Shown here piece by piece: positions 1 through 48,155 of a stretch of DNA of 48,155 nt. The DNA is from Chthonomonadaceae bacterium (GTDB lineage: Bacteria; Armatimonadota; Chthonomonadetes; Chthonomonadales; Chthonomonadaceae): positions 1-48,155 of the forward strand of contig JANWZQ010000063.1 in the NCBI GenBank assembly GCA_025054835.1, written 5' to 3'. The notes beneath the pieces are model-generated. The model was not told where the DNA came from, made no database searches, and saw only the letters and a program-made list of their open reading frames with translations. Position numbers and translations under genes: made by a program. Positions within the stretch are counted from its first letter, which is position 1; the number at the start of each line of letters is the position of its first letter.

Positions 1-1
1 A

Positions 2-148
2 CTGCAGAACCGTACGCGCACCGAGGCAATGATCCAGCGTGGGCGCGATCATGTCTACCCGCGTCTCTCCGTCGAGCGTCTGGAGCAGGACATCCGCAAA
101 CTCTACTGTGACCTGGCAGAGCGCAAGGGCATTCTTCGCGCCGGTTAA
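2..148 (+). CDS. C-terminal end of a probable GT4-type glycosyltransferase (partial)
   Basis: Only the last 48 codons are inside the window, ending at TAA 146-148. The visible tail has the pattern QRGRDHVYPRLSVERLEQDI followed by KLYCDLAERKG. This resembles the closing helix of GT-B, family 4 glycosyltransferases, where a GR..V...S.ERL....LY motif packs back onto the N-terminal domain. The catalytic part is outside the window, so donor and acceptor sugars cannot be inferred. The gene converges with the next one with a single base between their stops. The assignment rests on the tail pattern alone and is tentative. Confidence 0.5.
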   Translation: MQNRTRTEAMIQRGRDHVYPRLSVERLEQDIRKLYCDLAERKGILRAG

Positions 149-149
149 T

Positions 150-677
150 TCACTTGCGAAACGTGCGCCACTGCCCGTCGCTGTCCTGTGTGGCCTCTGC
201 CTCCAGGCGGTACCGGTCCACGTTCCCGGGGGGATTGGGCACATAGAAGCGCACCTTCTGAAATCCATAGCGCCCGGCGACGGGCGCAATCGCCTCATGC
301 ATCAGCATCGGCACAAGGCGAAAATCGTCCCGGTTCAGGTAGATATCCAGCGTAGCAGGCTCCCGCTCTACCGGGCGAAATCCGGCGATCCACGGGCTCT
401 GACGCAACCAGGTGTAGAAGGGGGCGCGCCGCGCCTCTCGCTGCACGCGTGCACGCTCCTCCGGCGTGAGGGGAGGCGTGATGTCCGTTTCTGAGGCAGG
501 CGGGATAACGGGGGTTGCTGCAGGGGACGATACTCCGGCAGGCTCTGTTTCAGGCGCGGTCTCAATTCGTGGGGATTGTCGGGACAGCAGGCGAGGCGCT
601 ACCATCCAGAAGACGACCAGCGCGGTTCCTACCGCTACTGACAACACCAGCCAGAGATTACGCATGACCGGCTTCAT
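150..677 (-). CDS. Single-pass membrane-anchored protein of unknown function
   Basis: The 175-residue protein starts at ATG 677; a second in-frame ATG lies at 665. A hydrophobic segment at about residues 6-27 is a transmembrane anchor or uncleaved signal. A low-complexity Pro/Ala/Thr/Glu linker covers about residues 35-75, and a folded C-terminal part of about 100 residues follows (around WLRQSPWIAGF and DIYLNRDDFRLVPML). I do not recognise the family. The gene lies 20 bases downstream of moaE on the same strand and is probably the last cistron of the nfo-moaD-moaE transcript. There is no sign that it takes part in cofactor synthesis. It is predicted to be displayed outside the cytoplasmic membrane. 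Confidence 0.7.
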   Translation of the reverse strand: MKPVMRNLWLVLSVAVGTALVVFWMVAPRLLSRQSPRIETAPETEPAGVSSPAATPVIPPASETDITPPLTPEERARVQREARRAPFYTWLRQSPWIAGFRPVEREPATLDIYLNRDDFRLVPMLMHEAIAPVAGRYGFQKVRFYVPNPPGNVDRYRLEAEATQDSDGQWRTFRK

Positions 678-697
678 CGTACTGTTGCCAGCCCCCG

Positions 698-1126
698 TCA
701 GGAGGACCCTACGACACGGTCTCCCTCGATCCAGCAGGCCCCTTCCGCATACATCTCCCGCTTCCAGATAGGAACGTCCTGTTTGAGCGTATCGATGCAA
801 TAGCGGCAGGCCTCGAAGGCCTCCGCACGATGTGCCGCACCAACAGCGATCGCCACGCTCGCTTCCCCGACTTCCACACGCCCGATCCGATGCGCGATAG
901 CGACCCGACAGTTCCAGCGTGCCTCCGCGGTCTCTGCAACCCGCAGAAGCTCTCTCTCTGCCATCGGGATATATGCATCGTACTCCAGAAAACGCACGGA
1001 ACGTCCCCGGGAGTGGTTACGGGTTTGCCCGACGAACAGGCACACCGCGCCACACGCTGTGGTGGCGACATAGTGCTGCAATGGTTCTATCGCGATCGGC
1101 GTGGTCACGATCCGGACTTCTGCCAT
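698..1126 (-). CDS. moaE: Molybdopterin synthase catalytic subunit MoaE
   Basis: MoaE is the large subunit of molybdopterin synthase. It transfers two sulfurs from MoaD thiocarboxylate to precursor Z (cPMP) to make the dithiolene of molybdenum cofactor. The 142-residue length is normal for the family. Visible hallmarks are GAVCLFVGQTRNHSRG, the LEYDAY strand, RIGRVEVGE, and the catalytic lysine region DTLKQDVPIWKREMY with both conserved lysines. An ATG at 1144 is in frame, but the one at 1126 is preceded by AGGGAA at good spacing, so I chose 1126. The gene sits 28 bases behind the MoaD domain of the upstream fusion protein, so both synthase subunits come from one transcript. Confidence 0.95.
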   Translation of the reverse strand: MAEVRIVTTPIAIEPLQHYVATTACGAVCLFVGQTRNHSRGRSVRFLEYDAYIPMAERELLRVAETAEARWNCRVAIAHRIGRVEVGEASVAIAVGAAHRAEAFEACRYCIDTLKQDVPIWKREMYAEGACWIEGDRVVGSS

Positions 1127-1154
1127 TATCGTTCCCTGCGGCACATGCGCCGTG

Positions 1155-2279
1155 CTATCCCCCGCTTACGGGAGGCAACACAGCCAGCTCGCAATCTGAT
1201 ACCAGTGCGCTATCCGGTGTGACGTACTCCGTATCCATTGCAAAGCGGCAGTACTGCAACAGGTCGCTCAGCCGCACATCCTGCGCCGCCAGCTGCTCAG
1301 CCAGTTCCCGTACGGTTGCCCCGTACGGTACCATCAGAACGCATGGGGCTGGATAGTAGTCTCGATAGTGGCCGAAAAAGAGCACGGTCACCTGTACTTC
1401 CAGAGGTTGCCCGTCCGCAAGGCAGCGGAGACGTTGCAGATTGATAGCGTGCATTTTCCGTGCTTCCGGCGTCTCCAGCAGTACCGGGACGCTGGCCAGC
1501 CGCGCGTCCTGTAGCAACGGCACGAACCCCTGTGCCCCGATTTCTCCCGCTCCAATGTGTGCATGCCGGTCTACCCGGCTACCGAGGGGCTTCTTCGAGT
1601 CGTTGGCGTGAATGACTTTTAGATGTTCGATGCCGATGTGCGCGTCGAATGCTGCCATGGTAGCCGCGTAACTTGCTGCGTCACGGAGATCGTATCCAGC
1701 GGCAAAGATATGGCAGGTGTCCATGCAGGCTCCCAGACGTGGATGCTTCCCCAGAGCCTGCAACACCGCACCGATCTGCTCGAACCGCCATCCCAGCGTG
1801 CTTCCCTGCCCGGCCGTTGTCTCCAGTGCGATCCCGACCGGGTTGTGTTGCGCATCGGTCTCCTCCAGGATCCGTTGCAGGCTTTCTATCAGATGCGCCA
1901 TTGCATCGTCTTCACGTTGCCCGGCATGCGCGCCCGGATGTACCACTACCCACGGGATCTCCAGCTGCCGGGCACGTTCCAGCTCAGCGCGGAACGCATC
2001 GCGGGAGCGTTCCAGAACCTCATTGGCAGCAGCCAGATTGATCAGGTAGGAGGCATGCGCACAGACGAAGCGCACACCCGTCGCCTCCTGCGCTTCTCGA
2101 AACGCACGCACGGCATCCCCGGAGAGAGGTGCATTCTGCCACTGGCGCGGATTCGCGGTGAACAGCTGCACCGCCGTGCACCCGATGGCCTTCCCGGCAA
2201 TCAGGCTCGTATGCAACCCGCCGGACACGGGCATGTGCGCCCCCATCGGCCGTTGCAATGCGGTGTGCTCTGGCGTCAT
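1155..2279 (-). CDS. nfo: Endonuclease IV fused to molybdopterin synthase sulfur carrier MoaD
   Basis: Residues 1-290 are endonuclease IV, the zinc AP endonuclease of base-excision repair. All nine metal ligands of the family are visible: H75, H114, E153, D187, H190, H224, D237, H239 and E269, in CAHASYLIN, HPGAHAG, ALETTAGQG, MDTCHIF, VIHANDSK, VDRHAHIG and LLETPEA. Residues 297-374 form a complete ubiquitin-like MoaD domain (VTVLFFGHYRDYY, LPPVSGG) ending in the C-terminal Gly-Gly that is thiocarboxylated. No stop separates the two. An internal GTG at codon 297, with GGAAG five bases upstream, could yield free MoaD. The start ATG overlaps the upstream stop as ATGA. The fusion is visible in sequence; whether the long form is functional for both jobs is unknown. 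Confidence 0.93.
   Translation of the reverse strand: MTPEHTALQRPMGAHMPVSGGLHTSLIAGKAIGCTAVQLFTANPRQWQNAPLSGDAVRAFREAQEATGVRFVCAHASYLINLAAANEVLERSRDAFRAELERARQLEIPWVVVHPGAHAGQREDDAMAHLIESLQRILEETDAQHNPVGIALETTAGQGSTLGWRFEQIGAVLQALGKHPRLGACMDTCHIFAAGYDLRDAASYAATMAAFDAHIGIEHLKVIHANDSKKPLGSRVDRHAHIGAGEIGAQGFVPLLQDARLASVPVLLETPEARKMHAINLQRLRCLADGQPLEVQVTVLFFGHYRDYYPAPCVLMVPYGATVRELAEQLAAQDVRLSDLLQYCRFAMDTEYVTPDSALVSDCELAVLPPVSGG
1389..1401 (-). promoter_or_regulatory. Internal ribosome-binding site and GTG for a free MoaD
   Basis: On the minus strand, GGAAG (1401-1397) lies five bases before an in-frame GTG (1391-1389), which is codon 297 of the Nfo-MoaD fusion. Initiation here would give a 78-residue protein, about the length of free MoaD, ending in Gly-Gly. 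The site is visible; its use is inferred. Confidence 0.5.
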
Positions 2280-3562
2280 TTCGACCGTTCTTCCGCCCGC
2301 ACGGTCTGTGTCCCTGCCGACCCGCCCTTCGGTTTCTCCATCATCGCCAGCAGGTTCTGCACCATCTTTGGCCCGATGTGCTCGCCAACGGAGACGCTCG
2401 TCTCATACGCATAGAGCTCCAGACCGTAATCTTCTGGCGTCAGAATATAGCCGAGCTCATCGCAGGTCAGACCGAGCAGAAATCGTGGTTTTCCGGTCAT
2501 CTTGCGTTTCAGGTAGAGCCCGATGTTGGGCAGCACTTCTCCGGGCAGGGTCAGCATTTCCGCCGGACCAATGGTGATCCGATTCACTTCGGTCTCGATC
2601 TGACCGTTTTTCAGGACGTCGGAAGGGAAGATCCCCATGGCCATCAGGGCCCGGAACCGTGGATTCTCCAGAGGAACCCGGAAGACACGCCGTTGCGTGC
2701 GGATGGGCGCGTTGCGCACTGTCTCGGCCGTCTCCAGGATCTGCAGCACGCGCTCCCCCATGCTTCTGCCAATCTCTTCCGCTGCCTTCCAGTTCTCGCC
2801 CCGGGGCGCCGCGTCCTCATCAAAGTCTGCAGTCACCATGCCGCCGAGCGCACCATTCAGGTAGAGGCACACGCCCCCGATCTTCCCTTCCACCGTTTCA
2901 TAAAGCCAGTTGGGGAAGTCAGCCGTGATCTGCCGGTTGTTGAGCACTTCCGGGTGACATGCGTAGTTGACCACCGTGGCGATGGTCCGGTTGCCCTGCA
3001 CGGAGAGTACCTGCAGGACCCCCAGTTCCCTGTCCAGTATCTGGGGGACACGGGCGTTACGCGAGATCCGCGGCACCTCTGTGGTGCTCGCCAGTTTCAG
3101 TACGGCCGGCTCCAACCGTGCCGCCGTTTCTTCGACCAGCTGTACCACCTGATTGCGAAATGTGGCCATCCATTCTGGATCCACTCCGCTGGTACGCAGG
3201 TCGGGCCCCCACTGCCCCAGCGTGTCCGGACCGGAATGCACATGGGTTGCCGCGATATAGAGCCTTTCTGGCAGGACCGACTTCACCTGTGCGCGGATCT
3301 TCTCTGCCTGATAACGAGGAACGCCCAGTAAATCACAGGCGACAAAAGCGATCCGCGTTCCCTGCCACTCCAGCACCAGGCATTTGGCCCAGAGCCGATC
3401 ATGCACACCGATGCTCCTGCGGTTGGCTGCATATCCGGCCAGATACGCCGGTCGCGTCGGTGTGATATCCACTTTACCGGCTGCAGCACGCAGTTCCGCT
3501 ACAGCGCACACGCCCGGTACCAGAAAGCTGGCTATTGCGAGAAGGAACCACAGCACCCTCAT
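2276..3562 (-). CDS. Secreted neutral ceramidase-like protein
   Basis: The 428-residue protein starts at ATG 3562, preceded by GAGGGGAG, with a signal peptide over about the first 20 residues. The mature N-terminus carries AGKVDITPTRPAYLAGY, then DLLGVPRYQAEKI, ATHVHSGPDTLG and VVNYACHPEVL. These are signatures of the neutral/alkaline non-lysosomal ceramidase N-terminal family, whose histidines bind the catalytic zinc. The substrate of bacterial relatives is often unknown, so ceramide hydrolysis is not assured; many homologues in environmental bacteria are annotated only as ceramidase-like. The stop overlaps the nfo-moaD start by four bases, so the two are translationally coupled even though the functions look unrelated. 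Confidence 0.82.
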   Translation of the reverse strand: MRVLWFLLAIASFLVPGVCAVAELRAAAGKVDITPTRPAYLAGYAANRRSIGVHDRLWAKCLVLEWQGTRIAFVACDLLGVPRYQAEKIRAQVKSVLPERLYIAATHVHSGPDTLGQWGPDLRTSGVDPEWMATFRNQVVQLVEETAARLEPAVLKLASTTEVPRISRNARVPQILDRELGVLQVLSVQGNRTIATVVNYACHPEVLNNRQITADFPNWLYETVEGKIGGVCLYLNGALGGMVTADFDEDAAPRGENWKAAEEIGRSMGERVLQILETAETVRNAPIRTQRRVFRVPLENPRFRALMAMGIFPSDVLKNGQIETEVNRITIGPAEMLTLPGEVLPNIGLYLKRKMTGKPRFLLGLTCDELGYILTPEDYGLELYAYETSVSVGEHIGPKMVQNLLAMMEKPKGGSAGTQTVRAEERSK

Positions 3563-3626
3563 AGCACTCCCCTCATGTAGTGTTTCTGTTCTGCCGAATT
3601 CGACCTGCTCGCAATGAATTCCTTGC

Positions 3627-3648
3627 CCCGCGCAGGAAGGTGCGCGGG
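3627..3648. repeat. Perfect 8-bp inverted repeat between divergent genes
   Basis: CCCGCGCA (3627-3634) and TGCGCGGG (3641-3648) flank a six-base centre in the 137-bp gap between the ceramidase-like and oxidoreductase genes. It could be an operator or a hairpin in the leader of the oxidoreductase mRNA. No T-run follows, so a terminator is unlikely. Confidence 0.45.
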
Positions 3649-3699
3649 CGCTGCCGAAACCTGCACCGGATCCCCACCCTGTTGCGAAAGGAACAGAAC

Positions 3700-4722
3700 A
3701 TGATGTACCGTCTCGGCGTTGCATGCATGTCCCACGATCATGTATGGGGCGAACTACAGCACTGGCAGCAACTGGGCAATGTGCAGATTGTTGCCGGAGG
3801 AGACGATGACCCGGAGCTGCTGGAGCGGCTGCGTCGGGAGTTCGGGGTGACCCGCCTCTACCCCTCGTATCAGGAGATGATCGCGCAGGAAGAGCTCGAT
3901 ATCATTCAGGCTGCCGGTGGCAATAACGAAGGTGCCGACATTGTAGAGGCAGCTGCGGCACGCGGGTTACATGTGGTGAGCGAAAAGCCCATGGCCTCCA
4001 CACTGGCCATCGCGGAGCGCATGAAGCGTGCAGCAGAACAGGCGGGGACCTACCTGATGATCAACTGGCCCACCGCATGGTCACCACACTGGCAGGAACT
4101 GGAACGCCGCGTGCTTGCAGGCGATATCGGTGAGATCCGTTACGTGCGATACCGGAGTGCGCACAATGGTCCCATTGCGATCGGGTGCAGCCCGCAATTC
4201 GTACGGGACCTGACCACCCCGGAGATTAACGGGGCAGGTGCACTCATGGACTATTGCTGCTATGGCGCTGATCTGGCTGCTCGACTGCTTGGCCTGCCCG
4301 GGTCGGTAACGGGCATGCGCGGGTACTTCGGTACGGAGCCAGCCTACGCTGCATCCGATGACAATGCGATCATCGTGGCACAATATCCGCACGCCTTCGC
4401 CGTCTGCGAAGCGTCATGGACGCAGGTCGTCGGTTATGCAGAGACCAACCCGCTGGTCTACGGAAGTGAAGGCTCGATTGGCATCTGGAACAACCAGATC
4501 CTGTTGCAGAAGCCCGGCAGGCAACCCGAAATCCTCACGCCCCCACCCACGGCGTCTCCGCGCCGCAGCGCGCCGGAGTACCTGCTGTACTGCATTGAAA
4601 ATCAGGTGCCTGTCGAAGGGTTCTGTTCCCCGCAGGTGAGTCGGGATGCACAGGAGATCCTGGAAGCGGGCCTGCGATCCGCAGACACCGGGCGTACCAT
4701 GACGCTGCCACTGAACCGGTAG
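3700..4722 (+). CDS. Gfo/Idh/MocA family NAD(P)-dependent oxidoreductase
   Basis: The 340-residue protein starts at ATG 3700, after AAGGAA at good spacing; a second ATG follows at once. The family oxidises or reduces sugars, inositols and related polyols with NAD(P). The N-terminal Rossmann region covers about residues 1-120. The conserved SEKPMA motif holds the lysine that acts in hydride transfer, and the C-terminal alpha/beta domain includes GAGALMDYCCYGADL. The usual GxGxxG loop is poorly conserved here (the N-terminus reads YRLGVACMSHDHVWG). Such degenerate members occur in the family, but it makes cofactor binding less certain. The gene is transcribed away from the ceramidase-like gene. 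The substrate cannot be told from sequence. Confidence 0.88.
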   Translation: MMYRLGVACMSHDHVWGELQHWQQLGNVQIVAGGDDDPELLERLRREFGVTRLYPSYQEMIAQEELDIIQAAGGNNEGADIVEAAAARGLHVVSEKPMASTLAIAERMKRAAEQAGTYLMINWPTAWSPHWQELERRVLAGDIGEIRYVRYRSAHNGPIAIGCSPQFVRDLTTPEINGAGALMDYCCYGADLAARLLGLPGSVTGMRGYFGTEPAYAASDDNAIIVAQYPHAFAVCEASWTQVVGYAETNPLVYGSEGSIGIWNNQILLQKPGRQPEILTPPPTASPRRSAPEYLLYCIENQVPVEGFCSPQVSRDAQEILEAGLRSADTGRTMTLPLNR

Positions 4723-4747
4723 CATGGTCCGGGAACCGCATGCACGC

Positions 4748-4775
4748 GTCACACCGGTATCATGTATGTTATAAT
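4748..4775 (+). promoter_or_regulatory. Extended -10 sigma-70 promoter for the parvulin gene
   Basis: TATAAT (4770-4775) is preceded by TG at 4767-4768, giving an extended -10 element. GTCACA (4748-4753), 16 bases upstream, is a partial -35 match. Transcription should start near 4782, leaving a leader of about 140 bases before the ATG at 4923. Confidence 0.65.
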
Positions 4776-4811
4776 GGTATGCGTTGTGGAAAACTCTGGC
4801 ACGTCATGCCC

Positions 4812-4831
4812 GGCGCAGAATGCCCTGCGCC
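4812..4831 (+). other. Hairpin in the leader of the parvulin mRNA
   Basis: GGCGCAG (4812-4818) pairs perfectly with CTGCGCC (4825-4831) around a six-base loop. There is no T-run, so it is more likely a structural or stabilising element than a terminator. Confidence 0.4.
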
Positions 4832-4922
4832 AATCCCTGTTCCCCATGCATAGAAACGCGCAGATGCACTGACGTGACCGGAACCGGTATCGACGAACGG
4901 GCTTTCAGAGGACGATCCAACC

Positions 4923-6140
4923 ATGAACAAGCTTTTTCTGGCTGCTTTCCTGAGCGCCACACTTGGCGTTTCTGGAGCGATACGTGCGCAAACGCAGGCG
5001 CCAAAAACCAGCCCGATGGCCACCCGGCCGAAGAGTGGAGCGCGACCGGCAACCAGTCTGGCCTCCCGGGTCGTTGGCTCTGTCAACGGCAAGCCGATCA
5101 CATGGGAGCAGGTCATTGCCCAGATGCGTTCCGACAACCCGGAGGCCTTCGGACAGGTGCTCGGTATGGCGATTGGCTCCCGGATTGGCAACACGCTGTT
5201 CGGTGCGCAACCAGCCGCACAAATGACCCTGACCCGGGAAGAGGTGTTGAAAGCGCTCCAGACCAATCCACCCCCCCAGGTCGCGAACGTTGTACAGGTC
5301 ATGCTACGCAACGAGGCGTTGCGACAGGAGGCCGTGAAGCAAGGGGTCAACCCGACCGATGCGGATCTGGATCGCTACCTGAACCGCATGCTGGATGAGG
5401 CGCGCGAGCAGGGTCAGCTTCCCAAGGACGTGACCAATGATCAGGTGCTGGCGCAACGCAATCTCACCCGCGCCAAGGTCCTCCCCCAACTCCGATGGCA
5501 GCGTCAGGCGCTGAACCTGATCGTCAAGGACATGGAGAAGAATCTGGGCCGCCCCTACGGTCCGGAGGATTTCCTGCGCGTCCGGCATATTCTGGTCATG
5601 GTCAAGAACGCGCCCCCCGATGCCAGAGAGGAAGACAGGCAGAAACTGGAGGCGGAAGCGCTGGAAAAGATCAAAGGCATCCGGGAAGAGATTGTCAGTG
5701 GCAAGAAGACGTTCGAGCAGGCTGCCAGCGAATACGGCGAGGACGGCACGAAGACCCGGCAGGGCGACCTGGGCGTTTCCGTGCGCGGACAGATGGTCCC
5801 CGAGTTCGAACAGGTAGCCTACAGCCTGCAACCCGGCCAGATCAGCGAGCCCGTGAAAACCCAGTTTGGCTACCACCTGATCCGGGTCGATAAGAAGGGC
5901 AGCGATCTTACCCCGGATCAACGCCAGTCTGCACTGGACCGCATGGCGCAGCAACGGTTCAGCACTTTCCTCTCGGAATTGATGAACGTGAAGTATAAGG
6001 TGATCAACAACCTGCCTCAGCCAGCCATGCCCCCGGGTGCGATGGGCCGTGCGCCTGGCGCGCCACGTCCGGCGCCACGCCCGGTCAATACGCCGCCCCG
6101 CCCGGCTCCCCCTGCGCCGGGCAATAATCCCGGGCCGTAG
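4923..6140 (+). CDS. Secreted peptidyl-prolyl isomerase, parvulin/PrsA-SurA type
   Basis: The 405-residue protein begins with a signal peptide ending near residue 22 (the sequence then runs AQTQAPKTS). It has a helical SurA/PrsA-like chaperone region and a parvulin domain at about residues 215-325. Key parvulin features are RVRHILVMVK, the glycine-rich GDLGV segment, EFEQVAYSLQPGQIS and TQFGYHLIRV. The last 45 residues are a Pro/Gly/Ala tail that may sit in the cell wall or envelope. It should act outside the cytoplasmic membrane, helping exported proteins fold. No lipobox is present, unlike Firmicute PrsA. AGAGGA precedes the ATG and an extended -10 promoter lies about 150 bases upstream. 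Confidence 0.92.
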   Translation: MNKLFLAAFLSATLGVSGAIRAQTQAPKTSPMATRPKSGARPATSLASRVVGSVNGKPITWEQVIAQMRSDNPEAFGQVLGMAIGSRIGNTLFGAQPAAQMTLTREEVLKALQTNPPPQVANVVQVMLRNEALRQEAVKQGVNPTDADLDRYLNRMLDEAREQGQLPKDVTNDQVLAQRNLTRAKVLPQLRWQRQALNLIVKDMEKNLGRPYGPEDFLRVRHILVMVKNAPPDAREEDRQKLEAEALEKIKGIREEIVSGKKTFEQAASEYGEDGTKTRQGDLGVSVRGQMVPEFEQVAYSLQPGQISEPVKTQFGYHLIRVDKKGSDLTPDQRQSALDRMAQQRFSTFLSELMNVKYKVINNLPQPAMPPGAMGRAPGAPRPAPRPVNTPPRPAPPAPGNNPGP

Positions 6141-6178
6141 GCCATATCCTGCGCATACCGTTACCCGGGTACCACCGG

Positions 6179-6209
6179 GCCCTTCTTCCCTGAAAGAGTG
6201 AAGAAGGGC
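6179..6209 (+). terminator. Stem-loop after the parvulin gene
   Basis: GCCCTTCTTC (6179-6188) and GAAGAAGGGC (6200-6209) form a perfect 10-bp stem with an 11-base loop, 38 bases after the stop. The sequence after it (TCTACCCC) is not T-rich, so termination may be factor-assisted. The hairpin also argues against an ATG at 6198 as the start of the next gene. Confidence 0.6.
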
Positions 6210-6278
6210 TCTACCCCTGTTCGGGGGCACAGGGATGCTGATCCCGGAGTGTCACCTCGGGAGAGATCATCGAGCGCT

Positions 6279-9200
6279 ATGTTGCGTCTGTCTGGAAAGA
6301 CCGTCCTGTTGATGGGTGTGCTAACAACCCTGTACTCGAAAACGGGTGCACTCCCCCCCCCTTACCCGATCCAGTTTCAAGCAGGCGCCGGGGGCGAGAA
6401 ACCCTTTCTTGTTCGGGAAAGCGGAGCAGGGGTCACAGAAGGTTTGCGTCAGGCAGGCCCAGGCCAGTTCTGGGTGTACGCGTTCCCCGCCGCGCCCGGT
6501 GCACAATGCCGTCTGACACTCCAGCTGGCAGCCGACTCTGCTGCGCCTGCAGTCCTCGTGAAGGGGCTCAACAATACCCCCATCCCGGCCCGTACACTCC
6601 GGGAAAATCCGGAGAGCTGCTCCGTTCTGTGGAACACTCCGCTCCCATGGCCTCATGGCGGGCGTATCACCGTGCAGATCGGAGCAAAGGTCGGGCGCGT
6701 AAAAGTGCGTGCCGCGCAGTATACGCAAATGGAGCCCGACCGTAATAATGACGGCCTTCCCGACTCCATCACGGCCTTTCTCACACAGGGATTGCCATCA
6801 GCGACAAAAGTCTCGGTGCCCTCTGCTCCGCTAATCCCGCTCACAAGCACACAGACTCCTCTGCCAATTACCCCTGCGCTGGACCTGCAGACGGATGCCG
6901 TATTTGTGTACAACACAGACGCCAGTGTCATCCGCAGCTGGAAAGAGCGAGGCTATACGGTCTGGACCATGGGCGGGGCGCGTGAGGGCAAAGAGTATGC
7001 CACTCGTAATCCCGGAGAGGTGCAGACCACTGCAGATGGTACACAGCTCCACATCGGAGGATCCAGTTTCTACCTCTCCCCAACGGCCAATCGCATCCAG
7101 ATCGAACGAGAGTTCTATCGCAGAGCGCTCGACAACGGAAGCAACGGGATCTGTCCGGAAGAACCCGAGTATTTTCTCAAAGCCGGCTATGAAGATGCGT
7201 TCCGTCAGGCATGGCAACGCGTCTACAATGTCCCATGGCAACCCCCGCATAGCAGTGTCGACGCCCAGTGGAAAACTGGCCGTCTGATGGCCACTCTGCA
7301 GACAGAACACATTGCTGCACTGCTCGCCGATGCACAGCAACGTTATCCCAATGCGCGACGCATGGTGGCGCTGCATAGCCCGCTCTCCTATGCGCACTGG
7401 GGTATTGTCTGCCCGCATTACCGTATCACCGGACTGCCAGCCGTGCAGGAGGTGATCGGTCAGGTCTGGACCGGCACTGCGCGCACCCCGGCGCGCTATG
7501 CGGGCCTGAATGCGGACCGCACGTTCGCTGTAGCCTACCTGGAGTACTCCTCCCTCTACCAGCTCCTGCGGGGCACTGGCAAAAGGCTCTGGTTCCTGAT
7601 GGATCCGGTGGAGGACGACCCGAACCGCAGTATGGCGGACTACCGGGACCACTACGAGCGCACTCTGATCGCTGCCCTGATGTTTCCCGAGGTAACCGCG
7701 TTCGAGGTCATGCCCTGGCCAGAGCGCGTCTATGGACGCATCCCGCCAGACTATGCGACGGCAGTGAATTCCGTAATCGCGGCCCTGCAGGACATGCACG
7801 CGCAGACCACCCCCGTGTCCGGCTCCCTCCCGGGCGATATCGGCGTGCTGATCTCCGACTCCATGCAGTGGCAACGCGAACCCCCGTTCGCCAGCGATTT
7901 CGACGGAGTGTTCGGCCTGACACTCCCCTTGCTCCATCGCGGAGTGCCTGTGCAACTGGTCTCGCTGGATCGCGCCGGCGATCCGGGATATCTCCGGCCT
8001 TTCAAGACACTGCTGCTCTCCTACGACTTCCAGAAACCACCGGACGCACGCACACAGTCCGTCCTGGCCAACTGGGTACGGGATGGGGGTAGCCTGATCT
8101 TCTTCGGTGGTGCCGATCCTTATAACGCGGTCAGCGATGCGTGGTGGCGACTGGCTGGGAGGACAGATCCGCAGTCGGACCTCTGGGAGAAGCTGGGGAT
8201 CAAAGCAGGACCAGCAACCACGCGCATGCCTCCGCAGGAGGATGGGAGCCGCTACACGGTCCTGCTGCAGGGCGACGGTAAAGAGCGCAATCTGGCCAAT
8301 CGACGCGCTTACACACTGGATCTGACTTCCTACGTGACCCGAACGGGCAGTGTGGCTGTACGCTTTGAAGATGTATCTCCGGAGGATGGCTGGGGGCCCT
8401 ACGTGGCCAGTGTGGAGCTTCGGGTCGGAGATCGCATCGCTACCGCGTTTCAGGCGGGCTCGGAGTTGGAGAACCGGTTTCTCGTCTATGACAAAGGCAG
8501 CCAGTTCAACGGGATTGCCCGCTTTGCAGATCAGAACGCCTCATGGACCTACCAGTTTGATAACCTGCCCCGCGACCAGAAAGTCACCCTGACAGTGGAC
8601 ATGGGCAATGGCTTCCGGGTGTCTGTGGCGTCCACGCAACCGGAAGCGGGCATGACGTTGTTGAGCGCCTCGGACAACGAGTTGACCCGCACCCTGCCGC
8701 GCCTGCGTGTGGGCAACTACCCGGTCACGATCTACTCGTTCACAGGCCAGCAACCCGGGGAGACTCCGACTCCACTCTACAACCTCCGGGCCGGGGGCGC
8801 CGCCATCTGGGCACAGACGGTCGGTAAAGGTCTGGTACTCTACGTCGGTGTGGCTCCGGGCTTCTTCTCCGCCAGCGAGCGCAGTGCCGGTTTCCTGCGC
8901 GCCCTCACGCAGTACGCGCATCAACGTGCCGGAGGAACCTACACGGAGCCGGGCTCTCTGAAGGTGCGTCGAGGGCGTTACACCATTGTTCGCACGCTGC
9001 ATGTTGCCGAAACCATCGAAGGTCGTACCATTGACGTGCTTACTCCGAACCTGTCGGTGGAGAAGGACCGTACCATCCCGCCGCGTTCGCACGCCCTTCT
9101 GGTCGACATGCCCTCCGGCCCCATGCCCCGCATTGGCTTTGTGTCCGGGCGCTTACGCGCTCGCGTGGAAACGCCGACCACTACCAGTCTTTTCGTCTGC

Positions 9201-9383
9201 GGGCCCGCGAACACTCCCGGTGCGGCGCGCCTGTACGCGGCCCGGAAGACGCTTGCGGGCATCAAAGCGATCGATCGTTTCGGGCGCACCGTCCCCGTTC
9301 AAGCAATCCCGGAAGGGGATAGCGTTTTGTTGCAGTACCCCAACCTGCCAGACGGCGTGTTGATCCGGGTTGGTTGGAACTGA
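6279..9383 (+). CDS. Large secreted protein, probable glycoside-hydrolase-like, function unknown
   Basis: The 1034-residue protein starts at ATG 6279 with a signal peptide. An earlier ATG at 6198 lies inside the terminator-like stem and lacks export features. About residues 195-505 look like a TIM-barrel with NGICPEEPEYF, LWFLMDPVEDD and FEVMPWPERVYG, which recalls clan-A glycoside hydrolases. About residues 510-650 resemble a glutamine-amidotransferase-like fold of the beta-galactosidase trimerisation type (LLSYDFQ, LANWVRDGGSLIFFGG). Beta-sandwich-like domains appear to follow. A role in extracellular polysaccharide breakdown is inferred from this layout only; I cannot place it in a named family or assign catalytic acids with certainty. 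It is followed 33 bases later by kdsD. Confidence 0.75.
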   Translation: MLRLSGKTVLLMGVLTTLYSKTGALPPPYPIQFQAGAGGEKPFLVRESGAGVTEGLRQAGPGQFWVYAFPAAPGAQCRLTLQLAADSAAPAVLVKGLNNTPIPARTLRENPESCSVLWNTPLPWPHGGRITVQIGAKVGRVKVRAAQYTQMEPDRNNDGLPDSITAFLTQGLPSATKVSVPSAPLIPLTSTQTPLPITPALDLQTDAVFVYNTDASVIRSWKERGYTVWTMGGAREGKEYATRNPGEVQTTADGTQLHIGGSSFYLSPTANRIQIEREFYRRALDNGSNGICPEEPEYFLKAGYEDAFRQAWQRVYNVPWQPPHSSVDAQWKTGRLMATLQTEHIAALLADAQQRYPNARRMVALHSPLSYAHWGIVCPHYRITGLPAVQEVIGQVWTGTARTPARYAGLNADRTFAVAYLEYSSLYQLLRGTGKRLWFLMDPVEDDPNRSMADYRDHYERTLIAALMFPEVTAFEVMPWPERVYGRIPPDYATAVNSVIAALQDMHAQTTPVSGSLPGDIGVLISDSMQWQREPPFASDFDGVFGLTLPLLHRGVPVQLVSLDRAGDPGYLRPFKTLLLSYDFQKPPDARTQSVLANWVRDGGSLIFFGGADPYNAVSDAWWRLAGRTDPQSDLWEKLGIKAGPATTRMPPQEDGSRYTVLLQGDGKERNLANRRAYTLDLTSYVTRTGSVAVRFEDVSPEDGWGPYVASVELRVGDRIATAFQAGSELENRFLVYDKGSQFNGIARFADQNASWTYQFDNLPRDQKVTLTVDMGNGFRVSVASTQPEAGMTLLSASDNELTRTLPRLRVGNYPVTIYSFTGQQPGETPTPLYNLRAGGAAIWAQTVGKGLVLYVGVAPGFFSASERSAGFLRALTQYAHQRAGGTYTEPGSLKVRRGRYTIVRTLHVAETIEGRTIDVLTPNLSVEKDRTIPPRSHALLVDMPSGPMPRIGFVSGRLRARVETPTTTSLFVCGPANTPGAARLYAARKTLAGIKAIDRFGRTVPVQAIPEGDSVLLQYPNLPDGVLIRVGWN

Positions 9384-9416
9384 TGCAGCGCTCCGGGATG
9401 CAGTGAGGCACAGATC

Positions 9417-10421
9417 ATGGAAACCGTACCGCAGGAACCTCAGGAGCCGGACTGGCTCTGCTACGCACGGGAGCTGCTCTCGCTCGAGGCCCATTCCATT
9501 CAACGCGTTGCGCAACGACTGGATCGGTCCTTCCTGCAGGCTCTGGAACTGCTGGACCACTGCGAGGGCAAGGTCATCACAACCGGTGTGGGGAAGTCCG
9601 GTATTGCCGCACGCAAGCTGGCCGCCACGCTGACCTCCATCGGTTGTGCTGCTGTTTTCCTTCACCCGGCAGAGGCCCTGCATGGCGACCTGGGCCTGGT
9701 ACAGACCGGCGATGTGGTGATTGCCCTCTCAAATGGCGGCGAGAGCGAGGAGTTGCTGGCCATCCTGCCAGCCCTGCAGGCGCGGGAAGTGCCCATCGTG
9801 GCGATCGTGGGCAACATCTCCTCCACGCTGGCGCGCAAAGCGACCCTTGTGCTGGACGCCAGCATCGAGCGCGAGGCCTGTCCACTCAATCTGGCGCCCA
9901 CTACCAGTGTGGTGGTCAGCATCGCTCTGGGGGACGCACTGGCCATGACGCTGGAAAAGCGGCGTGGGTTCCGCCCGGAAGACTATGCCCGCAACCATCC
10001 CGGCGGGCGTCTGGGTCGGCGGCTCACGCTGAAAGTGCGAGACCTGATGCATTCGGATCCGGCTGTGCGCCCCGCGGTGTCACCGGACACGCTGTTCATG
10101 GAGATCCTGAACGAGATCAGTGCCAAGTGTCTGGGGGCGACCTGCGTGACCGACGAAGAGAATCACCTGCTGGGCATCATCACAGACCACGATACGCGTC
10201 GCGCCCTGCAGAAGTACGGCAACGCGGCCATTGAGCTGACCGCGGAGCGCATCATGACGGCCCGGCCCGCTGTTGTCCTCAAACCGGATCAGCTGGCCTA
10301 CGACGCGTTGCGTCAGATGGAGGAACGTCCCCGGGCCATTTCGGTCGCACCGGTAGTGGACGAGGAGAACCATTACATCGGCATGGTGCGTGTCCACGAT
10401 CTCGTCCGCGCGGGGTTGTAG
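9417..10421 (+). CDS. kdsD: Arabinose-5-phosphate isomerase, KpsF/GutQ/KdsD family
   Basis: The enzyme interconverts ribulose 5-phosphate and arabinose 5-phosphate, the first step toward Kdo. The 334 residues hold a SIS sugar-isomerase domain (about 35-180) with TTGVGKSGIAARK, LHPAEALHGDLG and ALSNGGESEE, followed by the EDYARNHPGGRLG linker typical of this family. Two CBS domains (about 205-330) follow and may bind a regulatory nucleotide. GAGG precedes the ATG. The next gene, 19 bases downstream, encodes a polysaccharide-export permease, which fits a role in Kdo-type glycan. No other Kdo gene is in the window, so GutQ-like isomerase use remains possible. Confidence 0.93.
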   Translation: METVPQEPQEPDWLCYARELLSLEAHSIQRVAQRLDRSFLQALELLDHCEGKVITTGVGKSGIAARKLAATLTSIGCAAVFLHPAEALHGDLGLVQTGDVVIALSNGGESEELLAILPALQAREVPIVAIVGNISSTLARKATLVLDASIEREACPLNLAPTTSVVVSIALGDALAMTLEKRRGFRPEDYARNHPGGRLGRRLTLKVRDLMHSDPAVRPAVSPDTLFMEILNEISAKCLGATCVTDEENHLLGIITDHDTRRALQKYGNAAIELTAERIMTARPAVVLKPDQLAYDALRQMEERPRAISVAPVVDEENHYIGMVRVHDLVRAGL

Positions 10422-10440
10422 ACGACGTTCCGCAACTTCT

Positions 10441-11295
10441 ATGGCCACCCAGAAGAACGAAAAGCGACCGGTGCCCGCGCCGTACGCCGTGCTCAGGCCA
10501 CGCCGGGGATGGCAATCTCTGGACCTCGGGGAGATCTGGCAGTTCCGTGACCTGTTGCTGGCTCTGGCCATGCGCGACGTCAAGCTCCGCTATCGCCAGA
10601 CGGCGCTGGGGGTTGTGTGGGTCGTACTGCAGCCCTTGATCGCCGCCGGGATCTTTGCGTTTGTGTTCGGGCGCGTGGCCCGTCTGGCATCTCCGGGGGG
10701 TTCCTACTTCCTCTTCGCCTACGCTGGCCTGATGGGCTGGCAGGCCTTCCATACCACGCTGACCCGCGCCGGAACGAGCCTGATACAGAACGCCAGTTTG
10801 ATCTCCAGGGTCTACTTCCCGCGGCTCATCCTGCCGCTCTCCGTGGCGTTCGCAGCTGTCATCGATGCAGGAGTCTCTCTGGTGCTGTTTCTGGGGTTGA
10901 TGCGCGCACAGAGCGTCTCCCTCCCTGTCGGGTTTCTGACGTTCCCCCTGTGGCTGGGGGCACTCGTGCTGCTGGGAGCCAGCATCGGGTTGTACGCTGC
11001 GGCAGCCATGGCGCGCTACCGGGACGTGCAGTACGTGCTGCCCGTCTTCTCACAGTTCCTGCTGTACGCCAGCCCGGTCGGGTACGCCACCACTGCGGTT
11101 CCGGAAAGCGCGCGCACGATCTTTCTGCTCAACCCGCTTGCCGGATTGCTGGACGCGTTGCGGTGGTCGCTCCTCGGCAGTCCTGCGCCGCACTGGCCCG
11201 CCGTCCTGTACGCTGTGGGGGTATCGCTTGCGACGTTCCTCTGCGGCATGATCGCCTTTCGTCGTCTGGAACGGAACCTGGCTGATGTTATCTAG
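10441..11295 (+). CDS. ABC-2 type polysaccharide export permease
   Basis: The 284-residue membrane protein has about six transmembrane segments and the TagG/Wzm/KpsM signatures: RDVKLRYRQTALGVVWVVLQP after the N-terminal amphipathic helix, NASLISRVYFPRLILP, and a C-terminal ARYRDVQYVLP with SPVGYAT. It would pair with an ATP-binding subunit to export lipid-linked polysaccharide, but no ATPase gene is in the window. I chose ATG 10441, just after the kdsD stop; there is no clear Shine-Dalgarno, so coupling to kdsD translation is likely. The 3' end overlaps the convergent mrdA gene by 8 bases. Confidence 0.9.
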   Translation: MATQKNEKRPVPAPYAVLRPRRGWQSLDLGEIWQFRDLLLALAMRDVKLRYRQTALGVVWVVLQPLIAAGIFAFVFGRVARLASPGGSYFLFAYAGLMGWQAFHTTLTRAGTSLIQNASLISRVYFPRLILPLSVAFAAVIDAGVSLVLFLGLMRAQSVSLPVGFLTFPLWLGALVLLGASIGLYAAAAMARYRDVQYVLPVFSQFLLYASPVGYATTAVPESARTIFLLNPLAGLLDALRWSLLGSPAPHWPAVLYAVGVSLATFLCGMIAFRRLERNLADVI

Positions 11296-13234
11296 CATGC
11301 CCGGGTTCTTCCGGACTTTGCCGCATCCCCGGGCCTGAAACAGGATCGTTCCGAACGGAAGCCGGTGTTGCGAATGTATCTCCCCGACGTCGCCTGGAGT
11401 TTCTGCCACGGCGGCGGAGGGATGTATCGGGTTCCACCGGTCTGGCAACTACCGGGATCTCTCTGTTAAAGTAACGCATCAGCATACGCCGGGCAATGGG
11501 CGCCGCATTGGAGGCCCCGAAGCCCCCGTTCTCCACGAAGACCGCCACGGCAATTCGCGGCTTTTCCACGGGCGCGAAGCAGACGAACACCGAATGATCT
11601 TTGCGATTGCCACCCGCCTGCGCGGTCCCCGTCTTTCCCGCAATGGAGATGCCCGGTACATACAGGCCGTACGCGGTTCCACCGCGCTCCACAACGCGTC
11701 GCATCCCCTCCACCACAGCGGCCCGGTTCTCTGGCCGCCACCGGATCCGCCGTCGGACAACGCGTTGCAATGTGTGCTTGACCACCGGTTTCTCTCCAGA
11801 GACATCCACGATTTGCCGCACCAGCTGCGGGCGCAACAGGTCTCCCCCGTTGGCGAATGCCGCCGTCATCATGACCAGTTGCAACAGGGTGGTCTGCACG
11901 TACCCCTGTCCGATCGCCATGTTGAGCGTATCCCCCAGATACCACGGCCCCATCCGGCGGCGGCGCTTCCAGTCCCCGGTTGGCACCGTTCCTGTGCTAT
12001 CCACGTTGGTGGGCAGGTCGATGCCAGTCTTCTCACCAAGGCCCAGCTGTCTTGCCCAGTACTCCAGGCGACGGGGCCCGATGCGCTCCGCAGCCAGCCA
12101 GAAGTAGACATTGCAGGAGGCGCCGATGGAGCGCAGAAAGTTGACCGTGCCGTGGCCGCGCCGCGCGTCGCAGCGCCATGTGCGGCCACGCTGTATGGCA
12201 CCGCGGCAGGGATACGTGGTGTACCGGGTCAGCACGCCACTCTCCAGCCCGGCGACCGCCGTCACCAGCTTGAACGGGGAGCCACAGGGGTAGGCGCTGT
12301 AGGATACCCGGTTGACCAGAGGCGTTCCCTTGCGATCAGCCAGCAGCTTAGGGAAGTCCACCCCGTAGCGGTTCAGGTCATAGGAGGGCACGCTCACGAA
12401 GGCCAGTACGGCCCCATCGTTCGGGTCCACAGCGACAGCCATACCTGCATGCCCCTGAAGCCACTGCGCGTAGAGCGCGTCGTATGCGGTGCGCTGCAGG
12501 TCGAGATCCAGTGTCAGGCGCAGCATGTTCCCCGGCCGCGGCCTGATCTCTTCCAGCACCCGGACCATACGCCCCTGCGCGTTCACCTCGATCACCTGTC
12601 CTCCTTCCTCCCCACGCAACTCCTCCTCATAGAAAGCCTCCAGCCCTTCCGTGCCAACATAGTCGGTGGCGCGGTAGCCCTTGCTCTTCAGAGTCTCCAG
12701 CCGCTCGGCAGTGATGGGGCGCGTGATCCCCAGCACATGGGTACAGAGCTTGTTGTCCCGGTACTCGCGCTTGGGATCCCGCGTGATGATGACTCCGGGC
12801 AGATCCTGCTTCTGCTCCTCTATCCGGGTCATCTGGGTCATGGTCACGTCGCGCGCGATGGGAACGGGGTCGAACGGGGCGGTCCTGCCCTTCTCCATCA
12901 AAAGATGCAATTCGGCCAGATCTTTCTGCAGAATGCGCGCGAGGCGGGGAAGCACATCCGGGTTTTTACGGACCTCATCCGGGAACACGGAGACGACGAA
13001 GTGAGGCCGGTTCGTGGCGAGCACGCGCCCCTTCGCATCCAGGATCACGCCACGTGCTGCAACGCGTCGGATCGTGCGAGCGCGTACTGTCTCAGACTCC
13101 CGGGCCAGTTGTGGCCCCATGACAATCTGCAGGTACCACAGACGCGCCACGAGGCACGCAAACAACACAATGAGGATGCCAGTGAAGATTTTCAGGCGGG
13201 TGAAATCGGGAACGCGATCGGGTGCGTCGATCAT
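11288..13234 (-). CDS. mrdA: Penicillin-binding protein 2 (peptidoglycan transpeptidase)
   Basis: PBP2 cross-links peptidoglycan in the rod (elongation) complex. The 648 residues include an N-terminal membrane anchor (about 15-35), a PBP-dimer domain (about 50-250) and a transpeptidase domain. All three catalytic motifs are present: SPFK with the acylated serine S319 and K322, SCN at 373-375, and KTG from K534. A short Arg-rich, disordered tail ends the protein. An upstream ATG is possible, but ATG 13234 has GGGAT nearby and gives the usual short cytoplasmic N-terminus. It lies 11 bases after the unknown coiled-coil gene, so they share a transcript. mreBCD and rodA are not nearby. Confidence 0.93.
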   Translation of the reverse strand: MIDAPDRVPDFTRLKIFTGILIVLFACLVARLWYLQIVMGPQLARESETVRARTIRRVAARGVILDAKGRVLATNRPHFVVSVFPDEVRKNPDVLPRLARILQKDLAELHLLMEKGRTAPFDPVPIARDVTMTQMTRIEEQKQDLPGVIITRDPKREYRDNKLCTHVLGITRPITAERLETLKSKGYRATDYVGTEGLEAFYEEELRGEEGGQVIEVNAQGRMVRVLEEIRPRPGNMLRLTLDLDLQRTAYDALYAQWLQGHAGMAVAVDPNDGAVLAFVSVPSYDLNRYGVDFPKLLADRKGTPLVNRVSYSAYPCGSPFKLVTAVAGLESGVLTRYTTYPCRGAIQRGRTWRCDARRGHGTVNFLRSIGASCNVYFWLAAERIGPRRLEYWARQLGLGEKTGIDLPTNVDSTGTVPTGDWKRRRRMGPWYLGDTLNMAIGQGYVQTTLLQLVMMTAAFANGGDLLRPQLVRQIVDVSGEKPVVKHTLQRVVRRRIRWRPENRAAVVEGMRRVVERGGTAYGLYVPGISIAGKTGTAQAGGNRKDHSVFVCFAPVEKPRIAVAVFVENGGFGASNAAPIARRMLMRYFNREIPVVARPVEPDTSLRRRGRNSRRRRGDTFATPASVRNDPVSGPGMRQSPEEPGHAR

Positions 13235-13245
13235 GGTGATCCCGG

Positions 13246-15330
13246 TTATATCAGCGGCTCCAGATACAGCTCGGCCGTTTCCGCAATGCGACGGAACCAT
13301 TCCCCCGTGCGGTCCACCATTGGCAACCACCACGCCGAGGGACGGTGGTTGGTGTGCGTCAAACCCTCAATCGTCAGCAGGGCGTTGCGCACGATTTGCA
13401 GGCGTGCCAGCTCTGCCTCATCCTCGATCTCCTGCAGGAGCCTGCGCGCCTCTGTCGCCTCCGGACCACGCTCGATCTGCCAGCGCCGGCGCTTGAGCTC
13501 TTCTATCTCCAGGCGCAGGCGCAGCTTCGCCGTCTCAATGGCCCGGAAGCGTGCATCAAACTCGGCGCGACGTTCCAGCTCCTGCGGTGTCCATGCGGTC
13601 ACTTCCCGATAGTGCGCTCCCTGTGCCCGCTGTACGGCCGCACTCTCTGCTCGTAGCTCCTGCAACCGACGATATCGGGCCTGCACCTCCTCCTGCACGG
13701 CAGCCGCGGCAACCCGCAGGCTCCGCAACGTCGCCTTTGCCTGCTGGTATGCAACCAGTCGCTCCTCCCATTGCGCCACTGGCTGGCGATCGCGCAAGAA
13801 CTCCAGCAGATGCACCGGTTTGCGGATCGCCGCAAGGTCCCGGCACAACGCGCGTTGCTCTTCCACTACCTGCGCCCAGATCGCCGCAAACTCCGGCGTG
13901 GTGATGCTCTGCCGCCCGAATGCAGCGACCAGGTGCTCTGCCGGGCGCAACGTGGATCGACCGACCGCCAGCGCGTCCCAGGTGTGATAGCGGATGCGCA
14001 GGATCGGCCGCATTTCCAGCGCAATTCCATGACTGTGCAGTATTTGATTCATGCGGCGTGTGCGGCGCACATAGAGCGATCCCTCTTCATTGAACACGAA
14101 GATGAACTCCTGCGCCAGCATCGAGATCAATGAGACCGCCTTGCCCACCAGCGTCACCTGATCTCCCAGCCTGCGGGAGAGCACCTCCGCCAGCTCCTGC
14201 ACCGACTCGATCGGCCGCTTCAGAGCGATGGCAACCGGTTGTCGTGTCTCAACGAACAGCACCCGTGGAGTTACGCGCAACGTACCACGGCCTCGCTCCG
14301 GGATCACCACATCGAACGGCAGGGCCCCGGCCCCGAAGCGGTCCAGTGTGTAGATCTCGGAGCCTGCGACGGCCTCGTTGTAGGCCTGCACTGCAATCGC
14401 GCGCGTGGCGGGGTTCAGAAACAGGTCCACAAAGCGGAAGCGGGGCAGGTCTGCGGTTTCCGGGGCCAGGCGGAGCAGGCTGGCCGTACAGTCCACAACC
14501 ACATTGTCGGGCGCGTGCCCGAGCAGTAGCGCGTACAGGCGGGGTAAAAGATGCTGAAACAGGTGCGACAGGGTCTTTTCCGGGTTCTGCGTCCGGTACT
14601 CCTGACACCAGTCAAGGATCATCTCAGCGATCTGCCGCGCCTCCCCCTGACAGCATCCCGGCGCGATCTGAACCAGCGCGTTCTCAAACCCCCATTGGAG
14701 CATTTCCAGCAGCGCATCACCTACCTCTTTCAGGGGGAGATAGTGCACCACCAGATCCTGCGCGCCAGTGTAAACCAGTCCACGCCAGCCCCACGCCTCG
14801 GTCACGCGATCAATGAATGCCTGCCGTCCTTCCGGGCTCCGTCGGGCCAATCGCTCGAGCGGCACGCCGTGCCGCACATAGTCCTGCCGCCTTGGAAAGG
14901 TCTCGCACCCGAACAGGGTGGAGATCTCCCCGGCAGCCGACCAGAGGTCCCGCGTGGTACCGTCGTTGTGTGGCAGCAGCACGAAGCGCCCTCTCCCCCC
15001 CTGCAGACCGCGAGCCCGGGCGAAATAGTCCGTGTCATGCACCCCCAGCACCATCTGACCGCCAAGCCCGAATGCGTCCAGCATGTGGCGCAATACCGCC
15101 TTTACCGGTTCATCCCAGAAGACGGTCTGTCCCAGCGCCAGAAACGGCGCATCCGGGTACTGCGCGCGCAACGCGGCAAGCGTTTCACGCGGCGAGGACT
15201 GCGGTGCAAGCGCTCCCATTCCGCAACGGCTCCCCATGAGTTGATCGGATCTCTGCGTACCTGCACAGAGCACCGACGGGTTCCCGGCTGCCTTCGGGCC
15301 GTGAGCCCCCGTCTGTTCCTGTACCGGCAT
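13246..15330 (-). CDS. Large protein with C-terminal coiled coil, function unknown
   Basis: About 694 residues from ATG 15330, which has GGGAGG nine bases upstream; later ATGs at 15237 and 15219 are alternatives because a -10 element overlaps ATG 15330. The N-terminal and central parts (about 50-500) look globular, with [29 protein letters not shown] and [14 protein letters not shown]. Residues from about 500 onward are rich in Arg, Glu, Gln and Leu heptads ([31 protein letters not shown]), which predicts a long coiled coil. No signal peptide or membrane segment is visible, so it should be cytoplasmic. I do not recognise the family. Immediate co-transcription with PBP2 hints at a cell-envelope or morphogenesis role, but that is inference. 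Confidence 0.72.
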
Positions 15331-15358
15331 TATAGCACGCCTCCCGGCCTGCCCGCAA
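15329..15358 (-). promoter_or_regulatory. Extended -10 element overlapping the annotated ATG
   Basis: On the minus strand TGC-TATAAT runs from 15337 to 15329, and TTGCGG (15358-15353) sits 18 bases further up as a weak -35. Its start point (near 15322) would lie inside the predicted reading frame, so if this promoter is real, translation starts at 15237 or 15219. Confidence 0.4.
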
Positions 15359-15463
15359 ACATTCCCGCCCCCTGTGGAGGCCCGGAGACGATATGCCGAT
15401 AATGCCCGCAGAAAAACCGGGCCACACGTTTCCCGTGTTCTTTCCGTGACGAAGGAGCAATTG

Positions 15464-18022
15464 ATGAACAGAACGAGCCGCATATTTGTACGCTTTCTGT
15501 CCGGCGAGGGCGCAATCCCGCTCATGTCCCGCCTTCGATACGCCCAGAAGTTTCTACTGATAGGACTGTTCTTCACCGTGCCCCTGGTGGCACTGATGGC
15601 CGGTTACCAGAGCGAGGTGCGCAAGGACCTCGAATTTGTTATTCAAGAGCAGAAAGGGGCCACGTACAGCGGCCCGTTGTTTCGTCTGCTCAACAGCACT
15701 CTGACCTACCAGAGCCTGGTAAACCGGTTCCTGCACGGGCGTTCTGTGGAGCCTGCAGCGGTGGAACGTCAGGCAGGTGCTGTGCGAGAGCAGATCGCCG
15801 CGGTAGATCATCTCCATCACTCTCTCGGAACACAGCTGAAGGTCTCCCGGGAGTGGGAGGCCTTCAAGTCCAGATGGAACGCGTTGCATCCGGACGTGTT
15901 GCAGGCGACGCCCGGGCAGGCACAGGACCGGTGTCGCGCGGTCACGCAATCCCTCAAGGACCTGATCACCGCGGTGTGCAACAACTCCAATCTGATCCTG
16001 GATCCGCAGCTGGACAGCTACTTCACCATGGATACGCTGATGGTGCAGATGCCCGAACTGCTGCACCACAGCAACCTGCTGCGCGATACAGCGATCGCAG
16101 CGCTCAACAGCCGACAGATCGGGACCGACGTGAGGGTCCAGCTTGCGGTCCTTGCAGCACGCTCTGAACTGCATGCAACCAACCTGAAAAGCAGCCTGGA
16201 GCAGATCCGGCAGAACAACCCGCAGGCCGGGAAACAGCTCACCCCGCTCGTGGAGCAGGTCACCGCCGCACATCACCTGCTGCTGCAGACGGTGAACCGG
16301 CACCTGCAGAATACCGGCGATCGCGCTCAAGCGATCTCTGAGATCGACGCGGCCGGCGGCGCTCTGCTGCAACATGCGCAGGCGTATCAGGAGGCCGCCA
16401 CTGGAACGCTGCTCGCCATACTGAAAGAGCGTCAGACCGGGCCTCTCGCGCTGCGCAACACGTTGCTCTACTCGTCCATCCTCGCGGCCCTGCTGAGTAT
16501 CTACGCACTCCTCGGCTTCTATCAATCCACCATGCGCAACCTGCGCGAGATGCGCCAGTGCGCGGAACGTCTGGCCGTAGGCGACGTAGATCAGGAGGTG
16601 CACATCTCCTCCCGGGATGAGGTTGGACAGCTGGGCGAGGCGTTCCGCCGCATGATCGCCTATCAGAAAGAGATGGCACGGATCGCCGGGCAGATCGCAA
16701 CGGGCGACCTGCGCGAGGAAGTGCGACCGGCCGGCCCATCAGACCAGCTGGGTCAGGCGTTTGCCCTCATGACTGGCAGTATCCACCGGTTCGTCGGTGC
16801 GGTATCCACAGAAGCCCGTTCCCTGCTGCAGTTGAGCCACGCGGTCGCATCTCAGTCGCATCAAACCACGCAGGCCCTCTCGACCATGACCGACCTGTGC
16901 GGGGAAGTCGCGGAGTCCTCCCGGCAGGTCGCAGTCACCACGCAGGAGATCGCGCGGGCCAGTGAGCAACAGGCGCGCTCCGCCACGGATGCTACACTGA
17001 CCATGGAGGAACTGAACCGGGCGATCCAGCGTGTCCAGGTGGCCAGTCAGGAACAGCAACAGGCGGTCGCGCAGGCCAATCATGGCATCCTGCAGACTGC
17101 CGAGTGCGTGAATGAGATCACGCAGGCGGCACAACAGATGAGCCGGGCCTCCACGGAAGCCGCTCAGGTTGCCACTCAGGGTAGCAGCGCCGTGCAGGAA
17201 GCGCTGGCCGGCATGGCGCGCATTCGCCAGCAGATCGAGGAGGCTTCACGCATCACACGTGATCTGGGCAACAAGAGCCAGGAGATCGGCGCGATCGTGG
17301 AGACCATCAACCAGATCTCTGAACAGACCAACCTGCTCGCCCTCAACGCCGCCATCGAAGCCGCGCGGGCCGGGGAGCACGGCAGAGGCTTCGCCGTGGT
17401 GGCCGATGAAGTGCGCAAACTGGCGGAACGTGCCAACAACGCCACCCGCGAGATCGCCGCATTGATCTCCAGCGTGCAGTCGGGTGTAGAGCAGGCCGTC
17501 AGCGCCATGCATGCTAGCAGCCAGGAAGTCATCGAGGGCGTGCAGCGCAGCGAGGAGGCCGGTAGCTCGTTGCTGCAGATCACGCATGCCATTGACGCGC
17601 TGGCCGATCAGGTACAGACTGTCGCCGGTCTGACGGATCGCCTCTCCACCGCGGCCAACGAGGTCGTCGAATCGATCACCGTGGTGCAGAACGCGGTCAG
17701 CAGGAACGAGCAGTCCGTGCAGGAGATGGCCGCCAACGCGGACAGGGTCGCCGGGGCTATCACCTCGGTAGCGGCCATCACCGAACAGACAGCCGCCGGC
17801 GCGCAGGAGATGTCGGCCACTGTGGAAAACGTCGCAACGGATATCAACCGTGTCGCCGAGCAGGTCCGCGAGAGCGACATGGCCATGCGGCAGCTGCAGG
17901 AAGAGGCGGAACAGTTGAGTCAGATGGCGCAGTCCTTTGAAGAGATGACCCGGCAGTTCCGTCGGGAAAACGAGGTGAGTGCTTCCTGTGAAGAACCGGA
18001 ACCGCTCCGTCGCGCCGCCTGA
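15464..18022 (+). CDS. Methyl-accepting chemotaxis protein
   Basis: The 852-residue chemoreceptor starts at ATG 15464, with AAGGAG at ideal spacing. The first transmembrane segment is at about residues 28-48. A large extracytoplasmic helical region follows to about 330, then a second transmembrane segment (333-353). A HAMP domain follows, and a second HAMP-like repeat occurs ([11 protein letters not shown]). The signalling domain spans about 450-800. Its hairpin tip at about 606-655 reads [20 protein letters not shown] and [18 protein letters not shown], the hallmark that binds CheA and CheW. Many Gln/Glu pairs are candidate methylation sites. No che genes are adjacent. The ligand cannot be inferred. 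Confidence 0.95.
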
Positions 18023-18031
18023 TGGCACCGG

Positions 18032-18062
18032 GCCCGTTCTCCCACGCGGGAGGACGGGCTTT
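18032..18062 (+). terminator. Intrinsic terminator after the chemoreceptor gene
   Basis: A 12-bp stem with one G-U pair (18032-18043 with 18048-18059) and loop ACGC lies 9 bases after the stop and ends in TTT. It sits between convergent genes and may work in both directions. Confidence 0.75.
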
Positions 18063-18081
18063 CCATTCTGTGTCCGGCACA

Positions 18082-19773
18082 TCAGGCTGCCACAGGCTGC
18101 TCGCTCTTCAGCAATGCTGCAGCCTCACCCTCCATCCCCAGTTGTTGCAGCAATCGCAATGCCTCCTCCCGGAGGTCTGCCCGACCCGGTTGCTGACGCA
18201 CCGCAACCAGCAGCGCAGCCACACGTTGCTCGGCAAAGAAGCGGTCTTCGTGCACGGGAAGCACACTGCGTTGTTCTGGAGAGGGAGGCGGATACAGTTC
18301 CCCTTCTCCCAGAATGTACGCCGCAATGCGGTCCAGGTCGGCGTCACGCCCCGGAGCCAGTTCCGCTGTGCTCTCATAGCTCAGTTGCGCCGAACAGAAA
18401 TCCCTGCCGACCTTCACGCCCCGCACCGGCACGCAGAGCCCGTAGAAGATACGATAGACGAATCGGTAGGCCATCCGTTTGATCTCCGGGTCCCGCGGCA
18501 GCATCATCACGCGCGCCATTGTGTCCGGTATCTGTGCCAGATCCGTGATCTCATAGGTGAAGCCAGCGTTCTTGTAGATCCCGATGCCGGCATGCACCAC
18601 CGGGATCCCCTCGCATGCCATCTCCAGACCGGCCGTAGAACCGTAGACCAGGCCGACAGACGCCATGTCCATCAGGGAATAGGTGCTGATTGGTTCCTCG
18701 GGCAGGATCAGGCGCACATTGGCTGGCAGATCAGGACCTTTCAACGCCCGGAGTTGCTGCAGGTTCCGGTCATCCACCCGGGCATGCTCGGCCTCATTGG
18801 GATGTACCCGGATCACCAGTGTGTACTCCGGGTGCCCGCGGAACCACTCGACCGTGTGCCGGATCCAGTCGATCTGCTTCACGGTGCGCTCCCGATCATA
18901 GAGGGAGCCCTCGCAATCCGAACTGGTGCAGAGCAACGCGACCGGCTGATCCGGCAGACGCATCGCCTCGCGCACCGCCTGCAGGTCCTGCGGCGACGGA
19001 CTGTACGCCACCCAGTTCATGTTGCGGCCTTTGCGGCGTTGTATCAGCAACTTCTCAACCGCCCGCAACTCTGCAGGCGTGAGCGGTACATCCTTCCAGT
19101 TGCTCCACTGATAGCGATACTGCTCCATGTCGTTGACCATCGCGTTGGCGTTCAGCACGATGGTGTTGTCCATCCACCCGCGCTCATGCGTCACATACCG
19201 GATGCCCCGCGCCCGGGCGGTCTCCACAGCCACGCGATGCAGGAAGAAAGTACCGTTGAGCGTGACCAGCACATCTGGCGCAAAACGGTCGAAGACACGT
19301 GGCAGGGCGCGCACCGCCAGCGCGGCCCCGTACAGGTAATTCCGGTAGGTCGCAATAACCTCCGGGCGGTTCAGATCCGGCTCCAGCGTGTGCCAGTAGG
19401 AGACCATGTCCGGCCAGATCCATTCCCCCAGAGGGAGGTCCTGCCACAACGTCGCGGGCAGTGCCTCCGCAGGTAACCCTGCCACCCATTCCTGCAGCTC
19501 CTGCTGTTCTTCCAGTGATAGCACATCCTGAAAGAAGGATGCCGGCAGGCGAAACGTCTGCGGCATGAGCCATGTCACCTGCCGGCACTGCGTACAGACC
19601 GATCCGTCACGCCGCCCGGTGCGTTGCGGCTCCATACCGCAATCCGGCAGGCCGTTACATCCCACAAAGTGCACCGTATGCCCGCGCTGTCGCAACGCAT
19701 AGGCCACGGTCACCTCCCAGAGCAGGTGCGGTTGCCACAGCGAATAGGGGCTGAAAAACAGGATCCGTTTCAT
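18082..19773 (-). CDS. KpsS-like capsule polysaccharide biosynthesis/glycosyltransferase protein
   Basis: The 563-residue protein begins KRILFFSPYSLWQPH and has a GT-B-like layout: an N-terminal nucleotide-fold half, then FAPDVLVTLNGTFF, ARGIRYVTHERGW, YTLVIRVHPNEAEH and VGLVYGSTAGLEMACEGIPVV. The HERG..., RVHPNE and GSTAGLE elements match the KpsS/LipB-type capsule export family and related TDP-sugar transferases. A CxxC (VCTQCRQ) near residue 60 could bind metal. The C-terminal 80 residues are helical, possibly TPR-like. It is the last gene of the nonulosonate locus and probably transfers or handles that glycan. GAGGA precedes the ATG. Donor specificity is unknown. Confidence 0.7.
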   Translation of the reverse strand: MKRILFFSPYSLWQPHLLWEVTVAYALRQRGHTVHFVGCNGLPDCGMEPQRTGRRDGSVCTQCRQVTWLMPQTFRLPASFFQDVLSLEEQQELQEWVAGLPAEALPATLWQDLPLGEWIWPDMVSYWHTLEPDLNRPEVIATYRNYLYGAALAVRALPRVFDRFAPDVLVTLNGTFFLHRVAVETARARGIRYVTHERGWMDNTIVLNANAMVNDMEQYRYQWSNWKDVPLTPAELRAVEKLLIQRRKGRNMNWVAYSPSPQDLQAVREAMRLPDQPVALLCTSSDCEGSLYDRERTVKQIDWIRHTVEWFRGHPEYTLVIRVHPNEAEHARVDDRNLQQLRALKGPDLPANVRLILPEEPISTYSLMDMASVGLVYGSTAGLEMACEGIPVVHAGIGIYKNAGFTYEITDLAQIPDTMARVMMLPRDPEIKRMAYRFVYRIFYGLCVPVRGVKVGRDFCSAQLSYESTAELAPGRDADLDRIAAYILGEGELYPPPSPEQRSVLPVHEDRFFAEQRVAALLVAVRQQPGRADLREEALRLLQQLGMEGEAAALLKSEQPVAA

Positions 19774-19834
19774 TCCGCTGTCCTCACAGGATATGAGTCA
19801 AAGCGCGCTCCTCATCGGGAAGCCTGCGGGAAGA

Positions 19835-20584
19835 TCAGGCCGCGCGCAGGGCGGATGCCGCGTGAGCAACCCGGCGATCCTCCAGGCAGTCCAGCACGTC
19901 CTCCAGTGCCACCAGTCCCTCAGAGTTCGGAGGCACCTGCAGGAAAATTTCAGCCAGCTGCTGGTAGTCGCTCTGCGTCTCCAGCACAAGCCGCACGTCC
20001 GGGGAACGCAGGCGGATCGGCGCCGGGAGGCAGGCGCTCTCGAACCACTCCGGGTAGAGGGCAAGCCATTCCGACACGCGCCCGTCATACCCGGTGTCTT
20101 CCCTCACCGAGGCGAGCCGGGTCAGAGCGCGTACAGAGATCACCTCCGGCACCGTGCCCTCCGGCATCGGTTTCACGGTCACGTAGTCCATACCAGCATC
20201 CACTGCGTAACGCACACAGGCCTCCAGCATCCCCGACGACATCAACGGCTGACTGTCGTCGCACAGCGCCACCGCACCAACCCCGAACCCGTGAGCAACT
20301 GCCAGCCCGATCGAAACAGGATCGCCCTCAGGATGCGCACAGCAGTGCACCCTCTGGTGCGCGCAGAAATCTCGCAGGGGCCGATCCACCTCTCGATCGG
20401 TTGTGGCCACCACACAGTGCGTCACACATCGGGCCGCCTGAACCCGACGCAGCACCTGCTCCAGTACTGTCGTGCCGCCCAGAGGCAGCAGCGGGCGTCC
20501 CGGCAAGCCGGGTGTGTCCATGCGCGCCACAATCAGAGCGACCGCGCGCGCCGGGTGGAAAGTCCTTCTCATGAGCCTGCACAT
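19835..20584 (-). CDS. SpsF-like cytidylyltransferase paralogue with degenerate active site
   Basis: The fold matches the CMP-sugar synthetase/SpsF family: ALIVARMDTPGLPG at the start, LEQVLRRVQAA, VVATTDREVD and ALCDDSQPL. Compared with its neighbour at 22343-23062, the nucleotide-binding signature GSSRFPGK has become DTPGLPGR, losing the Ser-Arg pair and the PGK lysine. The metal-binding TADSPLLDP segment is also changed. It may be catalytically dead or use another substrate. I chose ATG 20584 (249 residues), which has GGGGTGA upstream. A GTG at 20608 overlapping the WbqC stop and an ATG at 20572 are alternatives. Confidence 0.75.
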   Translation of the reverse strand: MCRLMRRTFHPARAVALIVARMDTPGLPGRPLLPLGGTTVLEQVLRRVQAARCVTHCVVATTDREVDRPLRDFCAHQRVHCCAHPEGDPVSIGLAVAHGFGVGAVALCDDSQPLMSSGMLEACVRYAVDAGMDYVTVKPMPEGTVPEVISVRALTRLASVREDTGYDGRVSEWLALYPEWFESACLPAPIRLRSPDVRLVLETQSDYQQLAEIFLQVPPNSEGLVALEDVLDCLEDRRVAHAASALRAA

Positions 20585-20604
20585 TCCGTCACCCCATCCG
20601 GCTC

Positions 20605-21345
20605 TCACGCCTCCGGCGCCATGACAATACCTTCCGCTCCGGCGAGGGGCAGGCTCTCGCGCCGTCCGCTCAGGATCACCTTCAGGCTCTGGTTCCCTGC
20701 GTTGAACAGCAAATCGATCACAGACAGGTAGGGCATGAACTCACCATACTTCTGCGGGTAGACCGGATGGCAGTAGTGATGGAACCGGAGGGTAATCCCT
20801 GCTTCCACAAAAGGCGTTTCATCACACAGATAGTCCCGTGCGCCCGCTGCCGAGAGGAACTCACTGGCCCCGAAATACTGACAGAGCGCAATGATTAACC
20901 CCTCCCGCTTTCCCGGCAGGGGCGGGAGTTGCGAAGCCCGCACCAGTGTGGCCTGCACCCCGAGCAGATCACAGAGCACCTGGATGAACGCGCAGTTCAG
21001 TTCCGCCAGATACGTCCATTCCCGTTCGTAGAGCGCTCGCAGTGCGGGCGCGAACGTCGCAAAGTGCGGCGTGCTACGGTAGGCCATCTCGATCGTGCCC
21101 CAGTGCTTGCGCAACAGGTCCGCCCGGGGATCGATCTGTACCTCATGAATACGGCTCTCCAGACGACGCAGCACGGGCACGGTCAACCAGAGAGCCCCCT
21201 GTGCAGTCTTGATCCGGTTCCGTTGCTGCCAGGATTGCTTCTCGAACTGCACGGTATCCAGCAGCACAAAGACGTCACTCTGCGCGATCAGGTCGAAGTA
21301 GCCCATCCAGGGCAGATAGGTTGGTTGCATGATCACACACCGCAT
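20605..21345 (-). CDS. WbqC family protein
   Basis: The 246-residue protein shows the WbqC hallmark at its N-terminus (MQPTYLPWMGYFDLIAQSD), followed by LLDTVQFEKQSWQQRNRIK and the closing SVIDLLFNAG. WbqC-like proteins occur in O-antigen and other surface-glycan clusters, and some relatives work on acylated or aminated sugars; the exact reaction is not established. The ATG at 21345 overlaps the end of the PseG-like gene by 13 bases, so they are translationally coupled. It should be cytoplasmic. Its place between PseG and a cytidylyltransferase-like gene suggests a modification step in the nonulosonate pathway or its attachment. Confidence 0.88.
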   Translation of the reverse strand: MRCVIMQPTYLPWMGYFDLIAQSDVFVLLDTVQFEKQSWQQRNRIKTAQGALWLTVPVLRRLESRIHEVQIDPRADLLRKHWGTIEMAYRSTPHFATFAPALRALYEREWTYLAELNCAFIQVLCDLLGVQATLVRASQLPPLPGKREGLIIALCQYFGASEFLSAAGARDYLCDETPFVEAGITLRFHHYCHPVYPQKYGEFMPYLSVIDLLFNAGNQSLKVILSGRRESLPLAGAEGIVMAPEA

Positions 21346-22346
21346 GTCTGCCGCTCCCGTACCCGCTCCAGAATGCTCCCGGCCACTCGCAGACTTCCCC
21401 GACCATCAATCACAGCCTGCGCCCGATCCGCCATCTCCTGCCGCACGTCCGCCGCGTTCAACGCCTGTAATCCCTCCACCAGCGCCCGTTGCGTCAACTG
21501 CCCTGCGTGCCCCAGATAGTGCGTTGCCCCTGCGCGGTGCATGCAGAGCGCCTCCCGCTCCTGCGCCGTATTGACCGCGACGCTCAGGACAGGTAGCCCG
21601 GTCGATGCCGCCTCATGCAGCAGGCTGCCCGCCGCCAGGATCCCGACGTCCGCGCTCTCCATCAACTCCCGCACGTGAGCCACGTTATGCTGCAACTGCC
21701 ATCGGGGATCGCGTGCCACCTGCCGCGCCAGCCCCCCCGGGTCCGGGTAAGCCGCACCGATCAACACGGTCACACGCGTCACAGAAGCCGGTAGCTCCCC
21801 GGTCAGCCACGCGCACACCCGGGGTGTCAGTCCCTCCGGATCGCTCCCGCCAAACGCCAGCAACAGATGCTGCACCTCCCGCCGACACCGGCGTGGCGCC
21901 GGACACCAGAACGAACGACGCAGCAGAACGAACTCTCCACCGGTTAGATAACGCGTTGTCAGTGTACGGGCGTGTGTGAACCCGGTGCTCAGGTTCGGGC
22001 TCACCAGCAGATCGCAGTCGAACCTGTGAGGCGTATCGTCGTCCACACACACCAGCACTGCCCGAACCTGACGCAACCCCTGCAACTGCTCCGCAGCTGG
22101 CCGGTACAGATCCGCAAGCACCAGATCCGCATGCGGCAGGTTGCGTGCGATCCACGAGCCCTCTCCGGCTTCTGTGACATACTCCGGAATACGCCACGCC
22201 GGCACGGGCAGGGATACAGATCGCGTGACATACGTCACGACGGGATCCTGCCCGAGCTCCTCCAGAGCCTCCAGTATCGCGCAGGTCCGTGTCAGATGCC
22301 CCAGCCCGATCCGCTCGCCAGCGTCCACGCGCACGATAACGTTCAC
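21333..22346 (-). CDS. pseG: PseG/SpsG-like UDP-sugar hydrolase
   Basis: PseG removes UDP from the 2,4-diamino-trideoxy hexose precursor of pseudaminic acid. The 337-residue GT-B-type protein has the glycine-rich N-terminal loop RVDAGERIGLGHLTRT with the catalytic histidine, VLADLYRPAAEQL, LLLAFGGSDPEGLT and the nucleotide-binding GSLLHEAASTGLPVL. The start is GTG 22346, with AGGAGG eight bases upstream; it overlaps the cytidylyltransferase stop as GTGA. A much longer reading frame exists upstream but lacks family similarity. It fits SpsG of spore-coat clusters as well as PseG, so the exact sugar is not proven. Confidence 0.9.
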   Translation of the reverse strand: MNVIVRVDAGERIGLGHLTRTCAILEALEELGQDPVVTYVTRSVSLPVPAWRIPEYVTEAGEGSWIARNLPHADLVLADLYRPAAEQLQGLRQVRAVLVCVDDDTPHRFDCDLLVSPNLSTGFTHARTLTTRYLTGGEFVLLRRSFWCPAPRRCRREVQHLLLAFGGSDPEGLTPRVCAWLTGELPASVTRVTVLIGAAYPDPGGLARQVARDPRWQLQHNVAHVRELMESADVGILAAGSLLHEAASTGLPVLSVAVNTAQEREALCMHRAGATHYLGHAGQLTQRALVEGLQALNAADVRQEMADRAQAVIDGRGSLRVAGSILERVRERQTCGV

Positions 22347-23062
22347 GCTACCTGCCTCCTCTGCGCGATCGACAGAAGGTCCGCGTACTGCCGGATCAGA
22401 GCCACGATTTCGGAGGTACGCATCTGCATGACCTCCCCATCTGTGAGCGCGAAAAGGCGACAGAAAAGGCGGTAGTCCTGCTCCGTGTCCAGCGTGATGC
22501 GCCAGTCTGGCAGATGCAATCCAGCGGGTGGATCCAGCAAGCACAGGCGAAACAGCGCCGGGTGCTCTGTGAAATAGGTGATCACATGCTCCCGATCCTG
22601 CGGGCGTGTAGCGCTTTCAAAGGCGCACTCCAGAGCCGCAAATGTGAACGTCTCCTGCCCGATCCCTGCCGGTAAATCACGGCAGCACACGTAATCCGCC
22701 TCTCCCTGCAGTTGCGTGGCAATCACAGCGTCCAGGATCTCTGGATCCAGCAGGGGACTGTCGGCAGTCACGCGCACAATCACGTCTGCCCGGTACAGCA
22801 ACGCGCACTGATAGTAGCGCTCCAGCACATCGCGTTCACTACCACGGAAGCATGCAATTCGCGCCTGCTGGCACCACTCCGTAATCGGGTCGTCCTGCTC
22901 CAGGTAGGACGTGGCCACAACCATCTCGCCATGCAAATGGCTCTGTCGCACACGTTGCAGCACCCGCTCCAGAACCGGCTGCCCTCCCAGCGGGCGCATC
23001 ACCTTGCCAGGGAACCGGGAGGAACCCATGCGGGCCTGCACGATCGTTACCACACGCATCAT
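22343..23062 (-). CDS. SpsF/PseF-like CMP-nonulosonate cytidylyltransferase
   Basis: The 239-residue protein has an intact CMP-sugar synthetase signature: VTIVQARMGSSRFPGKVM, then VLERVLQRV, VVATSYLEQDD and VIVRVTADSPLLDPEI. It should activate a nonulosonic acid with CTP, giving the CMP-sugar used by the transferase. SpsF of Bacillus is the closest type by motif. The ATG overlaps the aminotransferase stop as ATGA and is preceded by GGGGGAA. The gene order (synthase, aminotransferase, SpsF, PseG) mirrors known Sps and Pse operons. Confidence 0.9.
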   Translation of the reverse strand: MMRVVTIVQARMGSSRFPGKVMRPLGGQPVLERVLQRVRQSHLHGEMVVATSYLEQDDPITEWCQQARIACFRGSERDVLERYYQCALLYRADVIVRVTADSPLLDPEILDAVIATQLQGEADYVCCRDLPAGIGQETFTFAALECAFESATRPQDREHVITYFTEHPALFRLCLLDPPAGLHLPDWRITLDTEQDYRLFCRLFALTDGEVMQMRTSEIVALIRQYADLLSIAQRRQVA

Positions 23063-24165
23063 GATTCCCCCTGAGTCACTGTGGCAATTACAGCAGGCAA
23101 CAGACGCTCAACGTCTGCGTCGGTCAGGCCGGGATGCAGTGGCACGCTGAGCAGGGAACGCACGCAGGCAATCGTACCGGGGAAATCCGTATCGGGTAAG
23201 TCCAGCAGCCAGTGCAACGGCGGGTAGACCCCGCGACCGGCCTGTATCTGCAGGTCGCGCAGGCGCTCGATTACCCGCACCACCGGCCGTTCCACGCGAA
23301 TGAGGTAGCGGAAGAACACACTGGAACGATCGTCCGGCACATCCGGGCAGGTGATCCCCGCCTCCCGAAATGCCGCCGTGTAACGGCGTGCCAGTTGCTG
23401 CCGGCGGGTGATGAAATGCTCCAGCTGCTCCAGCTGGCTCATGCCAAGCGCAGCCTGCAGAGCGCTCATGCGGTAGCTCCCTGCCAGCGCGTAACGCCCT
23501 CGCAGGCTCTCCGGCGGTGCGGTTCGCCATGCCTCCATCGAGGCACCGTAACAGGTGAAGCGGCGGGCTCGCTCCACATACCCGGCATCATTGGAGACAA
23601 TCATCCCTCCCTGATCACAGCTGATCATCTTGGAGGCGTGCAGCGAGCAGACGCCAATCGTGCCGAAGCTTCCCGCGCGCCGACCGCCCACCTCGGCTCC
23701 GAACGACAGCGTGAAGTCCTCGATGACCGGGACACCGAAGTCCGCCTCGGTAACCGGCAGAACGGTGCCGAACATCTGCGTCACCAGAACGGCCCGGGTG
23801 CGCCGCGTGATCCGGCGACGCACCGCATCCGGGCATAGATGGAACTGTGCGGCTTCCACCGCGCACACGTTGTCCACCAGCACGGGCGTTGCCCCGCAGA
23901 ACTGCACCGCGTGCAACAGGGCGATACAGGTGTAGGACGGCAGGATCACCTCATCGCCCGGCCCGACGCCCAGCGCATGCAACGCCACGTGCAAAGCCGA
24001 GGTGCCGGAGTTGACTGCCACGCCCCATCGGGCCCCCACGCAATCCGCAAAGGCCCGTTCAAATCGTGCAACCTCGCAATCGTCCTCCAGCAGGCCCTCA
24101 TCGATCCGGCGCTTCAGGTACCGCGCGTCGCATGCTGTGATATGCGGTTGCACCAGATGGATCAC
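23059..24165 (-). CDS. DegT/DnrJ/EryC1 family PLP sugar aminotransferase (PseC/SpsC-like)
   Basis: The enzyme would aminate a 4-keto-hexose nucleotide. The 368 residues carry NSGTSALHVALHALGVGPGDEV, the PLP-stacking region PSYTCIALLHAVQF, VIEDFTLSFGA and the Schiff-base lysine K179 in SLHASKMISCDQGG. GTG 24165 is chosen because GAGGGGAG stands six bases before it and it overlaps the preceding stop as GTGA; an ATG at 24198 lacks such a site. Position between the synthase and SpsF points to the amino step of nonulosonate synthesis. The nucleotide sugar (UDP or GDP) cannot be read from sequence. Confidence 0.9.
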   Translation of the reverse strand: MIHLVQPHITACDARYLKRRIDEGLLEDDCEVARFERAFADCVGARWGVAVNSGTSALHVALHALGVGPGDEVILPSYTCIALLHAVQFCGATPVLVDNVCAVEAAQFHLCPDAVRRRITRRTRAVLVTQMFGTVLPVTEADFGVPVIEDFTLSFGAEVGGRRAGSFGTIGVCSLHASKMISCDQGGMIVSNDAGYVERARRFTCYGASMEAWRTAPPESLRGRYALAGSYRMSALQAALGMSQLEQLEHFITRRQQLARRYTAAFREAGITCPDVPDDRSSVFFRYLIRVERPVVRVIERLRDLQIQAGRGVYPPLHWLLDLPDTDFPGTIACVRSLLSVPLHPGLTDADVERLLPAVIATVTQGES

Positions 24166-25337
24166 TCCACGCTCCCCTCTGCCAGCAGATGCCTCCACTG
24201 CAGGCCCTCCCCTACCGCGAGGGACCGCACAGCACGCGCTCCCAGAACAACCTCCCAGTAGCGGGGATGCAGCCCCGGCGTCAGGTTGCGTTCGGAGCGC
24301 AGGATCCGCAGATTGTCGGGCGAGAGCACTTCTCCCGGCGCGATCGCGCGGATCGCATGGATGCTCCGCCGATCGCAGGGGTAGTACTCCGCTTCCGCCG
24401 GCATGATCTCTTTGCGCCCGTGCCCCAGAACAGCGCGCACGGCGCCCGCTCCAAAGCGTTCCTGCACTGCAGACATGCGTTCCGCATCCGGCAATGCTTC
24501 CACCTCCCGAACCCGACGCGCCATGGTCTTCAGCTCCGCAGGCTCCAGCGCAAACGAATGGTCCGGACCATGTAGATCCCGGCTCAATGTGAAGTGCTTC
24601 TCGATCACCGCGGCCCCGGCTGCAACGGCTACCGCAGGCACCAACTCACAATCCATCGTATGATCCGAATAGCCGACAGGTACTCCGAAGGCCCGACGCA
24701 TTGTTTCGATCACCGCGAGGTTGGCCTGTTCCGGTGGAGTCGGGTAACCCGAGACGCACTGCAACAGAGAGACCTGCGCGCGCGGGTTCACGGCCCGTAT
24801 GGCCTGCATCGCCTCCTCCACATCGGCGAGCGTGCTGACCCCCGTGGAGCAGAACAGAGGCAACCCGGTTCTGGCAGCGGCACGCAACAATGGCAGGTGT
24901 GTCAGCTCCGGAGAAGCGATTTTCAGTGCTGTCACCCCCAGACTGGCCAGCATGCACACGGCCTCTTCGTCGAAAGGCGTGCACAGAAACCGCAACCCGC
25001 ATCGATGTGCGTGGTCCCGCAGCTCGGGCAGCCATTCCACAGGCAGCTGGTTCTGCTCGAGCACTGCGAAGAAGTCCACCTTTCCCATCGGGGTCATCAC
25101 TTCCCCGCAGTTAGGCGGGTAGAGCCATTCGGCACGAAACGCCTGGAACTTCACCGCATCCATACCCGCTTCTGCAGCAACTTCGATCAGGTGCCGGGCC
25201 AGGCTCAGGTCGCGATTATGGTTGCTGCCCACCTCGCCAATCAACAGCACCGACGCGTCATTGCCCGCAGTGCGTTGCCCCGAATGGACCGGTGCTTCCT
25301 GTCCTGCTATACTCTCTTCATGTTGCGTGCGCATCAC
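24162..25337 (-). CDS. Nonulosonic acid synthase, NeuB/PseI family
   Basis: This enzyme condenses a hexosamine-type sugar with phosphoenolpyruvate to make the nine-carbon acid. The TIM-barrel covers about residues 28-285 with GEVGSNHNRDLSLA, DAVKFQAFRAEWLY, FLCTPFDEEAV, LKIASPELTH and the metal-site EKHFTLSRDLHGPDHSF. A C-terminal SAF (antifreeze-like) domain covers about 320-390 (RSIHAIRAIAPGEVLSPDNLR). Sialic, pseudaminic and legionaminic synthases share these features; the neighbouring PseG-type hydrolase favours a pseudaminic- or legionaminic-like product. The start is GTG 25337 or the adjacent ATG 25334, after AAGGG. Confidence 0.93.
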   Translation of the reverse strand: MMRTQHEESIAGQEAPVHSGQRTAGNDASVLLIGEVGSNHNRDLSLARHLIEVAAEAGMDAVKFQAFRAEWLYPPNCGEVMTPMGKVDFFAVLEQNQLPVEWLPELRDHAHRCGLRFLCTPFDEEAVCMLASLGVTALKIASPELTHLPLLRAAARTGLPLFCSTGVSTLADVEEAMQAIRAVNPRAQVSLLQCVSGYPTPPEQANLAVIETMRRAFGVPVGYSDHTMDCELVPAVAVAAGAAVIEKHFTLSRDLHGPDHSFALEPAELKTMARRVREVEALPDAERMSAVQERFGAGAVRAVLGHGRKEIMPAEAEYYPCDRRSIHAIRAIAPGEVLSPDNLRILRSERNLTPGLHPRYWEVVLGARAVRSLAVGEGLQWRHLLAEGSVE

Positions 25338-25352
25338 CTACCGCCCTTCTGA

Positions 25353-26033
25353 CTACCGCTCCAGCGTGACCAGCCAGTCGTACTGCTCGATCTGCCCCCC
25401 TCGATAGGTCGTGACATACCGATCGATCCAGACCTGCTGGAAGTTCAGACGGAAGATTTGCTCGACTTCTGCCCGCGTGTAGCCGTGATGCACCAGCGGC
25501 GGATTGGAGAGTACCCGGAAGTCCCGATCGCTGGCGAACAGGAACAACCCGCGCCCTCCGGGGCACAGCAGGCGATGTGCGCTCCGCACCGCCCGGGCTG
25601 CAGTCTCTGGATCCACGCACTCCAGCACGCCCACACAGAGGATCAGATGAAAGCTCTGCGACGGAAAGTCCAGCTCTTCCCCGACGTCAGCTACCTGCAA
25701 GCAGGCCTGCAACCCGGCCTCCTGCAACTTCTGCTGCGCGCTGGCCACCCCTACCGGAGAGAGATCGACGCCTGTAGTGATAAAGCCTTCTGCAGCCAGA
25801 AATACCGTGTTGGTCCCGCTACCGCACCCCAGGTCCAGCACACGCGTCTGCCCGCGCACCTCCGGTGGATAGTGACGAAAGCAGAATTGAATGACCTTCT
25901 CATGCGGGTACTTCGGACTGCGATGCCGGTTCCACTCATCCCAGAAGTGCCGGGAATTGCTCGATGCCCCGGGACCTCTCTGCACGTCCAGCGTCGGCAT
26001 GTGCGTGCTACCCCCATGCAGTGCACATTCCAC
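25353..26033 (-). CDS. SAM-dependent class I methyltransferase
   Basis: The 226-residue protein has a Rossmann-type SAM site at about residues 64-72 (VLDLGCGSGTNT), an acidic residue after the second strand (GVDLSP), and LILCVGVLECVDPE before the fourth strand. GTG 26033 is preceded by GAGGAA inside the end of the previous gene, which decides this start over ATG 26000. It is closely related in layout to the methyltransferase just upstream: both share a W-E/A-W..R...YP.E motif before the SAM loop and a D/Y-WL(V/I)T ending. O- or N-methylation of the glycan made by the locus is a reasonable guess, not shown. Confidence 0.88.
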   Translation of the reverse strand: MECALHGGSTHMPTLDVQRGPGASSNSRHFWDEWNRHRSPKYPHEKVIQFCFRHYPPEVRGQTRVLDLGCGSGTNTVFLAAEGFITTGVDLSPVGVASAQQKLQEAGLQACLQVADVGEELDFPSQSFHLILCVGVLECVDPETAARAVRSAHRLLCPGGRGLFLFASDRDFRVLSNPPLVHHGYTRAEVEQIFRLNFQQVWIDRYVTTYRGGQIEQYDWLVTLER

Positions 26034-26035
26034 CG

Positions 26036-26713
26036 CTATTTCCTCACTGTGATCAACCAGTCGGAGTTGCGCTTCCGGCGTGCGTCGAAAGTTGTCTCTG
26101 TGAGCTCGTAGCGCACCTCCCGGAACGCAGCGAAGAGTGGAGCGACCTCCTCCTCTGGCAGGAAACGCTGCACCAGACCATACTCATTGGTCTCTTCGAT
26201 AGTCAGTCGGAACGTGTGCGGGGCCAGCGGATCCCCTTTGCCATACCGGTAATCCCGATCAGAACGCAGGATAACAAAGGCCACACCGTCGGGCCGGAGC
26301 ACACGGTGGAGCTCGGCTACTGCACGGGGCAACGCTTCGTTGTCGGCGTAACAGAACACGCCTGCACTGATTGCGCCGTGAAACCAGTGATCCGGGAAAG
26401 GCAGCTGCGTCATCTCTGCCCGGCAGAGTTCCGCAGAGAACCCTGCCTCCTGCAGCATGCGTTCGGTCTGGAACAACCCTTCCGTGGAAATATCGACCCC
26501 GAAAGCCTGAAAACCCAGTTCACACAGCAAACGCGTGTGCCTCCCCCCGCCAACCCCGATGTCCAGAATGCGACACGTGGCGCGTTCCTCCACGGCAAAG
26601 TGCGTCATGAGAAAGCGAACCACGTGTTCGTTGGGATAGCGGGGCCGGAAGCGGGGCAGGGCGTGCAGAGCGTCCCAGTGTTGTTGCAGCGTCTCTAATT
26701 CCACCGGCGTCAC
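26036..26713 (-). CDS. SAM-dependent class I methyltransferase (tandem paralogue)
   Basis: About 225 residues from GTG 26713; another GTG at 26704 has AGGTGA close by and is equally possible. Upstream in-frame codons run into rpoN and are not supported. SAM-binding elements are RILDIGVGGGRHTRLL, GVDISTEGL and GAISAGVFCYADNEALP. The arrangement and ends match the next gene, so the two arose by tandem duplication, with considerable divergence. It is the first gene after rpoN, 109 bases downstream, and probably continues the same transcript. Substrate unknown. Confidence 0.85.
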   Translation of the reverse strand: MTPVELETLQQHWDALHALPRFRPRYPNEHVVRFLMTHFAVEERATCRILDIGVGGGRHTRLLCELGFQAFGVDISTEGLFQTERMLQEAGFSAELCRAEMTQLPFPDHWFHGAISAGVFCYADNEALPRAVAELHRVLRPDGVAFVILRSDRDYRYGKGDPLAPHTFRLTIEETNEYGLVQRFLPEEEVAPLFAAFREVRYELTETTFDARRKRNSDWLITVRK

Positions 26714-26822
26714 CTGACCTGGAGAGGTAGTTACACCGGTATTATTGGCAGGGAGAGAGGAAAACGCGAGGGAGCAGAGAGCGCGAATGAGATAAGAGCA
26801 GGAGAGCGGATGCTCTGAAGCG

Positions 26823-28274
26823 CTACCGCCGGCGTCGTGTCGACGAGAGGATCTTCTGTGCTTCCCGGTACTTGACAATGGTGCGACGCGCCACCGGGAT
26901 GCCACGCGCCTTCAACAGATCCGCAATCTGCTGATCGGAATAGGGGTTGGAAGGGTCCTCGTCCTGAATGATCTCTTCAATGGCGTCTTTGATCGAGAGC
27001 GAGGAGTTAAAAAAGATGCTGAAAGGCACGACTTCCTGGTTAGGCAACTGGACAAACTTGTTGGCAGTCGCCCGGCTCACCGTCGACTCATGAATGGAGA
27101 GCATCTTGGCCACCCGCGTACGCGTGAGGGGCCGGAGGAACTGTCGGGACCCGGTCTCCAGAAAACCCGCCTGGCAGTCGATGATGCACCGGGTGATCAT
27201 ACGCAGGGTATGCCGCCGCTGATTGAGGTTCCGAATGAATAGCTCGGCGCGCTCCACATACTCGGTGAAGTGCTTCTTCTCCTCTTCCGAGTGATTGCCG
27301 ATGCCGTTCTTGATCTGATTGTAGGCCTCGCGATACGTGGGGTTGATGCCCAGCGTGAAAGGTTCGGTACCCAGCACCTCGACTTCGTAGCCCAGCTCCG
27401 TGCGCCGAATGATCACGTCGGGCCGCACCACCGACTTGCTGTTGGAGGGCCGATACGCCCAGGGTGGACGGAACTGCGCGGCAGGAAACGGATTAAGCCG
27501 GGTGCGAATGTACTCCATCACCTGCCGGGCCTCCTCCGTGGTGATGCCCACCGCGCGCGCCATCTTGGAGTAGCGCGCGGCCGCCACGTGCTCGTAGTGT
27601 TTGCTAACCAGTGCTTCCGCAAGCAGGTTCAAACGCCGGTCCGGCGCATCCGGGTTGTCATCGCGCAGGAAGCGCAGTTGCAGCAACAGACACTCCTGCA
27701 GATTACGCGCCCCCACCCCGGGAGGCTCCAGCGACTGGATCGCTTCCAGCAGGCGCGTTACATCCTCCACAGAAACGCCCAGCTCACATGCAATACTCTC
27801 AACCGGAGTATCCAGCCAGCCCCGCTCGTTGAGATTGTTGATGATGTACTCTCCGATCCAGTAATCCTCGGCGGGAACCGCGGCTCGAAGCAACCCGCGC
27901 AGATGCTCCTGTAACGTCATCTCTGCTTCCAGGTTCCCGATCGGGTCAAAGTCCTCATCGCCTTCATGCAGCACACCGCTGAAACCGGAGTCGTACTCCG
28001 ATTCGTAGTCGCCAGAGTCCAGCGCTTCGTTGCGGAGGTCGCCCTCTGGCGCGTGCAGGGAGCGCACCGAGCAGTACGGGCAGGAATTCGGGTCGAGGCA
28101 ACTACCGTCGCAGGTCTGTTCGTCCAGAGCTTCCAGCGCAGGGTTCTCGATCAGCTCGTTCTCAATGGTCTGCACCAGCTCCATGGAAGTGAGCTGCAGG
28201 ATCGTATTCGCCATGATGATCTTGGGATCGATCCTCTGGGCGATGACCTGTCGTTGTTCTTGACGGAGCAACAA
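26823..28274 (-). CDS. rpoN: RNA polymerase sigma-54 factor RpoN
   Basis: RpoN directs polymerase to -24/-12 promoters that need an ATPase activator. The 483 residues show region I (Q-rich, LRQEQRQV...ILQLTSMELVQTIENEL), the core-binding domain (about 115-320), and the DNA-binding end with TRTRVAKMLSIHESTVSRA and the RpoN box ARRTIVKYREAQ at about 462-473. The start is TTG 28274: an in-frame stop lies just upstream and AGGGGTGA precedes it, while the next ATG would delete half of region I. Unusual is a cysteine cluster C55, C59, C65 and C68 between region I and the core domain, which could bind metal. No activator gene is in the window. Confidence 0.95.
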   Translation of the reverse strand: MLLRQEQRQVIAQRIDPKIIMANTILQLTSMELVQTIENELIENPALEALDEQTCDGSCLDPNSCPYCSVRSLHAPEGDLRNEALDSGDYESEYDSGFSGVLHEGDEDFDPIGNLEAEMTLQEHLRGLLRAAVPAEDYWIGEYIINNLNERGWLDTPVESIACELGVSVEDVTRLLEAIQSLEPPGVGARNLQECLLLQLRFLRDDNPDAPDRRLNLLAEALVSKHYEHVAAARYSKMARAVGITTEEARQVMEYIRTRLNPFPAAQFRPPWAYRPSNSKSVVRPDVIIRRTELGYEVEVLGTEPFTLGINPTYREAYNQIKNGIGNHSEEEKKHFTEYVERAELFIRNLNQRRHTLRMITRCIIDCQAGFLETGSRQFLRPLTRTRVAKMLSIHESTVSRATANKFVQLPNQEVVPFSIFFNSSLSIKDAIEEIIQDEDPSNPYSDQQIADLLKARGIPVARRTIVKYREAQKILSSTRRRR

Positions 28275-28502
28275 TGTAGTTCACCCCTGACTGCTGCAAC
28301 AGGCAGATGACCTTGCGTACCGCTGACAAACGCTCGTGCCCCATGCGATTGTCGGCACAAATACATCACACCTTCAGAGGTTCCCACGCCACAAACCCCT
28401 GAATGCAACAACCGCGCCGGACAACCTGCTGGAACCTTACCGACACGCACGGCCACTCTGTTGGAGCAACAACCCGGAACGTGTGGTGCGACGACCACAC
28501 CC
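28275..28502 (-). other. Long 5' leader of rpoN
   Basis: This holds the roughly 227-base untranslated leader implied by the promoter at 28509-28538. A 7-bp hairpin (GTGTGGT and ACCACAC on the minus strand) lies near its 5' end. I see no known riboswitch. Short reading frames here (for example the one starting at 28344) have no family likeness. Confidence 0.5.
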
Positions 28503-28508
28503 AATGGC

Positions 28509-28538
28509 ATTATAGAATGCCTTTCTTCCGGTTGTCAA
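28509..28538 (-). promoter_or_regulatory. Consensus sigma-70 promoter for rpoN with palindromic -10 region
   Basis: On the minus strand, TTGACA (28538-28533) and TATAAT (28514-28509) are separated by 18 bases, both matching consensus exactly. GGCATT and AATGCC form an inverted repeat (28506-28521) centred on the -10 element, a possible operator. Transcription should begin near 28502. Confidence 0.85.
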
Positions 28539-28559
28539 GCCGATCCTTTCTGGAAAGAT

Positions 28560-28581
28560 GCGGGATTCCGGAAGCACCCGC
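28560..28581 (-). terminator. Weak stem-loop after the ABC-2 permease
   Basis: GCGGG and CCCGC form a 5-bp stem (28581-28577 with 28564-28560 on the minus strand), followed by ATCTTTCC. It sits between the permease stop and the rpoN promoter and may partly insulate the two. The short stem makes this uncertain. Confidence 0.35.
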
Positions 28582-28591
28582 GCCCCTCACC

Positions 28592-29470
28592 TCAGGACCA
28601 CTCCACGAACTGCCACTTCCGCCGGTTGAAATACCAGTACCCACTGTAGGCAATCAGCACACACAGCACACAGGCCACCCCCAGAGTTGTCATATCCAGC
28701 GGAACCGGTGGTAGATCCCTGCCGTCCGGCGCTTTCAACCGCTCATTGAATGCGCTGGGCGAGAGCGGGTCCAGCAACGTCTTGCGATATGCGTTAATCA
28801 GCGCGGTGATCGGATTGACCATGTACAGTGTGTACAACCATGGCAGGCGCTGCATTACCTCGGTGTACTGCACGTTATCCGCCGGGTAGAGGATGGGCAG
28901 CACGAAATAGAGGAGCTGGAAGAGCGTCTGTAGAATGAACTTGATGTCATCGTAGAACATGTGGAGCGCACTCACCCAGAGCGCCACGCCAAGCGTTAGC
29001 AGCACCAGAAAGAACGTGATGACCGGAAACCAGAGCATCGAGTAACGCAGGGGAATGCCGTACCCGAGAAGCCGGGCCACACCCGCAAATACAATGAAGT
29101 AGACGGCCCACGCCAGCAACGAATGCAGAAAGTTGCTTACCACATACGCGATCGGGATAATCTCGCGTGGAAGGTACACCTTGCGGATCAGAGGCAGGTA
29201 CTGCAGTAACGAACTGCTGGCATCCAGTACGGCCGTCTGAAAGAACGTCCAGGGGATGAAACCGGCCAGCAGATAGGCCGAGTAGTTCTTGGCCTGCACA
29301 TTCAATACGCCGCGAAACACAAAGGTGTAGATGATCACCTGCAGCAACGGGGGGATGATGGACCAGAGGAACCCGAGCACGGAGTTCTTGTAACGCACCT
29401 TGATCTCACGCCAGACCAGCTGACGCAGCAGGTAACGCGCTTCCCAGAGCTCACGGAAATGCTCACGCAT
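28592..29470 (-). CDS. ABC-2 type polysaccharide/polyol-phosphate export permease
   Basis: The 292-residue protein has six predicted transmembrane segments. It carries WREIKVRYKNSVLGFLWSIIPP near the N-terminus, LLAGFIPWTFFQTAV, LIRKVYLPREIIPIAYV and YFVLPILYPADNV, the pattern of Wzm/TagG exporters. It is only distantly similar to the permease at 10441-11295. No ATP-binding partner is in the window. ATG 29470 is chosen over a TTG at 29476; neither has a strong Shine-Dalgarno, so translation is probably coupled to the HTH gene that ends 12 bases upstream. It likely exports a glycan made by this locus. Confidence 0.9.
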   Translation of the reverse strand: MREHFRELWEARYLLRQLVWREIKVRYKNSVLGFLWSIIPPLLQVIIYTFVFRGVLNVQAKNYSAYLLAGFIPWTFFQTAVLDASSSLLQYLPLIRKVYLPREIIPIAYVVSNFLHSLLAWAVYFIVFAGVARLLGYGIPLRYSMLWFPVITFFLVLLTLGVALWVSALHMFYDDIKFILQTLFQLLYFVLPILYPADNVQYTEVMQRLPWLYTLYMVNPITALINAYRKTLLDPLSPSAFNERLKAPDGRDLPPVPLDMTTLGVACVLCVLIAYSGYWYFNRRKWQFVEWS

Positions 29471-29482
29471 GCGCAATATCGC

Positions 29483-29752
29483 TCAACCGGTGCTGTCCGG
29501 CAGGTCCATCAGCGAGGGTAGCTCCGACGTCAGGTTCTCGTCGCCTGTCTCCTTGCCCGCTTCCATTTCCGGACGCGCCGGCTCCAGCAGTGCAAGCAGT
29601 GCCGCACGAGGGATCAACACCTTGCGCTTACCAGCAATACGGTACGCCTGCAACCGGCCCTGGCGAATGTACGACCGGATCGACGACTGACTCACCTGCA
29701 GATATTGCGCCGCTTGCTCTACCGTAAGCAGGTCTCTGGCTTCCAAATCCAT
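29483..29752 (-). CDS. Excisionase-type (MerR-like) helix-turn-helix DNA-binding protein
   Basis: The 89-residue protein starts at ATG 29752 with GAGGGA at good spacing. Residues 5-58 form a winged-helix excisionase domain: LLTVEQAAQYLQVSQSSIRSYIRQGRL, then AYRIAGKRKVLIPRAALLALL. The remaining 30 residues are acidic and probably disordered. Such proteins are common as small regulators and are not proof of a mobile element; no integrase or attachment site is visible. It has a good promoter (29863-29892) and precedes the permease on one transcript, so it may regulate this transport operon. Confidence 0.88.
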   Translation of the reverse strand: MDLEARDLLTVEQAAQYLQVSQSSIRSYIRQGRLQAYRIAGKRKVLIPRAALLALLEPARPEMEAGKETGDENLTSELPSLMDLPDSTG

Positions 29753-29862
29753 GCAGTTATCCCTCGGTCCGGAAGATCGTCGGGTGAACCGTGCGCTCAA
29801 CCGTGTGTTCTGCGGGTAGCGGGCCACAGAGGGGCTTCGCACTTGATGCCGAAGTATGGTAG

Positions 29863-29892
29863 AGTATACAAAATGCCGACAGAAACTGTCAA
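29863..29892 (-). promoter_or_regulatory. Sigma-70 promoter for the HTH-permease operon
   Basis: TTGACA (29892-29887) and TATACT (29868-29863) on the minus strand are separated by 18 bases. Transcription would start near 29856, giving a leader of about 100 bases. The promoter overlaps the predicted start of the divergent secreted-protein gene. Confidence 0.75.
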
Positions 29893-31273
29893 CAGTTCAC
29901 AGAAAATTTTGCTCGCACGGTGCCCGCTCCAGTACCTGCTCACCCTGCCTCCCCTTCTGTGTTCCCTCATTCTGCTATCACCCGGCGCGCACGCATGGCC
30001 CCGGCGCGCACCGGTCCTCCTGCTCCGGCGTGTCGCCCTGCTCCCGGCTCCGAACGCGATAGATCCCCATGTACAACGCTGGCTGCAACAGGACCACGAA
30101 CGAGAGGCTGTTCCCTCACAGGACACACTGCAGATGCGGTCCAGCCGCATTGCGCGCCTCCTGGGCACGCAACGCCCGGAGGCCCACACCCCCACCGAAC
30201 GTCCGACCCCGCTGCAACTGCAGGAGTACGGGCAGGCCGTCTTCCGCACAACGCTGGCGCGCAGGCTCCACGCTCGCAGCCGTGCCACCATCATACCGGA
30301 CCCTGAAGCCCGGCAGGTGCTGGATCGCATGGCCCTGCCACCCGGAAGCACGATGGACCGGGACACCGCACGCGATCTCTGCGCCACGCTGACCGCAGAC
30401 GCCCTGATTGTCCTGTCGCCGGCACGGGTCACGATGTACGAAGACAGAACACCCGGCGCGCTTTTCGAAATCACCCTGTACCTCCCGGTCCGACGCGCAT
30501 TCCCGGACGGATCCATCTCGTCAGAGGAAATGCCCCCGGAACGCTTCCGCGTCACAGGTACGGCAACCGCAGGCCGCCCGCTCTTTCGCTCGGAACCGGA
30601 CTATACACCACGCGACCTGGTGCGCATGGCCGCGGAAAGGGCAGCCGCGCGCGCAGCACATACCCTCCACACTGGCAGACAGGATCCGCTCCAGAACGAG
30701 GGAGTTCGTGTGGCACTTGCCCCGGCTCTCCTGCCAGAACAGGCCGACAAATTGCTGTTCACTGCTGAGGGACAGCAGCGAGTACCGGATGCGGTCAGGA
30801 TCCCGGGGAACGTGCAGATCCCTTTTCTTCCGGATCTGTCCCCCCTCCAGCCCCCGCAGATCCTCGCGCCAGAACGCACAATGGCAGTCCTGAGCCAGAA
30901 CCGCATCGCGCTTACAGATCTGTGGCGACCGGACGATACGCCGAATGAGGCTCTGGTGCGCGCGCTCGGCCCGCGCCTGCATGCGGATTATCTGTTCCTC
31001 ACCAGAGCCAGCACGCCCGAATTGAACGAAGGCCCTCTGGCCCCCGGGGCGCGCACAGAAGTTGAGGCGTTCGTGGAGGTAACCGGGGCGCTTGTCCGCA
31101 CTGCAGATGGCACTGTCCTGTGGCAGGACAGGGCGCGAGCAACCATGAAGGAACACACGTTGCCTGCGAGTTTGGAAGTGGTGGAGCAACGCGTGATGCT
31201 GACAGCACTGCGCTTCGCCTGGCTGGACTTGCAACGCCGGTTCCATGCCTACCGCGATAGCTTCATGCGCTGA
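29873..31273 (+). CDS. Secreted protein of unknown function
   Basis: About 466 residues from ATG 29873, the last ATG before a hydrophobic signal segment (about residues 20-42, ending PGAHAWPRR); ATGs further upstream give N-termini without export features. The mature part is Arg- and Ala-rich with two similar-looking halves: one near LTADALIVLSPARVTMYE and one near HADYLFLTRASTPELNE. Each resembles a sub-domain found in proteins that combine a date-of-action strand with V..TGA..TADG-type segments (FVEVTGALVRTADGTVLWQ). This may be a CsgG- or DUF799-like periplasmic fold, but I cannot assign it. There is no clear Shine-Dalgarno, and the start is uncertain. Confidence 0.65.
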   Translation: MPTETVNSSQKILLARCPLQYLLTLPPLLCSLILLSPGAHAWPRRAPVLLLRRVALLPAPNAIDPHVQRWLQQDHEREAVPSQDTLQMRSSRIARLLGTQRPEAHTPTERPTPLQLQEYGQAVFRTTLARRLHARSRATIIPDPEARQVLDRMALPPGSTMDRDTARDLCATLTADALIVLSPARVTMYEDRTPGALFEITLYLPVRRAFPDGSISSEEMPPERFRVTGTATAGRPLFRSEPDYTPRDLVRMAAERAAARAAHTLHTGRQDPLQNEGVRVALAPALLPEQADKLLFTAEGQQRVPDAVRIPGNVQIPFLPDLSPLQPPQILAPERTMAVLSQNRIALTDLWRPDDTPNEALVRALGPRLHADYLFLTRASTPELNEGPLAPGARTEVEAFVEVTGALVRTADGTVLWQDRARATMKEHTLPASLEVVEQRVMLTALRFAWLDLQRRFHAYRDSFMR

Positions 31274-31453
31274 TCGGACCATGCACACAGGCACCTCGCC
31301 CTGCAAGAGCCTGCGGGCACTTATCTCTGGTAGCTCCCGCGCGCGACCATCTGCGGTCTACCTGCACAGGGCGCAGTCCGGCAAAGGCGGCCGGTTTGCC
31401 CTGCACATCATCGGCCCAACGACACGGGCCCGTCGAGCACAAGGAGGTCTCCC

Positions 31454-31672
31454 ATGCAGAGATGGCGTTATAAAGTTCTCGTGATCCGGGAGCTGGCCCT
31501 GTGTGAAGCCAAACTGAACCAGGAAGGTGAGAAAGGGTGGGAACTGGTCTCTGTCGCGATCACCGACAACACTACCGCACGCGCATTTTTCAAACGTATC
31601 GACGACGGAACCCATCCCGGCGACCATCAGGAAGCTAGCCCGGAAGGACAGGCACTGAGCTCTACACCGTAG
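31454..31672 (+). CDS. Small DUF4177-type protein
   Basis: The 72-residue protein has WRYKVLVIRE, then LNQEGEKGWELVSVAIT and RAFFKR. These match DUF4177 proteins (W.YKV......L..LG..GWELVSV...F.FKR), which are small cytoplasmic proteins of unknown role. AAGGAGG stands seven bases before the ATG, so expression is likely. The last 20 residues are a Ser/Pro/Glu tail. The 180 bases upstream show no gene and no clear promoter. Neighbours give no functional clue. Confidence 0.85.
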   Translation: MQRWRYKVLVIRELALCEAKLNQEGEKGWELVSVAITDNTTARAFFKRIDDGTHPGDHQEASPEGQALSSTP

Positions 31673-31822
31673 CACAGCAGGCACCGTAGAACACCGGTCC
31701 CCGGGATGCTGTAATCACAAACGTCCGGGCCCCGCTCCGGTGCAATGGCACAGGCCGCGCCGGACGAAGTCTCAACGCGCCCGAATTCCCGGAGTCACAG
31801 GGCCCCGCACAGGGAGTATCGC

Positions 31823-32383
31823 ATGAACGAGCCCCGGCAACAGTGTGCACACTGCGGCACGCTCAACACAACAGGAGCAGCCCTCTGCGTCAACTGTCAT
31901 ATGCCACTGACCGCCTACGGGGGACAGGTCACCGGACTGGAAACGGCCTCCACAGGCAGACTTGCGGAACGCGTGCAGGCCCTGATCCACAGGCCCCCTG
32001 TTATCTACTGGGCGGCAGGCTTCAACCTGTTCATCGCGCTCTTCTGGCCCGTAGCAGCCTTGATCCGCACTTTCATCAGCCGCCCACAGGTCAACGAGGA
32101 AGGCACCAACTACATCGTTGCCGCACTGGGCGCCATGGGGCCGGTTTTCGCAACAGTCCTTCTGCTACCACTGGCGTTGCTGCTACTGGCCGTCGCATGG
32201 GGTATCGGGACACAGCAACCCTGGGCATGGCGCGCCAACATTGCTGTCCTTGCCGGGTTTGCCCTTTTCATGCTCACCCGGGTCGGCACGGCACCGATCT
32301 CGCTGGTCTGGCTGGCCGTTGCCGGCGTGATCGCCTTCTTCTGGCTCCAGCCGCGAACACGCGCATGGTTCGCTCTGGACTGA
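31823..32383 (+). CDS. Membrane protein with N-terminal zinc ribbon
   Basis: The 186-residue protein starts at ATG 31823 after AGGGAG. Residues 8-26 form a zinc ribbon with C-x2-C and C-x2-C (CAHCG ... CVNCHMP). Four hydrophobic stretches of 18-22 residues follow (around AAGFNLFIALFWPVAALI, FATVLLLPLALLLLAVA, ANIAVLAGFALFML and ISLVWLAVAGVIAFFWL), so it is an inner-membrane protein with the ribbon in the cytoplasm. The family is not recognised. The ORF extends further upstream, but those codons lack a ribosome-binding site. Confidence 0.82.
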   Translation: MNEPRQQCAHCGTLNTTGAALCVNCHMPLTAYGGQVTGLETASTGRLAERVQALIHRPPVIYWAAGFNLFIALFWPVAALIRTFISRPQVNEEGTNYIVAALGAMGPVFATVLLLPLALLLLAVAWGIGTQQPWAWRANIAVLAGFALFMLTRVGTAPISLVWLAVAGVIAFFWLQPRTRAWFALD

Positions 32384-32502
32384 CACAGGGTGCCCTGCCG
32401 ATAACGTATCCCTGATAGGCATCGTGTGTTGACAACCGGTCCCGGCTGTCACCCGCCCACGGAAGGATCAACGGGACATCTGCCCCGAAAGGAGTTCGCG
32501 TT

Positions 32503-33762
32503 ATGACGACCGCATTCACCCATCAGACCCGCAAAGAAGCGCTACTGGAAGAACTGGCACGGGAGGTACCCGATCTGCCAGAACGCATCTCGGAACCACA
32601 GAGCGACCCGGCCCTGGCGCGCCTGCGCACGCTGGGCACGCAACTGTGGCTGGACACGGGCCAGCTGGAAGAAGCAAGCAAGCTCTGGCGGCGTGAGATC
32701 ACCGCGCTCACCACCAATAACACTCTGGCCAATCAGGTCGTGCAGACCGGCATCATGGACCAGGTGATCGTACAGGCTGCGCGACGCATTCGTGACATAG
32801 ACCCGGGCATTACCCTGGATGACCTGGTGATGGATGTGGCGTTCGTGGTCAACTGCCACATCGCCCTCCGCCTGGTTCACGCCTTCGACGCAATGGTCAG
32901 TGTGGAACTGCACCCGTCCGTCGCACATGACATGGAACGGACGCTGAGCTACGCCCGCCGGTACTACGCGGTGCACCCGGACCGGTTCATCATCAAAATC
33001 CCCCTGACACCGGAGGGCTACTGCGCCGTTGCGCGTGCCCGGCAGGAAGGCATACCGATCAACTACACTCTGGGCTTCTCCGCCCGGCAGAACTATCTGG
33101 CGGCTCTGCTCGCCCGTCCCAACTACGTCAACGTCTTCCTGGGCCGTCTGAACGCCGTGGTGGCCGACAATGGCCTCGGCGACGGTCGCTTCGTCGGAGA
33201 AAAGGTCACTCTGGCCTCGCAGCAGGCGTTGCGTGCTCTACGCCAGCAACACGCCGATATCCCCACGCAGCAAATTGCAGCCTCCATGCGCAACGCCGAG
33301 CAGATGCGCACACTGGCCGGTGTCGACGTGTTCACCATCCCGCCAAAAGCCGTACAGGAGTTCTACGCGCAGAACCACGCACCGGAGAACATCACCCCGG
33401 CACTGGAGGCCGACTACACCGTCACGATCCACGACCCGGGCGCGTACGCCGAAATCGCTGCCCTCTGGACCGTCGACGACGCCTTCCAGCGGTTCGCGCA
33501 GGAACTGGCCGCACGGGGTGGCGCCCGCCTCACCGGCGACGACCTGCGTGCAGCGGATCGCGCCCACGGCACCCGCCTCTTCACCGAATTCACCCCGGAA
33601 GAGCAGGCAACCCTCCGCGCAGAGGGTAAAATTCCGCAACTGGCTCGATGGCGCGGCCGTGCCGCTCTGGACACCCTGATGACCGAGGCGGCCCTGCAGT
33701 CGTTCATTGTGGATCAGAACGCCTTCGACGACCGTATTCGCAACCTGATTGCCAATACCTGA
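32503..33762 (+). CDS. tal: Transaldolase
   Basis: Transaldolase moves a dihydroxyacetone unit between sedoheptulose 7-phosphate and glyceraldehyde 3-phosphate in the pentose phosphate pathway. The 419-residue protein belongs to the long bacterial transaldolase type. Visible motifs are GTQLWLDTGQLEEAS, TALTTNNTLANQVV, VSVELHPSVAHD, and the Schiff-base lysine K165 in FIIKIPLTPEGY, then NYTLGFSARQNYLAALL. AAGGAG precedes the ATG. zwf follows 59 bases downstream, so the oxidative and non-oxidative branches are expressed together. Confidence 0.92.
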   Translation: MTTAFTHQTRKEALLEELAREVPDLPERISEPQSDPALARLRTLGTQLWLDTGQLEEASKLWRREITALTTNNTLANQVVQTGIMDQVIVQAARRIRDIDPGITLDDLVMDVAFVVNCHIALRLVHAFDAMVSVELHPSVAHDMERTLSYARRYYAVHPDRFIIKIPLTPEGYCAVARARQEGIPINYTLGFSARQNYLAALLARPNYVNVFLGRLNAVVADNGLGDGRFVGEKVTLASQQALRALRQQHADIPTQQIAASMRNAEQMRTLAGVDVFTIPPKAVQEFYAQNHAPENITPALEADYTVTIHDPGAYAEIAALWTVDDAFQRFAQELAARGGARLTGDDLRAADRAHGTRLFTEFTPEEQATLRAEGKIPQLARWRGRAALDTLMTEAALQSFIVDQNAFDDRIRNLIANT

Positions 33763-33768
33763 AACAGG

Positions 33769-33803
33769 CCCCTGCTCCGGTCAGAACTACGCCGGAACAG
33801 GGG
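33769..33803 (+). other. Intercistronic stem-loop between tal and zwf
   Basis: Arms 33769-33780 and 33792-33803 pair over 12 positions with one mismatch (CCCCTG...CCGG with CCGG...CAGGGG) around an 11-base loop. No T-run follows. It may stabilise or process the tal-zwf mRNA, or act as a partial terminator. TCAGAAC is repeated in the loop and after the stem. Confidence 0.5.
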
Positions 33804-33821
33804 TCAGAACCGGAGAACGCA

Positions 33822-35387
33822 ATGTCTGTAGAAACCATGGCGCGCCCCGTTCCCCTGCCGCAAAACGGGGGCGCTCCAGCATCGGTTACTCCCTGCGCCT
33901 TCGTGCTCTTCGGCGCGACCGGAGACCTCACACGCCGTAAGATCGTGCCCGCACTGTTCGATCTGGACCTGCAGGGCCTCCTCCCGGACCCGTTCGTCAT
34001 CATCGCTTTCGCCCGTCGTGACAAAGACGACACCACCTTCCGGGAGGATCTGCGCGCCGCCGTGCGGGAGTTCGCCCCACAACTGCCCACCGACGGACCG
34101 GAGTGGCAGGAGTTCGCACGGCACGTCTTCTACCTCCGCTCCAACCTGGACGACCCGGAAGGCTACCGCCGACTGGCCCAGCGCCTGCAGGAGCTGGATC
34201 GCACCTTCGGGCTGGGGGGCAATCGGCTGTTCTATCTGGCAACACCACCCGACAACTTCGATGAGGTCATCACACACCTGGGTGTGGCCGGACTGAACCG
34301 CCCCGGATCCGAACAGGGATGGGCGCGCCTCATCATCGAGAAACCGTTCGGCTACGACCTGAACTCCGCACGGCAGCTCAACGCGTTGCTCGCGCCGGTC
34401 TTCGCCGAACACCAGGTGTATCGGATCGATCACTACCTGGGCAAGGAAGCGGTGCAGAACATCCTCGTGCTGCGCTTCGCCAACCAGATCTTCGAGCCCC
34501 TCTGGAACCAGAAGTACATCGATAACGTGCAGATCACTGTGGCCGAAACGCTGGGCATGGAGGGACGGGGAGCCTACTTCGAGAAGTCCGGCATCACGCG
34601 CGACATCGTGCAGAACCACGCGCTGCAGGTCCTCACGCTCGTCGCCATGGAACCTCCGGTCTCGCTGGCCGCGGATCACGTCCGCGACGAAAAAGTCAAA
34701 GTGCTGAAATCGATCCGCCCGTTCACGCTGGAGGATGTGGCCCAGAAAACGGTGCGCGGGCAGTACGGCCCCGGATTCATCGAGACCCCGGAAGGCACGC
34801 GTACCGTCCCCGGCTACCGGGAAGAGCAAGGGGTGGACCCGCTATCTTCTACAGAAACCTTCGCAGCGTTCCGCTTCGATATCCAGAACTGGCGCTGGGC
34901 CGGCGTGCCCTTCTACGTGCAGGCCGGAAAACGCCTCCCCAAACGCGTGACCGAGGTGCAGATCCAGTTCAAAGCAGTGCCCGAAGTGCTCTTTGCCCGC
35001 CTGGACTGCACCGGCCTGCGCCCCAACCGGCTCATCATCCGCATTCAGCCAGACGAAGGGGCATGGATCGAGATTGCCAGCAAAGTGCCGGGCCCGCAAC
35101 TGTCCATCGAAATGGTACGCATGGACTTCCGCTACGGCTCCACTTTCAACACGCCGGTGCGCGATGCCTACCAGCGCCTCCTGCTGGACGCAATCCGCGG
35201 CGATGCCTCACTGTTCGCACGGGGCGATGAGGTAGAAGCCGCATGGGAGCTGCTCACACCGGTGCTCGACGCGTGGCAGAACCTCACCTGCCCCATCTTC
35301 CCGAACTATCCTGCCGGCACCTGGGGGCCCCCTGCGGTCAACTCGCTGCTCTCCGGCGGCCGCGTATGGCACATCCCGCAACGCTAG
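33822..35387 (+). CDS. zwf: Glucose-6-phosphate 1-dehydrogenase
   Basis: Zwf oxidises glucose 6-phosphate to 6-phosphogluconolactone with NADP+, opening the oxidative pentose phosphate pathway. The 521 residues show the N-terminal nucleotide loop at 31-37 (FGATGDLTRRK), EKPFGYD, and the substrate site RIDHYLGKE at 201-209, which includes the catalytic His region. EVNYR-like features are absent, as expected. GGAG precedes ATG 33822. Downstream is a strong stem-loop, so tal-zwf forms a two-gene unit. 6-phosphogluconate dehydrogenase and OpcA genes are not in the window. Confidence 0.96.
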   Translation: MSVETMARPVPLPQNGGAPASVTPCAFVLFGATGDLTRRKIVPALFDLDLQGLLPDPFVIIAFARRDKDDTTFREDLRAAVREFAPQLPTDGPEWQEFARHVFYLRSNLDDPEGYRRLAQRLQELDRTFGLGGNRLFYLATPPDNFDEVITHLGVAGLNRPGSEQGWARLIIEKPFGYDLNSARQLNALLAPVFAEHQVYRIDHYLGKEAVQNILVLRFANQIFEPLWNQKYIDNVQITVAETLGMEGRGAYFEKSGITRDIVQNHALQVLTLVAMEPPVSLAADHVRDEKVKVLKSIRPFTLEDVAQKTVRGQYGPGFIETPEGTRTVPGYREEQGVDPLSSTETFAAFRFDIQNWRWAGVPFYVQAGKRLPKRVTEVQIQFKAVPEVLFARLDCTGLRPNRLIIRIQPDEGAWIEIASKVPGPQLSIEMVRMDFRYGSTFNTPVRDAYQRLLLDAIRGDASLFARGDEVEAAWELLTPVLDAWQNLTCPIFPNYPAGTWGPPAVNSLLSGGRVWHIPQR

Positions 35388-35408
35388 GTGCACCCCATCC
35401 AGAATACG

Positions 35409-35443
35409 CGGAAGGCAATGGACCTGCCGCCCATTGCCTTCCG
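35409..35443. terminator. Bidirectional stem-loop between zwf and the lipoprotein gene
   Basis: CGGAAGGCAATGG (35409-35421) and CCATTGCCTTCCG (35431-35443) form a perfect 13-bp stem with a nine-base loop between convergent genes. It lacks a clear T-run on either side but is the only strong structure in the gap. Confidence 0.7.
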
Positions 35444-35474
35444 ACATGCCGGGTACACGGCCTCTTGCAGCAGA

Positions 35475-35732
35475 CTACCTGCCGCCCTGTGCCCCCTGCA
35501 TCATCGCCCTTCCCTGCGCCTCGGCGCGCTCACGCATGGCCTGCTGAGTCGCCTCCATGCGTGCCCGGGCCTCCGGGGGCATATCGTTACTGGTCGGCGC
35601 AGCGGTGGTAGCCGCCGGCGCGGTGCCCGGAGCGGCTGCCTGCTCCGCCGGACGGGAACATCCCGACAGCACTCCCACCGCTACCAGAGCCAGCAGCACG
35701 CTCAGGCGTGCACGATCATAGTATCCAGTCAT
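35475..35732 (-). CDS. Small lipoprotein
   Basis: The 85-residue protein has a lipobox at the end of its signal peptide (VGVLSGC, lipidated Cys at about residue 25), then an Ala/Pro/Thr linker and a C-terminal helix rich in Arg, Met, Glu and Gln. AGGAG precedes the ATG. It lies 12 bases after the DUF1559 gene and is probably co-transcribed with it. In related genomes such small lipoproteins often follow DUF1559 pseudopilins, but the role is unknown. Confidence 0.82.
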   Translation of the reverse strand: MTGYYDRARLSVLLALVAVGVLSGCSRPAEQAAAPGTAPAATTAAPTSNDMPPEARARMEATQQAMRERAEAQGRAMMQGAQGGR

Positions 35733-35744
35733 GACGCGCCACTC

Positions 35745-36545
35745 CTACGGGTACAGGCTGCGGGCTGGCGTGTACAGATGGTCCTGCCAGTTCAACATGC
35801 CCCGGCGCATCGCCTTCGCATGCCCGTCTGCCCAGGTGACGGTCGTTGTGACCTGATGGCGATAGCGCGGCATGATGGCCGGATTGGGCCAGCCAGGCCA
35901 CGTGTTATCAATCGGCAGGTCAGTATCCGCGTTCGGACCGTACTTCCACCCCTGCGCATTGCGGTTGGGGCGCCACACACCATCCGGATACTGCGACCAT
36001 GCATTCTCGTGCCCGAGCGCCCATGCCCAGTCATCCGTGATGAACATGTGCCACGACCAGTAGTAGGAGTTCTGCCCCTTATCCACAATCAGGGCCAGCT
36101 CCGCCGGCATCTCGATCTGCGAGATGGGCGTTCCCGGGCGCGTGCAGGGCATCCAGCAGTCCTGCATCACGCGCTCATTCACGCCATAGTTGTTGTTCTG
36201 CGTCTTGTTCGGGAACGAGGGGCAGGAGAATACGCCCCCGGCGCCCCACCGGTCACCGTTCTTGATATAGGGAAGCACATCCGTAGCCCACAGATGCTGG
36301 CCCTCCCCACCGCCAGACGGGTTCGGCACCTCAAACCACTGAGACCGCGGGTAGATCTCATCGTAGTCCTGCACATACATCATGATCGCGGTACCGATCT
36401 GCTTGTGATTGGAGAGACAGGCCGCCTTCCGGGCCGACTCGCGCGCCTGTGCGAACACCGGGAATAGAATGGCCGCCAGAATCGCAATGATTGCGATAAC
36501 AACAAGCAGCTCAATCAAGGTAAAAGCGGAACTCCGTCGTACCAT
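35745..36545 (-). CDS. DUF1559 prepilin-type pseudopilin
   Basis: The 266-residue protein has a type IV prepilin leader cut before a hydrophobic helix (FTLIELLVVIAIIAILAA at residues 8-25), followed by FPVFAQARESARKAACLSNH. The C-terminal H-x9-DG motif reads RHQVTTTVTWADGHAK. AAGGAG precedes the ATG. Proteins of this kind are numerous in Planctomycetes and Armatimonadota and may form surface or secretion pseudopili; their substrates are unknown. Upstream are Pho-box-like repeats, so the gene may be phosphate-regulated (inference). Confidence 0.95.
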   Translation of the reverse strand: MVRRSSAFTLIELLVVIAIIAILAAILFPVFAQARESARKAACLSNHKQIGTAIMMYVQDYDEIYPRSQWFEVPNPSGGGEGQHLWATDVLPYIKNGDRWGAGGVFSCPSFPNKTQNNNYGVNERVMQDCWMPCTRPGTPISQIEMPAELALIVDKGQNSYYWSWHMFITDDWAWALGHENAWSQYPDGVWRPNRNAQGWKYGPNADTDLPIDNTWPGWPNPAIMPRYRHQVTTTVTWADGHAKAMRRGMLNWQDHLYTPARSLYP

Positions 36546-37011
36546 GGAACAACTCCTTGTCCAGAAAGTGCGGAAGGATCACAAAGAATGCCTTTTGCTC
36601 ATCACTTCCTGGCAAACATGTTAGTTCCCCTTCCTTAAACGCGCCTTAAACAGCAGTTAAATTTTCTTAATTCGGCCCATTCCGTCCAGCATTTCGCAGG
36701 ACAGAGCTCGTGCCAGCAGGATATGCCGGCATCGGGCAATGAGATCTACGCGCTCGTCATCGATCCCATGAACGCGCTGGCCAACAACCAGTGTCCGGAA
36801 CAGGAGAAGTTCTTGCCAGCAAGACCCGCCAGTATGGCCAGCGCTTGCGTCCCCCGTACGGGTAGCGGGCCCATGCGAGACCATGGAAGCAAGCCGTGCC
36901 GTCTCTCCCTTCGCGCACGAACACACAACCCGGATGCGCCCCGCCTTTCCGCTTTTCCGGCCCCCGACGCAGTATGGACGCAGATCAACGGTTCACAGGA
37001 GGCAACATCCC
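36546..37011. other. Intergenic region without convincing genes
   Basis: This 466-base gap separates two divergent genes. It contains the minus-strand leader and Pho-box-like repeats of the DUF1559 gene near 36618-36673. The rest (about 36700-36990) has open frames on both strands but no Shine-Dalgarno, protein family likeness or usual codon bias, so I call no gene there. Confidence 0.6.
36618..36673 (-). promoter_or_regulatory. Pho-box-like tandem repeats with downstream -10 element
   Basis: Copies of (C/G)TTAA(A)Y begin at 36634, 36645, 36656 and 36666, spaced 11, 11 and 10 bases, on the plus strand; two are the exact CCTTAAAC. The spacing and TTAA core resemble tandem boxes of OmpR/PhoB-type regulators. 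TAACAT (36623-36618 on the minus strand) is a candidate -10 ten bases downstream of the last box, so the boxes would replace a -35. Confidence 0.5.
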
Positions 37012-37605
37012 ATGCAATCCCGCCGTGTATGGAAGCACATCCGCAGAGCCCTTCCGTTCATCCTGATCCCTCTGGCCATCTTCTGCCTCATCGGGCGCCC
37101 CGCACCGAACACCGTTACACCCGCATCCCCCGCACCTGCGCCTTCTGCTATCTTGCTGAGTTTGCTGCTCAGCCCCTCGGACGAAACAGACACAGCAGAA
37201 GAGAACGACACAACCGACGACCACTTCAACCACGATGAGGACGACGAGGACTTCTCCAGCAGCAACTTCGATGACGGCTTCAACCGCGACCTCGATGACG
37301 AGGACAATGACTACACTGATTTCGCCGATGACTTCCTCAAAGACTTCCTCGAAGACGAGGATCTCGCAGACGATGATGAAGCGGGGGACGACTTTCTTAC
37401 AAGCGACCTCCTCGACGTCGCATTCCAGAACGATAGCACAGTAGCCGCACGGGTATACATCACGCGCACGGGCGCGTGCTACCACCGCCCGCGGTGCCAC
37501 TCCCTGCGCTTCAGCGCCATCCCCACCACGGCCCGCATGGCCTTCTCCCTCGGCCTGCGCCCGTGCCGGATCTGCAGGCCCCCGCTGCCAGATCTGCGCA
37601 AGTAG
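37012..37605 (+). CDS. Membrane-anchored acidic protein with C-terminal cysteine motif
   Basis: The 197-residue protein starts at ATG 37012 with AGGAGG upstream. Residues 12-28 form a membrane anchor or signal segment. Residues about 55-135 are extremely acidic (blocks such as NHDEDDEDF, DLDDEDNDYTDF and LEDEDLADDDEAGDDF). The last 50 residues carry VYITRTGACYHRPRCHSL and RPCRICRPP: C-x5-C and C-x2-C, as in the short C-terminal domain shared by many secreted bacterial nucleases and other envelope proteins. A metal-binding role (calcium on the acidic belt, zinc on the cysteines) is plausible but unproven. Confidence 0.82.
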   Translation: MQSRRVWKHIRRALPFILIPLAIFCLIGRPAPNTVTPASPAPAPSAILLSLLLSPSDETDTAEENDTTDDHFNHDEDDEDFSSSNFDDGFNRDLDDEDNDYTDFADDFLKDFLEDEDLADDDEAGDDFLTSDLLDVAFQNDSTVAARVYITRTGACYHRPRCHSLRFSAIPTTARMAFSLGLRPCRICRPPLPDLRK

Positions 37606-37619
37606 CACCCCGAACGGCA

Positions 37620-37658
37620 CCGGGCCCGCAGGCCGTCTTATCCGACCTGCGGGCCCGG
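37620..37658. terminator. Strong stem-loop between convergent transcripts
   Basis: CCGGGCCCGCAGG (37620-37632) and CCTGCGGGCCCGG (37646-37658) are perfect 13-bp arms around a 13-base loop. It follows the acidic protein gene on the plus strand and the tRNA-His gene on the minus strand and could end both transcripts. Confidence 0.75.
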
Positions 37659-37678
37659 CATCTCTCTGCAAGTTTCAG

Positions 37679-37752
37679 GGCGACTGACGCGATTTGAACG
37701 CGCGACCTTCGGGGCCACAACCCGACACTCTAACCACTGAGCTACAGTCGCC
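37679..37752 (-). tRNA. tRNA-His (anticodon GTG)
   Basis: Read on the minus strand it folds into a full cloverleaf. The extra G at position -1 (37752) pairs with C73 (37679), the histidine identity feature. The acceptor stem GCGACTG/CAGTCGC, T-loop TTCAAAT and anticodon loop TTGTGGC are clear. CCA is not encoded. Last of three linked tRNAs. Confidence 0.95.
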
Positions 37753-37764
37753 GTAAGCGCAAGG

Positions 37765-37837
37765 CGCCCCCGGCAAGGATCGAACTTGCGACCACCCGCT
37801 TAGAAGGCGGATGCTCTATCCACTGAGCTACGAGGGC
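37765..37837 (-). tRNA. tRNA-Arg (anticodon TCT)
   Basis: A cloverleaf on the minus strand: acceptor GCCCTCG/CGGGGGC with one G-U pair, D-arm starting GCTCAGTGG, anticodon loop CTTCTAA (TCT, reading AGA), T-arm GCAAG-TTCGATC-CTTGC. CCA is not encoded. It sits between the Gly and His tRNA genes. Confidence 0.95.
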
Positions 37838-37847
37838 AACAGAACAA

Positions 37848-37918
37848 AGCGGGAGACGAGAATCGAACTCGCGCCACCTGCTTGGAAGGCAGGAGCTCTA
37901 CCATTGAGCTACTCCCGC
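37848..37918 (-). tRNA. tRNA-Gly (anticodon TCC)
   Basis: Minus-strand cloverleaf with acceptor GCGGGAG/CTCCCGC, discriminator U73, anticodon loop CTTCCAA (TCC, reading GGA) and T-arm CGAG-TTCGATT-CTCG. CCA is not encoded. First of the three tRNAs to be transcribed. Confidence 0.95.
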
Positions 37919-37929
37919 TTGTGCCATAT

Positions 37930-37959
37930 AGTGTATCACGCGCATACCGATGCCGTCAA
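37930..37959 (-). promoter_or_regulatory. Promoter for the tRNA cluster
   Basis: TTGACG (37959-37954) and TACACT (37935-37930) on the minus strand, 18 bases apart, place the start near 37923, just before tRNA-Gly. This fits a three-tRNA transcript. Confidence 0.6.
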
Positions 37960-38008
37960 GAGCGCCCCGCGATTTGTCCCGCGCCAGCATCCCGACGCTC
38001 CTGCCACC

Positions 38009-38293
38009 TCACACAGGCCGCCGCGCCTTCCGTCGCGCGCCCGTGCGCCGCGTGCGCTCCGGCATAACCGCCCCCTTCCGCTCCGTAATGTCCAGAGCCA
38101 CCTGCGTGTTCTCCAGCGCATGCGCCAGCGCATGAAACCCGGGCATGGCAGCCAGCACCTCCCGGAACTCCAGGAACTGCGCCCCCGCCTCCCGGAACAG
38201 CGCCAGAGCCACCTCCTGCTCGCCCATCAGCGCGCGGGTCTGCGCCAGCGCCAGCGTCTCCGCAATCTCCTCATACACATCATACAGCGTCAC
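38009..38293 (-). CDS. Small helical protein of unknown function
   Basis: The 94-residue protein starts at GTG 38293, with GAGGAGGAG five bases upstream, one of the best ribosome-binding sites in the window. The first 65 residues are predicted helical (YDVYEEIAETLALAQTRALM, EVALALFREAGAQFLEFREV). The tail is strongly basic (RTRRTGARRKARRP) and could bind nucleic acid. I do not recognise the family. An intrinsic terminator about 140 bases upstream on the same strand suggests it has its own promoter or is controlled by attenuation. The tRNA cluster lies 50 bases past its end. Confidence 0.72.
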   Translation of the reverse strand: MTLYDVYEEIAETLALAQTRALMGEQEVALALFREAGAQFLEFREVLAAMPGFHALAHALENTQVALDITERKGAVMPERTRRTGARRKARRPV

Positions 38294-38431
38294 CGTACTC
38301 CTCCTCTATCGGCCAGCAGTCCCGATGCCAGAACCACTCCGGCAGAGATCTGTCTGCACGTAGAGACTACTGTCCGCAGCGGAGCAAACCCGGAAACGCG
38401 CTCCCCACAGCACAGCGCGAAAAAAATCGGC

Positions 38432-38455
38432 AAAAAAACGGAAACCGCCTTTCCG
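38432..38455 (-). terminator. Orphan intrinsic terminator on the minus strand
   Basis: On the minus strand CGGAAA and TTTCCG (38455-38450 and 38444-38439) form a 6-bp stem, extendable with G-T, followed at once by seven T (38438-38432), with a second seven-T run shortly after. No minus-strand gene lies upstream. It may stop antisense transcription or act as an attenuator for the 94-residue gene. Confidence 0.65.
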
Positions 38456-38559
38456 CTTTCGCCGTCCCACGTATAGTATTGAATGTATATGGAAGTGCGT
38501 TGCGCGCGCAGGCACTGCCCCGGTGGTAACAACACCTGCAGCGGAATTCACGCGATCTC

Positions 38560-38588
38560 TTGACAGCTGGACCCGGCAGTGCTATGAT
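38560..38588 (+). promoter_or_regulatory. Strong sigma-70 promoter for the sigma/HTH/protease-helicase operon
   Basis: TTGACA (38560-38565) and TATGAT (38583-38588) are separated by 17 bases, a near-consensus promoter. Transcription would start near 38595, giving a leader of at least 128 bases. Confidence 0.85.
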
Positions 38589-38594
38589 GTACTC

Positions 38595-38722
38595 CCATCG
38601 TGATCCGTCACGGTAAACGATACATCCAGCCCGGCAACGCGCAACACAGCGCCCCTGCGTGAAATCCAGGGGCCGGAAGGGCCACCCCCTTCCTATCCCA
38701 TTCAGCAAAGGAGAGCACGCGC
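38595..38722 (+). other. Structured 5' leader of the sigma-factor operon
   Basis: Three possible hairpins occur in order: CGTGA/TCACG, GCCCCTG/CAGGGGC and GGAAGGG/CCCTTCC. They lie between the predicted start site and the first ribosome-binding site (AAAGGAG before 38723). No known riboswitch consensus is recognised. Confidence 0.45.
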
Positions 38723-38767
38723 ATGATCACACCCCACTCACCCCCTGTGAAAGGAGCACGCCCATGA
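38723..38767 (+). CDS. Possible 14-residue leader peptide
   Basis: ATG 38723 follows AAAGGAG and opens a 14-codon frame (MITPHSPPVKGARP) whose TGA overlaps the ATG at 38764 as ATGA. That second ATG is in frame with the sigma-factor gene and has its own AAGGAG inside the short frame. The layout is that of a translated leader coupled to the next frame. The peptide is Pro-rich, which could slow ribosomes. Its expression is unproven. Confidence 0.4.
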   Translation: MITPHSPPVKGARP

Positions 38768-38844
38768 CAACGTCACCGTTCTCGTCGCAATCCTTGTCGT
38801 CACCGGACAGCACACCCGAATCCACAACAAGGAGGAACAGAGCT

Positions 38845-39603
38845 ATGTCTACCAGAGGGAATGCTTTCCCGTTCGATCGCACTATCCGCCCCCTGCAGAA
38901 ACCCGGCAGGTCCCGCGAACCGGAGGTCGAAGCGCAGATCCAGCAGGTCTTCGACAACCCGCGCCTGCTCTGGGACATTCTGGAAGAGCCCGACGACTTC
39001 CCGGCAAAGCGCACATGCCCCCTCAAGGAAGAGACCCTCGTCTACTTCCTGCGTGAACTCATCCGCCATGGAGACGAACGCGGGTGGCAGATCGTCGAAT
39101 TCCTCAAAGACCGCGTCGCCGGGTACATCTGGAAGTGCATCCAGCCCCTGTACAAACGCGACCGGTGGGGCTCCCGGGCACAGGAATGCGAGGAGGACAT
39201 CCTCAGCAGACTGACAGAGGTCCTGCCCAGCATGGAGCTCAGCCATGAATTCTGGGAAGTCCGCTTCTGGTGCTGCCTCAGGCGACTCGTTCTCAACATC
39301 GTGCGCCCGAAACGCCGGGAAATCCAGACCACGGTCCCCATAGAGGTCTCCCTCAACGACCTGGAGTATCAGGAAGACCGTGACGCACGCCTGATAGACC
39401 GGCACACGCTGACTGCCTACCAGCGCGCCATCATTGCGGAAGCGCTCGCCCAGCTGCCCGACCATGAGCGCACCGCCTTCGTCCTGTTCCACTATCACGA
39501 ATTCACGCAACAGGAGATCGCCGAGCAAATGAGCGTCACCGATCGCACGGTGCGCAACTGGCTCAGCCACGCGGAAGAACGCCTCAAAGCATGGCGCGAC
39601 TGA
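38845..39603 (+). CDS. Sigma-70 family RNA polymerase sigma factor (ECF-like)
   Basis: The protein has 252 residues from ATG 38845, which is preceded by AGGAGG. An in-frame ATG at 38764 would add a Ser/Thr-rich stretch with poor codon bias, but it also has a ribosome-binding site. A divergent region 2 lies around residues 80-165 (EFLKDRVAGYIWKCIQPLYK, CEEDILSRLTEVL). Region 4 at about 190-250 reads AEALAQLPDHERTAF, HEFTQQEIAEQMSVTDRTVRNWLSHAEERL, a clear sigma-70 region 4 helix-turn-helix. No anti-sigma gene is adjacent; the HTH protein just downstream may fill a regulatory role. It probably directs transcription of its own operon or of stress genes. Confidence 0.85.
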   Translation: MSTRGNAFPFDRTIRPLQKPGRSREPEVEAQIQQVFDNPRLLWDILEEPDDFPAKRTCPLKEETLVYFLRELIRHGDERGWQIVEFLKDRVAGYIWKCIQPLYKRDRWGSRAQECEEDILSRLTEVLPSMELSHEFWEVRFWCCLRRLVLNIVRPKRREIQTTVPIEVSLNDLEYQEDRDARLIDRHTLTAYQRAIIAEALAQLPDHERTAFVLFHYHEFTQQEIAEQMSVTDRTVRNWLSHAEERLKAWRD

Positions 39604-39688
39604 CTTTTTTCAAAAAAATTGATCTTTCCCTTTCCGGGTTTCGTATCGACAGAATAGGAGTGGAGACAGAAACCCACAGAAAGGCAAC

Positions 39689-40330
39689 ATGTCAATGACA
39701 CACTTCGCTTCTGTCGAAAACTCGGATGAACTGGATGAACTGTACGCGGCGTGGGAGGAGGATCGCCGGTCCTCCCACCCCACGCCCCTGAAGGAATGGA
39801 TCCGCAGATACCCGCAGCACAGAGCGGAACTGATCCAGTGGGCCACCATGGCCCCCATCATGGACTACGCCGAAACCCTCCCCGACGACCCGGAGGGCGA
39901 GGCGCACGTCCGCGCCATCGGCCACAGGATCATCGAGGAAGCCCGCAGAAAGTGGCGCGCCCGGCAGGCGGCAACCATCGCACCGCCCCTGCGCAGCCTC
40001 CAGGCCACCGCACAGCGTGTCGGCCTCAACCCGAAAGCGCTCGCCACGCGTCTCGGGCTCGGCCTCACCCTCCTCATGAAACTGGAGTACCGCCACCTGC
40101 GCCTCGCGTCCATTCCCGATCGCCTGATCCGACAGCTGGCCGAAGCCCTGCAGGTCAGCGAACAGCACATCCGTGCCTACCTCCAGCAACCGCCCACCCT
40201 GGCCCCCGGCGCAAGCTATCGCGCCAATCAGGTGCCACAGGTCCCGGCGCAGGAGGACTTCGCGCACGCCGTGCGTTCCGCCCCTGACATGGACGAGGCA
40301 CAGAAAGCGTCCTGGCTCAATCAGGACTGA
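39689..40330 (+). CDS. XRE-like helix-turn-helix regulator, candidate protease substrate
   Basis: The 213-residue protein begins at ATG 39689 after AAAGG. Its N-terminal half (LYAAWEEDRR, LKEWIRRYPQHRAELIQWA) is acidic and helical and may be a sensing or interaction domain. Residues about 108-170 form an XRE-type HTH (AQRVGLNPKALATRLGLGLTL, then LRLASIPDRLIRQLAEALQV). A Pro-rich linker and a short helical tail follow (APDMDEAQKASWLNQD). The adjacent gene encodes an ImmA/IrrE protease, and XRE repressors are the known substrates of such proteases (ImmR, DdrO). This regulator is therefore a good candidate substrate; no cleavage site can be seen directly. TGTCAATGACA, an 11-bp palindrome, overlaps its start codon. 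Confidence 0.8.
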   Translation: MSMTHFASVENSDELDELYAAWEEDRRSSHPTPLKEWIRRYPQHRAELIQWATMAPIMDYAETLPDDPEGEAHVRAIGHRIIEEARRKWRARQAATIAPPLRSLQATAQRVGLNPKALATRLGLGLTLLMKLEYRHLRLASIPDRLIRQLAEALQVSEQHIRAYLQQPPTLAPGASYRANQVPQVPAQEDFAHAVRSAPDMDEAQKASWLNQD

Positions 40331-40416
40331 GCGCCCGTACGCCCGATAGAACGCACCGGGACAACGTGGATAGCGCACAACAACCCCGTGCCCGCCATCC
40401 CGTTGCCCCGGTGCAA

Positions 40417-40434
40417 CCCCGGTCCGAACCGGGG
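40417..40434 (+). other. Intercistronic hairpin before the protease-helicase gene
   Basis: CCCCGGT (40417-40423) and ACCGGGG (40428-40434) form a perfect 7-bp stem with loop CCGA, 26 bases before the ATG at 40461. Without a T-run it is more likely to tune expression or mRNA stability than to terminate. Confidence 0.45.
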
Positions 40435-40460
40435 CGTGGGGGCCGCACCCGTAACGCCCG

Positions 40461-43400
40461 ATGTCCGACCTGAACGGAATACGCCGGGCAGCACGCCGGC
40501 ACCACCAGCGACTGCGCCAGCAGTGTCAACCTCCACACCACGGCCTGCCCCACGCAGAGCAGCTTCTCGCTGCGGCCGAAGCAGAAACCGGACTCGCACG
40601 CCAGCCGCTCCCCCCGGGCGATACACTCCTCGCCGGCGCTCAGGCCGTATTCAACCGCCAGTTCGCATGCATCTACTATGATCAGAGCCTCCCCGCATCA
40701 ACCGCCCGCTTCGTACAGGCCCATGAGTTCGCCCACTTCTGGCTCCACTCCGACGTGCAGCAGCACACCCTGCAACTCACCGACGAATGGGCCGAAGTCG
40801 CAGGAGAGTTCCAGACATACAGCCTCTCCCTCGCCGAAAGCTACAGCCCCACAGAACTCCGGGAGCGCGAAGCCAACGCCTTCGCCGCCGAGTTCCTGCT
40901 CCCCGCCCCCACCCTGCGTCAGGCCTTCCAGCAGGGCCTGACGGCCGAACAGATCGCCGAACAGACCGGCGTCTCAGAAAGCTGTGTGCTCGGGCAGATG
41001 ACCCGGGCCCTCCTCCTGCCCGACACCTGTAACGAACCGAACGAACCGCAGGAAACGCCCGCGCTCCCTCTCCCCGACCACCCGGACGCCCTCTGGAAAC
41101 ACTACCCGCTCGACCCGAGCCAGCATGCCGCAGCCACCGTATCCACCGGCCCGGTACTGGTAGAGGCCGGGCCCGGCACCGGTAAAACCCGCGCCCTCAT
41201 CGGACGCCTGCTTCACCTCCTCATCGAACGCCACATCCCCCCGGAGAATATCATGGCCATCACCTTCTCCAACCGCGCCACTGAAGAAATGCGCTCCCGC
41301 CTCCGCCAGACCGTGGGCCACCTCGCCGACCGCGTCTGGATCAGCACCTTCCACGCCCTCGGCGCCGAAATCCTCCGCAGAGAAGGACACCACATCGGTG
41401 TGCCCCTGCGCCCTACCCTCCTCGAACCCGCCGACGCCGCCCTGTTGCTCGAGCGATACCTGGACCGCCTGTCCCTGGAGCAATACGAGTATCTCCAGCG
41501 CCCCTCCCTCCCCTTCCCGGACATCCTGCACTGCATCTCCCGGGCCAAGGACGAGCTCAAAACACCCGACCAGTACCTGCAGGCCGCCCAGCGGCAACTC
41601 CAGAACGCCCACAAAGACGAACAGATCCTCGCCGCCCGGAAAGCTCTGGAGGTCGCCCGGATCTACGCGACCTATCAGCACCTGCTGCAGGAAAACGGTT
41701 GCCTGGACTTCGGCGACCTGATCATGCGTACCGTGGAACTCTTCGACCGCTTCCCCGAAGTCCTCCGGCGATGGCAACAGCAGTACCCCCACATCCTCGC
41801 CGATGAATACCAGGACGTCAACCGCGCCTGCGCCCACCTGCTCCGCCGCCTCGCCGGCAATGGTGCCGGCCTCTGGGCGGTCGGCGACGTGCGACAGGCT
41901 ATCTACCGCTTCCGTGGCGCAGCTCCGGCCAATCTCGCCCGATTCGAACGGGACTTCCCGGGCGGGAAACGGATCTCACTGGAGGTGAACTACCGTGCCA
42001 ACCCCGCGCTCGTCTCCCTGATCAGCGCCGCAGCACAACGCATGGACCCCGAATGGTCCCCCGAAAATGAACGGCTCTGGACCGCGCAACGCGGCGCCAC
42101 CGAGCGCCCCGCCGTGACACTGGCCATTGCAGAGGACCCGGAAGCGCAGGCCGACGGGCTGGCCACCGAGATCCATGCCCACGCTCTGCAGGGCGTTCCC
42201 TATCCGGAGCAGGCCGTGCTGTGCCGCACCAACCAGCAGGCGGCAGAGATCGCACAGGCCCTCGCCTCCCGGGGGATCCCCGTACAGTTTCTGGGAAGCC
42301 TGCTCGAGCGCCCGGAAGTCAAGGACCTGCTGGCCGTGCTCGCGCTGGCCTGCAAGAGCGACGGGAGCGCCTTGCTCCGTGTGGCCACCATACCCACCTA
42401 CGCCATCCCCCGCCCGGATGTTCTGGCCCTGCTCCACGCAGCCCGCGCAACAGGCCGCCCCTTCCCCGGAGCCCTCGCCCTGACGGAGGATCTCCCGGAT
42501 CTCTCCCCTGCCGGGCGCGCCGGGTTGCGCAAACTCCGCGCCCATCTGGAGCCGATCGTGTTCCGTGGCAACGCCTGGCTGTTCCTGACGCGCTACCTGT
42601 TCCAGACCAGCGACTACCTCCACACACTCGCTCCGGAGCACTCTCTGGAGGGACAGCAGCAACGGATGGCCCTCCATCAGCTACTCCAGATGGCCATGGA
42701 GCTGACAATCAAGCTGTTCTCAGAGGGGGGGAGAGAGGCACAGGCCGCCTTTCTGGAGTACCTGCGTCAGCTGATGTCCCTGGGTGAGAGCCGCCCGATC
42801 GACCGCCATGCGCGGGACCTGCAACGTCTGCAAGGCGTTCAGGTGATGACCGCGCATGCGGCCAAAGGACTGGAGTTCTCGGTCGTCTATCTGCCCAATC
42901 TGGCCCGGGACCTGTTCCCGATACGCCGGCAGGGACGCATGGCGCACCCTCCTTCCGGCCTGCTCGGCGCCTCCGTCGAGGAGGATGAGACGACAGAGGA
43001 GGAGTGCCTGTTCTTCGTGGCCATGTCCCGGGCCAGAGATCATCTGGTGCTCAGCTACCCCGAAACGCGCCAGAACCGATCCTGCACTCCTTCGCCTCTG
43101 CTGATCAATCTGGATGAGATCCTGGTTGAGTGCAACGTCCATCGTGTGTACTGGCAACGCACCGCCAGAGAACCGGTTCCCGGGACGCCCGCGCTCCCGC
43201 AACAGCCCGGGGCCTTTCTGGAGGTCACACTGAGTGATCTGGAGCAGTACCGGGAGTGCCCCCGCCAGTACTATTACCAGCATGTGGTGCATCTGCCTGT
43301 CAGCGATGAGCGCACCCCCTACCGGACCTTCCATCGCAGCCTGAACGAGACCCTGCGCTGGCTGGCCGAGGAGCACAATGCGGGCCGCACCCCGGATCTG

Positions 43401-43928
43401 ACGGCGGTCGTGACTCACTGGAATGCGCAGTGGGAGGCGCACTTTGCCGGGGAGGAGAACGCGCAGACGCGTGTGCTCCGTCAGCGTGCTCTGGCCATGC
43501 TGGAGAACGGACACCGGTGGATCCTGAGCACCGACGGCGCGTTGCCTCGCGTCGAGCTATGGGCCACGCTCTCCGGAGGTCGGGTACGCCTGCGCGCCGA
43601 TCTGCTGGAGCCCCGGCCGGACGGTTCGATCCGTGTTACCCAGCAGATCAAGCGCCGTGCGCGCAAGGACGATCACACCGATCCGGCACTGGCTCTGCTG
43701 CGCAAGGCTGCCCGGCAGACGTATCCGCACGTTCCGATCGAGGTGCAACTCCATTATCTGACCGATGGGCAGAGCCATCCGGTCAGGGAACAACCGCGTT
43801 ACGAGCCCCTGCGTGTTGCGAAGTATGACGAGGCGCTTGCCGGGATCCTGGCCGGGAACTTCGCGCCGCACCCCGAGGAGCGCCGGTGCGCTTTCTGCCC
43901 CTTCTTCCTGATCTGCCCGCACGATTGA
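40461..43928 (+). CDS. ImmA/IrrE protease - UvrD helicase - RecB/AddB-like nuclease fusion protein
   Basis: The 1155 residues hold three parts. Residues about 20-190: an ImmA/IrrE (M78) zinc protease with HEFAH at 88-92 and a likely third ligand E137 in EREANAFAAEFLLP. Residues about 215-880: an SF1A UvrD/Rep-type helicase with Walker A GPGTGKT (237-243), DEYQD (448-452), GDVRQAIYRFRGA, EVNYR, TAHAAKGLEF and VAMSRARDHL. Residues about 925-1155: a RecB/AddB-type domain with four iron-sulfur cysteines (C933, C1143, C1146, C1152). In its PD-(D/E)XK core, D1047 is present, but the D/E before K1064 is Q1062, so cleavage may be lost or altered. No strong Shine-Dalgarno precedes the ATG. Last gene of a sigma-HTH-protease-helicase operon. 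Confidence 0.9.
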   Translation: MSDLNGIRRAARRHHQRLRQQCQPPHHGLPHAEQLLAAAEAETGLARQPLPPGDTLLAGAQAVFNRQFACIYYDQSLPASTARFVQAHEFAHFWLHSDVQQHTLQLTDEWAEVAGEFQTYSLSLAESYSPTELREREANAFAAEFLLPAPTLRQAFQQGLTAEQIAEQTGVSESCVLGQMTRALLLPDTCNEPNEPQETPALPLPDHPDALWKHYPLDPSQHAAATVSTGPVLVEAGPGTGKTRALIGRLLHLLIERHIPPENIMAITFSNRATEEMRSRLRQTVGHLADRVWISTFHALGAEILRREGHHIGVPLRPTLLEPADAALLLERYLDRLSLEQYEYLQRPSLPFPDILHCISRAKDELKTPDQYLQAAQRQLQNAHKDEQILAARKALEVARIYATYQHLLQENGCLDFGDLIMRTVELFDRFPEVLRRWQQQYPHILADEYQDVNRACAHLLRRLAGNGAGLWAVGDVRQAIYRFRGAAPANLARFERDFPGGKRISLEVNYRANPALVSLISAAAQRMDPEWSPENERLWTAQRGATERPAVTLAIAEDPEAQADGLATEIHAHALQGVPYPEQAVLCRTNQQAAEIAQALASRGIPVQFLGSLLERPEVKDLLAVLALACKSDGSALLRVATIPTYAIPRPDVLALLHAARATGRPFPGALALTEDLPDLSPAGRAGLRKLRAHLEPIVFRGNAWLFLTRYLFQTSDYLHTLAPEHSLEGQQQRMALHQLLQMAMELTIKLFSEGGREAQAAFLEYLRQLMSLGESRPIDRHARDLQRLQGVQVMTAHAAKGLEFSVVYLPNLARDLFPIRRQGRMAHPPSGLLGASVEEDETTEEECLFFVAMSRARDHLVLSYPETRQNRSCTPSPLLINLDEILVECNVHRVYWQRTAREPVPGTPALPQQPGAFLEVTLSDLEQYRECPRQYYYQHVVHLPVSDERTPYRTFHRSLNETLRWLAEEHNAGRTPDLTAVVTHWNAQWEAHFAGEENAQTRVLRQRALAMLENGHRWILSTDGALPRVELWATLSGGRVRLRADLLEPRPDGSIRVTQQIKRRARKDDHTDPALALLRKAARQTYPHVPIEVQLHYLTDGQSHPVREQPRYEPLRVAKYDEALAGILAGNFAPHPEERRCAFCPFFLICPHD

Positions 43929-43952
43929 GTGATGCGGAGACGCACCTGCCTG

Positions 43953-44831
43953 TTACGGGCGTTCTATTTCTTCTGCCCGGAGCGCTGTCTGCGTTGCGGG
44001 ATCGGCGTTCATCTTGCGGGCCAGAGCGCACCAGGCGCAGTCCGGGTCCTCGCAGAGCAGGAAGGAGCGTTCGCCCTGCAGGAGCGCCACGCCCATGGAG
44101 ACCAGTTGCTGCTGTGCCATCAGCTGTGCCTTCGCGTCGCCCACGGGGCCTTCCCGGAGGATACGGCTCTGGCGCAACAGAGGTTCGATCCGTGCGAACC
44201 CGCGTCGGCACTCCGGGCTGCCCTGCATGCGCGTCCATGTCGCTTCTCCAGTGCGGACGGTGGCGTAGCGATGGATGTAGGGCACGTTGGCCCAGATCTC
44301 CGAGAGGTGCAGGGAGACGTTGGCGGTGTGATCTGTTCCGATCAGCAGGACGTAGCCGTTGAGCTGGTGCAGGCGGGCCAGCGGGCTTTCGGAGCCGAGC
44401 GGGTAGTGGAAGGGCGCCTGCCGGGTGAGGAAGTCGGCCTGTGCCCCGATCGCTACGAAGGAAAGGATGGGATGCGTGCTCCGCCGAGCCTGTGGGTGTT
44501 TCTGAACGATCTCCGGGAATTCGCCGGGTGGTTGCGGATCGGCCGGTGCGGTGTGCCCATCGCAGAGCGGCACTGTGGCGCGCAGGCGTTCTGCTTCCCC
44601 GGTCGGTGTGAGGCGGCCTGCGCGCTCTGCGGGGTCACGATGCGCGGGGGTGAACGCCGGCACGAGCACGGTTCCTTCCGGGCCCAGCACCTGCAGCAAC
44701 GCGTGCAGCAGGGTGGCGCTTCCTGCTTCCATGGGGCCGATGGCCTGTGGTGTGGCATGGACCAGCACGGCCATGCCGGCTCGCACGCCGAGATGTTGCA
44801 GGTTTGCGGCAACCTGACGTTCGGTCCACAT
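43953..44831 (-). CDS. AAC(3) aminoglycoside acetyltransferase-like protein
   Basis: The 292-residue protein matches the aminoglycoside N3-acetyltransferase fold family: VLVHATPQAIGPME at the acetyl-CoA site, LGPEGTVLVPAF, STHPILSFVAIGAQADFLT and SPLARLHQLNGYVLLIGT. GGAGGGAAAA precedes the ATG. Many chromosomal members (YokD-like) have unknown natural substrates and need not confer resistance. The C-terminal end holds C-x4-C-x2-C (LLCEDPDCAWC), which is unusual and may bind metal. It converges with the protease-helicase gene. Confidence 0.88.
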   Translation of the reverse strand: MWTERQVAANLQHLGVRAGMAVLVHATPQAIGPMEAGSATLLHALLQVLGPEGTVLVPAFTPAHRDPAERAGRLTPTGEAERLRATVPLCDGHTAPADPQPPGEFPEIVQKHPQARRSTHPILSFVAIGAQADFLTRQAPFHYPLGSESPLARLHQLNGYVLLIGTDHTANVSLHLSEIWANVPYIHRYATVRTGEATWTRMQGSPECRRGFARIEPLLRQSRILREGPVGDAKAQLMAQQQLVSMGVALLQGERSFLLCEDPDCAWCALARKMNADPATQTALRAEEIERP

Positions 44832-44912
44832 GGTTTTCCCTCCGGTCAGTTTCGGTGACGGGTAGCGGGGCCGGTTTCCTGTGTGTTCGCGGGGTTGCTG
44901 GCGGCCGGGATT

Positions 44913-45275
44913 TCAGTCCCTTTTCTTTTCGAAGAGGACCAGGTTGAACAGGCCGGACAGGATTCCCATGGCCAGTGCGCCAATTACTGCTGCCATCAGG
45001 CTCTTGATCTCGAAGTCCGGTACCAGCCAGTCGGTCAGCTGGAACATCAGCACATTGACCACAAATCCCATCAGGCCGAAGGTCAGGCAGTTGATGGGCC
45101 AGACGAAGAACATGATGATGGGGCGAATGAACGCGTTGACAAGCCCGAGCACGGCCGTGGTCAGCAGGAGTGTGAGGATCCGATGGGAGCCACGGACCAC
45201 GATGCCGGGTATCAGTTCGGTGACCACGAGCAGAGCGAGTGTGCTGGCCAGCCAGCGCAGGAGCAGATGTTTCAT
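44913..45275 (-). CDS. Phage-holin superfamily IV-type four-helix membrane protein
   Basis: The 120-residue protein has four hydrophobic segments (LLRWLASTLALLVVTELI, ILTLLLTTAVLGLVNAFI, FGLMGFVVNVLMFQL, MAAVIGALAMGILSGLFNL) and the family mark VNAFIRPII. This family is widespread in bacterial chromosomes and its holin name is by similarity only; the function is unknown. GGGAGGAAGGGA precedes the ATG. No lysin or other phage gene is nearby, so a prophage remnant is not supported. Confidence 0.9.
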   Translation of the reverse strand: MKHLLLRWLASTLALLVVTELIPGIVVRGSHRILTLLLTTAVLGLVNAFIRPIIMFFVWPINCLTFGLMGFVVNVLMFQLTDWLVPDFEIKSLMAAVIGALAMGILSGLFNLVLFEKKRD

Positions 45276-45341
45276 TCCCTTCCTCCCTGAGGGTACTGTG
45301 CTGTCTTCGTCCGAACAGACGGTGCGTTGCCGGGGCGCGTT

Positions 45342-46181
45342 TCACAGGACGAAGCGTTCGATGGCCTGCGCCACGCCGTCCTCCTGTACCGATCCGGTCA
45401 CCCAGTCTGCGGCTGCGATCACTTCGGGCAGCGCGTTGCCCATTGCGACGCCGATGCCGGCCCATTGCAGCAGTTCGATGTCGTTCCGATGATCGCCGAT
45501 CGCCATCACTTCTTCGCGTTCTATGCCGAGGTGTTCTGCCAGCATTGCGGCACCCTGGCGTTTGCTGACGCCTCCGGCGTATACTTCAACGCCCCAGGTA
45601 CGGGCGCTTCCGGTTTCGATGGCGGAGACGGTCTCTGGCAGTCGGGTGCGCAGGAGCGCGATCCGTGGCTGTATCCACTCTGCTGGCCCGAACGCGCTGA
45701 CGGAGACGGGGTTGAAGGGCAGGTGTTCCAGGAGATACGAGCAGGGCTGGTAACGCGGGGGTTGTGCCCATTCGCCGATGGACATTCCCGGCGGATACAG
45801 AACGCGGGAGCGTTCGATGCTCCCGTGCAACGCGTCCTCGTATACGCAGGGAGTGAGCCCCAGGTCGACCATCGTGTGTATGATCTGCAGGGCGAGTGGC
45901 TCCGGGAGCAGCCGGTGGAGTAACGTTTCGTGGCGTTGCAGGTGTACCACGACGGCGCCGTTGGAGACCACGGCGTATCCGAGGGGGGGCGCCAGTTGTT
46001 CGGCTATCGGCAGTGCGGTGAAGCGGGTGCGTCCGGTGCACACTACTTCGATGCAACCGCGTGCCCGCGCGGCCCGAATGGCTGCCAGAACGCGGGGGGA
46101 GATGCGTTCTTCCTCGTCGATCAGTGTGCCGTCGAGGTCGAGAAACAGGGCGCGAATGCGCGGGTTGCTGGCGCGTGTCAT
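45342..46181 (-). CDS. HAD superfamily (Cof-type) phosphatase
   Basis: The 279-residue hydrolase has all four HAD motifs: DLDGTLID with the nucleophile Asp and acid Asp, VCTGR with the second motif Thr, SKRQGA with the conserved Lys, and GDHRNDIELL for magnesium. The large alpha/beta cap domain (about 85-195) is of the Cof/C2B type, which dephosphorylates sugar phosphates and flavin precursors; the substrate is not predictable. The ATG at 46181 has no Shine-Dalgarno, and a TATAAT lies only six bases before it, so its mRNA may be leaderless. Confidence 0.92.
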   Translation of the reverse strand: MTRASNPRIRALFLDLDGTLIDEEERISPRVLAAIRAARARGCIEVVCTGRTRFTALPIAEQLAPPLGYAVVSNGAVVVHLQRHETLLHRLLPEPLALQIIHTMVDLGLTPCVYEDALHGSIERSRVLYPPGMSIGEWAQPPRYQPCSYLLEHLPFNPVSVSAFGPAEWIQPRIALLRTRLPETVSAIETGSARTWGVEVYAGGVSKRQGAAMLAEHLGIEREEVMAIGDHRNDIELLQWAGIGVAMGNALPEVIAAADWVTGSVQEDGVAQAIERFVL

Positions 46182-46187
46182 GCTTTT

Positions 46188-46193
46188 ATTATA
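46188..46193 (-). promoter_or_regulatory. Consensus -10 directly before the HAD phosphatase ATG
   Basis: TATAAT (46193-46188 on the minus strand) ends six bases before the ATG at 46181, so transcription would begin at or next to the start codon. I find no good -35 at 16-18 bases, so promoter strength is uncertain. Confidence 0.55.
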
Positions 46194-46285
46194 CCTGACG
46201 GGCTCCGGGAGGTTTTCGGCCGGGGCTGTGGTCTGAAACCGGTGCCGGGCCCTGTGGCTGGAAGCGTGGGGGCCTGTTTCGAGGC

Positions 46286-46314
46286 CTGACAGGCGCAGGG
46301 CTCCGGCTTATACC
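46286..46314 (+). promoter_or_regulatory. Promoter for the GH10-like gene
   Basis: CTGACA (46286-46291) and TATACC (46309-46314), 17 bases apart, place the start near 46321. This is downstream of GTG 46317 and favours the TTG at 46353 as the start of translation. Confidence 0.5.
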
Positions 46315-46352
46315 CGGTGTATTTCCGCAGGAAGGGAAGGAGGGTTTTTGCG

Positions 46353-47690
46353 TTGCTGGCATGCTGTTCTGTGGCGCAGGGTTTGCGTCTGTGTCTGGCG
46401 TTGCTGGTTGTGATCCCGTGTGTGTTTTTTGCTCCTGTCCGGTCTCTGTCGCTGATGGCACGGCGATGGGCGCCTGCGTGTGGGTCTCCGGAGGGGGTTC
46501 CTGCGGAGATGCGGGGTCTGTGGGTGGTGCGCGACAGTCTCACCTCGCCGCAGTCCATCCGGCAGGTGGTGGAGACGGCGCGGAAGTATCATTTTAACGC
46601 TCTGTTTGTGCAGGTGCGTGGCCGCGGGGATGCTTATTATCATTCGCCTTACGAGCCGCGCGCGGAGGCCCTTGCGGGGCAACCTCCGGATTTTGACCCG
46701 TTGCGGCAGGTGATCGAGGAGGCGCACGCGCACGGGATTGCGGTGCACGCGTGGCTCAACACCTATCTTACCTGGAGCGGACATCGTCGTCCTGCCAGTG
46801 CGCGGCATCTGTGGAACGCGCATCGGGACTGGTTTGCCTGTGACAGGCGGGGGCGGTGTACGGCGGTTCCGAGCGCGCGCACGGAGGGGGCGTTTTTGCA
46901 GCCGAGCCATCCCGGGGTGCAGGAGCACCTGTTTCAGGTTTTCACGCATGTTGCTCTGAATTATGATGTGGATGGGATTCACTTTGATTATGTGCGTTAT
47001 GCGGGCGCGGATTATGACTACAGTAACGCGGCGTTGACGCGTTTCCGGGCGTATCTGTTGCCGCGTCTGTCGCCGCAGATGGTGGCGCAGCTGGATCGGC
47101 GGCGGGGGAAGGATCGTCTGGCGTATGTGCACGCGTTTCCGGGGGAGTGGGCGGTGTGGCGGCGACAGCAGGTGACGGATCTGGTGGCCCGGATTTCGGC
47201 GGCGGTGCGGGCGGCGAAGCCGCAGGTGCAGATTTCGGCGGCGGTGTTTGCCGATGCGGATGATGCGCGGGTTGCGCGGGGGCAGGAGTGGGAGCGCTGG
47301 CTCCGGGAGGGGATTGTGGACGCCGTGGCGTTGATGGCCTATGACAGTCGTACGGAGCGGGTGGTGGCGCAGACCCGTCGGGCGGTGCAGGCGGCGGGGG
47401 ACCGCGGTCTGGTGTTTACCGGGATCGGGGCCTGGCGTTTGCAGGCCCATGATGTGGCGCGTAAGATTGAGCGGGTGCGGGCCGCAGGAGCGGCGGGTGT
47501 GAATCTGTTTTCGTACAATCGGGTGCATGCGCGTCCGGCGTATTTGAGCACGCTGCGGCGGGGGGTTTTTGCCAGCCGGGCTGTGGCGCCACGCAGCCGG
47601 CGTCTGCCGCCTCTGCCGGTCTCTTCAGCCCTGTCTGCCGGGGAGAGGCCGGCGGAGGGGGGCGATGCTGCGGTACCGGGGATGCCCTGA
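46353..47690 (+). CDS. Secreted GH10-like glycoside hydrolase (DUF187/YngK type)
   Basis: The 445-residue protein starts at TTG 46353, with AAGGAGGG eight bases upstream; a GTG at 46317 would extend it but lies before the predicted transcript start. An N-terminal hydrophobic signal precedes the catalytic TIM-barrel (about 50-390). Family marks are MRGLWVVRDSL, NALFVQVRGRGDAYYHS, AHAWLNTYL and VDGIHFDYVRYAG, the pattern of the GHL10 glycosyl hydrolase-like family. It should act outside the cell on an unidentified polysaccharide, possibly wall-related glycans. The C-terminal Arg/Pro tail looks disordered. A strong terminator follows. Confidence 0.88.
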   Translation: MLACCSVAQGLRLCLALLVVIPCVFFAPVRSLSLMARRWAPACGSPEGVPAEMRGLWVVRDSLTSPQSIRQVVETARKYHFNALFVQVRGRGDAYYHSPYEPRAEALAGQPPDFDPLRQVIEEAHAHGIAVHAWLNTYLTWSGHRRPASARHLWNAHRDWFACDRRGRCTAVPSARTEGAFLQPSHPGVQEHLFQVFTHVALNYDVDGIHFDYVRYAGADYDYSNAALTRFRAYLLPRLSPQMVAQLDRRRGKDRLAYVHAFPGEWAVWRRQQVTDLVARISAAVRAAKPQVQISAAVFADADDARVARGQEWERWLREGIVDAVALMAYDSRTERVVAQTRRAVQAAGDRGLVFTGIGAWRLQAHDVARKIERVRAAGAAGVNLFSYNRVHARPAYLSTLRRGVFASRAVAPRSRRLPPLPVSSALSAGERPAEGGDAAVPGMP

Positions 47691-47699
47691 TGCGGGGTG

Positions 47700-47741
47700 C
47701 CGTGGAGGCGTGCTGTTCGGGCAGCCTCCACGGTTGTGTGT
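47700..47741 (+). terminator. Terminator between the GH10-like and acs genes
   Basis: CCGTGGAGGC (47700-47709) and GCCTCCACGG (47724-47733) make a perfect 10-bp stem with a 14-base loop, followed by TTGTGTGT. It sits between convergent genes and may act both ways. Confidence 0.75.
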
Positions 47742-48155
47742 CAGGTTTCTTCGCTGGCGTATTTTTCGCGTAGCGCGGCCACGACCGCGGGGTCGGCCAG
47801 TGTGGTGGTATCGCCGAGGACGCGTCCTTCTGCCACGTCGCGCAGGAGGCGGCGCATGATTTTTCCGGAGCGGGTTTTGGGCAGGTCGGCGGTCAGGATG
47901 ACGTCGTCGGGTCGGCAGATGGGTCCGAGTTTCTTTGCCACCCATTCTTTGAGTTCGCTGGCGAGCTGTTGCTGGGCGGCTTTATCGGAGGGTGGGGGTG
48001 CCATATGTTCCCGGATGATGACGAAGGCGACCGGGGCCTGTCCTTTGATTTCGTGGGTTTTGCCGATGACGGCGGCTTCGGCCACTGCGGGGTGTTCTAC
48101 GAGGGCGGATTCGATCTCCATGGTGCTGATGTTGTGTCCGGCGACCAGCATCACG
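47741..48155 (-). CDS. acs: Acetyl-CoA synthetase, C-terminal part
   Basis: The last 138 codons of an AMP-forming acetyl-CoA synthetase; the gene starts beyond the right edge. It shows GHNISTMEIESALVEHP, the rotating C-terminal domain, ELKEWVAKKLGPICRPDDVI and LPKTRSGKIMRRLLRDVA with the catalytic and acetylation-controlled lysine in SGKIMRR. The enzyme makes acetyl-CoA from acetate, ATP and CoA. Specificity for acetate is inferred from close match of the tail motif; a propionyl-CoA synthetase is possible. Confidence 0.92.
   Translation of the reverse strand, partial: VMLVAGHNISTMEIESALVEHPAVAEAAVIGKTHEIKGQAPVAFVIIREHMAPPPSDKAAQQQLASELKEWVAKKLGPICRPDDVILTADLPKTRSGKIMRRLLRDVAEGRVLGDTTTLADPAVVAALREKYASEET

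Follow-up and report, generated by a model that had tools for sequence, protein, structure and literature searches.

The locus examined here raises the question of whether a sigma factor (SIG), an XRE-fold protein (MID) and a large protease-helicase fusion (FUS) encoded side by side form one regulatory switch and, if so, what it senses and controls. The window analysed is the whole 48,155-nucleotide stretch of contig JANWZQ010000063.1 from a Chthonomonadaceae bacterium. A preliminary description had placed the three genes on one strand behind a near-consensus promoter, with no strong terminator between them, and all three claims held: the ORFs of SIG, MID and FUS lie on the + strand of the window as described, the promoter matches 11 of 12 consensus positions, and a scan of the + strand from SIG to the end of FUS gave no terminator-like site, the first being a weak one past FUS at 43947-43961. 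An ECF-type element upstream of that promoter can be added as the second promoter element of the operon, which comprises the following features:

38450..38477, + strand: two-block element TTTCCG-N19-AGT, proposed as an autoregulatory ECF promoter that depends on SIG
38560..38588, + strand: sigma70-like promoter TTGACA-17-TGnTATGAT, 11/12 to consensus, with extended TG
38845..39603, + strand: SIG, sigma-70 family factor of the ECF type, 252 aa when started at ATG 38845
39689..40330, + strand: MID, XRE-fold partner protein extended at both its N- and C-terminal ends
40461..43928, + strand: FUS, protein of 1155 aa that joins an M78 protease, an SF1 UvrD/AdnA-like helicase and an Fe-S PD-(D/E)XK fold

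An in-frame ATG at 38764 is an alternative start for SIG, which ends at 39603. Upstream regions of SIG homologues are enriched in sigma70-like sites (≥10/12), with 24/81 observed and 2.25 expected.

Conservation of the three-gene order in Armatimonadota and other phyla, which had been set beforehand as a check, was confirmed. MID was detected in 40 of 291 Armatimonadota genomes, and FUS was present in all of these (40/40; Fisher p 2e-42); seven genomes, several of them incomplete, hold FUS without a detected MID. In Chloroflexota, searched with profiles built from Armatimonadota only, FUS was found in 55 of 390 genomes and MID in 55/55 of these (p 1e-61). The SIG-MID-FUS order occurs far above chance: it is kept in most of the 40 Armatimonadota loci, where gaps are near zero and flanks differ, and it recurs in other phyla. 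In 33/33 of the loci inspected, MID followed immediately after SIG. The three genes are mostly adjacent in Armatimonadota, and coupling of MID to FUS persists where FUS is unlinked. In this phylum, the triad is mostly single copy, has ordinary chromosomal flanks such as rimI-tsaD and is distributed largely along family lines. From sequence alone, SIG, MID and FUS constitute one conserved three-part system. The earlier reading would have been refuted had fusion homologues never occurred beside HTH or sigma genes; this was not the case, and the reading survives.

SIG matches the sigma70-ECF model TIGR02937 (58 bits, cut-off 42.9) and Sigma70_r4_2 (E 3.6e-15). A sigma2-sigma4 two-domain fold is present in its AlphaFold model (pLDDT 87.7), for which the top PDB matches are ECF sigma factors, namely 1or7 SigmaE (E 1.9e-4), SigL, SigW and AlgU, with a probability of 1.00 for the matches to SigE, SigL, SigW and AlgU.

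FUS matches Peptidase_M78, UvrD-helicase, UvrD_C and PDDEXK_1 in Pfam, each above cut-off, and three domains can be delineated:

40650..40988, + strand: M78 (ImmA/IrrE-type) zinc protease domain, PF06114, HEFAH at residues 88-92 and E135
41109..43073, + strand: helicase core of the UvrD/PcrA type, residues 217-871, with intact Walker A and DExQ motifs
43224..43919, + strand: C-terminal Fe-S/PD-(D/E)XK-fold domain, PF12705, four cysteines kept and (D/E)xK lost

The protease residues H88, E89, H92 and E135 are kept in 24/24 aligned fusions spanning that region, and the HExxH motif and third ligand persist even in fusions with decayed helicase motifs (L060, L062 and L071). The helicase core scores 363 bits against TIGR01073 (pcrA) and E 5e-83 against PDB PcrA 1pjr, with K242 and D448 invariant across 25 alignment rows. 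Within the C-terminal domain, C933, C1143, C1146 and C1152 are present in 23/25 rows, the two remaining rows being shortened and having gaps, and the catalytic D...(D/E)xK is absent across 21 aligned sequences and also by comparison with AdnA. No matches were returned by a single-protein phmmer search with this domain, and a profile was needed to find relatives; the best in the PDB are AdnA and AdnB, and the VVDLKTG motif of AdnA aligns weakly (E 0.014) with non-catalytic residues of the FUS family profile. It is shown, again from sequence alone, that SIG has an ECF fold and that FUS has intact protease and helicase motifs and a dead nuclease motif. The third part of what had been called a protease-helicase-nuclease is supported as a fold but not as an active nuclease, given the loss of the catalytic (D/E)xK.

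FUS resembles AdnAB/AddAB in having a UvrD-type helicase followed by an Fe-S PD-(D/E)XK domain with a four-cysteine Fe-S staple, but differs in its lost nuclease motif, its added N-terminal protease and the lack of a partner subunit in the operon. A role as an AddAB/RecBCD replacement is unlikely, given the lost nuclease motif and the presence in the genome of other large PDDEXK_1 proteins (1134 and 1396 aa, resembling AddAB in size alone). Assignment to Gabija or another catalogued defence system was rejected: the PADLOC match to GajB arises only via the UvrD core, and no GajA-like (OLD/TOPRIM nuclease) neighbour was present among the neighbours scanned with Pfam. A viral origin of FUS was also rejected, as no fusion occurs in the viral contigs scanned; the listed phage matches cover the UvrD core only.

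MID comprises a helical N-terminal domain (residues 7-95), an XRE/lambda-repressor-like HTH (104-166) and a conserved C-terminal tail of pattern GASYRA..P..EdF..A....WL. No Pfam family was matched over cut-off, the best being HTH_31 (E 0.28). The XRE fold of MID is shown by its AlphaFold model (pLDDT 92.1) and by fold matches, in which the HTH is nearest to the 434/P22 repressors, the CapH NTD 7t5u (TM 0.76 by target), SinR and the DdrO NTD 6rnz; owing to the small size of the domain, E-values for these matches exceed 0.02. MID is conserved beside SIG across phyla, and its conserved parts extend beyond the HTH. At one Ktedonobacterales locus, SIG is followed by the MID N-terminal domain without an HTH, which points to a sigma partner role for that domain. 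MID may be an anti-sigma factor, instead of or besides a promoter repressor; binding and inhibition of SIG are inferred from adjacency and from this one HTH-less partner. A palindrome search, restricted to the vicinity of the operon, yielded no convincing operator near the window promoters.

The TTTCCG-N19-AGT element was present in 18/82 SIG upstream regions, compared with 0.09 expected, and the two-block element, variants included, precedes SIG in many lineages. This conserved element is asymmetric and strongly directional, and repair genes carry the same asymmetric element, not a palindrome. Regulon scans were by pattern search only. The genome that contains the window has 16 occurrences (∼3.3 expected; 0 in a read-backwards control), with sites upstream of SIG, ssb, sbcD-sbcC (sbcDC) and recA, the last lying ∼460-530 bp upstream within the preceding gene. 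Further features in the window are as follows:

36946..36973, + strand: third element, a pattern match upstream of ORF 37012-37605
38009..38293, - strand: divergent small ORF, 94 aa, no Pfam match, with an element upstream; candidate regulon member
38369..38396, - strand: second element, TTTCCGGGTTTGCTCCGCTGCGGACAGT, an own-genome pattern match that faces the divergent ORF and not SIG

The protein of ORF 37012-37605 has no Pfam match. Upstream of recA, the element was observed in 9/29 triad genomes (6 genera) and 0/16 non-triad genomes, with a shuffled expectation of 0.115 and none on the opposite strand. The difference is modest (Fisher p 0.017, without kinship correction), and 20/29 triad genomes lack the exact element at this position. 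That SIG, recA, ssb and sbcD share the element in their upstream regions is shown, whereas its reading by SIG is inferred. The element is not enriched at unlinked FUS genes (TTTCCG in 3/28, compared with 2.1 expected); therefore SIG may not control FUS when unlinked, and the element was rejected as a control of such genes.

On Proteobacteria and Leptolyngbya plasmids, the triad immediately precedes operons of the ubiquitin-like (Bub) type, which form a putative immune family (PMC13373217); these loci (L436-L444 and L446-L448) include the HTH gene and the M78 fusion. Unlike them, the window locus has no such immune operon behind the triad. Some plasmid loci hold the element twice, once in front of SIG and once in front of the ubiquitin-like operon, with lineage-specific -10 blocks that match between the two; a recognisable element is missing in half of the plasmid loci inspected.

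The best explanation, for which the balance of evidence is slightly favourable, is a DNA-damage-activated transcription switch, with inference alone behind the cleavage step, the binding of the sigma factor and the role of damage as trigger. FUS would combine sensing with proteolysis: the UvrD/AdnA-like motor, together with the inactivated Fe-S-stapled nuclease fold, would engage broken or single-stranded DNA, and this engagement would activate the N-terminal M78 protease to cleave MID. Prior to cleavage, MID would restrain SIG, most likely via its N-terminal domain, and its XRE-type HTH would probably also bind DNA near target promoters. Freed SIG would direct RNA polymerase to TTTCCG-N17..20-(AGT/GTAT/CGATTA) promoters, including that of its own operon, with positive feedback as the result. 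Further predicted targets in its own genome are ssb, sbcDC and probably recA, and on plasmids SIG would drive the adjacent ubiquitin-like conjugation (Bub) operon. A precedent is provided by PprI and CapP, M78-type proteases that are activated by single-stranded DNA and cleave HTH repressors (PMC10904395). Nearly all triad genomes, that of the window included, also have LexA; the switch would therefore be a second pathway, and the triad as a replacement for LexA/SOS was rejected on the same ground.

Overall, the preliminary interpretation is supported. The three genes co-occur almost without exception in two phyla, a DNA-damage response is supported by the SIG-type element that precedes recA, ssb and sbcDC, and an anti-invader system by plasmid triads in front of Bub operons. 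The XRE-type HTH protein had been pointed to as a candidate substrate of the adjacent ImmA/IrrE protease; the adjacency held, and cleavage of MID remains an inference. A possible anti-sigma role for MID had not been considered.

Of the rival explanations, the one that survives best, and remains possible, is that MID is not an anti-sigma factor but a DdrO/CapH-type repressor acting on the operon promoter region, perhaps on the sigma70-like promoter. Cleavage of MID by FUS would then derepress SIG, and newly made SIG would drive the repair genes. Consistent with this are the resemblance of the MID HTH to CapH and DdrO, the conserved sigma70-like promoter upstream of SIG and the involvement of HTH repressors in the characterised M78 pairs PprI-DdrO and CapP-CapH (PMC10904395). 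Against it are the lack of a convincing palindromic operator near the window promoters, the asymmetry and strong directionality of the conserved upstream element, the conservation of MID outside the HTH and the HTH-less MID N-terminal domain that accompanies a SIG homologue. It is unlikely that the triad serves mainly against phages or plasmids, as a module in which FUS recognises foreign DNA ends, the sigma factor turns on an effector and the repair genes are incidental. The plasmid triads upstream of Bub operons (PMC13373217) and the occurrence of UvrD helicases in Gabija favour such a module, but the mostly single-copy, family-linked chromosomal triads of Armatimonadota, the element preceding recA, ssb and sbcDC and the lack of fusions in the viral contigs scanned do not. 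A repair complex or constitutive regulator without a proteolytic switch, the TTTCCG element belonging to another regulator, is very improbable: cleavage and binding do rest on inference, the helicase is the largest part and RNA polymerase is a known binding partner of UvrD/PcrA helicases (PMC5397179), but the HExxH motif and third ligand are kept in every spanning fusion, even with decayed helicase motifs, and the element tracks triad presence and is duplicated within plasmid triad loci.

The damage-activated switch shares features with several known systems. Like the ECF sigma/anti-sigma pairs released by proteolysis (SigE-RseA, SigW-RsiW and AlgU-MucA), SIG has an ECF two-domain fold, always adjoins its partner and has a promoter that appears autoregulated; by contrast, its partner is soluble with an XRE fold, and the protease is a cytoplasmic M78-helicase fusion rather than an intramembrane cascade. 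CapP-CapH, which controls CBASS, Bub and other immune operons, also pairs an M78-type protease with an XRE-HTH protein whose NTD (7t5u) the MID HTH resembles, and CapH and CapP, as the plasmid triads do, can lie upstream of Bub operons (PMC13373217). However, CapP is stand-alone, whereas the triad protease is fused to a helicase and a nuclease-like domain in the members examined; in addition, an ECF sigma factor with a conserved promoter element is part of the triad output, MID is extended at both its N- and C-terminal ends, and triads also occur on chromosomes and are linked to recA/ssb/sbcDC. With IrrE/PprI-DdrO of Deinococcus, the triad shares an M78 protease with HExxH and a downstream Glu ligand, an XRE-type partner fold and a link to recA, which belongs to the Deinococcus repair regulon (PMC1978522). 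It differs in that FUS has a helicase in place of the GAF-like ssDNA-binding domain (only M78, UvrD and PDDEXK match), in its asymmetric ECF-type element, with no convincing palindromic repressor site near the operon, in the sigma factor within the operon and in the additional presence of LexA. CapK-CapS and CapW/BrxR likewise lie upstream of Bub and other immune operons and respond to ssDNA (PMC13373217), but use kinase-STAS or WYL chemistry without a sigma factor, protease or helicase. Relative to IrrE-DdrO and CapP-CapH, the new features are the sigma output and the helicase-fused protease. No paper describing the triad was found in the open-access literature searched; earlier mention in subscription papers, preprints or the Bub papers cited in PMC13373217 is not excluded.

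A bolder reading, which may equally well prove right or wrong, is that the triad represents an unreported class of DNA-damage response in six or more phyla. An M78 protease fused to a helicase would read damage and release an ECF sigma factor that is held by an anti-sigma factor with an XRE fold; recA, ssb and sbcDC would be controlled alongside LexA in Armatimonadota, and the cassette would have been recruited on conjugative plasmids to switch on Bub operons. Most descriptions of DNA-damage signalling in bacteria involve the inactivation of a repressor (LexA, DdrO, CapH, CapW and CapS). If true, the present reading would add a sigma-factor-based branch, with an unusual sensor design that places a DNA motor and a signalling protease on a single polypeptide, and it yields directly testable promoter predictions. 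To our knowledge, no LexA-independent regulator of recA has been described in Armatimonadota, and the triad is a concrete candidate for this role.

SIG, MID, and FUS, encoding an ECF-type sigma factor, an XRE-fold partner protein, and a protease-helicase fusion, respectively, are consecutive genes on the + strand of the window, which derives from a 3.7-Mb genome of the phylum Armatimonadota. The features of this triad are as follows.

38450-38477, upstream of SIG: SIG-type promoter element, AGT form
38845-39603 (alternative start 38764), + strand: SIG, ECF-type sigma factor
39689-40330, + strand: MID, no Pfam family above its cut-off
40461-43928, + strand: FUS, M78 protease, UvrD helicase, and C-terminal PD-(D/E)XK-fold domain

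The preliminary description had claimed a sigma70-like promoter ahead of the three genes and no strong terminator between them. Both claims held: the promoter was found at 38560-38588, and no terminator-like site was present between the triad genes. Positions 38723-38767 may encode a leader peptide (MITPHSPPVKGARP, stop) with a Shine-Dalgarno-like sequence of its own; the TGA of this ORF and the alternative SIG start codon (ATG at 38764) overlap. An aminoglycoside 3-N-acetyltransferase-like gene (PF02522) at 43953-44831 is convergent with FUS.

SIG, MID, and FUS form one conserved system. A MID protein search of 291 Armatimonadota genomes matched 42, mostly in single copy, and 40 of the Armatimonadota loci were retrieved for gene-order inspection. 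The order SIG-MID-FUS recurs across these loci, with genes that usually overlap or almost touch and with flanks that vary from family to family. Co-occurrence was counted from two independent profile searches, which detected MID in 40 Armatimonadota genomes and FUS in 47; FUS was present in 40/40 MID genomes. Both parts are still kept in several genomes in which FUS is unlinked from MID (G008, G009, G040, G041, G047, and G053). The two profiles share training loci for Armatimonadota but not for Chloroflexota, of which 390 genomes were searched with profiles built only from Armatimonadota. Here, MID was found in 60 genomes and FUS in 55, with MID present in all 55 FUS genomes. At 33 inspected MID loci, SIG was directly upstream in 33 and FUS directly downstream in 13. 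A scan of named genomes also revealed the triad in Acidobacteria, an Acidimicrobiaceae bacterium, and Mesorhizobium huakuii.

Several variant loci were observed. MID is duplicated beside FUS, in a long and a short form, at three loci of genus g8 (L065, L066, and L067), and L066 carries two SIG-MID pairs in tandem. M78-UvrD-PDDEXK fusions without a recognisable SIG or MID nearby occur in genomes G003, G024, and G025 (loci L281, L279, and L280), where the partners may have diverged. In a triad-bearing genome, a protein of 80 aa similar to the N-terminal domain of MID (L299:3373-3615; G046:C36) sits amid apparent prophage structural genes and may be a phage-encoded MID mimic.

The M78 zinc motif (H88, E89, H92, and E135) is intact in 24/24 aligned FUS members spanning the region, the helicase Walker A lysine and DExx aspartate are present in 25/25, and the four cysteines of the Fe-S staple are retained. 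The nuclease (D/E)xK motif is gone, and VVDLKTG of AdnA aligns with non-catalytic FUS residues. Two shortened fusions (L060 and L062) have lost the helicase motifs and nuclease fold and retain HExxH. Given this pattern of retention and loss, FUS is best described, as inferred from sequence alone, as a protease carried by a DNA motor and not as a nuclease. Shortened fusions with degenerate helicase motifs and an intact M78 zinc motif were seen at L059-L062 (genus g29) and L071; those of g29 also lack the nuclease fold.

Structure modeling gave an ECF sigma factor fold for SIG and a high confidence model for MID (pLDDT 92), in which a four-helix N-terminal region is followed by an XRE-type HTH and then by a conserved C-terminal tail. 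The HTH resembles those of phage repressors, CapH, and DdrO, with weak E-values that reflect the small size of the domain. In a Ktedonobacterales genome (G298:C612, L301:2644-3520), a SIG homologue precedes a MID N-terminal domain that lacks the HTH, which suggests that this domain is the sigma partner, sigma binding itself being inferred.

Alignment of upstream regions within genera revealed a conserved TTTCCG box, present in 43/81 regions upstream of SIG (7.2 expected), weakly raised upstream of MID (11/100 versus 5.8), and not enriched upstream of unlinked FUS (3/28 versus 2.1). The exact spacing TTTCCG-N19-AGT occurred in 18/82 SIG upstream regions (0.09 expected), and other lineages have related forms with GTAT, GAATA, or CGATTA/CGACT blocks. 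Sigma70-like sites scoring ≥10/12 were also enriched upstream of SIG (24/81 versus 2.25 expected), and thus two promoters probably precede SIG. A second TTTCCG box with different spacing, in the SIG-MID gap (39631-39636), may be an internal promoter.

Within the whole source genome, the element pattern gave 16 matches, compared with ∼3.3 expected from base composition and 0 in a read-backwards control. Downstream of these sites lie SIG itself, ssb, sbcD-sbcC, and recA (Pfam and NCBIfam identities), and other sites precede several unknown membrane or acidic proteins; some lie inside genes, probably by chance. The recA-associated element sits some 460-530 bp upstream, inside the gene that precedes recA. 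An exact element was found upstream of recA in 9/29 triad genomes (six genera) versus 0/16 non-triad Armatimonadota genomes (Fisher p 0.017; PWM comparison p 0.0013; kinship uncorrected) and was absent from this region in the remaining 20/29; shuffling predicted 0.115, and none was found on the opposite strand. The regulon evidence comes from one genome and, for recA, from relatives as well. At G000:C177:6219, C177:15029, and C47:8369 (L417, L418, and L408), the element is immediately followed by genes for unknown membrane or acidic proteins, which are possible new damage-response genes. An acidic, probably membrane-anchored protein without a Pfam match (37012-37605) also has a TTTCCG element ahead, and its C-terminal CYH...C...PCRIC pattern is reminiscent of Ada-type metal-binding domains.

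The triad also resides on plasmids of Rhizobium, Mesorhizobium, Bradyrhizobium, Agrobacterium, Variovorax, Xanthomonas, Pseudomonas, Acinetobacter, Klebsiella, and Leptolyngbya. A tblastn search for which a single plasmid FUS was the query returned 93 plasmid records, and SIG, MID, M78, UvrD, and PDD profiles all matched in 13/13 plasmid loci inspected. In 12 of these, the triad lies directly upstream of an actual or apparent ubiquitin-like conjugation operon, corresponding to the Bub family; calls were made partly by position and neighbors (multiubiquitin or DUF7665, JAB, and ThiF/E1), and at one locus (L446) the operon annotation lists hypothetical proteins only. At the remaining locus, from Pseudomonas koreensis, an insertion sequence takes the place of the operon. 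Within the same loci, SIG-type elements precede SIG and recur in the gap ahead of the operon (5/12 gaps versus 0.04 expected), and the -10 blocks match, CGATTA with CGATTA and CGACT with CGACT.

M78 proteases of this kind, PprI and CapP, are ssDNA-activated and cleave HTH regulators (PMC10904395). In FUS, a DNA motor whose nuclease fold is inactive forms part of the same polypeptide as the protease. DNA engagement by FUS would trigger cleavage of MID, and SIG, thereby freed, would transcribe the triad operon itself along with repair genes or, on plasmids, the Bub operon. What comes from sequence is the adjacency of SIG and MID, a promoter that looks autoregulatory, and the repair targets; binding of the sigma factor, cleavage of MID, and triggering by DNA are inferred, without biochemical data. 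The main rival, which remains possible, casts MID as a classical repressor of the operon and not as an anti-sigma factor.

The triad would, by analogy, work like CapP-CapH and IrrE-DdrO. It belongs to neither, however, given that its protease architecture differs and it includes a sigma factor. No description of the triad was found in the open-access literature searched, a search that excluded subscription papers and preprints. LexA was found in nearly all triad genomes, and the triad would therefore act beside SOS. The FUS tree runs largely along Armatimonadota families, with other phyla nested within, and the genes flanking the triad in Armatimonadota are unremarkable, for example rimI-tsaD (named from their sequences). 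This evidence fits a resident repair regulator in Armatimonadota lineages together with a mobile form on plasmids.
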